The translations under genes and the position numbers were made by a program. This document shows, piece by piece, positions 1 to 38,997 of a stretch of 38,997 nt of DNA. How positions within the stretch are numbered: position 1 is the first letter of the stretch; each line of letters begins with the position of its first letter. Origin of the DNA: a virus; IMG/VR virus record IMGVR_UViG_3300033144_006802, positions 1 through 38,997 of that record. One strand, written 5' to 3'. The notes beneath the pieces are model-generated. The model ran no database searches, had not been told where the DNA came from, and worked only from the letters and a program-made list of their open reading frames with translations.

Positions 1-76
1 TGCAACCTATGGTGTATCTGGTGCGACTTTTGCATTCACCGGAGCAGGAGTAGCGGCCACAATGAACACCGGACAG
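1..76. repeat. Terminal direct repeat, left copy (identical to 38922..38997)
   Basis: All 76 bases match the last 76 bases of the window. The identity keeps the reading frame of the repeat gene, which is what a circular or circularly permuted genome gives when an assembler opens it. The overlap lies within a 147-bp tandem repeat, so the join could also be a collapsed repeat, and the number of repeat units is uncertain. Confidence 0.9.
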
Positions 77-691
77 GGCGATAATGAACTCTACGCCATG
101 GATCAGGACGTGGAGACGACTGACGACGTTACCCACAGAAATGTGACTGCAACCTACGGTGTATCTGGCTCAACCGGCGACTTTGCCTCGGCGACAGTGA
201 CGTATGAGATAGACGTGGGCTCAATTACCTGCGGTTCAGGCGATGTACGCATTACCAACGATGCGGGTAACGTGGACGGCGAAGAGATTGCTGATGACAC
301 CATTGACACCGACAGCGTCGACTGGGGGGCAGGTACCGGGCAGATTGGTTTTCATTCACTGGGAACAGTGACGGTGGTGTTTGATTCAACCACAATATCC
401 ACAACGGATATGGGGAAGATCTACATATCCACGAAAACCTCGCCCGCTTCATTCACATTGCCCTATTCTTCCAACACGATTGACAACGGCTGTGTGATGA
501 TCAAGAACCTCGGCGGAACAAACATTTATTCTGTCATTCCCTCGGGAACTGACCAGATAGATGTCGGCGGCGCCGGAACTGCCTACGACGACATTAACGC
601 GGACAACGACTTCGTCGTCCTCTACAATGACGCAGGGGCGGCGGGTTCTGCCGGAAACTGGTACATTCTCGGCAAGAACGGCGGACAGTAA
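2..691 (+). CDS. Repeat-containing fibre/stalk protein, 3' part (5' part at 38350..38997)
   Basis: This is the C-terminal part of a gene cut by the contig ends. The reading frame is open from base 2, and the last codon of the window (CAG at 38997) joins in frame to GGC at 77 once the 76-bp overlap is removed, giving a protein of about 420 residues. The fragment begins inside the 49-residue repeat unit (starts ATYGVSG), enters a third, diverging repeat at base 149, and then becomes a Thr/Ser/Gly/Asp-rich beta-type region that ends GNWYILGKNGGQ. Low-complexity Gly/Thr repeats of this kind are usual in phage fibres and stalks. It lies between the capsid gene and the head-tail adaptor. The ATG at 62 lies inside the repeat and is not the true start. 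No enzyme motif is seen. Confidence 0.75.
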   Translation, partial: ATYGVSGATFAFTGAGVAATMNTGQGDNELYAMDQDVETTDDVTHRNVTATYGVSGSTGDFASATVTYEIDVGSITCGSGDVRITNDAGNVDGEEIADDTIDTDSVDWGAGTGQIGFHSLGTVTVVFDSTTISTTDMGKIYISTKTSPASFTLPYSSNTIDNGCVMIKNLGGTNIYSVIPSGTDQIDVGGAGTAYDDINADNDFVVLYNDAGAAGSAGNWYILGKNGGQ

Positions 692-753
692 AAAAAGAGG
701 GGCTCGAGGCGCGGGGATAGAAATATCCCCGCCCCAGCCCAACGGAGGCATAG

Positions 754-1329
754 ATGATAACGAAAGCTGAAGTCTTGTCCGTTGTGAACGCTCGCCTTGC
801 GCGAGGGGAAACATCGATAGATATTGAATTAAGAAATATCCTTTACGATATTTCCACCCGCGAAAATTTCCTCGGCAAAGAGGCCACACGAGATACTGTG
901 GTAGATCAGTATGTGTATTCGCTCCCGGACAACTTCAAGGATATGAATACCCTGCGCCTGAATGACACGGCGCTTCTGAAAAGAATAACCTTTGAGAATT
1001 TACAGAAAACATATATTGACATTACCTCGTCGGGAGAGCCGGAGTATTACGCATTGAAAAACAATTATCTGTGGCTTGACATAAAACCAAACGCCGTCTT
1101 TACGATGAGACTGTGGTATTCAATCTATCATCCCGATGATGTGGAAAGTATAGAATTTGCAGAGCAATTCAGAGAGGCAATCAACGAAGGTGTGATAATG
1201 AAGATTTGCGAGAAATATGAGGATTGGGAGGGAGTAAAGGGGCATTTGCCTCTTTATGAAAGGGAAATACAGAAACGAATAGACTCTGTTGAGAGGACAA
1301 TGTATTTTCAGAAGTATAACGATATCTGA
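754..1329 (+). CDS. Head-tail adaptor/connector-like structural protein
   Basis: A 191-residue protein with a good Shine-Dalgarno (GGAGG) just before the ATG. It is mostly helical at both ends, with a central beta part around residues 50-130 (LPDNFKDMNTLRL, YYALKNNYLWLDIKP). This resembles the gp6/gp4-like or T7 gp11-like adaptor proteins that sit under the portal of short-tailed phages. The assignment rests on size, fold impression and position: capsid and repeat fibre upstream, tail-nozzle-like protein downstream. No catalytic motif is visible. Another head-completion role is possible. Confidence 0.5.
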   Translation: MITKAEVLSVVNARLARGETSIDIELRNILYDISTRENFLGKEATRDTVVDQYVYSLPDNFKDMNTLRLNDTALLKRITFENLQKTYIDITSSGEPEYYALKNNYLWLDIKPNAVFTMRLWYSIYHPDDVESIEFAEQFREAINEGVIMKICEKYEDWEGVKGHLPLYEREIQKRIDSVERTMYFQKYNDI

Positions 1330-1340
1330 GGAGGATAACC

Positions 1341-2156
1341 ATGGCGTGGGGAAAAGATTATGACGTAAACAGTCCGGCGGGCATAGACGATCCGAAAAAA
1401 GGTGATGATGAAATCAGAGATGCTAAAGAAGCAACCAGGGAACGTCTGGACATAGATCACTATTTTCCCGAGAATGACCCCACGGCAGGCCTGGTAAACA
1501 ACGCGGATACGGGAGAGCATAAAAAGGTTTCTCTGCGAAAGATAGATCCCGCGCCATCAGCCGTCGCTAACAAGGGCTTTGTTTACACCAAGGAATCCGG
1601 CGGGGCCGGAGTAATAGAATTGTTCTACAAAGACGCCGCCGGCAACGAAATACAGCTTACAAAAGCTGGGGTGCTAAGACCCCTCGTGGCGGCAGAACTC
1701 GCCACAGACGCAGTGGAGACGGACAAAATAAAAGATTCGGCAGTGACCAGTGATAAAATAGCCAGCCTTGCCGTAGCAACAGCAAAAATAGCCACAGCTG
1801 CGGTAACTTCCACAAAACTTGGCACAGGAGCCACCTTAATAAAAAGTGGCAATTATACAGGTGATGGTGGAGGGTCCAGAAGTATAGACATAGGTTCTCC
1901 GTATATGACAGTGAAATGTGTAGTTGTTTGGGGAGGTACAACGGACCCAGCCGACTCTGGCACATTGGCACTAAAAACAATAGACGATAGCTCGGCCAGT
2001 TGTTTTGTTATTGTAGGAAACAACACTCCCAACTTAAATATGTATCGAGTTCCTCACGGAATAATAGAATTCAACGCTACAGGTTTTAACATAGACCAAT
2101 GGGTTAATGCATCCAGTATTGATTATGGATATATTGCCATCGGAGAAAAACTTTGA
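1341..2156 (+). CDS. Putative tail fibre protein
   Basis: A 271-residue protein with RBS GAGGAGG upstream. The N-terminal part (residues 1-110) contains a YTKESGGAGVIELFYKDAAG stretch typical of short phage fibre modules. Residues about 115-165 form an Ala/Thr/Val/Ile-Ala repeat (SDKIASLAVATAKIATAAV) in the heptad-like style of trimeric fibre shafts. The C-terminal 110 residues look like a compact beta domain ending YGYIAIGEKL, possibly the tip. It sits among tail genes. The receptor is unknown. Confidence 0.6.
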   Translation: MAWGKDYDVNSPAGIDDPKKGDDEIRDAKEATRERLDIDHYFPENDPTAGLVNNADTGEHKKVSLRKIDPAPSAVANKGFVYTKESGGAGVIELFYKDAAGNEIQLTKAGVLRPLVAAELATDAVETDKIKDSAVTSDKIASLAVATAKIATAAVTSTKLGTGATLIKSGNYTGDGGGSRSIDIGSPYMTVKCVVVWGGTTDPADSGTLALKTIDDSSASCFVIVGNNTPNLNMYRVPHGIIEFNATGFNIDQWVNASSIDYGYIAIGEKL

Positions 2157-2162
2157 AATAGG

Positions 2163-3692
2163 ATGAACGCACAAACATACTCAATCCTTAGCCCTGTGAT
2201 GGGCTTGCGGAAGGACGTGCCGGGCATACTCCTGCAGGAGGCATACAATCAGGATAGCGAGAACATCATCTTTGTAGCCGGAGAAGTTCACAGAGTAAAA
2301 ATGCCGCTTGAAGAATTAAGCGGCACAGAAACTACCGATGGAAAAACAATCATCCATTACCACACTCTGGTGACCTCCGCGGGTTCAACATACCTGCTCG
2401 CATTTACAGAATCACATATTTATTATTGGAACACAGCGACAAAAGTATATGACGAGGTTTTCGCAGGAACAACGACTGATCACTGGGAAAGCATATCGTA
2501 TGCCGACAAAGTCATAGCAACCAACGGTGAGGATAAAGTTCAGGTGTGGACGCCTGGAGGATCATTTGCGCCATTAGACACTGCGAGCGGCCTTGACCTC
2601 GGTGGCGCCGTCTACTGCACATCAGCGAAGCACATCACTGTTTATGCGAATTTTATAATAATAGCGGATACTTACGAGGGAGGAACACGATATCCCCAGC
2701 GCATACGATGGTGTTCCATTGGCGCCATGGTAAATTGGGACGGAGGCAATAGCGGCGCCGCAGACATCGGAGGCAGCGACTTCATAACAGCATTCGGGTC
2801 ATATCAAAGCAATCTCATAATATTTAAAACCGGCAGTTTGTATCGTCTTTGGCTTACCGGAGCGACGACAGTATTTTCTGTAGTGGCCATATCAAAAGAA
2901 ATAGGATGTATAGCTCCCGACTCGGTTGTAAATGATGGGATAGGACATCTCATGTATTATGCAAGTGATAACACATTTAAAGCATTTCCGCTCACAGATA
3001 TATCCCTTCCGATTTACACCGAGGCAAAGCAGTTTATGCCATTACTAATCTCAAAAATACGCGCAAAATATATGCAGCACAATAATGAAATATGGTGGAG
3101 CGTTCCGTATGAGGACGGAACATCACCGACGGAAAATAATAAAATATTTGTATTCAAGGATAATTACTGGTCAATCGTAGGGATAGCAATACAGGCATTC
3201 GGTTCTTGGGACAGACAATCTGTTTACACATGGGATACATTACCCGATATTTTCGCCTCTTGGGAGAAATGGGGATGGGATAAGTGGGATACTATCGTCG
3301 GATCGGAAGGAGCGCCTCTTGATTTAGCGGCCACCGGAACGAAAACTTATTCTCTGCACGAATCAGAGGGCAGCCACGAAGGATATATTGTTCTCTCAAC
3401 TGACCTGCAGAGCAAACAGGGAATTCCTTTTTATAAAAGAATTCTTGAATTTGAAACATACTTCCAAAAAGAAACATCCGGCACCGCAACCATAGAATTA
3501 AAAAGAGATGGTGAAACGAGCTGGCAGACAGCCGGAACAGTGGATCTGACTACAGGAAACGAAGATATTGTGAAGACATCTATCCCCTGCGACTTCCGGG
3601 CAAAAACATTTCTGCTTAAAGTAAAAGCAAGCAACCGCTTTCGCTTTTTGGGAATGTTTGTAAGATTTGTGCAATCAGGGAAAGAGAGGTAA
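2163..3692 (+). CDS. Tail nozzle/tubular-type virion structural protein
   Basis: A 509-residue protein starting six bases after the previous stop. It is rich in aromatic beta-strand segments with regularly spaced motifs such as SHIYYWNTATKVYDEVF, IIFKTGSLYRLW and a Trp cluster (WDRQSVYTWDTLP, WEKWGWDKWD) around residues 345-385. Long beta proteins of this kind, lying next to the adaptor in podoviruses, often form the tail tube or nozzle (T7 gp12/P22 gp10 role). Length and position fit that role. Family membership was not confirmed, and a beta-propeller-like structural protein is an alternative. Confidence 0.5.
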   Translation: MNAQTYSILSPVMGLRKDVPGILLQEAYNQDSENIIFVAGEVHRVKMPLEELSGTETTDGKTIIHYHTLVTSAGSTYLLAFTESHIYYWNTATKVYDEVFAGTTTDHWESISYADKVIATNGEDKVQVWTPGGSFAPLDTASGLDLGGAVYCTSAKHITVYANFIIIADTYEGGTRYPQRIRWCSIGAMVNWDGGNSGAADIGGSDFITAFGSYQSNLIIFKTGSLYRLWLTGATTVFSVVAISKEIGCIAPDSVVNDGIGHLMYYASDNTFKAFPLTDISLPIYTEAKQFMPLLISKIRAKYMQHNNEIWWSVPYEDGTSPTENNKIFVFKDNYWSIVGIAIQAFGSWDRQSVYTWDTLPDIFASWEKWGWDKWDTIVGSEGAPLDLAATGTKTYSLHESEGSHEGYIVLSTDLQSKQGIPFYKRILEFETYFQKETSGTATIELKRDGETSWQTAGTVDLTTGNEDIVKTSIPCDFRAKTFLLKVKASNRFRFLGMFVRFVQSGKER

Positions 3693-3694
3693 CG

Positions 3695-3859
3695 ATGAAA
3701 TCTGCTATAATGCCATTGCCGGATATTGAAGAGATAAAAGATATTGAAACGGCGAAGAAAGCAATAAAAGAAATGAAGGATACCATTGAACTTATTATGC
3801 AATTGCTGGAGGGCGACATGAAAGAAATTGAAGAAAGACTGACGGCAGGTGCGTTATGA
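3695..3859 (+). CDS. Small helical protein, 54 aa
   Basis: Starts two bases after the previous stop, with RBS AGAGAGG upstream, and ends in an ATGA overlap with the next gene, so it is almost certainly translated as part of the tail operon. The peptide is a charged amphipathic helix (IETAKKAIKEMKDTIELIMQLLEGDMKEIEERL) capable of coiled-coil formation. Nothing identifies its partner. It may be an accessory virion or chaperone peptide. Confidence 0.6.
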   Translation: MKSAIMPLPDIEEIKDIETAKKAIKEMKDTIELIMQLLEGDMKEIEERLTAGAL

Positions 3860-4272
3860 TTTATTTTGTACGAAATCCCTCGGTAGAAATTATCAAGCAA
3901 ATGGCCAGAAAAGCCGGAGACTTCCCTGATAAGGATATAACCCCTGCGAAATTCCTAAAGAGGGTAATAACAAGTATCCTCGGGCTGAATTCGTTTTTCC
4001 TGATTTCTTTCGTCGATGAAAAGAAAATAAAAATAGACGGCTTCGTAATGATGTCACATCAGGAATCATTCGCCGGCAACGTTTTATTGATAGAATACGC
4101 ATGGACTGAAAAAGGATATAAGTGGGGAAAGACATTGATGACCGCCGTAGAAAATGTGGCCAAATCCCTTGAGTATAAAAAAATAGTGGCTGAAACGAAA
4201 AGAAATACAGGCGCCCTTGAACGAAAATATGGGTTCAAGGAAACCGCGAGAATAATCTCCAAGGAGGTATGA
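3856..4272 (+). CDS. GNAT-like N-acetyltransferase domain protein
   Basis: A 138-residue protein overlapping the previous stop (ATGA). Features fit a small GNAT fold: the central strand LLIEYAWTEKGYKWGKTLMTAVENVAK (position of the acetyl-CoA loop and following helix, residues about 77-105) and the C-terminal signature TKRNTGALERKYGFKETARI, typical of the last strands of GNATs. The usual acetyl-CoA loop (Q/RxxGxG/A) is poorly kept (EKGYKWG). GNAT-like proteins are often found among tail genes of podoviruses with unknown substrates. Activity is uncertain. Confidence 0.55.
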   Translation: MIYFVRNPSVEIIKQMARKAGDFPDKDITPAKFLKRVITSILGLNSFFLISFVDEKKIKIDGFVMMSHQESFAGNVLLIEYAWTEKGYKWGKTLMTAVENVAKSLEYKKIVAETKRNTGALERKYGFKETARIISKEV

Positions 4273-4273
4273 T

Positions 4274-5287
4274 ATGGGAAGCTCTCTTTTTGAGCCTGGA
4301 CAGCAGGCATTACCGGGACCGCAATTATTAGAGTCAACACAACAAAAATATGGTGCAGAACAAATGCAATCGTTGCTTGCTTCTTTACAGGCCGGGCAGG
4401 CCCCAACCTTAGATATTGAGGGTCTTTCTGCCCTTGAACAGCAATCCCTGTCACTTCTCGGCTCTTTCATAGGACAGGGATTACCTTCCGCATATACAAC
4501 GGCCCTTGGAGAACTTGAAAAAACAGTAGCAGGCGGATATGATCCCGCCAAATCACCGTTATACCAGTCAATGGTAGCGGAATCAGAAAGATTAACAGAA
4601 GGCGGACTGGCGCAGATAGCAACACAGGCGGAACTCGGCGGAATGCTTGGCAGCACCGGCAGAATGGCCGCACAGGGTGAATATCTTGGAGCCACACAAA
4701 ATGAACTTATGCGCCAGCTCGGATTAATGACAGAGGCAGAAAGAGGCAGACAATTCGGTGCGGTACCACTCCTTCTGCAGGCTGGCCAGGGACAACAGGC
4801 CATGCAACTCGGGCAGATCGGAGCGGGCATGCAATATGGACAATTGCCCAGACAGATAGAACAGGCAAGGAGCGAGGCCGCCTTCCAGCAGCAGATGATG
4901 CCTTATACGCAGGGCGCGCAGATAGCAGGACAGCTTATGCAATATGCTCCTTTCTATCAGCCTCAATTCGCACAGACCCCGAGCGGATTTGAGAAAATTG
5001 CCGGTGTTGTTGGAGTAGGCGCTGATTTGGCGTCTATATATAAGGACATCCAGCCAACCCCCCCGCCCCCGAGTCCATCTGATATCCGCTTAAAAGACAA
5101 TATCGTAAAAACGGGAGAAATAGACGGTATAAATGTCTATGAATTCAACTTCATCGGGAATCCCCAGAGATACCAAGGCGTAATAGCACAGGAAGTGAGA
5201 CATATCCCAGGGGTGGTTGTCACTGGGAATGACGGGTTCTTGCGCGTAAATTACAGCAAACTACCTGTAGAATATAAGGAGGTATAA
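4274..5287 (+). CDS. Gln/Ala/Gly-rich virion protein with C-terminal S74-type chaperone
   Basis: A 337-residue protein. Residues 1-245 are a Gln/Ala/Leu/Gly-rich helical segment, followed by a Pro-rich linker (PTPPPPSP) and a short C-terminal domain beginning S269-D-I-R-L-K274. This is the cleavage/dyad motif of the Peptidase_S74 intramolecular chaperone (SDxRLKxNI), with the later VYEFNFIG...GVIAQEV core also present. S74 domains trimerise and then cut themselves off fibres such as endosialidase tailspikes. Here the attached region looks like an internal or tail-tip helical protein rather than a beta-helix spike. It sits just upstream of the internal-protein genes. Confidence 0.7.
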   Translation: MGSSLFEPGQQALPGPQLLESTQQKYGAEQMQSLLASLQAGQAPTLDIEGLSALEQQSLSLLGSFIGQGLPSAYTTALGELEKTVAGGYDPAKSPLYQSMVAESERLTEGGLAQIATQAELGGMLGSTGRMAAQGEYLGATQNELMRQLGLMTEAERGRQFGAVPLLLQAGQGQQAMQLGQIGAGMQYGQLPRQIEQARSEAAFQQQMMPYTQGAQIAGQLMQYAPFYQPQFAQTPSGFEKIAGVVGVGADLASIYKDIQPTPPPPSPSDIRLKDNIVKTGEIDGINVYEFNFIGNPQRYQGVIAQEVRHIPGVVVTGNDGFLRVNYSKLPVEYKEV

Positions 5288-5289
5288 TC

Positions 5290-6096
5290 ATGGCAATAAG
5301 ACAATTTCCGTCGGCATTCCCGGGAGGATATAAGAGCGGGTTTGAACGAAATTTGAGTGCGGCCGAAGGGATGCTGAGGAAAATGAAAGATGTGAATAAC
5401 CAGCTATATACGGCCAAACTGCAGAAAGCACTTATAGAAAAAGCAGGACAGGAAAATTCCCCCGAGCAAGAGGCGCTTATGTCAAAAGCATATGCAGAAT
5501 CAGAAGCAGGCCATGGCGCCGCTGCCACTCTTTTAATGGAAGAATACGAAGAAAACAGAAAAGCGGAAGCTCTCGAAGCATTAAGCGAAATAAAAGAAGG
5601 TAAGGCTGACGGAAAAAAGAAAGGCATTTTAGGCACTATCGGCAAAGCTATAGCCGCGCCCTTTATTCCCGGCGTAGGCCGGGGTTCGGCACCTGATATG
5701 GAACTAAAATTCTTATCGGAACACGGGCAGAACATAGACAGAAAGCTGGCTATCCTCAAAAAAGTAACCGAACTACTACCGACAGCCGAAAAAGAAACAT
5801 ATAAATCAACCACGCAAGTAACAAAACGGGATTTATGGAAACGACGGAGAGAAGACGTCGAGAACACGACCAGAAGAATGACAGTGCTACTCCAAGACCA
5901 CTTCAAAGGTAGTGAAAAAAAACTCAAAGATTGGGAAAAGAAAAAACCACTCAAATTTAAAGAGTACATGGAGCTAAAGGAAAAACGAAAACAGTATCAA
6001 CTCGACGCCGAGACGTTATATAAAGAATTAAGAGGAGAAATAGCCCCAAAAAAAACGGGAAAAGTAGGAAAATTCGTCTATGAAACGGTGGACTAA
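5290..6096 (+). CDS. Charged helical internal virion protein (putative)
   Basis: A 268-residue, strongly charged (Lys/Glu) and mainly helical protein. It has a short Gly/Pro break around residues 110-130 (GKKKGILGTIGKAIAAPFIPGVG) that could insert in or lie along a membrane. It starts three bases after the previous stop, with AAGGAGG upstream, and ends directly before the giant polyvalent gene. In podoviruses this position is filled by internal core/ejection proteins. No domain is recognised. Confidence 0.45.
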   Translation: MAIRQFPSAFPGGYKSGFERNLSAAEGMLRKMKDVNNQLYTAKLQKALIEKAGQENSPEQEALMSKAYAESEAGHGAAATLLMEEYEENRKAEALEALSEIKEGKADGKKKGILGTIGKAIAAPFIPGVGRGSAPDMELKFLSEHGQNIDRKLAILKKVTELLPTAEKETYKSTTQVTKRDLWKRRREDVENTTRRMTVLLQDHFKGSEKKLKDWEKKKPLKFKEYMELKEKRKQYQLDAETLYKELRGEIAPKKTGKVGKFVYETVD

Positions 6097-9000
6097 ATGC
6101 CCAGTTATCTCGTAACCAATCCTGCAACAGGGTCACGTTTAAAAATAACAGGAGATACTCTCCCAACTGAACAAGAACTTGACGAAATATTTCGTCAGGC
6201 AACTCCGGCACCCGAGCCAACCCCACCGTCGATAGAACAGATAAGAGAACGCGCAAAGAAACAGCGGGCGGAATTTGACGTAACCCCAGTAGAAACCGTT
6301 CGTGGCACTGGACGGACACCGAGCATTTACGAACAAATGCAGGCAGGATATGCTCAATTGCCACAGAAGGAAATAACTCCCAAAATACAACGGGATTTAA
6401 CTCTGCAAAAACAAGAAGCTGATTTTTATAAGAAAGTAGAAGAAGGTAAGAAAACAATGCCCTCTTTTACTGAAAGTAAGGACCACGCCATAAAAGAAAT
6501 TCAATCAGGATATGGTGGCATACTTGAATTTTTAGACAGTGGAGATATGAAAGCCGCATCTGCGGTAATCGATAGGAAAGAACCTATACAGGACACATAT
6601 AAAAGAATTTGGGATAAACATTATGGCGAGCCAAAAAGCACAAGTTTTCTGGTTAATCTCGTAGCGATATCTGGAAAAGAACTTCCGGCGGATAGCATGG
6701 CCCTTTTAACTAACCCTGAAGAAATAGCAAAATTCTATCTATTCGGAAAAGGTATAGGGGCGATACAGTCTTTATTAACAAAATCAGCAATGCGATTGGC
6801 GGTATCTCCAAATTCGACAAGTCGCAATATTGGTCAATTTATATTTAGAGATATAACAAAAAGATTCAAACTTGACCCTGCTCTAAAATCTCAATTTGAA
6901 GCAATCTCAAAAACAAAAAATCCGGCTGAAACATTAAAGGCATTTTTGCAGGATAATAAATTCAGAAGTGCTGTAGGGGAAATGATAACCGGAGAGAAAA
7001 CAAAAGTAGCGCATGACGCATTACAAAAACTAAAAAATATTGATATCAATAGGTATAAACAAGTAACTAAAATACTCAAAAATAAAAAGATATCGGTTAT
7101 GCAAAAAGAACAGATACTGTCAAAAACCATAATTGAAATGAAACAGATCAAATCAATGGCCGGAGATACTAAAATTATAATTGATAATCTATCAAAAGGA
7201 TTAGAGGGGAAAGGAACTGTTATAGTAAATGCCCCCAAACAAACAAAACAACTCATAAACCTTTTAAAAAGTGAGGGACTAACTTCTCGTACTTATTCCA
7301 TGTTGAAAGGTTTGAATGATACTGGTGGATTAAAATTAAAGGGAATAAATGCGTACAATTCCGCAATAAAACAGGTAGTCGCATACATTGAGCAGGTAAA
7401 AACATCCAAGATACCTGAAGCTGTGGTAAGACCAAGTTTTTTATCATTAAAAGACGCTCAATATTACGCAGGACACCCTGAACAATTAGCCAATCTTCGT
7501 AATTTTATAGATACTGGAATAAATACTACAAACTTAGGAACTATCGTTCGTTTTTCCAATATTATGTTTGAGCCAACAAAACCGCCCCCAGAAGTCGCAC
7601 CTGTTGTCCCCGGTGCACCGGAAGCGCCTATAACCGAACCCAAGCCCCCAGAACCGGCAAAAGCCCCTGTATCCGCTCCTGTAGCCCCTACGGGCAAAAT
7701 AACGGAAATCGCCGCAGTAAGAGCCGAAGCTAAGAAAAAAGGCTGGAATGTACAGATATTTGACGGAGACAAAAAGGATGCGGTCGCAAGAGGTATAGAA
7801 ATACAGAAAGCAGGGGAAAAAGTATCAGTAAAAGCCAGCCAGGAAACAGAAGGCCGGTATTATATCATCACCACAGCAAAGAAAATTACGAAAGCGCCGG
7901 TCGAGGCTCCTCCCGCAAAAGCAGTAAAGCCCGCCGAACCCGGGATATACAAGGAGAAAATCACAACCCTCGAAGATGTGAAGGACCGGCAGAAGCGGAT
8001 AAATACGCGCATGTTCACCAGGCTAAAGCGCCTTGCTGACTATATTGTGAATTCGAAGTATATCCCGACCGGCGTAGAACAGGCCGATATGAGACAGGAA
8101 GCATATGTGGCAATAGTTCAGGCGTCTAACAATTACAGGGATTCTAAGGCGCGGAAGATAGGTGTGCCCTTCTCAAAATATGCCGCAAAATATATCAGGG
8201 GGGCAATAGCCGATTTTTATGTAAAAGAAAAGTCTCTGATAGGAATCCCCCGGGAAGACGCGTATCTTCTGCAGAAGATAAATAAATTTGAAACGCAGCA
8301 CTATATGTCAAAAGGTTTTATCCCCTCTGTGGAAGGAGTAGCGCAGAAATTCAATATTTCCGTAGAAAAGGTGGAAAAACTCAAAGCTCGGCGATTTCAA
8401 AAAATAGAAAAAGCCGCTGGCCAAGCCGTAGAAGATGAAGAAGATATAACCGCCGCGGACATAATCGATATCGTTGAAACCCTGCCGGAAGACAAGGTTG
8501 ACAGGGAACGAGATAGAAAAGAATCTTCGGCGAAAGTGGATGAACTGCTCAGTCATTTAACACAGAGAGAAAAACAGATCGTAGAAATGCGCTATGGCCC
8601 TAAATCCGGCGCGGTCATGTCTTTCAAGGAAATAGGCAAAGAACTCGGGATAGCCGGCCAGACCGCAAACAAAGCGCTGCAAGACGCTCAAAAGAAGATG
8701 CTGAAAGCAGACACCCTTAACCTTGCTCCCAAAATAAGATATACATCGGAGGCAGAAAGCGCCATATCAACAGAACAAACGCTACTCTTCGAGAAAGCGG
8801 CCGGACACATTATCTATGAAGAAATTGACCGAGCCTACGGCTCTGTAGAGAAGGCCCGCGACGCTCTCGCGGACCAGATACAATCAGTCAAGGATATTGA
8901 AGGCATAAGCGCGAAAAGAGCAGAAGAAGTCGGGGAAGCCCTGCACACAGGGAAATTCAATTCAATAAAAGGCCTTGTGATTAAAACCGTAAAAGAGGCG

Positions 9001-12000
9001 GCGGCCATTGCCAAAATTATACGCAACCCCGGAATTGAAAATCACATTTTTATTCTCGCTGACGAAAACGGCGTAATAGTAGACGCTGTTTGGCAATCAA
9101 GTTATTTACCACGCTCTATCAGACTAAAAAAGAATATCGAAAACATATGGTCGGCGGAAGAGATAAAAGACGGATACACCGTTTATGATATCCATAATCA
9201 CCCCAGCGAGGACACTCGTCCATCATATTATGACGAAACTGCAATGAACAAGGTGCGGATAGAAGTAAAAAAATTAAACCCCAAAGCGAAGGGAATAGGA
9301 ATAATCGTGAATTCAAAAACAATACATCATCAACTGCCTTCGGGGAAATGGGCACAAAAAGATATATCCGACTTGAAGTTTACAGAATGGGGAAACGATT
9401 TTATAAAAATAACTTCCTATTCGGACGTTGTTCAGATAGCGAAAACTCTGATAACAGACAATCCCGCAAGAAAAGAAAACTCCGCAATCGTTTTATTCGG
9501 GGCGGAAGGCAAGGTCTTTAGTGCCTCATATATGTCAATGTCACAAGCGAGAGACGCTAACTTTTTGAGAGTGCATGCGGCTAAATACGGCGCCTCCAAT
9601 ATCATCGTCGTAGAATCAGAAAAACAATTTGAAGCAAGGCCTAAAAACTCAATGCCTGCAGAATATCACAACAATATTGTCGTGACCGGAAAGGACGGTC
9701 AAATAAAAGATATCTATCGCGACATAGATTTACTCGCGAAGAAATATACACAGGCGGAATCCCCTGACTACTCAGAAGTAAGAAAACTTGCCGAAAGAGA
9801 ACACGACATGTTTGACGCCATCGATAAAACCGGAAATAGAAACACTATCATCCCAGAGCAAAGGGATATAGACGCTCTCGCAAAAAAAGACATGGCGGCC
9901 GCAAAAGAACTTTTGCTCTCGGAGGGAGAAGCGCGCCGATCTATTTTTGATCAAATCCCTAAAATAAATTTTAACTTCCGGGCCTTTGGAAAAAAGACGC
10001 TCAAGGAATCGGGGGAATACAAAGCCCTCCCTATAGAAATAAAAAGGAAGTTTTTCGGCGATCTCGGCGCCGGCGGTGTTTCTCTCGACAAGGCCGCACA
10101 GTTGCTAAAAATGGATGACTCCGAATTATGGGCAATCATAGAATCATACACAAGCCCTAAAGTGGCGATGCCTCACGAAACAAGCCCGGAATGGATCCGG
10201 CATTGGATAGAGCAAACAGATGAAGGACAGAAATATTACGCGGAATACAAACGCGGAGGATTATCTCTTGACAAGCTTTCAAATATCATCAAAGAAAAAA
10301 AGGAAGCCCTCTCGGATATCCTGTTCCGCACGGACGACATAACGCAGCCGTCAGCGAAAGAAAAACAATTTACGTTAACACCAAAGGTTAATATCGCCGA
10401 CAAGTTCAAAAAAGAATTCCTTCCCTTTAATTATCAGGGAATGAAAGCGCAGATGATGCCGTTTATTCTTAATGCTCTCGGACTTAACGAAGATATCGAC
10501 AAAGTTATTAACAAAAAGAAACTTCCCGCAAGGCTAACGGCGCTTGCCGGTCAGATTGACGAAATATATGACGTGTTCGGCGGTTCCGGTTTTACGTCAG
10601 TCTTGATGAATAAACTGTTCCCTGATAAAACCATACACCTGAATGACAAAGATGTAAAGATGTTCGACGTCTGGAACGAGATAGCGAACAATACCGACAA
10701 AGTTTTTGAGGCCGTGAAAGCGTTTGCTCAGTATATACACCAGATAGAAACGCCGGCGAAGTGGTGGAAAGAAATAAAATCAAAATTTGGAGAGAATTTT
10801 TCGGACAATCAGATCTGGGCGGCATACACAATTTTGAGGATGAACCAGGATAGAAGCGTAGACAAAATATCGCTGAAACGTCTGCGCGAGATAATGGACG
10901 CAATCAAGCCATATGCCCGAATGCTCAATAAAGTAGAGAGAACAAATCTGGACGCTGATATAATCTTTGACACCCTGCTGGCCTTGCCACCTGAAAAAGC
11001 GAAGAGGACATGGGCAATATTGGATCCCCCTTATCTTTGGACAACCGGTTACAGCGAAGGAAAGACTTTTAAAAATGCCGACCAAATGATAGATTACCTC
11101 AAAAAATTAAGAAAACTCCATAGAAAAGGCGTAAAATTCATATATTTTAATTCCGAACCGATATCTGTGTTCCACAGGGTAATGTCCACAAATTTAACGG
11201 TGCGGTCAAAGGAGTTGAACGATATCAACGAACAATTAAGCCTTCTGGCCGGAGAAGGTGTCAGCGTATTCCGGCAGGTTGAGCCGTTGCGCGCCGCAGG
11301 GGACAGAAGAGAAATCCTTGTGCATAATATCCCCGGGACCGCCAAAAATATAGAGCAGGCGAAAGAACTGCCTTATAAAAATTTGAACGATTTCATAAAA
11401 GAGGAACAATTCGGCTTTGCCGAACTCCGGGCAGCATATGCCAAAGCCCTCCCTGAAGTAGAACTGCCTATCACCAATAATCAAAGGCGCCGGGTATTTG
11501 GAATTATAAGTCGGCTGACAGCACTCAAGGCCAAAGGCGCAAAAGGCGTGACCTCCCAAATGAGAACTATTTTTAAACTGTTCACGGGCAAAACACGGTT
11601 AACAGACATGACCGAAGCTGACGGGAAAAAACTCCTTGACGGTCTTATGGCCTGGCGGCAGAATTACAAAAAGGTCCGGTCCTTGCTTAACGAGATGAGA
11701 TTTTCCGATGAATCCTCGCGCGAGCGCACGATACGGGAATCCGAACTGCGGGATCATATTTACTTTTACACCGGTAAAAACCGTCTTGAAGAACTTTTCC
11801 CGGATGAAATGGAAGTGCTGCTCACCGGACTTGAAGGCTATCAGGGAATGGATGATTTATCAGCGTTCGGTAATTTGATGACAACCGGAGAAATTATGCA
11901 CGAAGCCGTCAGAAAAAATGAAGATATGTTTCCAGCATGGCTGACATATAAGGCCTTGGGCGAAAAACTCAAAGAAATTCATCAAACTAAAGTGGAAAGA

Positions 12001-13884
12001 CTGGTTAAATTCAAAGCAATTTATAAGGGGATAACTGCCGCTGATAAAGAGAAGATTTACCGCTTTCTCGCGCGGATTAAAACAGGTAAAAAAGCAAAAG
12101 AACTCCATAAAAAACTGCAGCAAACAATGATTGATACCGGAGAGATTACGCCGCGTTTACTAAAAGCCATACAAGATACTCGACTTGAATTTGACGAATT
12201 ATTCGAATTGGCCGATATGACAGAAGAACGATACTGGGGAGATTATCTTCCAAAAATGAGAGAAATCGGCGACTATCTGCTCGCACACCCGGGAGAAGTC
12301 CCTCACCATATAATCAATAATCTTCCAACCGAGTTAAAACCCTTTTTCGAAAATTCGAGAACAATGAACATGGCGAATGAACTGGCAATATATTCATCAC
12401 TTGAGAAGGACCCTGTATTGCTTTACGAACGATATCTGTCCTCCTTATTGCGCAAGACATATCTATGGCCAAAAATAAACGCCTTCCTCCGAACAATCAA
12501 TGTGCTGCCGAAACGATTCCAGGGAATACTCCGAATGGTAATATACGACCTGTCAGGATATAATGTAGATCCATACCCCCTGCTTGTCTTATCACCAGAA
12601 GAATCTGCTTTTATGCAGGATATGCTTGTAGCCACCCGAGATTTAATTTATGGCTACGGCCTTGGCGCCGTAGAATCGGCAGTAAAAAATATTACTCAAA
12701 AATTTCATACAATGGCAGAATGGGGCATATTTTACCGGAAGGCCCGAGTTCTGATAACCAACAGTGCAAGAAGACAGCAGTGCAGAGACGCAAACATCAA
12801 ATCGCTGGGTATGCCGGTAATCGGCAAACAAACAGCGCGGAGGGCATTTTTTCGCAAAATTTCAGATGTAGGCAGAGCGGCGACAATACTATTTAGAGGA
12901 GTTGACACATCAAGCAGATATGAGGCCTACATCTGCGGAATTCTTGCCGCAGAGGAATACGTCCCCCTATTTGAAGCCGGGAAAATAACTGCCGAAGAAT
13001 TGTTCAAAAAATTGAACTTCTCTCTCCGCGGCGAAGGCTACAAAACGCTGGCGAGAAAAATAATAAATAACGACCGGCTTGTCTACACAGAACATTATCT
13101 TGAAGCTACTTTGCCATTGGCCGTGCGCAGGAAAGTGGAAAAATTTATAAAAGACGGAGAAAATATAAAAGCAAAAGTATTATACCTCGGACATCTCGCC
13201 GGATATTCATCGCAGGAAATGACACAATATCCATACTATAAAATAGAGACAGAGGCCTTCTATCGGGGCAGTATTTTCAAGCAGGCCCTCGGTATTTTCG
13301 GAACATGGGGCCCCCGCTGGGCAAATATGGTAAAGAACTGGAGCAGAAGCGGCAATGAAGGAATAAAAGTGATCGCACGGTACACCGCCCTCTGGGTAAC
13401 AGCAACAGCCCTGCTATCAACCGTTGGCGTGCAAGTATGGCGATGGTTCGGCCTCTTTTCGCTTCTTGGTATCGGTGGCGGAGGCGGAACATTCTGGGCC
13501 ATAATCAAAAGGATAAAGGACATCATCGTCAATGCGATCAGGCTTGCCTCTGAAAAAGCAGCAGGCCTCGGCGATAAAGCAAGAGCAAGATTCTTCCGCA
13601 GAGAATTAAAAAGAGCGCTCTCTGAAGATTTCCCCATACCGGGCGGCCGTCAATGGAATTCAATAAAAGAGGCCATAGATACACCAAACCTATCAGTAGC
13701 GGAAACCGTCTCTCTGATGTTCATCCGAGGCATATCCCCAGAGAGTCTACGGGATAAGGCCAGGGATTACAAAATTTATAGACGCTGGCGAAAAACCACA
13801 CATAAACCGGTATCATTCAGCGAGTGGAGATACGATAAGCAGGAAAGACAATACGAAAGAAAATTGAAAGAGGCGGGCTTTTAA
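6097..13884 (+). CDS. Giant polyvalent internal protein: sigma-70-like + JAMM + Dam methyltransferase
   Basis: A 2595-residue protein. In order: an N-terminal short module seen on phage polyvalent proteins (YLVTNPATGSRLKITGD...PTEQELDEIF); a helical region; a Pro-rich linker (about 490-530); and a sigma-70-like segment, with region 2 around D664 (DMRQEAYVAIVQA then FSKYAAKYIRGAI), region 3 about 723-763, and region 4 about 821-868 (LTQREKQIVEMRYG...MSFKEIGKELGIAGQTANKAL). Then a RadC-like JAMM motif H1033-N-H-P-S with S1043 and D1046 (HxHx7Sx2D); a Dam/D12-class methyltransferase with FNYQGMK 1444-1450, DVFGGSGF 1492-1499 and DPPY 1643-1646; long helical regions; and a C-terminal hydrophobic stretch (2429-2475). 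It lies after the internal virion genes. Polyvalent proteins are thought to be packaged and delivered with DNA; delivery is inferred here. Confidence 0.85.
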   Translation: MPSYLVTNPATGSRLKITGDTLPTEQELDEIFRQATPAPEPTPPSIEQIRERAKKQRAEFDVTPVETVRGTGRTPSIYEQMQAGYAQLPQKEITPKIQRDLTLQKQEADFYKKVEEGKKTMPSFTESKDHAIKEIQSGYGGILEFLDSGDMKAASAVIDRKEPIQDTYKRIWDKHYGEPKSTSFLVNLVAISGKELPADSMALLTNPEEIAKFYLFGKGIGAIQSLLTKSAMRLAVSPNSTSRNIGQFIFRDITKRFKLDPALKSQFEAISKTKNPAETLKAFLQDNKFRSAVGEMITGEKTKVAHDALQKLKNIDINRYKQVTKILKNKKISVMQKEQILSKTIIEMKQIKSMAGDTKIIIDNLSKGLEGKGTVIVNAPKQTKQLINLLKSEGLTSRTYSMLKGLNDTGGLKLKGINAYNSAIKQVVAYIEQVKTSKIPEAVVRPSFLSLKDAQYYAGHPEQLANLRNFIDTGINTTNLGTIVRFSNIMFEPTKPPPEVAPVVPGAPEAPITEPKPPEPAKAPVSAPVAPTGKITEIAAVRAEAKKKGWNVQIFDGDKKDAVARGIEIQKAGEKVSVKASQETEGRYYIITTAKKITKAPVEAPPAKAVKPAEPGIYKEKITTLEDVKDRQKRINTRMFTRLKRLADYIVNSKYIPTGVEQADMRQEAYVAIVQASNNYRDSKARKIGVPFSKYAAKYIRGAIADFYVKEKSLIGIPREDAYLLQKINKFETQHYMSKGFIPSVEGVAQKFNISVEKVEKLKARRFQKIEKAAGQAVEDEEDITAADIIDIVETLPEDKVDRERDRKESSAKVDELLSHLTQREKQIVEMRYGPKSGAVMSFKEIGKELGIAGQTANKALQDAQKKMLKADTLNLAPKIRYTSEAESAISTEQTLLFEKAAGHIIYEEIDRAYGSVEKARDALADQIQSVKDIEGISAKRAEEVGEALHTGKFNSIKGLVIKTVKEAAAIAKIIRNPGIENHIFILADENGVIVDAVWQSSYLPRSIRLKKNIENIWSAEEIKDGYTVYDIHNHPSEDTRPSYYDETAMNKVRIEVKKLNPKAKGIGIIVNSKTIHHQLPSGKWAQKDISDLKFTEWGNDFIKITSYSDVVQIAKTLITDNPARKENSAIVLFGAEGKVFSASYMSMSQARDANFLRVHAAKYGASNIIVVESEKQFEARPKNSMPAEYHNNIVVTGKDGQIKDIYRDIDLLAKKYTQAESPDYSEVRKLAEREHDMFDAIDKTGNRNTIIPEQRDIDALAKKDMAAAKELLLSEGEARRSIFDQIPKINFNFRAFGKKTLKESGEYKALPIEIKRKFFGDLGAGGVSLDKAAQLLKMDDSELWAIIESYTSPKVAMPHETSPEWIRHWIEQTDEGQKYYAEYKRGGLSLDKLSNIIKEKKEALSDILFRTDDITQPSAKEKQFTLTPKVNIADKFKKEFLPFNYQGMKAQMMPFILNALGLNEDIDKVINKKKLPARLTALAGQIDEIYDVFGGSGFTSVLMNKLFPDKTIHLNDKDVKMFDVWNEIANNTDKVFEAVKAFAQYIHQIETPAKWWKEIKSKFGENFSDNQIWAAYTILRMNQDRSVDKISLKRLREIMDAIKPYARMLNKVERTNLDADIIFDTLLALPPEKAKRTWAILDPPYLWTTGYSEGKTFKNADQMIDYLKKLRKLHRKGVKFIYFNSEPISVFHRVMSTNLTVRSKELNDINEQLSLLAGEGVSVFRQVEPLRAAGDRREILVHNIPGTAKNIEQAKELPYKNLNDFIKEEQFGFAELRAAYAKALPEVELPITNNQRRRVFGIISRLTALKAKGAKGVTSQMRTIFKLFTGKTRLTDMTEADGKKLLDGLMAWRQNYKKVRSLLNEMRFSDESSRERTIRESELRDHIYFYTGKNRLEELFPDEMEVLLTGLEGYQGMDDLSAFGNLMTTGEIMHEAVRKNEDMFPAWLTYKALGEKLKEIHQTKVERLVKFKAIYKGITAADKEKIYRFLARIKTGKKAKELHKKLQQTMIDTGEITPRLLKAIQDTRLEFDELFELADMTEERYWGDYLPKMREIGDYLLAHPGEVPHHIINNLPTELKPFFENSRTMNMANELAIYSSLEKDPVLLYERYLSSLLRKTYLWPKINAFLRTINVLPKRFQGILRMVIYDLSGYNVDPYPLLVLSPEESAFMQDMLVATRDLIYGYGLGAVESAVKNITQKFHTMAEWGIFYRKARVLITNSARRQQCRDANIKSLGMPVIGKQTARRAFFRKISDVGRAATILFRGVDTSSRYEAYICGILAAEEYVPLFEAGKITAEELFKKLNFSLRGEGYKTLARKIINNDRLVYTEHYLEATLPLAVRRKVEKFIKDGENIKAKVLYLGHLAGYSSQEMTQYPYYKIETEAFYRGSIFKQALGIFGTWGPRWANMVKNWSRSGNEGIKVIARYTALWVTATALLSTVGVQVWRWFGLFSLLGIGGGGGTFWAIIKRIKDIIVNAIRLASEKAAGLGDKARARFFRRELKRALSEDFPIPGGRQWNSIKEAIDTPNLSVAETVSLMFIRGISPESLRDKARDYKIYRRWRKTTHKPVSFSEWRYDKQERQYERKLKEAGF

Positions 13885-14045
13885 TGGCAGACTGGGATCC
13901 CGTAGACAGAGACCCCGCGGCTCCCGAGTGGAATATCATCCACTCAAGCGGCTGGTTTCGAGGGGGCTGGTTTATTGTGGGGTGGTTTTATGAGTTTGAG
14001 TGGCTGGCCAATCAATGGGAAACTATACACAGGGACCCTGATTAA
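13884..14045 (+). CDS. Trp-rich small protein, 53 aa
   Basis: Its ATG overlaps the TAA of the giant gene by one base, which suggests translational coupling. The 53-residue peptide contains nine Trp (e.g. SSGWFRGGWFIVGWFYEFEW) between acidic ends (MADWDPVDRDP, ETIHRDPD). The aromatic core could lie in a membrane interface or form a small virion part. It is too short for the usual length cut-off, but overlap and context support it. Confidence 0.55.
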   Translation: MADWDPVDRDPAAPEWNIIHSSGWFRGGWFIVGWFYEFEWLANQWETIHRDPD

Positions 14046-14058
14046 GAGGAGGTAACTG

Positions 14059-14343
14059 ATGGGAGGATATACACAGCATGATTTGTTTTACAAGCCTACC
14101 TACGGCGAGGCCGGAGAAGCAAATGCTGATAAATTCAATGATGCTCTTGAAGTAGCAGACGCCGCAATAAAAGCTAATGAGCAGAATGCGGAGATAAATG
14201 TAGATCTCGTTCGGCATAAAACAACTGTTGAAATACAAGCTATCTGTAACGCCGGCACTGCAAATCAATCAAGAATATTTTACAACACTACGCGCCGCGC
14301 TTATGAGATATGGCATGGTTTTTCTCTTGCAAAAGTGGTATAG
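14059..14343 (+). CDS. Small structural/fibre-associated protein, 94 aa
   Basis: Starts after a strong AGAGGAGG site. The 94-residue sequence begins GGYTQHDLFYKPTYGEAG and then forms an Ala/Asn/Asp-rich helix (ALEVADAAIKANEQNAEI), as in short fibre-attachment or coiled-coil proteins. It lies directly upstream of a large fibre gene, and stop and start are close. No family is recognised. Confidence 0.55.
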   Translation: MGGYTQHDLFYKPTYGEAGEANADKFNDALEVADAAIKANEQNAEINVDLVRHKTTVEIQAICNAGTANQSRIFYNTTRRAYEIWHGFSLAKVV

Positions 14344-14359
14344 TATGACTGGAGGCAAT

Positions 14360-16753
14360 ATGCGAAAAACAGTTTTTTTCATTCTGGCGGTTGTGGCCGG
14401 AACGTTGGCTGCTACGTGGAGTGATCCTTATCAAGAGAAAAAATATATCCCCAACGATACCTCGCCAACCGGCATACGAATACATCAGGCAGGATATTAC
14501 ACGGTAGGAAAATCAACTTATGATTGGCAAGTAAAAATGTCGTCAAACGGGATTGAACTAACCGGAGGCGGAGTTATCAAGTCAACCTATGTGGCGGTAT
14601 CAACCGCGGCGTATTCTTTAAACAGCTTGGCGTTGGGCGACGAGGAAAAATCTTACTTCGCTATTTATGAAGATGTGGCGGCCTCTACCACAACAGAGGC
14701 GAGCGCAAGGATTGCTGGAGACAGCTTACTTGGTGAAACGACTGGCTTTTTGCGAACAGACCTTACTACGGAAATAGCAAATAGATTAAATGCCGACGAA
14801 GTTATTGGAGTTTCTACGGGGACGAACAAAGACCTGATTGATATAAATATTTCCAACATAGCGGATTTGGAGGCTTCAACGGGGACAAATGCGGGCAATA
14901 TTTATGATTTGCAAGTTAGCACTGGCGAGAATAAAGACAGGATTGTGTCGCTGGAAGTAAGCACTGCGAATTTAGAGGCGAATAAACTTAACCTGAACCA
15001 ATCATCAACGCAGACAGTTATAAACGGTATCCCATTGTTAAATACCACCCCTAACGGAAACGCTGATTTGAAGAGTTTTGTTAATAAAGAATATGTTGAT
15101 TTAGCTGTAACGTCCCTTGGCGCGAGTTATTATATGTATGATTGGGATGATGACGATACAGGATATAAACTCTGTTACCTTTCGCCGTCAACAAGCACGG
15201 AGGTAAATATTGAGAAAACAGCTTTATCCGACGATGAGTTAATAGGAAACTGGATTTCAGCGCCAGGAGAAGCTCCTACAAAATTATTGAAAGGGGTTTT
15301 TGATTGGTATGTGACCGCCGAAAAGACATCTGGAGCCCGGATTTTAAGATTATACTGGAAATTGATAGAAAGAAAATCTGACGACAGTGAAATTATAGTT
15401 ACGACAAGTTCTCTGTCAAATGAGATAAGCGACAGAGAGGCTTATTTAATTCCTTTGCAATTAGACACGGATTATATTCCTGATAGCGAGAGTAGAATAG
15501 TAGGGAAACTTTATGCTTCTGTGTCCGGGGGCGGAAACGTGCCTACTGTAAAAATTTATTATCAGGGCAATACGAGTTCAAGATGGGAGATTCCTGCTAA
15601 TTCTGAAATATTTCAAAACATATTTTTAGGGATAAATGATAAAGCCGCCGATTCTGAATTACTTGACGAACACGATAGCTCATATTTTGCAACAGCAAGC
15701 TCAATGACGGACATTCACAATAATTATATGAGGAGCGATAGCTCCCCCACGGTAACAGGGGGATGGACTTTTGAGCAAACATCAACATTCACAATTGTTT
15801 ATATAGATGAAATAAGATGGCCGGACGGCTCAAAATCAACAAGTAGTTCAACCAATGGAGGCGGCGGAAGTGGTGATATGACAAAGGCTATTTACGACAC
15901 TGACGATGACGGCCTTGTTGACAATGTTCAAAAGCGTTATGTTTATTTCTCGGAAACGGGTGAGCTTTCGTCTAATGGAGAAACTGATTGGGGAAACGAT
16001 TTTAAGATGCTTCCCGATACATTCACATTATCAAATATTTACGCACGACAAGGTTCAAGCGTAACCTCAGATACGATAATTTCAATAAACAGCGATATTG
16101 AGACAGGAGTTTGTAGTATAACAATATCCGCTGGCGAAAAATATGTATATGCTTCGACATCTGTCGTTTTTAACAAAGGGCAAGTCCTCGGCTATCATAT
16201 TACTCAAGTTGCAACACCCACAAATGAAATGGTATGGAATGAAGGATTTGAAGAAGCCGATACCGGCGTGGCTGGTTCATCGTGGACCGAGATTGGAACG
16301 GCAGGATCCATTGGACAGTCTGCGACACAAAAACATACTGGCGATTATTCCTGTAAATTTGATGATTTAACGACAGCATATACTGGCAGAGGAATAAAAT
16401 ACGATACCGTAACAATAGACTCAAGCAAATATTACGAAATGTCCGCATGGCTTTATACAGATACTGGGCATGCACAAGCCGATATAAGGGTTTACGCCGA
16501 ATTATTTACGGCTGGTGATGTGTCTCTTGGGTATGTCGGACAAAGTGCGCAAAATTTGTCAGCAGATACAACATGGGAACAATTAACTGTTTCAACTACA
16601 ACTGCGTCAAACGCCACAAAGGCTGTATTGTATATTGACGCGAAAGAAACTGGCGCAGCCGGAACGAATTTATATATTGACGACTGCACAATAGGCAAAG
16701 ATTTGGTAACAGTAGAGAACCTCACAATAACCTGCGAACTGGAAAAGCAATGA
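14360..16753 (+). CDS. Large fibre/receptor-binding protein with signal peptide and jelly-roll-like C-terminus
   Basis: A 797-residue protein. I chose the ATG at 14360 because GGAGG (14351-14355) sits just upstream and because it exposes a clear Sec signal peptide, MRKTVFFILAVVAGTLAAT. Then come repeated STGTN/STGEN coiled-coil units with I/L spacing (about 170-260), a VNKEYVD fibre motif, mixed beta domains, a Ser/Gly linker (STSSSTNGGGGSGDM), and a C-terminal beta region of about 160 residues with a WNEGFEE...SWTEIG...YYEMSAWLYTD pattern. That pattern resembles carbohydrate-binding jelly-roll modules (CBM4/9/22-like). A signal peptide on a fibre is unusual. It could be a virion adhesin or an exported host-surface protein. 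Confidence 0.65.
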   Translation: MRKTVFFILAVVAGTLAATWSDPYQEKKYIPNDTSPTGIRIHQAGYYTVGKSTYDWQVKMSSNGIELTGGGVIKSTYVAVSTAAYSLNSLALGDEEKSYFAIYEDVAASTTTEASARIAGDSLLGETTGFLRTDLTTEIANRLNADEVIGVSTGTNKDLIDINISNIADLEASTGTNAGNIYDLQVSTGENKDRIVSLEVSTANLEANKLNLNQSSTQTVINGIPLLNTTPNGNADLKSFVNKEYVDLAVTSLGASYYMYDWDDDDTGYKLCYLSPSTSTEVNIEKTALSDDELIGNWISAPGEAPTKLLKGVFDWYVTAEKTSGARILRLYWKLIERKSDDSEIIVTTSSLSNEISDREAYLIPLQLDTDYIPDSESRIVGKLYASVSGGGNVPTVKIYYQGNTSSRWEIPANSEIFQNIFLGINDKAADSELLDEHDSSYFATASSMTDIHNNYMRSDSSPTVTGGWTFEQTSTFTIVYIDEIRWPDGSKSTSSSTNGGGGSGDMTKAIYDTDDDGLVDNVQKRYVYFSETGELSSNGETDWGNDFKMLPDTFTLSNIYARQGSSVTSDTIISINSDIETGVCSITISAGEKYVYASTSVVFNKGQVLGYHITQVATPTNEMVWNEGFEEADTGVAGSSWTEIGTAGSIGQSATQKHTGDYSCKFDDLTTAYTGRGIKYDTVTIDSSKYYEMSAWLYTDTGHAQADIRVYAELFTAGDVSLGYVGQSAQNLSADTTWEQLTVSTTTASNATKAVLYIDAKETGAAGTNLYIDDCTIGKDLVTVENLTITCELEKQ

Positions 16754-17046
16754 AAAAATTGGACGCTGAAACTAAATACACTGTTGAGTTTATGACGGCG
16801 GATTATAGGCGGCGGCTTATCCGGTTGTTAAAACTGCATGGTATCACAATAGCAGCTAAAATTCCCTCATGCAAATATGCAAAGGCAATAAGAAATAGTA
16901 GTATGAAAAAAACAAACGATATCATAAGACGCACGCAGGAGTGTAACGCAATTTTGCGGGGTTTTAATAAAGCGCTAAAAACAGTGATATCCCATAATTG
17001 CCGCACAATAAAAAAAATAAGGGAGGACGACGATGGGAAACGGTGA
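16750..17046 (+). CDS. Small basic protein, 98 aa
   Basis: Overlaps the previous stop (ATGA). The protein is basic and helical (DYRRRLIRLLKLHGITI, CNAILRGFNKALKTVISHN) with three Cys that do not form a clear zinc site. It is placed immediately before the holin-like gene, so a lysis-related or regulatory role is possible. The function is not recognised. Confidence 0.5.
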   Translation: MKKLDAETKYTVEFMTADYRRRLIRLLKLHGITIAAKIPSCKYAKAIRNSSMKKTNDIIRRTQECNAILRGFNKALKTVISHNCRTIKKIREDDDGKR

Positions 17047-17302
17047 TAACAATTACAACCTTGGGAAGGAAATCGGGGAATTAAAAGGAGAAGTCAGACA
17101 AGGCTTCAAATACCTCGGCGAGAAAATAGGAGAAATTGCAAGCATAACGACAAATCAGGAAAACCGCCTACGGAAAACAGAGCAGTGGCAGGAATCACAC
17201 AATGAAGTGAGAAAGGAAAAGAAATCAGCGGTGCTTTATCTTGTCTGGTTCGTTGCCATCCTCGGCGGTATTACGGGCTTTGTATCGGCGGTGATAAAAT
17301 GA
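17033..17302 (+). CDS. Holin-like protein (XhlA-type layout)
   Basis: An 89-residue protein with a long charged coiled coil (GKEIGELKGEVRQGFKYLGE...NRLRKTEQWQE) followed by a single C-terminal membrane segment (VLYLVWFVAILGGITGFVSAVI, residues about 67-88). That layout matches XhlA/hemolysin-type holin partners and class III-like holins. It overlaps both neighbours and is immediately followed by the endolysin gene, which supports a role in membrane permeabilisation at lysis. Confidence 0.65.
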   Translation: MGNGDNNYNLGKEIGELKGEVRQGFKYLGEKIGEIASITTNQENRLRKTEQWQESHNEVRKEKKSAVLYLVWFVAILGGITGFVSAVIK

Positions 17303-17667
17303 CGCGAAACGAAAAACGGGCAAAATTTTTCAAGGACATCAGCTTTTTGATTGTGTGGGCGCATAAGCGCCACATACATCTTATGCCAATTTGGTATCAC
17401 CGCACGACTGCACAGCAGAACGAACTCTACCAAAAGGGGCGCGGGTTGTTTCCAGACCCGAAGAAAATCGTCACCTATTGCGATGGCTACAAAAAACGGA
17501 GCAAACATCAAGACTGGCTGGGCATAGACCTCGTCGTTATTGAAAAGGGTAAAATTATGTGGGTAAGCCTGAAATATAGTATAGTCGGAAAGGAATGGAC
17601 GCGCCGCGGGCATGTGTGGGGCGGGAATTTTAAGGGATTGTCTGACGAAGGGCATTTTCAAGCATAG
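17299..17667 (+). CDS. Endolysin, M15-family L,D/D,D-peptidase-like
   Basis: A 122-residue single-domain enzyme overlapping the holin-like gene (ATGA). It has the M15 order of motifs: RTTAQQNELYQKG (helix after the first strand), SKH70QDWLGID77 (two zinc ligands, HxxxxxxD) and the terminal GH119FQA, with the substrate-side HVWGGNF stretch before it. These peptidases cut peptide cross-links of peptidoglycan (VanY/phage T5 lysin type). The length is normal for a minimal phage M15 lysin. There is no signal peptide, so export should depend on the holin. Confidence 0.8.
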   Translation: MTRNEKRAKFFKDISFLIVWAHKRHIHLMPIWYHRTTAQQNELYQKGRGLFPDPKKIVTYCDGYKKRSKHQDWLGIDLVVIEKGKIMWVSLKYSIVGKEWTRRGHVWGGNFKGLSDEGHFQA

Positions 17668-17676
17668 GAGGAAACT

Positions 17677-18015
17677 ATGGAAAAGATTTTTGAGATTATT
17701 TGGAAAGTATCCGGGATTGTCGCGCCGATAATTGCGACGGTTATTAGGTGGGTTGGTAAAAACAAGGAAAAGATTGAAGCACTTATTCTCCGTGTACAGA
17801 AAGACGCAAAAGACGGATTGACAAAAGTAGAAATGGAACAAATCCTGGTGGATCTATTTTTTCAGGAAGTTTATGTTAAACTTCCGTGGTATGCAAAAAT
17901 TCTCGGGCGTAAATTCTGGGAGAAAAAAGTTAGAAAAATTGCGAAAAAATTTTGCGCGAAGTCTCACGAAATAAAAGTAAAAAGAGACGGCGGTGAAGAT
18001 GATGATGGTGTGTAA
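17677..18015 (+). CDS. Membrane-anchored basic protein, possibly lysis-associated
   Basis: A 112-residue protein behind AGGAGG. It has a hydrophobic N-terminal segment (IIWKVSGIVAPIIATVIRWVG, residues about 7-27) followed by a Lys-rich amphipathic domain and an acidic tail (GGEDDDGV). It is adjacent to the endolysin and could be a second holin/antiholin or an inner-membrane spanin-like component, though no spanin signature is seen. Confidence 0.45.
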   Translation: MEKIFEIIWKVSGIVAPIIATVIRWVGKNKEKIEALILRVQKDAKDGLTKVEMEQILVDLFFQEVYVKLPWYAKILGRKFWEKKVRKIAKKFCAKSHEIKVKRDGGEDDDGV

Positions 18016-18033
18016 AAGAAAAGGGAGGAGAAC

Positions 18034-18159
18034 ATGGTAAAAAGAGGAAATGCTGGTAGAGGTAGTAAGGGCGCTTGTGGTGGTTCCCGCAGGCGTGATG
18101 GAAGTGGCGGCGGCCGCGGCAATCGTGGAACAGCGCGCCAGCCCGCAAAAAAAAGGTGA
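18034..18159 (+). CDS. Gly/Arg-rich 41-aa protein
   Basis: Preceded by GGGAGGAG and ending in a GTGA overlap with the next gene. The 41 residues are almost entirely Gly, Arg, Ser, Ala and Lys (GGSRRRDGSGGGRGNRG), with one Cys. It is strongly basic, so nucleic-acid binding or packing into the head is possible. Short Gly/Arg-rich proteins of this look occur in other phages, with unknown function. The strong RBS and coupling support expression. Confidence 0.5.
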   Translation: MVKRGNAGRGSKGACGGSRRRDGSGGGRGNRGTARQPAKKR

Positions 18160-18719
18160 AAAGAACTTTGTTGTTTCTGTGCTTGCCTGCGATACTTTGT
18201 GCCGGTGAGTACTGGGGGAGTTTAAGCATCCGGTCGCCGTACATAGAACCAGCCCCGTTTGACTACGAAATAAAAGTCGGCGGCTCTAATTTTAACAGCA
18301 GTTTTATGTACGGCGTGGAACGCGAAAACGGCATAATTTACAAAATGTCGGATATGCAGTATCACTACACAAATTTCCGCTTCAAGTGGGAGCGGAAAGA
18401 GGCGCGGCAGATAGATTTCACCGAAGCACTCTGGTCAACGCAGTTTGAGAAGGCCCCCGGGTTTTCTTATGGCGGATCGCTCCGCAACGATATGATCATC
18501 AACGAAACAAAATACCTCGCCTACGCAAAATACAACCGTGGCAATATCACCGCAGAGGCATACCACAACGGCATGGATTATTACGCATATTCCGCGAAGT
18601 ACCAAGGCAGAATTTACAGGAGATTACGCCCTCTGATAATTTACAAAAATGTAAACGGTCAAACCTATTATCAGGCAAAAGTAGTGTACAGATTCTATGT
18701 GAAAAAAGAAAATGGCTAA
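18156..18719 (+). CDS. Exported beta-rich protein (GTG start)
   Basis: A 187-residue protein starting at a GTG that overlaps the previous stop. The N-terminus MKRTLLFLCLPAILCAGEYW is a Sec signal peptide. The Cys is not in a good lipobox, so cleavage by signal peptidase I is more likely. The mature part has alternating aromatic/polar strands (YLAYAKYNRGNITAEAYH, YYAYSAKYQGRIY) and ends QAKVVYRFYVKKENG, reminiscent of outer-membrane beta-barrel strands. It could alter the host surface or act at lysis. No family is recognised. Confidence 0.55.
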   Translation: MKRTLLFLCLPAILCAGEYWGSLSIRSPYIEPAPFDYEIKVGGSNFNSSFMYGVERENGIIYKMSDMQYHYTNFRFKWERKEARQIDFTEALWSTQFEKAPGFSYGGSLRNDMIINETKYLAYAKYNRGNITAEAYHNGMDYYAYSAKYQGRIYRRLRPLIIYKNVNGQTYYQAKVVYRFYVKKENG

Positions 18720-19422
18720 ATGGTCTCTTGTAGATCGACCGGCCTATCTCTACCACCACGATGATAAATTTGACGATGGCGTTCTTGATATTGCAACAGC
18801 CGTTGGAACAGAAGACGAACATCTATATTCATCTACTATTCGAAACGGTCTTTTAGCAGAAGAAGATGGATACCTAAAAACCGAAGTAAACGACCTTGGC
18901 GAAACAGGATATTCGCGTCTCGCACTCACACACAAACTGGCTTACGCCCCGCATGCTCTCGTTGCCCGAAGTGATTTTATAATCAAATCATGGGGCCAAT
19001 ACTCCGACATCGCTCTCGGGTTTTCCTTTGAGCGCAAAGTAGGCAACATAGCATACCGGGGGGATCTATCGCTTTGGATTGACAATTATACAGCAAAAAT
19101 TTATCATCGCCCTTCCCGCGGCGCAGCGACTGAAACAATAGAGCTCGGCGAAATATATTTCAATCCCGATGATTCAATTGTACTCATAGCCCAGTATCAG
19201 AACGGCGTATTCACCGCAAATATAATCAAAAATGATTCCAGTAGAATAACCGCAACCGCAAGTGTTGGAACCACTTTTGATAACAGCGTATACGCCCTGC
19301 TGGGCGGCCGCGGGTCAGGTGACGTCACTGAATTCTGGGCGAATCGCTTCATAGTTTACGCGGGCATACCCTGGACCATTACTGACAGACCTATTGGCGA
19401 ATGGACTCTCCAAAACCACTAA
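18712..19422 (+). CDS. Concanavalin-like beta-sandwich protein (putative)
   Basis: A 236-residue protein overlapping the previous gene by eight bases. It has no signal peptide. The sequence has DDKFDDGVLD...DGYLKTE at the start and a run of beta strands (LALGFSFERK, LSLWIDNYTAKIYH, DDSIVLIAQYQNGVFTANI) like LamG/concanavalin-type or DUF1080-like sandwiches that bind glycans. It is the last gene before the large intergenic region. A carbohydrate-binding virion or accessory protein is plausible. Confidence 0.45.
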   Translation: MAKWSLVDRPAYLYHHDDKFDDGVLDIATAVGTEDEHLYSSTIRNGLLAEEDGYLKTEVNDLGETGYSRLALTHKLAYAPHALVARSDFIIKSWGQYSDIALGFSFERKVGNIAYRGDLSLWIDNYTAKIYHRPSRGAATETIELGEIYFNPDDSIVLIAQYQNGVFTANIIKNDSSRITATASVGTTFDNSVYALLGGRGSGDVTEFWANRFIVYAGIPWTITDRPIGEWTLQNH

Positions 19423-19442
19423 CCTTAAGCACACTTTTTATT

Positions 19443-19474
19443 AGTGTCTCACTCACAAACAAACACTTTTTTTA
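19443..19474 (+). terminator. Weak Rho-independent terminator candidate
   Basis: AGTGT (19443-19447) can pair with ACACT (19463-19467), followed by a run of T. The stem is short and A+T-rich with a 15-base loop, so it would be inefficient. An upstream ACACT (19432-19436) is an alternative partner. It lies just after the last gene of the late block. Confidence 0.3.
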
Positions 19475-19603
19475 ATACAAAGTACCAATTTTTATATGAA
19501 AACCCTTGCCTCGCCTCTATTTTCATACGATATTTATGCCCTTTTCGAGTTTTTACAACCCCCCAGACTGCCCCAAAAAACAAAAAAATTGAGCCCTGCT
19601 GAA

Positions 19604-19707
19604 ACATAGGGGGGGTATAAAATGTTCCCCCCGACAGAAAGAAAAAGAAAGAGTATACAATAGTAATGGAATGGCGGCAGTATGTGGCGCGGACATAGGG
19701 GGGGGGG
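19604..19707. repeat. Direct repeat ACATAG + G tract (two copies)
   Basis: ACATAGGGGGGG occurs at 19604-19615 and 19693-19704; the second tract extends to ten G (19698-19707). Such homopolymers are prone to slippage and could also stack as G-quadruplex segments. Confidence 0.5.
19609..19632. other. G7/C6 hairpin
   Basis: Seven G (19609-19615) and six C (19627-19632) flank an 11-base loop TATAAAATGTT. The structure could form in either strand. No T tract follows on the + strand, so it is not a standard terminator. The 12-mer ACATAGGGGGGG at its left arm recurs at 19693-19704. Confidence 0.45.
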
Positions 19708-19936
19708 CGTCCAAACCGGAAGCCCACAGCCCCAGCCAGTCCATAAGGCCGCACAGTAGAGCCGGAGAACGGCTGACCGCGCAGAGCCACGGCAAAACAG
19801 GCGCAAATAAAGCAGAGCCAGCCACCAGGCAGGGTAACCGGAAAACCACAGGGGTTTGAAGGCACGAAGTCCGCGCCAAGCAACCGACCCGACCATTGAG
19901 CCAGCCGGAAGAGAAACCGCCGGAGAACGCAAATTT

Positions 19937-19967
19937 GGGCGTCGTTTTTAAAAAGCGGAACGACCCC
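19937..19967 (+). other. Stable hairpin in the non-coding region
   Basis: GTCGTT (19941-19946) pairs with AACGAC (19959-19964), extended by GGG/CCC (19937-19939 with 19965-19967) around one bulged C. The 12-base loop contains TTTAAAAA. It may act in RNA processing or regulation of the downstream gene. Confidence 0.4.
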
Positions 19968-20040
19968 GCAAAAAAGGAGCACCAAATACCGCCGAAAACG
20001 CCCCAAAAGCCCGCTAACACAAGGACTTTGGAAAACCACC

Positions 20041-20073
20041 CGATTATAATGTCTATTCTGTAAACTTTTAGCC
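20041..20073 (+). promoter_or_regulatory. T-containing island with perfect TATAAT
   Basis: Within otherwise T-depleted DNA, this stretch contains TATAAT at 20045-20050 and TCTGTAAACTTTTAG just after. No good -35 box is found 16-18 bases upstream. Preserved T in this setting suggests a functional signal, possibly the promoter for the gene at 20254. Confidence 0.35.
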
Positions 20074-20150
20074 CAAGACCAGCAACAGCACGCAGGAAGA
20101 AGACCGACACACGCAAACAGAAAACCGCCACGCACGAACACGCCAACAGC

Positions 20151-20183
20151 AAACAACACCGCAGCCCCTCAAAACCGCCGGAA
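20151..20183 (+). repeat. 33-bp direct repeat, copy 1 (copy 2 at 20586..20618)
   Basis: Begins AAACAACACCGCAGCCCC and ends CCGCCGGAA. An identical copy lies inside the gene 20254..22125, where it encodes NNTAAPQNRR in frame. Confidence 0.85.
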
Positions 20184-20225
20184 CCAGAGATAGTGAAAGT
20201 AGAGCGAGGCACGGAAGAAAGGAGA

Positions 20226-20248
20226 CCGCCGGAAGGCGGAAAGCGAGG
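20226..20248 (+). repeat. 23-bp leader repeat before ATG, copy 1 (copy 2 at 20610..20632)
   Basis: CCGCCGGAAGGCGGAAAGCG followed by AGG, five bases before the ATG at 20254. The second copy ends five bases before an in-frame ATG at 20638. It includes a CCGCC/GGCGG stem and a Shine-Dalgarno-like GCGAGG, so it looks like a translation-initiation cassette. Confidence 0.8.
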
Positions 20249-20253
20249 AAGAC

Positions 20254-22125
20254 ATGACACACGAAGACGAAAGAAACTACAAAGCAGCAGACGAAAAGAA
20301 CAAACGGACAGAAGACGCCATCAAACAAGCGGACGAAATCGCAGAGCAAGCCGGGCAAGTATACGACGAACCGACAGACGAATACGGCCAAGCACTCCAC
20401 GTGGGCGACACGGTCAGAGTAGCGAACCACCTGAATAACGACCCATACGGACGGAAAGGACAAACAGGAACAATCATAAAAGACATAGCCGCAAACGCCA
20501 ACGGAACCGTAGTATGCGTCCGTTTCCTACACGACGAAAACAACCGCACAACAGGATACTACCAGCCAGACACGCTGGAGAAAATAAACAACACCGCAGC
20601 CCCTCAAAACCGCCGGAAGGCGGAAAGCGAGGGAAAAATGGGAACAGAACTAAAGGGAGAAAGGGTAACACGCTGGACACACGAAATCTACTCAGACATC
20701 ATCACCAGAGAAAAAGCGGAACGACTGGTCAAAGAAGGGAAAGCCACAATCATGACGGAGAACTCAATCAAACAGGAAGTAGACGCATACGAACCCAAGG
20801 AAACGCCGAGCGAGCCGGAACAGAAAGACCGCGAAACAGCGGAGAAAATCAGAACGATGATGCTGGCAGAGCAACGCGCAAAAGAAAAGGCGGAGCGCGA
20901 CGCAAGAGAGGGAAAAAGCGGAGCGCAGCCGGAGAGGATCGGCTACGACCAAATACAGCACACCCACAAAGTGGGAGACCTGACCGCGACCTACGCAGAA
21001 CTGGTCGACGCACTCGGAGAGCCGGACACCAGCGAGAGCAAAGGCTTCCGCGAAATAGACAAATACAAGAGCGACGCCGAGTGGCGCATGAGGATACTCG
21101 ACACCGTGGTCACAGTGTACAACTACAAGAACGGCCGGAACTACGCCAAGCAGGCCGGCAAAGACACGGAAGACATAACGGAGTGGAGCATCGGCGGACG
21201 GACAGAGAAATCGGCAACCGTCCTGCGGCACTACCTGCAGAACGTCAAAGAAGACGCACACAGACTGAACAGAGACAAAGTCGCAGTAGACGAAATCGCA
21301 GCGCAGGCCGGAGTAATAGACGACGAACCGGAGAAAATCGAACTGGGCGACAGAGTAACCGTAAGCCCCGAACTGACAACAGACCCACACCAGCGCCAAG
21401 GCGAATCCGGGACGGTCACAAACATACAGAGAAACAGAGCAAGTATAGAGGTCACGTTCGAAGAACTAAACGACGGCGACCGCATCGGCTACTACGACGA
21501 GGACGCGCTGGAGAAAACAGAGCAAAACGAGCCGGAGCCAACGCCAAACGACTACCACCAGACAGGCTGGGAAGAAGGCTACGCCGCCGGAATCAAACAG
21601 GGACAGCGCGACACCAAAGGCGCCAGCGACATAGCCTACGACAAAGGATACGATGACGGTTTTGAAGACCACGCGAACCACGGAGAAGACAAGCCGAGCC
21701 GGACGAACGAAATCAAGACAGGACTGGAGAAAAAAAACGCACCAGAGCCGGGAACGCAAGAGGCCGAAGACCACATGAACAAAGCCGTGCTGGCAGCCGC
21801 AGAGACAGCGTCATACATAAAGGGATACGACACTGGGCGAAGAGAACTGGCCGAAGCAAAGAACAACGCATACAAAGACGGCTACGACAGAGGGAACGAT
21901 GACGGTTTCCGAGCAGGAGAACTCCACGGGGAAGCACTGTCAAACAAACCAAGCCGGAGCGACGAAATCAAAACAGGACTGGCTGCGGCAAAAGACGCGC
22001 TGGCGGAATACGCCTCAAAGAGCGTCATACCCCCCAGACCATATGATATCGCAAAAGAGATAGACGATATAGAACAGGCTATAAACACGATAAGAGCAGC
22101 GGTAAAGTTTCGCATGCTGAAATAA
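20254..22125 (+). CDS. Modular T-poor protein with two SH3-like units and GY-repeat units
   Basis: A 623-residue acidic protein. It contains two related modules, residues about 27-112 and 345-425, each with DEIAxQAG...DEP..., a GDxVxV...G..GTV... SH3/KOW-like core, and ending GYY...LEK. Between them (about 230-320) is a compact domain TYAELVDALGEPD...AEWRM...VTVYNYKNGRNY...EWSIGG, a pattern I have seen in phage hypothetical proteins. The C-terminal third has repeated GYxxGxxxG and KPSRxxEIKTGL units. An internal ATG at 20638 (M129) with a copied leader could give a 495-residue product. Base composition is T-poor, unlike the neighbours. No enzyme motif is seen; a nucleic-acid or protein scaffold is possible. 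Confidence 0.75.
   Translation: MTHEDERNYKAADEKNKRTEDAIKQADEIAEQAGQVYDEPTDEYGQALHVGDTVRVANHLNNDPYGRKGQTGTIIKDIAANANGTVVCVRFLHDENNRTTGYYQPDTLEKINNTAAPQNRRKAESEGKMGTELKGERVTRWTHEIYSDIITREKAERLVKEGKATIMTENSIKQEVDAYEPKETPSEPEQKDRETAEKIRTMMLAEQRAKEKAERDAREGKSGAQPERIGYDQIQHTHKVGDLTATYAELVDALGEPDTSESKGFREIDKYKSDAEWRMRILDTVVTVYNYKNGRNYAKQAGKDTEDITEWSIGGRTEKSATVLRHYLQNVKEDAHRLNRDKVAVDEIAAQAGVIDDEPEKIELGDRVTVSPELTTDPHQRQGESGTVTNIQRNRASIEVTFEELNDGDRIGYYDEDALEKTEQNEPEPTPNDYHQTGWEEGYAAGIKQGQRDTKGASDIAYDKGYDDGFEDHANHGEDKPSRTNEIKTGLEKKNAPEPGTQEAEDHMNKAVLAAAETASYIKGYDTGRRELAEAKNNAYKDGYDRGNDDGFRAGELHGEALSNKPSRSDEIKTGLAAAKDALAEYASKSVIPPRPYDIAKEIDDIEQAINTIRAAVKFRMLK
20610..20632 (+). repeat. 23-bp leader repeat, copy 2, before internal ATG 20638
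   Basis: Identical to 20226..20248 and placed at the same five-base distance from an in-frame ATG. Here it is directly fused to the 33-bp repeat (20586-20618), sharing CCGCCGGAA, as if recombination between two such motifs removed the spacer seen upstream. Confidence 0.7.
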
Positions 22126-22144
22126 GAACGAAGGAACGGAGCAA

Positions 22145-22179
22145 CCCCGGCAAGCGCCGGGAAGGGAGCAGTATAACTG
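22145..22179 (+). promoter_or_regulatory. Two small hairpins in the leader of the 22196 gene
   Basis: CCCGGC-AAGC-GCCGGG (about 22146-22161) is followed by GCAGT-ATA-ACTGC (about 22167-22179) and then AAGGAG. No T tract follows, so this is more likely an mRNA leader or operator than a terminator. Confidence 0.4.
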
Positions 22180-22195
22180 CAAGGAGAAAATAAAA

Positions 22196-22453
22196 ATGAA
22201 ACTCAATTTAAAACCGAAGGGAATTACCCAGGAAGAACTCGTGTACGGAGCACTCGATCACCTCGGTGGCCGAGCACGGACAGAGCAGATTAAAATAGTG
22301 GCGATGAGGCACGGCGTAAGCTGCGCCGACCGCTACCTGCGCTGGCTGGCAGACAAGGGACTCGTAAAAAGCTGGAAAGTCGACGGAGACCACACGAAGA
22401 CGTGGAAGATCATAGGAAAAAGACCAATCTTCAAAAGGAACGGATGGCGATGA
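22196..22453 (+). CDS. Small winged-helix-like DNA-binding protein
   Basis: An 85-residue basic protein with RBS AAGGAG. Residues about 10-65 read ITQEELVYGALDHLGGRARTEQIKIVAMRHGVSCADRYLRWLADKGLVKSWKV, a helix-turn-helix with wing typical of small phage regulators. A double-stranded operator role is plausible. It is the first gene of the early cluster and the only candidate transcription regulator seen. Confidence 0.55.
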   Translation: MKLNLKPKGITQEELVYGALDHLGGRARTEQIKIVAMRHGVSCADRYLRWLADKGLVKSWKVDGDHTKTWKIIGKRPIFKRNGWR

Positions 22454-22860
22454 AAAAAATAAAAACTGTAAACAGAATGGCACCCGGGAAAACATTTGAA
22501 GCAGACATTGTCCGCAAAGACGGCTGGCCTCTGTGGTCAGCCGAGTGCAGGGTTTGCGATTGGAGCGAAGGCGGAACTTCTTTGAGAGCAGCATCGGAGG
22601 CCGCAAAGTATCACACAAGACACACAGCCCACACAACCCTGATAAGCATGACGGTCAAAGCAGGCGAAGAGATAAAAACAAAAAAGGAGAGAAGCAAAAT
22701 GATTAACGGTCCAAGGATACGAAGGAGAGAAAACAAAAAGATTAAAGGAGTACGGTGCCCGCAATGTGGTAGTGACAAGGTTGTTCAGGTAGCAGATCAC
22801 TGTAGCCACGGATATAACGGTTACAGGTGCGGAAATTGTAACTGCCACTGGGGGAATTAA
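22450..22860 (+). CDS. Zinc-ribbon protein
   Basis: A 136-residue protein overlapping the previous stop (ATGA). It has two metal-site candidates: an N-terminal CRVC...H...H set (residues about 33-60, AECRVCDWSEGG then KYHTRHTAH) and a C-terminal CPQC...CGNC zinc ribbon. A second ATG (22699) in the same frame with AAGGAGAG upstream could give a shorter, ribbon-only product. It probably binds nucleic acid. The exact family is not recognised. Confidence 0.6.
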   Translation: MKKIKTVNRMAPGKTFEADIVRKDGWPLWSAECRVCDWSEGGTSLRAASEAAKYHTRHTAHTTLISMTVKAGEEIKTKKERSKMINGPRIRRRENKKIKGVRCPQCGSDKVVQVADHCSHGYNGYRCGNCNCHWGN

Positions 22861-22862
22861 AA

Positions 22863-23027
22863 ATGAACACGATAGAAAAGATAAAAAAGAAGATCGCAGA
22901 GCGCAAGGAAATGATTAAGTCCGGCGAAAGCTCCGAACATGTCCAATACGACAAAGGATATATCCACGCTATGGGCGACGCAATAGACCTGATAAAAGAA
23001 GACAAAGAAGGAGAGAAAATAAAATGA
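22863..23027 (+). CDS. Small hypothetical protein, 54 aa
   Basis: Starts two bases after the previous stop and overlaps the next gene by ATGA. It is a charged helical peptide (IEKIKKKIAERKEMIKSGE) followed by YDKGYIHAMGDAIDLIKED, a short motif common in tiny phage early proteins. Function unknown. Confidence 0.55.
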   Translation: MNTIEKIKKKIAERKEMIKSGESSEHVQYDKGYIHAMGDAIDLIKEDKEGEKIK

Positions 23028-23170
23028 AGAAAATACTATTTTCAATAATGATACTGCAGCAACTGCAGATACAACCCAGCACAGATATGGGAAGCCCAAT
23101 ACGGACAGCGGCGTTTTGTGTAGCATGTATTCTTGCTGTGATAGGACTACTTGCAAAAGATGAAACTTAG
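23024..23170 (+). CDS. Small membrane protein, 48 aa
   Basis: Coupled to both neighbours by overlaps. It has a short N-terminal hydrophobic stretch (KKILFSIMIL) and one C-terminal membrane helix (AAFCVACILAVIGLLA). Could be an early inner-membrane effector. No family is recognised. Confidence 0.45.
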   Translation: MKKILFSIMILQQLQIQPSTDMGSPIRTAAFCVACILAVIGLLAKDET

Positions 23171-23543
23171 AAAACTCTGGATCGAGGGATACAACTGCGG
23201 AATTGATGCCGGCAGAAAACAGGAACGCGATCGCATGGAAAAGAAGAAACGGAAACGAAGAAAAGCAGAGGCAAAACAATTGCACACCTTTCTTGAACAC
23301 TTCGCACAGGATGGATATGTGCAACCCAACGCGCAACCCGTAATAACTCTATCCGGGCCATTAATAATCATCAGGAAAAACGAACCGAGCGCCGCCAACT
23401 TGCATAAAAGGACAGTAAAGACTTTCAACCGTAGAAAGAAGGCATTGACCGACAGGGAAAAAAAGAAAGAGTATAGACAGCCGAAAGCAAAACGTCTATA
23501 CCAAGAAGAAATCGCGAAAGCGGAAGGAGAGAAAACAAAATGA
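23160..23543 (+). CDS. Basic hypothetical protein, 127 aa
   Basis: The ATG at 23160 overlaps the end of the previous gene. The protein is very basic (KKKRKRRKAEAKQ, RRKKALTDREKKKEYRQ) with an ITLSGPLIIIRKNEPS beta segment in the middle. Nucleic-acid binding is likely from charge alone. Confidence 0.5.
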   Translation: MKLRKLWIEGYNCGIDAGRKQERDRMEKKKRKRRKAEAKQLHTFLEHFAQDGYVQPNAQPVITLSGPLIIIRKNEPSAANLHKRTVKTFNRRKKALTDREKKKEYRQPKAKRLYQEEIAKAEGEKTK

Positions 23544-23683
23544 TGACGAGCGATATACTTATGGAAAGAATGAGCACACCCCCAGGGCGGGGGGCCCCCG
23601 CAAAATATGCGCACAAGCGCAGCGCGGCAGCGACCCCCCGCCCCCTCATTCCCCGATTAAACTTGACAGCCGGCGAAAAATAA
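23540..23683 (+). CDS. Possible 47-aa Pro/Ala/Arg-rich peptide
   Basis: ATG overlaps the previous stop (ATGA) and GGAGAG lies upstream. The product (MMTSDILMERMSTPPGRG...) is Pro/Ala/Arg-rich. The stretch is G+C-rich with C and G runs and holds a promoter candidate at its end, so it may be a leader rather than a gene. Confidence 0.25.
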   Translation: MMTSDILMERMSTPPGRGAPAKYAHKRSAAATPRPLIPRLNLTAGEK

Positions 23684-23691
23684 TATACGCT
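23663..23691 (+). promoter_or_regulatory. Sigma-70-type promoter candidate before replication genes
   Basis: TTGACA (23663-23668), then exactly 17 bases, then TACGCT (23686-23691). The -35 box is perfect and the -10 is weak. The only other non-coding site with this layout is upstream of the terminase genes (32263). Confidence 0.5.
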
Positions 23692-23730
23692 TTTGATGCT
23701 GAATAACAAACGAAAAGAAACGAGGGAAAA

Positions 23731-23928
23731 ATGGAAGCAGAAAAAAAAGAAGATACGGACGAGCGGCGAAAGCAAATAACAAACCGGCATATCGCAAAAC
23801 TTCTCGCACAGCTCAATGAGATCATGACATTGCCCTACCTTGGGCGCCAGGCACTGATAAAATTCTTCTGGTATCTCAGCGACGACCTCAAAGACCTATA
23901 CACTAAAAAGGACACCGATGGGAAATAA
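23731..23928 (+). CDS. Small helical protein before the replication initiator
   Basis: A 65-residue protein, helical and charged (RHIAKLLAQLNEIMTLPYLGRQALIKFFWYLSDDLKDLY). GAGGG upstream. It overlaps the O-like gene start (GATGGGAAATAA), so it is translated with it. It may be a replication accessory or a regulator. No family is recognised. Confidence 0.5.
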   Translation: MEAEKKEDTDERRKQITNRHIAKLLAQLNEIMTLPYLGRQALIKFFWYLSDDLKDLYTKKDTDGK

Positions 23929-24610
23929 AATCAAAGGCGGATACATAAAAATAGCAAACGATCTCATGGGGGCACTCATCAGGCACCGGATCCCCGGCGA
24001 AGTGAGACAAGTGGTTGACGCAATCCTGCGCAAGACATTTGGCTGGAACAAATACCAGGACAAAATTACGCTCTCACAATTCCAGCTGATGACCGGCATG
24101 AAGAAACCTTCCATAATCCGGGCGCTTAATAAGGGAATTGACCACAAAATCATTTACAAAAGTGCTAACGGCGCATACCAGTTCAGGAGGACGTTCGCTG
24201 AATGGATACCGTTTACCAAAAAGCTAATCGTTAGCAAAAGAGTAAATCCCGTTAGCCAAAGAGTAAATAAAAGTTTACCAAAAAGTAAATCGCCATTCCT
24301 TATAACAAAAGACACTACAAAAGACACTATACAAAAGACATTGGTGCCCTCACGGGCTTTTCAACCACCCACAATCGAAAAAATAAAAGAATATACAAGC
24401 AAAGAAAATTACAACATTGACCCTGAGAGATTCTGGGATTTTTACCAATCGAAAGGCTGGATGGTTGGCCGTAATAAAATGAAAGACTGGAAAGCAGCGG
24501 TACGAAATTGGGCGAGAGCGCAAAAGGCCCCCGAGAAAAGAAAAGGAATTGCCGAAATTAGAGAAATGCTGCAGAAGGGAGGGCAGGGTGATCCCGGACA
24601 AAGTGTTTAA
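23918..24610 (+). CDS. Lambda O-like replication initiator
   Basis: A 230-residue protein. Residues about 7-75 (GGYIKIANDLMGALIRHRIPG...RKTFGWNKYQDKITLSQFQLMTG...SIIRALNKGI) match the Phage_rep_O winged-helix domain that binds origin iterons. A Lys/Ser/Thr-rich linker (about 98-145) is encoded by the four DNA repeats at 24211-24291, as in lambda where the origin lies inside gene O. The C-terminal part (PERFWDFYQSKGWMVGRNKMKDWKAAVRNW) is a short helical module common at the end of such initiators and may contact the loader. It is followed by a P-like gene. Confidence 0.8.
   Translation: MGNKIKGGYIKIANDLMGALIRHRIPGEVRQVVDAILRKTFGWNKYQDKITLSQFQLMTGMKKPSIIRALNKGIDHKIIYKSANGAYQFRRTFAEWIPFTKKLIVSKRVNPVSQRVNKSLPKSKSPFLITKDTTKDTIQKTLVPSRAFQPPTIEKIKEYTSKENYNIDPERFWDFYQSKGWMVGRNKMKDWKAAVRNWARAQKAPEKRKGIAEIREMLQKGGQGDPGQSV
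24211..24291. repeat. Four ~19-bp iterons: putative replication origin
   Basis: Four direct repeats start at 24211, 24230, 24251 and 24273 with consensus GTTWRCMAAARAGTAAATC. Copies 1 and 4 share the 13-mer GTTTACCAAAAAG exactly; copies 2 and 3 differ at one of 18 bases. Spacings are 19, 21 and 22 bp. The number, size and place within the initiator gene mirror lambda ori. Confidence 0.75.
24305..24342. repeat. A-rich 12-mer repeats beside the iterons (possible unwinding element)
   Basis: ACAAAAGACACT occurs twice in tandem (24305-24316, 24317-24328), followed by ACAAAAGACATT (24331-24342). The strand is A-rich and lies just downstream of the iterons, the position of the A+T-rich melting region in lambda ori. 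Confidence 0.6.
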
Positions 24611-25091
24611 CGAAGGAATGAAATTGATAGAGAAAAATTTCAAAACTATCTTTCCGCTGAGCTGGCAGCTTAAAGTGTGGGAATTATTTAAAAAGGTAGA
24701 TAGTAAAAAAATGACAGAGAGCCTTTTCGGAACCATAGTCGAAAATATTCTCCTATTAAAATATCCGCCGCGCTACGCAGACTTCGTGCGTGAGATTCAC
24801 GAAAGTCAATACGGCAAAGAACAGAGTTTTATAATGATTTGTTGCCGCAACTGCCAGAGACAATTTATGCCGACAAATTTTGAGCAGCATGATCGAGAGT
24901 GGTGTCCCACATGCATCGCATGGAGAAAGACACCGGAAGGCCAGGCCGAGATGAAGCGCCGCATAGTAAATCTGCGCGCCAAAACTGAAAAGATGTTAAA
25001 GACCGACGCAGAGGAAAAAAGCAGGGAGTTAAGAAAACTTGCGCAAGACTCACTCGCAACGCACGATGAAGAACACATGAGGCGGTCATGA
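24588..25091 (+). CDS. Putative helicase loader (lambda P-like) with zinc-binding Cys
   Basis: A 167-residue protein. I chose the GTG at 24588 because AGGGAGGG lies upstream and earlier starts run deep inside the O-like gene. Residues 1-75 (VFNEGMKLIEKNFKTIFPLSWQLKVWELFKKVDSKKMTESLFGTIVENILLLKYPPRYADFVREI) have the helical layout of phage P-type loaders or replisome organisers. This is followed by CCRNC...WCPTC, a zinc ribbon, and a charged helix. Position directly after the O-like gene supports a role in loading replicative helicase. Direct P homology was not shown. Confidence 0.5.
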   Translation: MIPDKVFNEGMKLIEKNFKTIFPLSWQLKVWELFKKVDSKKMTESLFGTIVENILLLKYPPRYADFVREIHESQYGKEQSFIMICCRNCQRQFMPTNFEQHDREWCPTCIAWRKTPEGQAEMKRRIVNLRAKTEKMLKTDAEEKSRELRKLAQDSLATHDEEHMRRS

Positions 25092-25282
25092 TGATTAATA
25101 CCTCTGGCGCAATACGCATGATCAGGGCAGCCGGATTTAAGCATATCGGCACCAACACCATAGGGATATGGTTTAATGCGCCCAACGGATCTACGCATTT
25201 AATAGAGCCGGAACAGCGTGTTCCCTCCCGTGGCTATAGCAAACAGAAGATTGAAAAAAAACTTTTAAAGTTAAAAAAATGA
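25088..25282 (+). CDS. Small protein with faint HicA-like pattern, 64 aa
   Basis: Overlaps the previous stop (ATGA). The sequence IRMIRAAGFKHIGTNTIGIWFNAPNGSTHLIEP...KIEKKLLKL has the order helix-GF-strand-strand-helix of HicA/YcfA-type dsRNA-binding proteins, but the key GSHH histidines are missing. It could be a degenerate or unrelated fold. No HicB partner is present. Confidence 0.4.
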   Translation: MMINTSGAIRMIRAAGFKHIGTNTIGIWFNAPNGSTHLIEPEQRVPSRGYSKQKIEKKLLKLKK

Positions 25283-25476
25283 AAAATATCATAAAAAACT
25301 GGCTCGGGCAGCGCAAGAAAAAAAGACTGCATAAAAAAATAGAGATAGCTTTTAGAGCGTGGATTATCCACGAGCGTAAATTAATACTGAAAAAGCAAAG
25401 CAAATTGGGCGCGACCGCACGTCAGCGGTGCCTGGCGCTGTATGATAAAAAGATAGCGGAAGGAAAGAAACGATGA
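25279..25476 (+). CDS. Small basic helical protein, 65 aa
   Basis: Overlaps the previous stop (ATGA) and ends in an ATGA overlap with the next gene. Sequence is Lys/Arg-rich (WLGQRKKKRLHKKIEIAFRAWIIHERKLILKK). Probably nucleic-acid associated. Unknown. Confidence 0.45.
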   Translation: MKNIIKNWLGQRKKKRLHKKIEIAFRAWIIHERKLILKKQSKLGATARQRCLALYDKKIAEGKKR

Positions 25477-25595
25477 AGCCGGTTACGGCGGGGGCGGAGG
25501 CGAAATTAGGCAGGGAGTTATTGAGTAAAGGTTCGCTTAAGCAGGACAGATGGGAACCCGGCACGCCCCGAAAAAAAAGGAGAAAGGAATTATGA
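25473..25595 (+). CDS. Small basic protein, 40 aa
   Basis: Coupled by overlaps on both sides (ATGA at 25473 and TATGA at 25592). The 40 residues read KPVTAGAEAKLGRELLSKG...RKKRRKEL. The last part doubles as the RBS (AAAAGGAG) for the next gene. Unknown function; its reality rests on the gene chain. Confidence 0.4.
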   Translation: MKPVTAGAEAKLGRELLSKGSLKQDRWEPGTPRKKRRKEL

Positions 25596-25960
25596 TAGTA
25601 GATGAAGGAAAAATGTGGGAGAACGAAAATGGATTGCACATTTACACAAGAAAAAGTAATTACAACAGAAGTTTGGAAATACTTTTCGTTGACCGACGAG
25701 GAGACAAAGACTTTATTGCCAAACCCGTGGAATTAGTTTTTACAGAATTAAAAGAAGACGAATTCTCTGAACCAACGCTGCGGTTAAACAACAGGCACGC
25801 CGATAAATTCATGATAGCGATGGCGAAAATGCTCAACGATAACAACATCAAGCTGCCGGACGAGCACAAAATCCACGGGCTATATGAGGCAACGGTAAGA
25901 CATTTAGAGGATTTACGGAAATTATTGAAGCTGAATAAGAAGGAGGCGGAAAAGGAATGA
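25592..25960 (+). CDS. Hypothetical protein, 122 aa
   Basis: I chose the ATG at 25592 (AAGGAG upstream) over an earlier in-frame start. The protein has a beta N-terminal half (GLHIYTRKSNYNRSLEILFVDRRGDKDFIAKPVELVF) and a helical half (NRHADKFMIAMAKMLNDNNIKLPDE...ATVRHLEDLRKLL). It ends the early operon before the hairpin-rich segment. No family is recognised. Confidence 0.55.
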   Translation: MIVDEGKMWENENGLHIYTRKSNYNRSLEILFVDRRGDKDFIAKPVELVFTELKEDEFSEPTLRLNNRHADKFMIAMAKMLNDNNIKLPDEHKIHGLYEATVRHLEDLRKLLKLNKKEAEKE

Positions 25961-25984
25961 TGACATGGGGTGGTGGCGGAATAG

Positions 25985-26125
25985 GGCAAACGCTATGACG
26001 GTAGCTTCGGAGTACGTTCCCCGTCAGATATGAAAGGCTCCGGCTTGCAGGGTGACTATACGAGTATTTTGCGTGACCAACTCGGGAAGTCCCTGCCCAC
26101 CCCACCGAGGGGTAGTGGGATATGA
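25985..26125 (+). pseudogene. Possible remnant of an LPTP-family (Dcm-associated) gene
   Basis: The frame between TAG (25982) and TGA (26123) encodes YDGSFGVRSPSDMKGSG, then LQGDYTSILRDQLGKSLPTP. The pieces SPSDxKGSG and LRDQ...LPTP recall the gene nested in the cytosine methyltransferase of this genome, which has LRDQIAKAGMLPTPQARD. No start codon with RBS serves the whole frame. The match is short, so chance is not excluded. Confidence 0.35.
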
Positions 26126-26216
26126 GTCCGGTCGCCAAACCGGGGCTGAGTATTCCTACTGATATGAAGGCAATATCTGGGCGGGGGTCATCTGATTACC
26201 CCCCCCCCAGCCCCGC
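25996..26216 (+). ncRNA. Candidate structured RNA element
   Basis: Stems in order: TGACGG/CCGTCA (25996, 26021) interleaved with CGGAG/CTCCG (26008, 26038), a pseudoknot geometry; GCAGGG/CCCTGC (26047, 26091) enclosing CGAGT/ACTCG (26061, 26080); CCCAC/GTGGG (26096, 26115); CCGGT/ACCGG (26128, 26139); GATAT/ATATC (26161, 26173); GGGGGT/ACCCCC (26183, 26198), which competes with GCGGGG/CCCCGC (26181, 26211). The last pair sits directly before AAAAAAAGGAGG and the ATG at 26236, so it could control translation. No known class (group I intron, tmRNA, riboswitch) fits fully. Confidence 0.35.
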
Positions 26217-26235
26217 AAAAAAAGGAGGCAATTAA

Positions 26236-26649
26236 ATGTTTGGAAGTGAAACAAGAAAAGAGAATGAGCGGTTGAAAATGAGGAACGCTGTCTTTCAAGA
26301 GCAGATCGCTGACCTAATCGGTAAAAAAAGAGATGAGGAGTTGGATAAGAAAATTAACGCTGAAATAGAGAGGTTACATGCTGATAAGAAAAAGCTGAAA
26401 ACAGAACTGAGTGAAACGCGCGAAAAACTGCAAGAGCAGTATGTTGCGGACTCATTTCTTACCGCGGCAAAAGTCATCATGGAGACGCTAAGCAAAGAGA
26501 AAAAACCATTTAACATAAAAAAGATGATGGACAGGTTGGAGATGAATGGGAAGGCATTTAGACAGCTTCAGATAATGCAACAACAGACTCGGAGTAGATA
26601 CCCTTCTGCATTAGAAGCACAATTAAAAGCAATCTACCCGGGAATATGA
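26236..26649 (+). CDS. Coiled-coil protein, 137 aa
   Basis: Strong RBS (AAAAGGAGG) eight bases before the ATG. Residues 8-75 form a long Lys/Glu coiled coil (NERLKMRNAVFQEQIADLIG...KKLKTELSETREKLQEQY) and the C-terminus is a small helical domain (FNIKKMMDRLEMNGKAFRQLQIMQQQ). It is the first gene of the integrase operon, overlapping the next by ATGA. Possibly a directionality or DNA-bridging factor by position, with no direct evidence. Confidence 0.55.
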   Translation: MFGSETRKENERLKMRNAVFQEQIADLIGKKRDEELDKKINAEIERLHADKKKLKTELSETREKLQEQYVADSFLTAAKVIMETLSKEKKPFNIKKMMDRLEMNGKAFRQLQIMQQQTRSRYPSALEAQLKAIYPGI

Positions 26650-26840
26650 CCCCCGCCGAAAAACAATTGAGATGCCGCGAAATATCAGACAGGATCAGAG
26701 AGGTCTGTCCTGATGTGAGCGAATCCCACCTATTGCGAGATAGTGTGATGATGAAAATCAAGCACAGTGACGGAAAAGAATACACAATTACAATTCACCC
26801 CGCACACAACAGTAAGAAGGAAACAAAAAATGCTGTATAA
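26646..26840 (+). CDS. Small protein upstream of integrase, 64 aa
   Basis: Starts within an ATGA overlap. The sequence MTPAEKQLRCREISDRIREVCPDVSESHLLRDSVMMKIKHSDGKEYTITI suggests a helix pair then a beta hairpin. It overlaps the integrase start by eleven bases. Excisionases are often this size and basic, but no clear excisionase motif is present. Confidence 0.5.
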   Translation: MTPAEKQLRCREISDRIREVCPDVSESHLLRDSVMMKIKHSDGKEYTITIHPAHNSKKETKNAV

Positions 26841-28536
26841 AATAGAGCAGGATTGGTTCGAAAAATACTGCAAGCAATATCCGGACCGAGAAAGGCAGGT
26901 GCGCTACGCCACCGGCCTGTTGGCCAGATCGCAACGAGTAGACAGTTTCCACAAAATTGTCTGGAACACAGTCCAGTTTGAAAAATTCAACAGCTTTATC
27001 GCAAAAAAGAAGATATCCAGTAATTCCGTCAAAGCTGTAAAAAACCAGATAGCACACCTCACCAGATGGCTCGAAAAAAAATACGGGGTGGATTTGAATT
27101 ACCCCATCAAAAAAAACTGGACAGGGAATACAATCCACCTATCCGCCGGCATCAGGAAAATTTTAAAGAAAACAAGATCCCCCCTCATCAAAATATTTTG
27201 CTCTTACCTCGGCAAAATGAACATACCCCTGAAAGCAGTCACGGAAGATAAAGTGAGAAATTTTCTCGGAAATTGCGGCAAAAGAGGAAGTTACAGGAAT
27301 TTCGCAAAGCATTGGAATAGGCTGCATAAGGCCAAATGCGTTCCCCAGAAAATCCCTGTCATAGCAGCCGGACGAATATATTTGAAAATAGACGAATTGC
27401 CCGCACACTTAGAAAAGGAAATAGGTATCTTCAGAAAGTGGTCAATACTTGATGAATTCGAAGTGGCGGGATCTCACAAAAGAAAAGAAATCCGCCCAAT
27501 CACGTTCAAAGGCAAAAGAACAAAACTGCTGCAGTACATATGCTTCCTGAAACGAGTGAAAAAAATAGATATTTCAAAAAAAACATTGCGCAGCCTGCTC
27601 CAGGTCGACGAGTGCATGAAAGCGATAAAAAGAGGGAGAAAAGAAAACTTCAAATGGACGAGGATTGATGAATTTGTAAGTTTTACAAGAGAGCGCTTAC
27701 GCCTGAAAGCAGAGAGTGCCGGAATGCGTTCGGACCAGGCGGGGATAAAGTATTGTCTTGATTTTCTGAAAGCCGTGAGCATGGTTCTGTTGAGGGATTT
27801 TTACGGCGTGCCGGAAAACATGATAATCAACCTCAAAGAGAAGGCCCAGCGCCTCAGCGACAAACACAATAAATACCACATAAAAGAGGAATATATCCCG
27901 ATTTTGGATTCCACCACATACCGGGATCTGCAGAGATTTGAAAATACCCTGTGGAAATTATACCAAAAGGAAGGAAATAAAAAAAAGAAGGCCGAAATCG
28001 GCCTCGTAGCATTTATCGTCAGCCTGCTTATGAGGAGGCCATTCAGATCCCGGACACTCCGAACCATCCGGATAGGACGGAATTTAACCACTCAAAAAAC
28101 CGACACAGGCATGAGCCAAATATTCAGGTTCTTCCCGAAAGAAAATTTGAAGTGTGGCAACGACATTATAGAAATGTCTGTGCCTAAAATCGTAGAACCT
28201 AAACTTAATATATTTTTAACAGAAGCGCGGCCGCTGTTATCGGACAGCAGGACAGAGGATTATCTAATCCCCGGACTCAAGGGCGGAGTTATGTCAGGAA
28301 CATCGCTGCATAATCTACTCGTGCGCTGGTCTTTAAAATTGCTCGGCAAACCCCTGAACCCTCATCTCTGGCGCCACCTGTACGCAACCACCAGGCTACG
28401 CCGGGATTCAAGCAAACTGTACAGCGTGAGCAAAATGCTGATGCATACCACAACGGCCATGACCCAGCGGATATATTCGCGTTATTGCCAGACAGACGTC
28501 GAAAAAGACATAGATGGATTAATGGGAGAAAAATGA
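26830..28536 (+). CDS. int: Tyrosine recombinase/integrase
   Basis: A 568-residue protein. The ATG at 26830 (AAGGAA upstream) is preferred to an earlier GTG that runs through the preceding gene. The N-terminal half has helical core-binding features (EKFNSFIAKKKISSNSVKAVKNQIAHLTRWLEKKYG). The catalytic part shows Arg I at about 406-408 (PFRSRTLRTIRI), the HxxR box H512-L-W-R515-H and the end motif MLMHTTTAMTQRIY549SRY552, where Y549 or Y552 is the nucleophile. It is longer than many phage integrases (350-400 aa) because of an extended middle region. Its presence suggests integration or genome circle resolution. Confidence 0.8.
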   Translation: MLYKIEQDWFEKYCKQYPDRERQVRYATGLLARSQRVDSFHKIVWNTVQFEKFNSFIAKKKISSNSVKAVKNQIAHLTRWLEKKYGVDLNYPIKKNWTGNTIHLSAGIRKILKKTRSPLIKIFCSYLGKMNIPLKAVTEDKVRNFLGNCGKRGSYRNFAKHWNRLHKAKCVPQKIPVIAAGRIYLKIDELPAHLEKEIGIFRKWSILDEFEVAGSHKRKEIRPITFKGKRTKLLQYICFLKRVKKIDISKKTLRSLLQVDECMKAIKRGRKENFKWTRIDEFVSFTRERLRLKAESAGMRSDQAGIKYCLDFLKAVSMVLLRDFYGVPENMIINLKEKAQRLSDKHNKYHIKEEYIPILDSTTYRDLQRFENTLWKLYQKEGNKKKKAEIGLVAFIVSLLMRRPFRSRTLRTIRIGRNLTTQKTDTGMSQIFRFFPKENLKCGNDIIEMSVPKIVEPKLNIFLTEARPLLSDSRTEDYLIPGLKGGVMSGTSLHNLLVRWSLKLLGKPLNPHLWRHLYATTRLRRDSSKLYSVSKMLMHTTTAMTQRIYSRYCQTDVEKDIDGLMGEK

Positions 28537-28552
28537 AGAATGGAGGTAAAAG

Positions 28553-28804
28553 ATGAGTAAAATTTTGTATCACAGAGAGAATCTTTTGAAAAGTATTATT
28601 TCCGATACTTACACAATCGGAACATTGTTGATTGCCGTTATGATAATTATTGTACTGTTTTTTGCAGGGTTGGCGTCCGGCAATGCTACCAAGAAATTTT
28701 ACTCCTACGATGATTTGATAAAATATTTAGAGAAAGAGAAGGCGCAACACCAGGGCGGTCGCGGCGAAATACATCAGCCGGAGATCAACGAGGATGGGGA
28801 ATAA
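28553..28804 (+). CDS. Small single-pass membrane protein A, 83 aa
   Basis: RBS GGAGG. One membrane helix (GTLLIAVMIIIVLFFAGLASG, residues about 23-43) followed by a charged cytoplasmic tail ending GEIHQPEINEDGE. The next gene encodes a different membrane protein with nearly the same tail motif. It overlaps that gene by one base. Role unknown; an inner-membrane partner or exclusion protein is possible. Confidence 0.55.
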   Translation: MSKILYHRENLLKSIISDTYTIGTLLIAVMIIIVLFFAGLASGNATKKFYSYDDLIKYLEKEKAQHQGGRGEIHQPEINEDGE

Positions 28805-28998
28805 TGGAATTTCTAATGTGGTTTTGTACATTACTTGGAAAAGTTGCATGGGTAGGACTTGTAATACTTTATTTCAGTGCATGGCTTTTTCTTATGACAA
28901 TTGTCTACTGCTTACTTTTTAGAAAATCAGATAATGACGGCGAGATAAAACAGCCGGAGATAGATGAGCGGAAAATTGGTATTGGAGGTAAATTGTGA
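28804..28998 (+). CDS. Small membrane protein B, 64 aa
   Basis: Start overlaps the previous stop (TAATGG). Almost the whole N-terminal half is hydrophobic (residues 3-40, possibly two membrane spans: FLMWFCTLLGKVAWVGLVILYF and SAWLFLMTIVYCLLF), then DNDGEIKQPEIDERK, sharing GEIxQPEI with protein A. Confidence 0.55.
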   Translation: MEFLMWFCTLLGKVAWVGLVILYFSAWLFLMTIVYCLLFRKSDNDGEIKQPEIDERKIGIGGKL

Positions 28999-29513
28999 AA
29001 ACTATTGAAATGGAAATAGCTGTTGCTAACCATTTCAATGCACGACAGAATTTGATTGTGCCCAACGTAAGCTGGGGATTTTGTATTCACGAATGTGATT
29101 TGTTAATTGTGACAAAAGCGGGATATCTATACGAGGTTGAAATTAAAGTAAGCCGAGGAGACCTTAAGAATGATATGAAGAAACAGCACAATCATTACGA
29201 TAGCAGAATTAAGAATTTGTATTTTGCCATACCAAAAAAACTTGAAAAAGATATAGAATTTATTCCGAAAGAGGCAGGGATAATGTTAGTTCATAAAAAA
29301 GAAACAGACCCATTATATGCCGCAAAATGGGGGTTGCCTAAAATAACAACGGTTGTAGAAACCGTAAGACCTCCCGAAGACAAAAGTAAATACAAAATAA
29401 GTACTGACGAGCGGTATAAATTGACGAGACTTGCCGCATTGAGAATATGGGGATTGAAGAAAAAAATAGTAAAGTTAATGGGAAAACAGGCGGATCGGAG
29501 GCGCAGGAAATGA
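28995..29513 (+). CDS. PD-(D/E)XK-type nuclease (MmcB-like)
   Basis: A 172-residue protein with GTG start, GGAGG upstream. The core reads HECD35LLIVTKAGYLYEVE49IK51VSRGDLKND, the D...ExK arrangement of a PD-(D/E)XK nuclease, close to MmcB/repair-type or restriction-like families. The C-terminus is basic (LMGKQADRRRRK). It overlaps the cytosine methyltransferase start by ATGA, which could mean a restriction-modification partner or a DNA-repair/processing nuclease. No target recognition domain is seen. Confidence 0.65.
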   Translation: MKTIEMEIAVANHFNARQNLIVPNVSWGFCIHECDLLIVTKAGYLYEVEIKVSRGDLKNDMKKQHNHYDSRIKNLYFAIPKKLEKDIEFIPKEAGIMLVHKKETDPLYAAKWGLPKITTVVETVRPPEDKSKYKISTDERYKLTRLAALRIWGLKKKIVKLMGKQADRRRRK

Positions 29514-30649
29514 CGCACATTGATTTGTTCTCCGGTATTGGCGGATTTGCCCTCGCCGCTCAAACCGTATGGGGCCCGGAATATGAGAACATGCTATTTT
29601 GCGATAACAACAAATTCTGTCAGCAGGTTATCCGAAAGAACTTCGGGAAGGAGAGTTTAATTTATGAAGATGTCAAAGAAATTACAAGGGAACGGGTTAT
29701 TGCCAACACCGACAACAGGCGACCGACGGAGCAAGAACTCAAAACAGCAGGGGATAAACAATGTGATAGAGGGGTTACTTCCAACGCCAAGAGCTGGGAA
29801 TCCCGGAAGTCGTCCAAACAAAAAAGGAGGAAAGATTTTAGCGGAAGTGGTTGCGACCTCCTCACCGGGGGCTTCCCCTGTCAGCCTTTTTCCCAAGCCG
29901 GACAGAGACGAGGCACGGAAGACGACTGCTTTCTATGGCCGGAAATGCTTCGTATTATTAAAGAGTTTAAACCGCTGTGGGTTATCGGTGAGAATGTTAG
30001 CGGAATACTTACTATTGAGGGCGGACTGGTATTCCAACAAATGTGCGTTGATTTGGAGGCAGAAGGTTACGCCGTTCAGCCGTTTATTATTCCAGCTGTC
30101 GCCTGTAACGCTCCGCACCGAAGAGACAGGGTCTGGATTGTTGCGAACTCCGACAGCAAGCGAGGGCGAAGGCGGAGCAAAAACGGACGACAAATACTGG
30201 AACGCAAAGCAGCCGAAACTAAAACTGCGCGACCAGATTGCGAAAGCGGGAATGCTACCGACACCACAAGCACGGGACAGCAAAAATCCAAACACAAGCG
30301 AAACCCCGCGAATAAAAAGAAAAAAAAAGAAAGGATGGACAATAGACCTGAACGACAAAATAGGGATGTTGAACACTCCAAGTACATCAATGTACAAAGG
30401 AGTGGTGAAAAACAAAACAGTAAGGGACAGAACAGACTACGATATAGAGAAAAATCCGGATGGGAGCAAAACTGGCTTGAAGTTGCAACCGAACTTTGTA
30501 GAGTGGATGATGGGCTACCCGTCAAACTGGACGGATTTAAACTCACCAAAGCTGGACACCGAGTAGAGCGGTTGAAAGCCCTCGGCAATGCGATTGTGCC
30601 GCAAGTGGCGATAGAGATTATGAAAGGGATTAAGGAGACAATGAAATGA
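29510..30649 (+). CDS. DNA cytosine-5 methyltransferase
   Basis: A 379-residue protein; the ATG at 29510 has GGAGG upstream and overlaps the previous stop. C5 motifs are present: motif I F7SGIGG12, motif IV GGFPC124QPFSQ (catalytic Cys), motif VI E161NV, motif VIII-like HRRDR (203-207) and the C-terminal RVERLKALGNAIVPQVA (motif IX/X). It transfers methyl from SAM to C5 of cytosine. The segment between motif VIII and X, where the target recognition domain should be, is low in complexity and strongly Lys/Arg/Asn-rich. Much of the gene is shared in the +1 frame with another conserved coding sequence. Confidence 0.8.
   Translation: MTHIDLFSGIGGFALAAQTVWGPEYENMLFCDNNKFCQQVIRKNFGKESLIYEDVKEITRERVIANTDNRRPTEQELKTAGDKQCDRGVTSNAKSWESRKSSKQKRRKDFSGSGCDLLTGGFPCQPFSQAGQRRGTEDDCFLWPEMLRIIKEFKPLWVIGENVSGILTIEGGLVFQQMCVDLEAEGYAVQPFIIPAVACNAPHRRDRVWIVANSDSKRGRRRSKNGRQILERKAAETKTARPDCESGNATDTTSTGQQKSKHKRNPANKKKKKERMDNRPERQNRDVEHSKYINVQRSGEKQNSKGQNRLRYREKSGWEQNWLEVATELCRVDDGLPVKLDGFKLTKAGHRVERLKALGNAIVPQVAIEIMKGIKETMK
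29664..30566 (+). CDS. Overlapping +1-frame gene nested in the cytosine methyltransferase (LPTP/EWxMGYP family)
   Basis: A 300-residue frame lying wholly inside the methyltransferase gene, with its own AAGGAG (29648-29653) ten bases before ATG. It repeats GLLPTPTTGD, GLLPTPRAGN, GLLRTPTASEGEGGAK and GMLPTPQARDS, contains RADWYSNKCALIWRQKVTPFSRLLFQLSPVTLRTEE, and ends NFVEWMMGYPSNWTDL. Arrays of LPTPxxxD followed by EWxMGYPxxWT occur in a phage protein family associated with Dcm-type genes. Repeated conserved motifs in this frame cannot be a by-product of the other frame. Function unknown; perhaps target recognition or a partner subunit. Confidence 0.65.
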   Translation: MKMSKKLQGNGLLPTPTTGDRRSKNSKQQGINNVIEGLLPTPRAGNPGSRPNKKGGKILAEVVATSSPGASPVSLFPKPDRDEARKTTAFYGRKCFVLLKSLNRCGLSVRMLAEYLLLRADWYSNKCALIWRQKVTPFSRLLFQLSPVTLRTEETGSGLLRTPTASEGEGGAKTDDKYWNAKQPKLKLRDQIAKAGMLPTPQARDSKNPNTSETPRIKRKKKKGWTIDLNDKIGMLNTPSTSMYKGVVKNKTVRDRTDYDIEKNPDGSKTGLKLQPNFVEWMMGYPSNWTDLNSPKLDTE

Positions 30650-31590
30650 TATACACCGGCGAAGCATTGACGGTGCTGAAAACATTACCAGCAGAGAGTG
30701 TAAATTGTGTTATGACATCGCCGCCTTATTGGAGTATGCGGGATTATGGAGTGAAAGGACAACTCGGGCTTGAGCCGACAATTCAGGAATATATAAATAA
30801 TCTGTGCGATATATTTGATGAGGTTAAAAGGGTGTTGAGAAACGACGGCACCTGCTGGGTGAATTTGGGAGATACGTACAATAATTCGGCTCCCGGGAGC
30901 CGTAATAAAGCACGCTGGCCTAAACAATCAAGAAATGATCATCAACCCAAAAACAGAAAAATATTGAAGACCATCGGAAAGAAATGCTTACTTCAAATAC
31001 CGTCACGCTTTGCAATAGAAATGTGTAATAGGGGCTGGATCCTCCGCAATGAATTGATATGGCACAAACCAAACGCCATGCCAGAAAGCGCTAAGGATAG
31101 ATTTACTATGGATTTTGAAAAGATATTCTTCTTCGTAAAGAATAAGAAATATTGGTTTGAGCAACAGTTCGAGGCTATAAAACTGGAAAGTATAAAAAGA
31201 GAAAGACGTGGAAATAAAGAAAACAAATATTCAAAAGACCAACACCTGCCGCCCGGAGTTCACGCTAATACAATGAGTCAGACTCGGAAATATAAGGGAT
31301 ACGATGGCATTGAAGAAGAATTTAAAAATAGAAAAGGGCGTAACATGCGCTGCATATGGAAAATCTCATCGACCCCATGTCGCAAGAAACACTTCGCGGT
31401 GTTCCCAAAAGAATTATGTATAACGCCGATACAGGCGGGTTGCCCGAAAGGGGGAATTGTTTTAGACATGTTCACAGGAGCAGGCACAACCGGGTTGGTT
31501 GCCGCGAACCTCGGCAGGAAATTCATAGGGATAGAATTAAACCCTGAGTACGTGAAAATTGCAGAAGAGAGGATCAAGGCAGAGAAATGA
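30646..31590 (+). CDS. DNA methyltransferase, TSPPY type (N4-cytosine or N6-adenine)
   Basis: A 314-residue protein coupled by ATGA. The catalytic motif T24SPPYW29SMRDYG is near the N-terminus and the SAM-binding motif V272LDMFTGAGTTG near the C-terminus, the beta-class order. The C-terminal helix FIGIELNPEYVKIAEERI is typical. TSPPYW favours N4-methylcytosine, but some members make N6-methyladenine. The central part (residues 75-240) may recognise DNA. It follows the cytosine methyltransferase, giving the phage at least two different marks in addition to the Dam-like domain of the giant protein. Confidence 0.8.
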   Translation: MIYTGEALTVLKTLPAESVNCVMTSPPYWSMRDYGVKGQLGLEPTIQEYINNLCDIFDEVKRVLRNDGTCWVNLGDTYNNSAPGSRNKARWPKQSRNDHQPKNRKILKTIGKKCLLQIPSRFAIEMCNRGWILRNELIWHKPNAMPESAKDRFTMDFEKIFFFVKNKKYWFEQQFEAIKLESIKRERRGNKENKYSKDQHLPPGVHANTMSQTRKYKGYDGIEEEFKNRKGRNMRCIWKISSTPCRKKHFAVFPKELCITPIQAGCPKGGIVLDMFTGAGTTGLVAANLGRKFIGIELNPEYVKIAEERIKAEK

Positions 31591-32222
31591 AAGTCCTTCG
31601 CCTTCTCCATGAAACCTACATCTGGCACGGCGCAGTATCGTTCCGGCTCAGCCTCATAGATCGCTACAATAGCCCCCTCTGGCACCTGACTCAGGCAGAG
31701 CGCTGGGTATACATGGCATTATGCATAGCGGCCGTGGAAAATCCGCAAATTCCGTACAACGAGGATTACATCGTATGGCGGACAAAAACCCCGAAGGCCA
31801 CGGTCCGGCGCGCCCTGAAGAAAATCATCCTCTACAAACTGGCAGACATAGACGAAGTTCCGGACATAGACGCCGGAATAGACACAAGCAACCAAACACT
31901 CACCCAGAGGAAGATATACGCCCTGTGCCGCAGACATCCGCTCAGAGACGATATTTGGAAGGCTTTCCTGCAGTGGTGGCATACTTATCCACACCCGCCG
32001 CGATCATTGCACGTTCAAGCGCAGGAAATCAAGTTAAAACCGAATTTCTTCGTTTTCCTCAAGTTTTCAACGATATTTAGAACAACATGTAAGCTGAAAT
32101 CGTTCTTCCGCGCCGCGGCAAATTACGGCGAAAAACAAATAGCGCCCCACAAAAGGATGAGCGCCCGGAAATTCCTGACAAAGAAATGGAAAGAGTACAG
32201 ATATACAAAGCATAATTCTTAG
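31587..32222 (+). CDS. Winged-helix-containing hypothetical protein
   Basis: A 211-residue protein overlapping the methyltransferase by ATGA. Residues about 30-85 (HLTQAERWVYMALCIAAVE...YIVWRTKTPKATVRRALKKIILYKLADI) look like the winged helix-turn-helix of replisome-organiser or transcription proteins. The C-terminal half is aromatic and basic (FFVFLKFSTIFRTTCKLKSFFRAAANYG). It is the last early gene before the late promoter, so a late-gene regulator is conceivable. No family is confirmed. Confidence 0.5.
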   Translation: MKVLRLLHETYIWHGAVSFRLSLIDRYNSPLWHLTQAERWVYMALCIAAVENPQIPYNEDYIVWRTKTPKATVRRALKKIILYKLADIDEVPDIDAGIDTSNQTLTQRKIYALCRRHPLRDDIWKAFLQWWHTYPHPPRSLHVQAQEIKLKPNFFVFLKFSTIFRTTCKLKSFFRAAANYGEKQIAPHKRMSARKFLTKKWKEYRYTKHNS

Positions 32223-32262
32223 AGTTATCGCGAAAACCAAACAGTCATAGGCATTTTGCCTC

Positions 32263-32291
32263 TTGACAGATTTTTAAAATTATATTAGCCT
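32263..32291 (+). promoter_or_regulatory. Promoter candidate for packaging/structural genes
   Basis: TTGACA (32263-32268), 17 bases, TAGCCT (32286-32291), followed by a GGGAGG site and the ATG at 32311. A/T-rich spacer. Same layout as at 23663. Confidence 0.5.
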
Positions 32292-32310
32292 AAAAAAGGG
32301 AGGGTAGCCT

Positions 32311-32763
32311 ATGCAGGAACCGAAAATTTTTAAGGTAATAAAGAAAATAGTGCTTACGGATCCAGACAACGTCCTTATAAATTCAGTGGAAGATCTCGTA
32401 TTCCTGATTAACAAAGAAATTGACCAGGACGAACAAATTGACGCGGCCGACCTCCAGCATTGGCTCGAACTCCTGAAGCGGGGCGACGCAAATCCAAACG
32501 AAGTATACATCGCATTTGCCAATGCTTTACGCACGGCTCTGGCCAGGGAAAAGAAAAACCTGTTTGGCCATTATCGGCGCCTCGCAAAAAAGAAAACAGA
32601 AATAGACAAATACGGCTGGATACTGGAGAGGACTTTCCCCGAGAACTTCAACCTCACGCAGAAACACGAAATAAACGCCGCTCCCACAAAAATAATAATT
32701 GAACGCTCCTACAAAGGCCCCGACCCACAGGAAGAACCAAAACACAATGAAAGTTCAGCTTAG
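32311..32763 (+). CDS. terS: Terminase small subunit (putative)
   Basis: A 150-residue protein with GGGAGG upstream. The middle-to-end region (ANALRTALAREKKNLFGHYRRLAKKKTEIDKYGWILERTFPENFN, residues about 69-113) is the helical pair with W..ER.FP seen in many small terminases. The C-terminal tail is a flexible interaction segment (KIIIERSYKGPDPQEE). The next gene is the large terminase, overlapping by 17 bases. It should bind the packaging site and regulate the motor. The N-terminal DNA-binding domain is not a clear HTH. Confidence 0.65.
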   Translation: MQEPKIFKVIKKIVLTDPDNVLINSVEDLVFLINKEIDQDEQIDAADLQHWLELLKRGDANPNEVYIAFANALRTALAREKKNLFGHYRRLAKKKTEIDKYGWILERTFPENFNLTQKHEINAAPTKIIIERSYKGPDPQEEPKHNESSA

Positions 32764-34102
32764 ACCCTGGCAAGACGGATTTATATATTCGCCCGCTAAG
32801 TTTTCAGCACTGGTCTCGGCATGGGGCACGGGCAAAACACTCTCTCTTATCCTCAAAGCCGTTCGGCTGTCCGAAGAACATCCCCACAACCTCGGCATTA
32901 TATTCCGCAAAGAATTTGAGGATCTGCGCGATTCAACAATGAAAGATTTTGAGGAATACACAGGGATGAAAATAAATTACAAAAGAGAAGCTAACTTCGC
33001 GAACGGTTCAATAATAATGTTCCGTCACCTCGAAGAAATGCGAAATTTACAGAACCTCAACCTCGGCTTCTTCGGAATAGAGCAAGCCGAAGAAATGGAT
33101 ACCGAAGAAGGATTTATGAAATTGTTGGGGAGATTGAGGCGGAAAGGAGTGGGAACTCAGCAGGGATTTATCATAGCCAACACGAAGGGACATAATTGGA
33201 TTTATAATCTCTGGAAAATGGAAGGCCTTAAGCAGGTGGCCAAGGACCTGCGGTTAACAATGGATGTTCCCCTCGCCGATTTACATGAAGCCCGGACGCA
33301 GGAAGCAAAGGCATACCTCGATGAACAATTCCTCGTATCACTGGAAATTCTCAAAAAGAAAAGACCAAAATTATACAACCGATTCGTCCTCAATTCATGG
33401 GAGGACGAGGACACAGAAGATATCGTCATACCATTGAACTTTATAGAACAGGCAGCGCACACGTTTCGCACCGAGACTTTTATAAAAAAAATAGTCGCCA
33501 TCGACCCCTCGCACGGCGGAGACGAATTCGTTATGGATTATCTCGAAAACACAGATATCAAGGAACAGCATATCTTACCGGATGCAAGAGATTCATACGC
33601 GGCGGCCGCCAGATGTCACATGTTTGCCATCGATAAAGGAGCGCATGTCCTCGCGATTGACAGTACAGGGCTCGGCGCACCCATTGCCGACTTCATTCGC
33701 CACATGGCGAACAATAAATACATAGTCCACGAAGTGAACTTCTCTGAAACAGCATTTGAGAGTGACCGATTTCCTCTCCGCAGAGATGAAATATGGTGGA
33801 AGGCCGCGGAAATGTTCATAAACGGCGAAATAACCTTAACATTCAAAGACGATTTCACGCAACAGCAACTTTCGGCAGCAAAGTACGACATCAAGAAAGG
33901 CAAAATGAAAATTGAGAGCAAAGACGAGATGAAGAAAAGAATAGGGAGTTCACCGAACAGGGCTGATGCATATTTGGTGGGCCTTGACGCATATCGTCTC
34001 TACGACGCAAAACAACTTTCACAGCTAAACAAGAACACAGCTATTGAGCAGTTCAGAAAAAAATGGCATGGGGTGCGGGCAGGTTCCGCATGGGCAGCAT
34101 AG
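32747..34102 (+). CDS. terL: Terminase large subunit
   Basis: A 451-residue protein, ATG at 32747. The ATPase has Walker A W26GTGKT31 and Walker B F108FGIEQAEEM. The RNase H-like nuclease has acidic residues D253 (VAIDPSHGG), D305 (LAIDSTGLG) and D407 (NRADAYLVG). Together these cut and pump DNA into the prohead. The length matches phage large terminases. Relation to a headful or cos system cannot be decided by eye. Confidence 0.9.
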   Translation: MKVQLRPWQDGFIYSPAKFSALVSAWGTGKTLSLILKAVRLSEEHPHNLGIIFRKEFEDLRDSTMKDFEEYTGMKINYKREANFANGSIIMFRHLEEMRNLQNLNLGFFGIEQAEEMDTEEGFMKLLGRLRRKGVGTQQGFIIANTKGHNWIYNLWKMEGLKQVAKDLRLTMDVPLADLHEARTQEAKAYLDEQFLVSLEILKKKRPKLYNRFVLNSWEDEDTEDIVIPLNFIEQAAHTFRTETFIKKIVAIDPSHGGDEFVMDYLENTDIKEQHILPDARDSYAAAARCHMFAIDKGAHVLAIDSTGLGAPIADFIRHMANNKYIVHEVNFSETAFESDRFPLRRDEIWWKAAEMFINGEITLTFKDDFTQQQLSAAKYDIKKGKMKIESKDEMKKRIGSSPNRADAYLVGLDAYRLYDAKQLSQLNKNTAIEQFRKKWHGVRAGSAWAA

Positions 34103-34113
34103 GAGGAATGATC

Positions 34114-34539
34114 ATGAGAAAAGATGTGAGGTATAAAATTGAAGGAGAGAAAATTCTTGAAGTTTGTAAGGGGATAACAACCGGAGTATGGAGAGTAGCA
34201 GAGTTGACACCGTCGATAGCAAACCAGTTAATAGCAAAAGGCGGGAAAGAAGTACAGGATTTTATTGAAGACGAGCAAGCAAGGATTTTAGCCGACCAAG
34301 CAAAAGAGGCTGCCCCCGAAGGCACAAAAGTAGAGACCAATGTAGCGCTGGCCGACAAGGCATCTGAAGCGCCGGCCGACAAAACATCCGAAGTGCCTCC
34401 GGCAGACAAGGCACCTGAAGCGCCGGCCGACAAAGCACCCGAAGCGTCTCCGGCCGACAAAGCGACTGAAGCGCCGGCCGACAAAGCACCCGAAGCGTCT
34501 CCGGCCGACAAAGCATCTGACGAGGAACAGAAAAAATAA
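34114..34539 (+). CDS. ADK-repeat acidic protein between terminase and portal
   Basis: A 141-residue protein; AGGAGG lies seven bases before the ATG at 34114. Residues 1-75 form a small domain (DVRYKIEGEKILEVCKGITTGVWRVAEL), then a tail of repeats APADKAxEA/SPADKA with a 17-residue period. The tail is Pro/Ala/Lys/Glu-rich and probably extended. No enzyme is seen. It may be a head-associated or decorating protein or a packaging accessory. Confidence 0.55.
   Translation: MRKDVRYKIEGEKILEVCKGITTGVWRVAELTPSIANQLIAKGGKEVQDFIEDEQARILADQAKEAAPEGTKVETNVALADKASEAPADKTSEVPPADKAPEAPADKAPEASPADKATEAPADKAPEASPADKASDEEQKK
34415..34514. repeat. 51-bp tandem repeat in ADK-repeat gene
   Basis: A 49-bp sequence at 34415-34463 recurs exactly at 34466-34514 (period 51 bp, 17 codons). 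Related, less exact units extend upstream to about 34357. Prone to copy-number change. Confidence 0.8.
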
Positions 34540-34556
34540 GGATTTAGCGAAATAAA

Positions 34557-36368
34557 ATGAATGAAACAACAATAGCCGAAAAGCTGAACAGTTTCTGGAA
34601 AGAAACACAATCGGAACATCGCAAATGGCGAGACCGAGCAGCAGAGAATCAAAGATTCTACGTCGGCGATCAGTGGGCTTCAGCGGATCGTGAAAAACTT
34701 AAATCAGAAGAAAAGCCCTGTCTGTCAATAAACAACATCCTCCCCGTGATTAACACATTAAGCGGATTCGAAAGACAGAACCGTAGAATGTCAAATGTCT
34801 ATCCCAAAAAAGGAGGTACGCGAAAAATAGCGGAAATATTAACAGCCATATTCGGACATATTTCTGACAACTCGAACCTGCCCTATGAAAAAAGTGCGGT
34901 CTTTCTTGACGGGATTATAACAGGCAAAGGCTGGCTTCAATTGGGTGTTAGTTATGAGGACGATCCCATAGATGGCGACATCAATATGGAGAGAATATCC
35001 CCATTCGACATATATGAGGATCCCAAAGCCACGACATATGACCTCAACAAAACCGGAACATACATCATCAGGGCCTTCTGGTGGGATAAAGACACGCTTC
35101 ACATGGCTTATCCCCATAAAAAAGACGCGTTAACAGATATATTTGACGAGTTAGAAAAATCAGTAGACACATCCCGAGTTATATCATACGGCGACAATGA
35201 AAGCGATATCGCCCCATACCCGACCCCGGAACTAAAGAAATACAAATACAGAGTGAGAGAGACTTTTTGGAGACAGTATCAGCGCAGGAAATTCACCGTA
35301 AACACCAAAACATTGAGCCTGGCTATGATTTCGCCGGGTACGGATAACGTATTGATGAAAAAGATTATAGGCAAAAGTGGAGATGTGAAAATAATTGAAA
35401 GAATCGTGCCCGTTCTTTATCAGACCATAGCGGTGGGAAATACAATTCTCGAACACATAGAAGATCCTTTCAACGGAGTAATGACATTCCCCTTCTTCCG
35501 GTTTGCCCCGTATTGGCTCGACGGACATGTTATGGGGGTGGTAGATAATATAAAAGACCCGCAACGGGAAGTAAACAAGAGAGCCTCTCAGGCAATTCAT
35601 CATCTCAATCAAAGCGCCAACACCGGCTGGCTGGGGCCCGCGGGATGGGAGGGAGAAGACAAAGAAGAAGTCGAAGCTTTTGGATCCAAGCCGGGAGTAT
35701 CAATTCATTATGTACAGGGCAAAAAGCCGGAGAGGCTAAAACCTGTTCCAATATCACAGGGCCACCTCCTGCTGTCGAAGATAGCGGCCGACAATATAAA
35801 AATAATATCAAGTGTTAATGCAGATCTCCTGGGGCTGGATAAAACAGCGTCAGAATCCGGAGTGGCAATGAGAGAGCGTAAAAGGCAGGGGCTCATAGGA
35901 AATGAAATTATATTTGATAACTTTGATTACACAAATCAGATATTCGGCGAAACTTTGCTCGAATTCGTAAGAAAAACAAATGTTATTTCAAATGAGGAAA
36001 TTCAGGAAATAGCGGCAGAAGAAAAAATGGACATAACGGCAGAAATAGAGACAATCAGAAATTCGTGGAAACTCGGCAAATACGGCGTAAAAATAGTACA
36101 GTCAGCGCTGTCGCCGACAGACAGATTCGCCAGATTCCAGCTATTGATTGAGGCCGCCAGAAATGGCGTACCCATACCGATGGATATAATAATTGAGAAC
36201 AGTGACCTTCCAAACAGGGAGGAGATACTGGAGCGGTTGAAAGTGCAGCAGCAGCAGGAAACGCAGGCTGCCGCACAAGGCCAGCCCCCCCCGGGGCAGG
36301 CCGGTCCCGCACAACCTCGCAACCCGGCAGCAAAACCGCAAAGCGGAGCCGGAAGGGGACAGAGGTAA
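34557..36368 (+). CDS. Portal protein (P22-like)
   Basis: A 603-residue protein. The N-terminal region (WRDRAAENQRFYVGDQWASADREKL, PCLSINNILPVINTLSGFERQNRR) is characteristic of P22-type portals, followed by SPFDIYEDPKA and the wing/stem region; a helical barrel-like part and a Gln/Pro-rich tail (QQQQETQAAAQGQPPPGQAGPAQP) end it. It forms the dodecameric ring through which DNA is packaged. Its place after terminase and before scaffold and capsid supports the call. Confidence 0.85.
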   Translation: MNETTIAEKLNSFWKETQSEHRKWRDRAAENQRFYVGDQWASADREKLKSEEKPCLSINNILPVINTLSGFERQNRRMSNVYPKKGGTRKIAEILTAIFGHISDNSNLPYEKSAVFLDGIITGKGWLQLGVSYEDDPIDGDINMERISPFDIYEDPKATTYDLNKTGTYIIRAFWWDKDTLHMAYPHKKDALTDIFDELEKSVDTSRVISYGDNESDIAPYPTPELKKYKYRVRETFWRQYQRRKFTVNTKTLSLAMISPGTDNVLMKKIIGKSGDVKIIERIVPVLYQTIAVGNTILEHIEDPFNGVMTFPFFRFAPYWLDGHVMGVVDNIKDPQREVNKRASQAIHHLNQSANTGWLGPAGWEGEDKEEVEAFGSKPGVSIHYVQGKKPERLKPVPISQGHLLLSKIAADNIKIISSVNADLLGLDKTASESGVAMRERKRQGLIGNEIIFDNFDYTNQIFGETLLEFVRKTNVISNEEIQEIAAEEKMDITAEIETIRNSWKLGKYGVKIVQSALSPTDRFARFQLLIEAARNGVPIPMDIIIENSDLPNREEILERLKVQQQQETQAAAQGQPPPGQAGPAQPRNPAAKPQSGAGRGQR

Positions 36369-36423
36369 GATGAAGCAGGAGAGAAACGGACACTCACGCC
36401 GTAATGTGAGGAAGGAGTAGGAA

Positions 36424-37152
36424 ATGCCAGAAGAAAAAGAACTGCTTGAAAAGCAGCAGGACATCCTCAAGTCGCTTGAGGAAACAGGCTACAGGTTTGA
36501 TGAGCATCCGCAATTCAAGGGAGTCATCAAAGACATGCAGCATGAGCGACAAACGAGGCAGACGGCAGAAGACCGTGTTGCCCAACTTCAGGAGGAAAAT
36601 CGTGTGCTGACAGAAGAACTGGCTAACCAGGATACTAAGCCGGAGAAGGAAGAAGAAAATGAGAACCCTGACGCCCTTCTCACCCGCGCGGAAGCTAAAA
36701 AGCTACTTGACAAAGCCCTGTCGCAGGGACAGAAAGCGTCAGAACAGGAGAAAAAACAGGCACATGACAAACGCCTATTCGCTTCGGAAGAAGAAGCAAG
36801 GAAAATGTTCTCAGCAGAGAAAGTGGGGGAAGGGATGGATTACGATACCGTAATTAAAGACGGTTACGTCAAAATGCTGAAAAAAAATCCGGCATATCAT
36901 CAAGTCGTTGTCGCATCTGATAACCCCGCAGCAGAAGCATACCGTATTGGCCTCCTTGAAGAAAGTTTCGCAAAGAAACTTGACGAAAATAAAACGAAGG
37001 AAGTCCTCAGTAAAATTAAAACCGGGGGCGCGGCGGGAATTCCGAAAACCTCAATCGCGGCCTTTTCAGAAAAAAGTGATTATGAAGACATGTTAAAAAA
37101 ATCACCAGCAGAATTGGAGCGCGAATTGAGAGAAGAGGAAACCCCCCATTAA
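36424..37152 (+). CDS. Scaffold protein (putative)
   Basis: A 242-residue, very charged helical protein placed between portal and capsid genes. Residues 1-80 contain a coiled coil (ERQTRQTAEDRVAQLQEENRVLTEELANQ), and the whole is Glu/Lys-rich with a C-terminal acidic tail. These are the general properties of internal scaffolds, though no sequence family is shown. AAGGAG upstream. Confidence 0.65.
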   Translation: MPEEKELLEKQQDILKSLEETGYRFDEHPQFKGVIKDMQHERQTRQTAEDRVAQLQEENRVLTEELANQDTKPEKEEENENPDALLTRAEAKKLLDKALSQGQKASEQEKKQAHDKRLFASEEEARKMFSAEKVGEGMDYDTVIKDGYVKMLKKNPAYHQVVVASDNPAAEAYRIGLLEESFAKKLDENKTKEVLSKIKTGGAAGIPKTSIAAFSEKSDYEDMLKKSPAELERELREEETPH

Positions 37153-37177
37153 AGATACCTAAGAGGAGGTACTTACT

Positions 37178-38266
37178 ATGCCAGGAACGAGTTTTGCATC
37201 AGACAATGCGCTAACCATTCAGAAATGGTCCGCATGGCTTTATAAACAGGCCTTACAAGACATTTTTTTCGGGAAATTTGTAGGGAAGGACGACAGGAGT
37301 CTTATCCAGACAAAAACCGATTTGACAAAGGACAAAGGTGATAAAATAGCCTTTGCCCTGAGAATGAACCTGACTGGAGCAGGTGTGACTGGCGACGGGG
37401 CGATAGAAGGCAACGAGGAAGCCCTTGTTTTCCATGATTTTCTGGCGACGCTTGACCTCAGAGGTCATGGCGTAAAAGCCGCAGGCAAGATGTCAATGCG
37501 CAGAACTGCGTTTGACATAAAAAGCGAAGCAAAGGACGCTCTCGCCGACTGGATGGCGGAAAAGGTAATCGACAAAGATACCGTTTACGCTTTATCCGGG
37601 CTCGCGAACCCCGCGGGAACGGTCGCGAAATCAGCGCCGTCAACAAACCGCAGGTTCTACGGCGGGCAGACCACAGGGGGGGTCATAACCTCTGTGGCCA
37701 GTGACGCACTGTGTAACAGCACCACGAATCACCTTTTCGGATCGGCGCTCATATCCATGCTGAAAAGAAAAGCAAAGAAAGCTTATCCGAAAATTCGCCC
37801 CATTATGGTGAACGGCAAAGCTTACTTCGTCTGCTTCATTGACCCTCTGCAGAACAAAGCGCTGAAAAATGAGGATGCATATCAGCAGGCGCAGAGAGAA
37901 GCCGGTGTACGAGGGAAAGAGAATGTTATCTTCTCGGGAGCCGACAGCATATGGGATGGAGTCGTAATCCACGAGTATGACCAGCTTGAGAACCGCACCG
38001 GGGACGGTGTTGGTACTGCCGCCGGAACATACTTCGAAGAAGGCGACCCCTGCGCCAACGGCGTGACTGTTGCAAGAGCATTGTTCTGCGGCGCACAGGC
38101 AGGCGTCCATGCTTACGGGCAGTATCCGGGCTGGTATGAAGAGAACTTTGATTACAAAAGAGTTCCCGGCGTAGCGACTGATGTCATTCTCGCCGTTGCC
38201 AAAACCAAGTTTAACGGCGAGGATTTTGGTCTCATAACAGTTGACACAGCTGTCGTAGAAGACTAA
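37178..38266 (+). CDS. Major capsid protein, N4-gp56 family
   Basis: A 362-residue protein with AGGAGG. The pattern QTKTDLTKDKGDKIAFALRM...LTGAGVTGDGAIEGNEEAL...HGVKAAGKMSMRRTAFDIKSEAKDALADWMAEK is the family signature of N4-gp56-type capsid proteins (HK97 fold). No N-terminal prodomain is evident; the scaffold is a separate gene. Followed by a strong terminator, as expected for a highly expressed gene. Confidence 0.85.
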   Translation: MPGTSFASDNALTIQKWSAWLYKQALQDIFFGKFVGKDDRSLIQTKTDLTKDKGDKIAFALRMNLTGAGVTGDGAIEGNEEALVFHDFLATLDLRGHGVKAAGKMSMRRTAFDIKSEAKDALADWMAEKVIDKDTVYALSGLANPAGTVAKSAPSTNRRFYGGQTTGGVITSVASDALCNSTTNHLFGSALISMLKRKAKKAYPKIRPIMVNGKAYFVCFIDPLQNKALKNEDAYQQAQREAGVRGKENVIFSGADSIWDGVVIHEYDQLENRTGDGVGTAAGTYFEEGDPCANGVTVARALFCGAQAGVHAYGQYPGWYEENFDYKRVPGVATDVILAVAKTKFNGEDFGLITVDTAVVED

Positions 38267-38284
38267 AAAACAATAACAGGATAA

Positions 38285-38321
38285 GGGAGGGGTACTGCTT
38301 CCCCTCCCCCTGTTTTGTTTT
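38285..38321 (+). terminator. Strong Rho-independent terminator after capsid gene
   Basis: GGGAGGGG (38285-38292) pairs with CCCCTCCC (38301-38308) around an eight-base loop, then CCTGTTTTGTTTT. It should reduce transcription into the fibre gene after the abundant capsid transcript. Confidence 0.85.
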
Positions 38322-38349
38322 GAATGGGAAATCCCCGGAGGATTAAAAA

Positions 38350-38997
38350 ATGAAAAAGCTTTTGAACTTTTTTCTGATCATTCTGATCATGTTTTTCGCA
38401 GCATGGGCAAGCGCCGCGAACTACATCAATTACAATTTTGTGATAGTCGACGAGAACAACGATCCAATCACAAGCGGAGTGAATGCCTACATTTACAACA
38501 CATCGGATAGCTCGGTGACACTGAAAGCCGACCCCAGGGGGAACACTGCCAAAACTAACCCTGTGTATGTGACAACGAATGGCTCTTTGGTCTTTTACAC
38601 GCAGGAACCATCGCTTAACATCGTAATCGCCGACACCCCGACAGTGACGCGTACAATGAAATGGACGAGTGTGCCCGTAACAAAACACCGTCTCGTTTTC
38701 CCGAAACCGTTTAACTCAATCGTGGTAAATGAGTCCGTCACGGTCGAGGGAACATTAGCGGGCTCTGATGTTACAGCAACCTACGGTGTATCTGGTGCGA
38801 CTTTTGCATTCACCGGAGCAGGAGCAGCGGCCACAATGAACACCGGACAGGGCGATAATGAACTCTACGCCATGAATCAGGATGTGGAAACCACTGACGA
38901 CGTTACCCACAGAAATGTGGCTGCAACCTATGGTGTATCTGGTGCGACTTTTGCATTCACCGGAGCAGGAGTAGCGGCCACAATGAACACCGGACAG
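38350..38997 (+). CDS. Repeat-containing fibre protein, 5' part with signal peptide
   Basis: CGGAGG upstream of ATG. The 216 codons in the window encode a Sec signal peptide (MKKLLNFFLIILIMFFAAWASA), a beta domain (about 24-115, YNFVIVDENNDPITSGVNAYIYN and SLVFYTQEPSLNIVIADTPT, like a fibre-attachment domain with a bacterial-exported look), and the 49-residue repeat from residue 143. The gene continues at base 77 after circularisation. The signal peptide implies export and cleavage before assembly, or a moron-like surface protein. Compare the fibre at 14360. Confidence 0.75.
   Translation, partial: MKKLLNFFLIILIMFFAAWASAANYINYNFVIVDENNDPITSGVNAYIYNTSDSSVTLKADPRGNTAKTNPVYVTTNGSLVFYTQEPSLNIVIADTPTVTRTMKWTSVPVTKHRLVFPKPFNSIVVNESVTVEGTLAGSDVTATYGVSGATFAFTGAGAAATMNTGQGDNELYAMNQDVETTDDVTHRNVAATYGVSGATFAFTGAGVAATMNTGQ
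38776..38922. repeat. 147-bp tandem repeat unit (49 aa), first copy
   Basis: Copies start at 38776, 38923 (equal to base 2) and 149 (partial, diverging after ATYGVSG). The first two copies differ at about seven positions, most of them synonymous or conservative. This suggests recent duplication and selection on the peptide MNTGQGDNELYAM(N/D)QDVET. Confidence 0.85.
38922..38997. repeat. Terminal direct repeat, right copy (identical to 1..76)
   Basis: All 76 bases equal the start of the window and remain in the same codon phase. This supports circular closure of the contig, within the caveat that the ends fall in a tandem repeat. Confidence 0.9.

Follow-up and report, generated by a model that had tools for sequence, protein, structure and literature searches.

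A sigma-70 domain embedded in a 2595-residue polyvalent phage protein, a possible virion-delivered initiation factor

Immediate takeover of host transcription is achieved by phages that bring in a whole polymerase, as in the N4 and phiKZ types, or a modifying enzyme, as with T4 Alt, and it is the virion RNA polymerase of N4, a polyvalent-type protein, that jump-starts early transcription in that phage. Injection has been proposed for polyvalent proteins (Iyer et al. 2017, PMC5512222), and the 2017 survey of them uses the word "sigma" 0 times and reports RadC domains only in polyvalent proteins of conjugative elements (PMC5512222). In phage JC1 the 4515-aa DarB-like protein gp69, encoded after the tail genes, was present in CsCl-purified virions with 51 unique peptides (PMC9144972); the group of JC1, the Bcep22-like podoviruses, has portal and capsid homologs in common with the window, by which we mean the whole 38,997-nucleotide stretch of DNA analyzed here. 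An earlier note on this DNA knew of no well-described virion-delivered sigma factor, and a phrase search of open-licence papers, which is weak evidence of absence, likewise returned no virion-carried sigma.

The window comes from a small tailed phage, and the present study analyzes P0002, a very large protein that it encodes, and the sigma-70 domain within it. The protein and its parts are as follows.

6097 to 13884, plus strand: polyvalent protein P0002, 2595 aa, an open frame without stops and the final gene of the virion-structure block
7576 to 7701, plus strand: proline- and alanine-rich linker, residues about 494-535, before the sigma domain, seen in the sequence and flagged by the composition scan at 496 and 511
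7951 to 8712, plus strand: embedded sigma-70 domain, residues 619-872 exactly, from profiles, PDB search, AF2 and Foldseek/VIA-align
8971 to 9636, plus strand: RadC-like JAB domain, residues about 959-1180 (Pfam RadC 0.0047, below cut-off)
10402 to 11331, plus strand: Dam-like DNA adenine methyltransferase domain, residues about 1436-1745 (TIGR00571 6.6e-6, phrog_56 3e-13)
13381 to 13470, plus strand: hydrophobic stretch near the C-terminus, residues about 2429-2458, seen in the sequence, with a similar stretch in the ortholog described below

By its architecture and its place in the genome P0002 is filed as a polyvalent protein. Several disparate domains lie in one large polypeptide, in the order sigma, JAMM/RadC-like, Dam-like methyltransferase, and the gene adjoins late virion genes, so that the earlier description of a 2595-aa polyvalent protein is borne out. 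The RadC-like domain has a complete JAMM motif, HNHPSEDTRPSYYD, at residue 1033, which is kept in the ortholog too, and the methyltransferase domain has both FGGSG and DPPY motifs. No named LPD or other listed polyvalent hallmark domain scored above the Pfam cut-off in the pieces of P0002, a hallmark LPD-type domain being usual, not obligatory, for a phage polyvalent protein. The hydrophobic C-terminal stretch is probably membrane-seeking. A motif scan found no HExxH protease motif in the chain, and the sigma domain would therefore have to work tethered within 2595 residues or be cut out by another enzyme.

Profile and sequence matches far beyond chance identify residues 619-872 as a genuine sigma-70 domain. 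When the excised domain was compared with Pfam, Sigma70_r4 (4.4e-10, 39.4 bits, cut-off 24.1) and Sigma70_r4_2 (1.2e-6, 28.5 bits, cut-off 25.7) were above threshold, but Sigma70_r2 was slightly under (1.7e-4, 21.8 bits, cut-off 24) and Sigma70_r3 was under and partial (1.4e-3, 19.2 bits, cut-off 25.3, model positions 3-40 of 78), and of the Pfam models named in the earlier note that of region 4 reached its cut-off. The case for sigma-70 is carried by full-length models that are collinear across regions 2 to 4, namely TIGR02997 (NCBIfam Sig70-cyanoRpoD, E 4e-21), RpoD_Cterm (1.1e-20) and FliA_WhiG (5.4e-18), together with TIGR02937 (3e-16, 59.5 bits), which exceeds its curated cut-off of 42.9. 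A phmmer search of PDB returned 57 distinct sequences, all of them sigma factors or their fragments (best 2.7e-12), and the RpoD/SigA matches, at about 3e-12, align from region 2.1 into region 4.2. The domain lies under every subfamily cut-off among those listed; it scores 74 bits with RpoD_Cterm, against an RpoD/SigA equivalog cut-off of 354. Region 1.1 is absent, and no region 1.2, which that equivalog has, could be recognised; alternative sigmas of group 3 are alike in this, and the domain appears to be of an alternative, group 3-like type.

Structure prediction was consistent with these matches. AF2, run on an alignment that included 17 stand-alone viral sigmas, gave a model of pLDDT 74.4 and pTM 0.47 whose top Foldseek matches were sigma chains, and region 4 of the model superposed on region 4 of the T. 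aquaticus sigma (1ku3) over 60 residues at 1.3 A (1.1-1.3 A overall). With just the two embedded sigmas in the alignment the model was of low confidence (pLDDT 60.7), and the PDB matches listed for it were again sigma chains or models holding them. Whole-chain TM was about 0.25-0.30 in both models, and the relative placing of the domains is unreliable. The sigma-70-like factor that the earlier note had placed at these residues, with region 2 followed by 3 and 4, is thus confirmed by TIGR02997, TIGR02937, PDB and AF2/Foldseek, and the sigma fold that it expected was found; its word "complete" is right for regions 2-4 but not for region 1.

The regions and their residues were as follows.

8053 to 8250, plus strand: region 2, residues about 653-718, ADMRQEA...FSKYAAKYIRGAI, from Pfam Sigma70_r2 and alignments
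8251 to 8538, plus strand: region 3 and the acidic 3.2 stretch, residues about 719-814, from a weak Pfam Sigma70_r3 match and alignment
8539 to 8712, plus strand: region 4, residues about 815-872, LTQREKQIVEMRYG...FKEIGKELGIAGQTANKAL, from Pfam Sigma70_r4 (4.4e-10)

With RpoD numbering mapped onto the domain by alignments, the equivalents of D403, Q406, E407, F427, Y430 and R436 are kept, those of D403 and Q406 in both embedded sigmas and that of E407 in P0002 alone. Two further features are retained, the acidity of the 3.2 stretch and the LTxRE at the beginning of region 4. Region 2 shows the changes W433 to K, W434 to Y and Q437 to G, and the W-W pair is gone in both phages. The recognition helix of region 4 is unlike that of RpoD; the -35 readers R584, E585, R588 and Q589 have become G, Q, N and K, and the classical readers are replaced in both phages. 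Judged from alignment, the core-binding residues of region 2.2 appear to be present and the core-binding positions overall partly kept, so that of the -10 and core-binding residues on which the earlier note had made its claim depend, the D, Q and E equivalents of region 2.2 stood and the W433/W434 pair did not. Alternative sigmas usually differ at DNA-reading residues, and the changes therefore suggest a specificity unlike that of RpoD and are not proof of lost function.

The genes of the window run in the order TerS, TerL, portal (P22 type, 1e-91), MCP, a fibre-like gene, an SU10-type adaptor and structural genes, and onward through a Peptidase_S74 protein, a 268-aa protein, P0002 and an 841-aa fibre-like protein to lysis. 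The two genes before P0002 are these.

4274 to 5287, plus strand: Peptidase_S74 structural protein (Pfam PF13884), in the same order in Rhizobium phage RHph_Y1_10
5290 to 6096, plus strand: 268-aa protein between the S74 protein and P0002, identified by synteny, in the slot of "injection protein" 1 of RHph_Y1_10

Because this order is the same in RHph_Y1_10, the Peptidase_S74 gene marks synteny with "injection protein" loci. No family match was found for the 268-aa protein, and the slot of P0002 itself is also annotated "injection protein" in RHph_Y1_10. In Shewanella phage X14 that slot holds a polyvalent protein with LPD38, and in those related viral contigs with sufficient sequence it is occupied by long ORFs (1411-2030 aa) that for the most part do not resemble one another. 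These comparisons, with JC1, support by analogy the view that the slot holds virion proteins, and delivery of P0002 in the virion is likely. At L111:1894-7986 (minus strand, G012) a related phage has a 2030-aa polyvalent protein with a zeta-toxin kinase (3.5e-16) and RadC (1.9e-15) by Pfam; this is RadC in a phage-type polyvalent protein, a domain restricted to conjugative elements in the 2017 survey.

There were several other observations on the genome. Positions 1-76 and 38922-38997 of the window are identical 76-bp ends, and since the end ORF runs through in a single frame once one copy is removed, the record is probably a complete, circularly permuted genome of about 38.9 kb (38,921 bp); the ends sit in a duplicated fibre motif, and an assembly overlap at the repeat is possible. 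The 841-aa protein beside P0002 (14228-16753) has 297 C-terminal residues that are 53% identical in the ortholog contig, beginning with a GGGSGDMTKA..VDNVQKR motif that was seen in 17 viral contigs and is probably a fibre trait, and this gene used as a query gave short-motif matches only. A 623-aa ORF at 20254-22125 has an extremely A-rich strand (AT skew 0.6-0.67) and is partly matched at 27375-28445 of the ortholog contig. Besides the methyltransferase domain of P0002, a pair of neighbouring DNA methyltransferase genes, assigned to different PHROG families, lies at 29447-31590. The unusually long 589-aa protein at 26767-28536 has a weak, C-terminal-only match to tyrosine integrases (phrog_216 5e-8, Pfam 1.9e-4), and a temperate lifestyle is possible on the strength of it.

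A scan of bacterial genome contigs revealed a phage-like contig, VMTI01000114.1, that is a closer relative of the window (MCP 58%, portal 45%, adaptor 51%) than the records gathered by capsid. It encodes an ortholog of P0002 of 2483 aa, 30% identical over 1321 aa (E 5e-150), that embeds its own sigma at residues about 535-785 (TIGR02997 9e-27), has a RadC match of 6e-11 and keeps the module order of sigma, JAMM, methyltransferase (DPPY) and C-terminus. An identical copy is present in another MAG from the same group at phylum level and may be one contig binned twice. Identity between P0002 and the ortholog is 26-28% for sigma (r2 34%, r3 15.8%, 3.2 33%, r4 31.5%) and 40% for the Dam-like methyltransferase domain, and the HTH is present in both embedded sigmas. 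The sigma domains are about as diverged between the phages as the rest of the protein, which suggests that the fusion is old in the lineage or that the sigma has been exchanged, and an intact frame at 26-28% sigma identity points to purifying selection. A chimera or frameshift artefact was rejected, the ortholog being collinear. In the tree the branches of the embedded sigmas were too long (5.7 and 4.3 changes per column); the two were not demonstrated to be sisters, but sisterhood was not rejected (p-AU 0.148), nor was a placing with RpoD (0.328). Direct support is available for the domain with its full and ordered set of regions 2-4, for its retention in a second, diverged phage and for its place in a virion module.

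Only two embedded sigmas of this kind are known. In a set of relatives sharing the capsid type, collected with an MCP alignment, 0 of 49 records, many of them fragments, had a sigma-70 match, so that among about 50 capsid-related phages a sigma was found only in the window phage and VMTI01000114.1. None was embedded among 80 other viral sigmas, a pattern-limited sample in which all lay in ORFs of at most 806 aa, and alignment scans with the two polyvalent proteins or the two embedded sigmas produced no third case. Scans of viral contigs with the single proteins P0001, portal and P0002 gave no matches, the portal alignment was too diverged as a query, and tblastn of the polyvalent pieces against phage records found stand-alone sigmas only. 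Matches in YerA41 (E 2) and BS-TP4 (E 0.7, on the wrong strand in a giant gene) were dismissed as chance. The family phrog_351 (928 positions), considered as a family of long embedded sigmas, was rejected as the RpoD family, matching 13 of 14 control genomes.

The window also has promoter-like sites of host type. Two of the three plus-strand sites of the form TTGACA-N16-18-TAnnnT fall in the 3.4 kb of intergenic DNA (shuffle P 0.0004, for a post hoc pattern); both are TTGACA-N17-TAnnnT, one before TerS and the other before the replication gene, and the ortholog contig has TTGACA-N17-TATAAG ahead of its TerS.

32263 to 32291, plus strand: TTGACA-N17-TAGCCT, host-type promoter-like site before TerS (start 32311), the pattern having been chosen after the sites were seen

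With these sites before TerS and the replication gene, two key operons look readable by host sigma. A general promoter scan of 13.5-33.4 kb, with 35 sites against 26.4 expected, was uninformative.

The reading that we prefer is that P0002 would travel in the virion and enter the cell with the DNA, where its sigma module would bind host core RNA polymerase through the surfaces of regions 2.2 and 4 and, its DNA preference altered, load that polymerase onto the incoming phage DNA, which the neighbouring methyltransferase module may protect. Packaging, injection, core binding and promoter choice are steps that we infer, and we would give this reading a little under an even chance. The further proposal that such a virion-delivered sigma redirects the host's RNA polymerase ahead of all phage gene expression is made a little more tentatively. 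Evidence on core binding and DNA reading is mixed, since the -35 readers and the W-W pair are changed and host-type sites are present, and this complicates the proposal of a promoter switch; even so, a delivered sigma could act at early promoters elsewhere, or work by polymerase capture or competition. Capture by itself is a less likely but live alternative, in which the injected domain would bind core polymerase and compete with host sigmas (shut-off) or tether polymerase to the entering DNA, tethered transcription helping to pull the genome in and phage promoters being read by the host's own sigma. It would account for the better retention of core-binding positions in region 2.2 than of promoter-reading ones, for the two intergenic TTGACA-N17-TAnnnT sites and for a sigma domain in a chain with a putatively membrane-seeking C-terminus, but not for the observation that the DNA regions 2.3/2.4 and 4.2 are also kept (F427, Y430 and R436 equivalents, HTH in both, r4 31.5%); moreover, DNA-reading residues normally vary in alternative sigmas, so their change proves no loss.

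It is improbable that P0002, as a late product, remains in the cell that makes it or has a role in assembly, its sigma driving late or maturation transcription undelivered. In related phages virion proteins occupy this slot, and fusion with methyltransferase and JAMM domains is the polyvalent pattern tied to entry; against this, the gene lies in the late block and would be made with late transcription, and the phage sigmas described in PMC7824862 and PMC13282480 act inside the producing cell. If anything slightly less probable is a relic or re-used fold, in which the sigma domain would no longer work with polymerase and would serve an ejection protein solely in DNA binding or structure. The very long branches of both embedded sigmas, the poor conservation of region 3 between the phages (15.8%) and the loss of several key residues are consistent with such a relic. 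A free relic is not expected, however, to retain what both copies keep at 26% identity, that is regions 2-4 in order, the 2.2 D/Q pair, the acidic 3.2 stretch and the HTH.

With these findings the modules of polyvalent proteins come to include a domain for transcription initiation, and since the arrangement is present in two diverged genomes and the domain borders are defined, both core binding and the choice of promoters become accessible to assays with ordinary purified proteins. If delivery of the sigma domain with the DNA is true, it would be a third and cheaper route to immediate transcription takeover. P0002 resembles the surveyed polyvalent proteins (PMC5512222) in being very large and multidomain, adjoining virion genes and having RadC/JAB-like and Dam-like domains, and is unlike them in carrying a sigma domain. 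That domain shares collinear regions 2, 3 and 4 with the group 3 sigmas (FliA/WhiG, SigB/F/G) and the C-terminal half of RpoD, and differs from them in being embedded at residue 619 and in its changed recognition helix and W-W pair. Like the stand-alone phage sigmas (T4 gp55, SPO1-type, jumbo-phage RpoD-like) it is phage-encoded and would redirect the host core enzyme, but those have genes of their own, expressed in the infected cell, whereas this one is embedded. On the preferred reading P0002 would be, like the N4 virion RNA polymerase, a polyvalent-type, virion-carried component of transcription acting in the earliest phase; N4 brings a whole polymerase, whereas P0002 would bring the initiation factor alone, and would thus be a counterpart of the N4 enzyme that uses the host's own polymerase.
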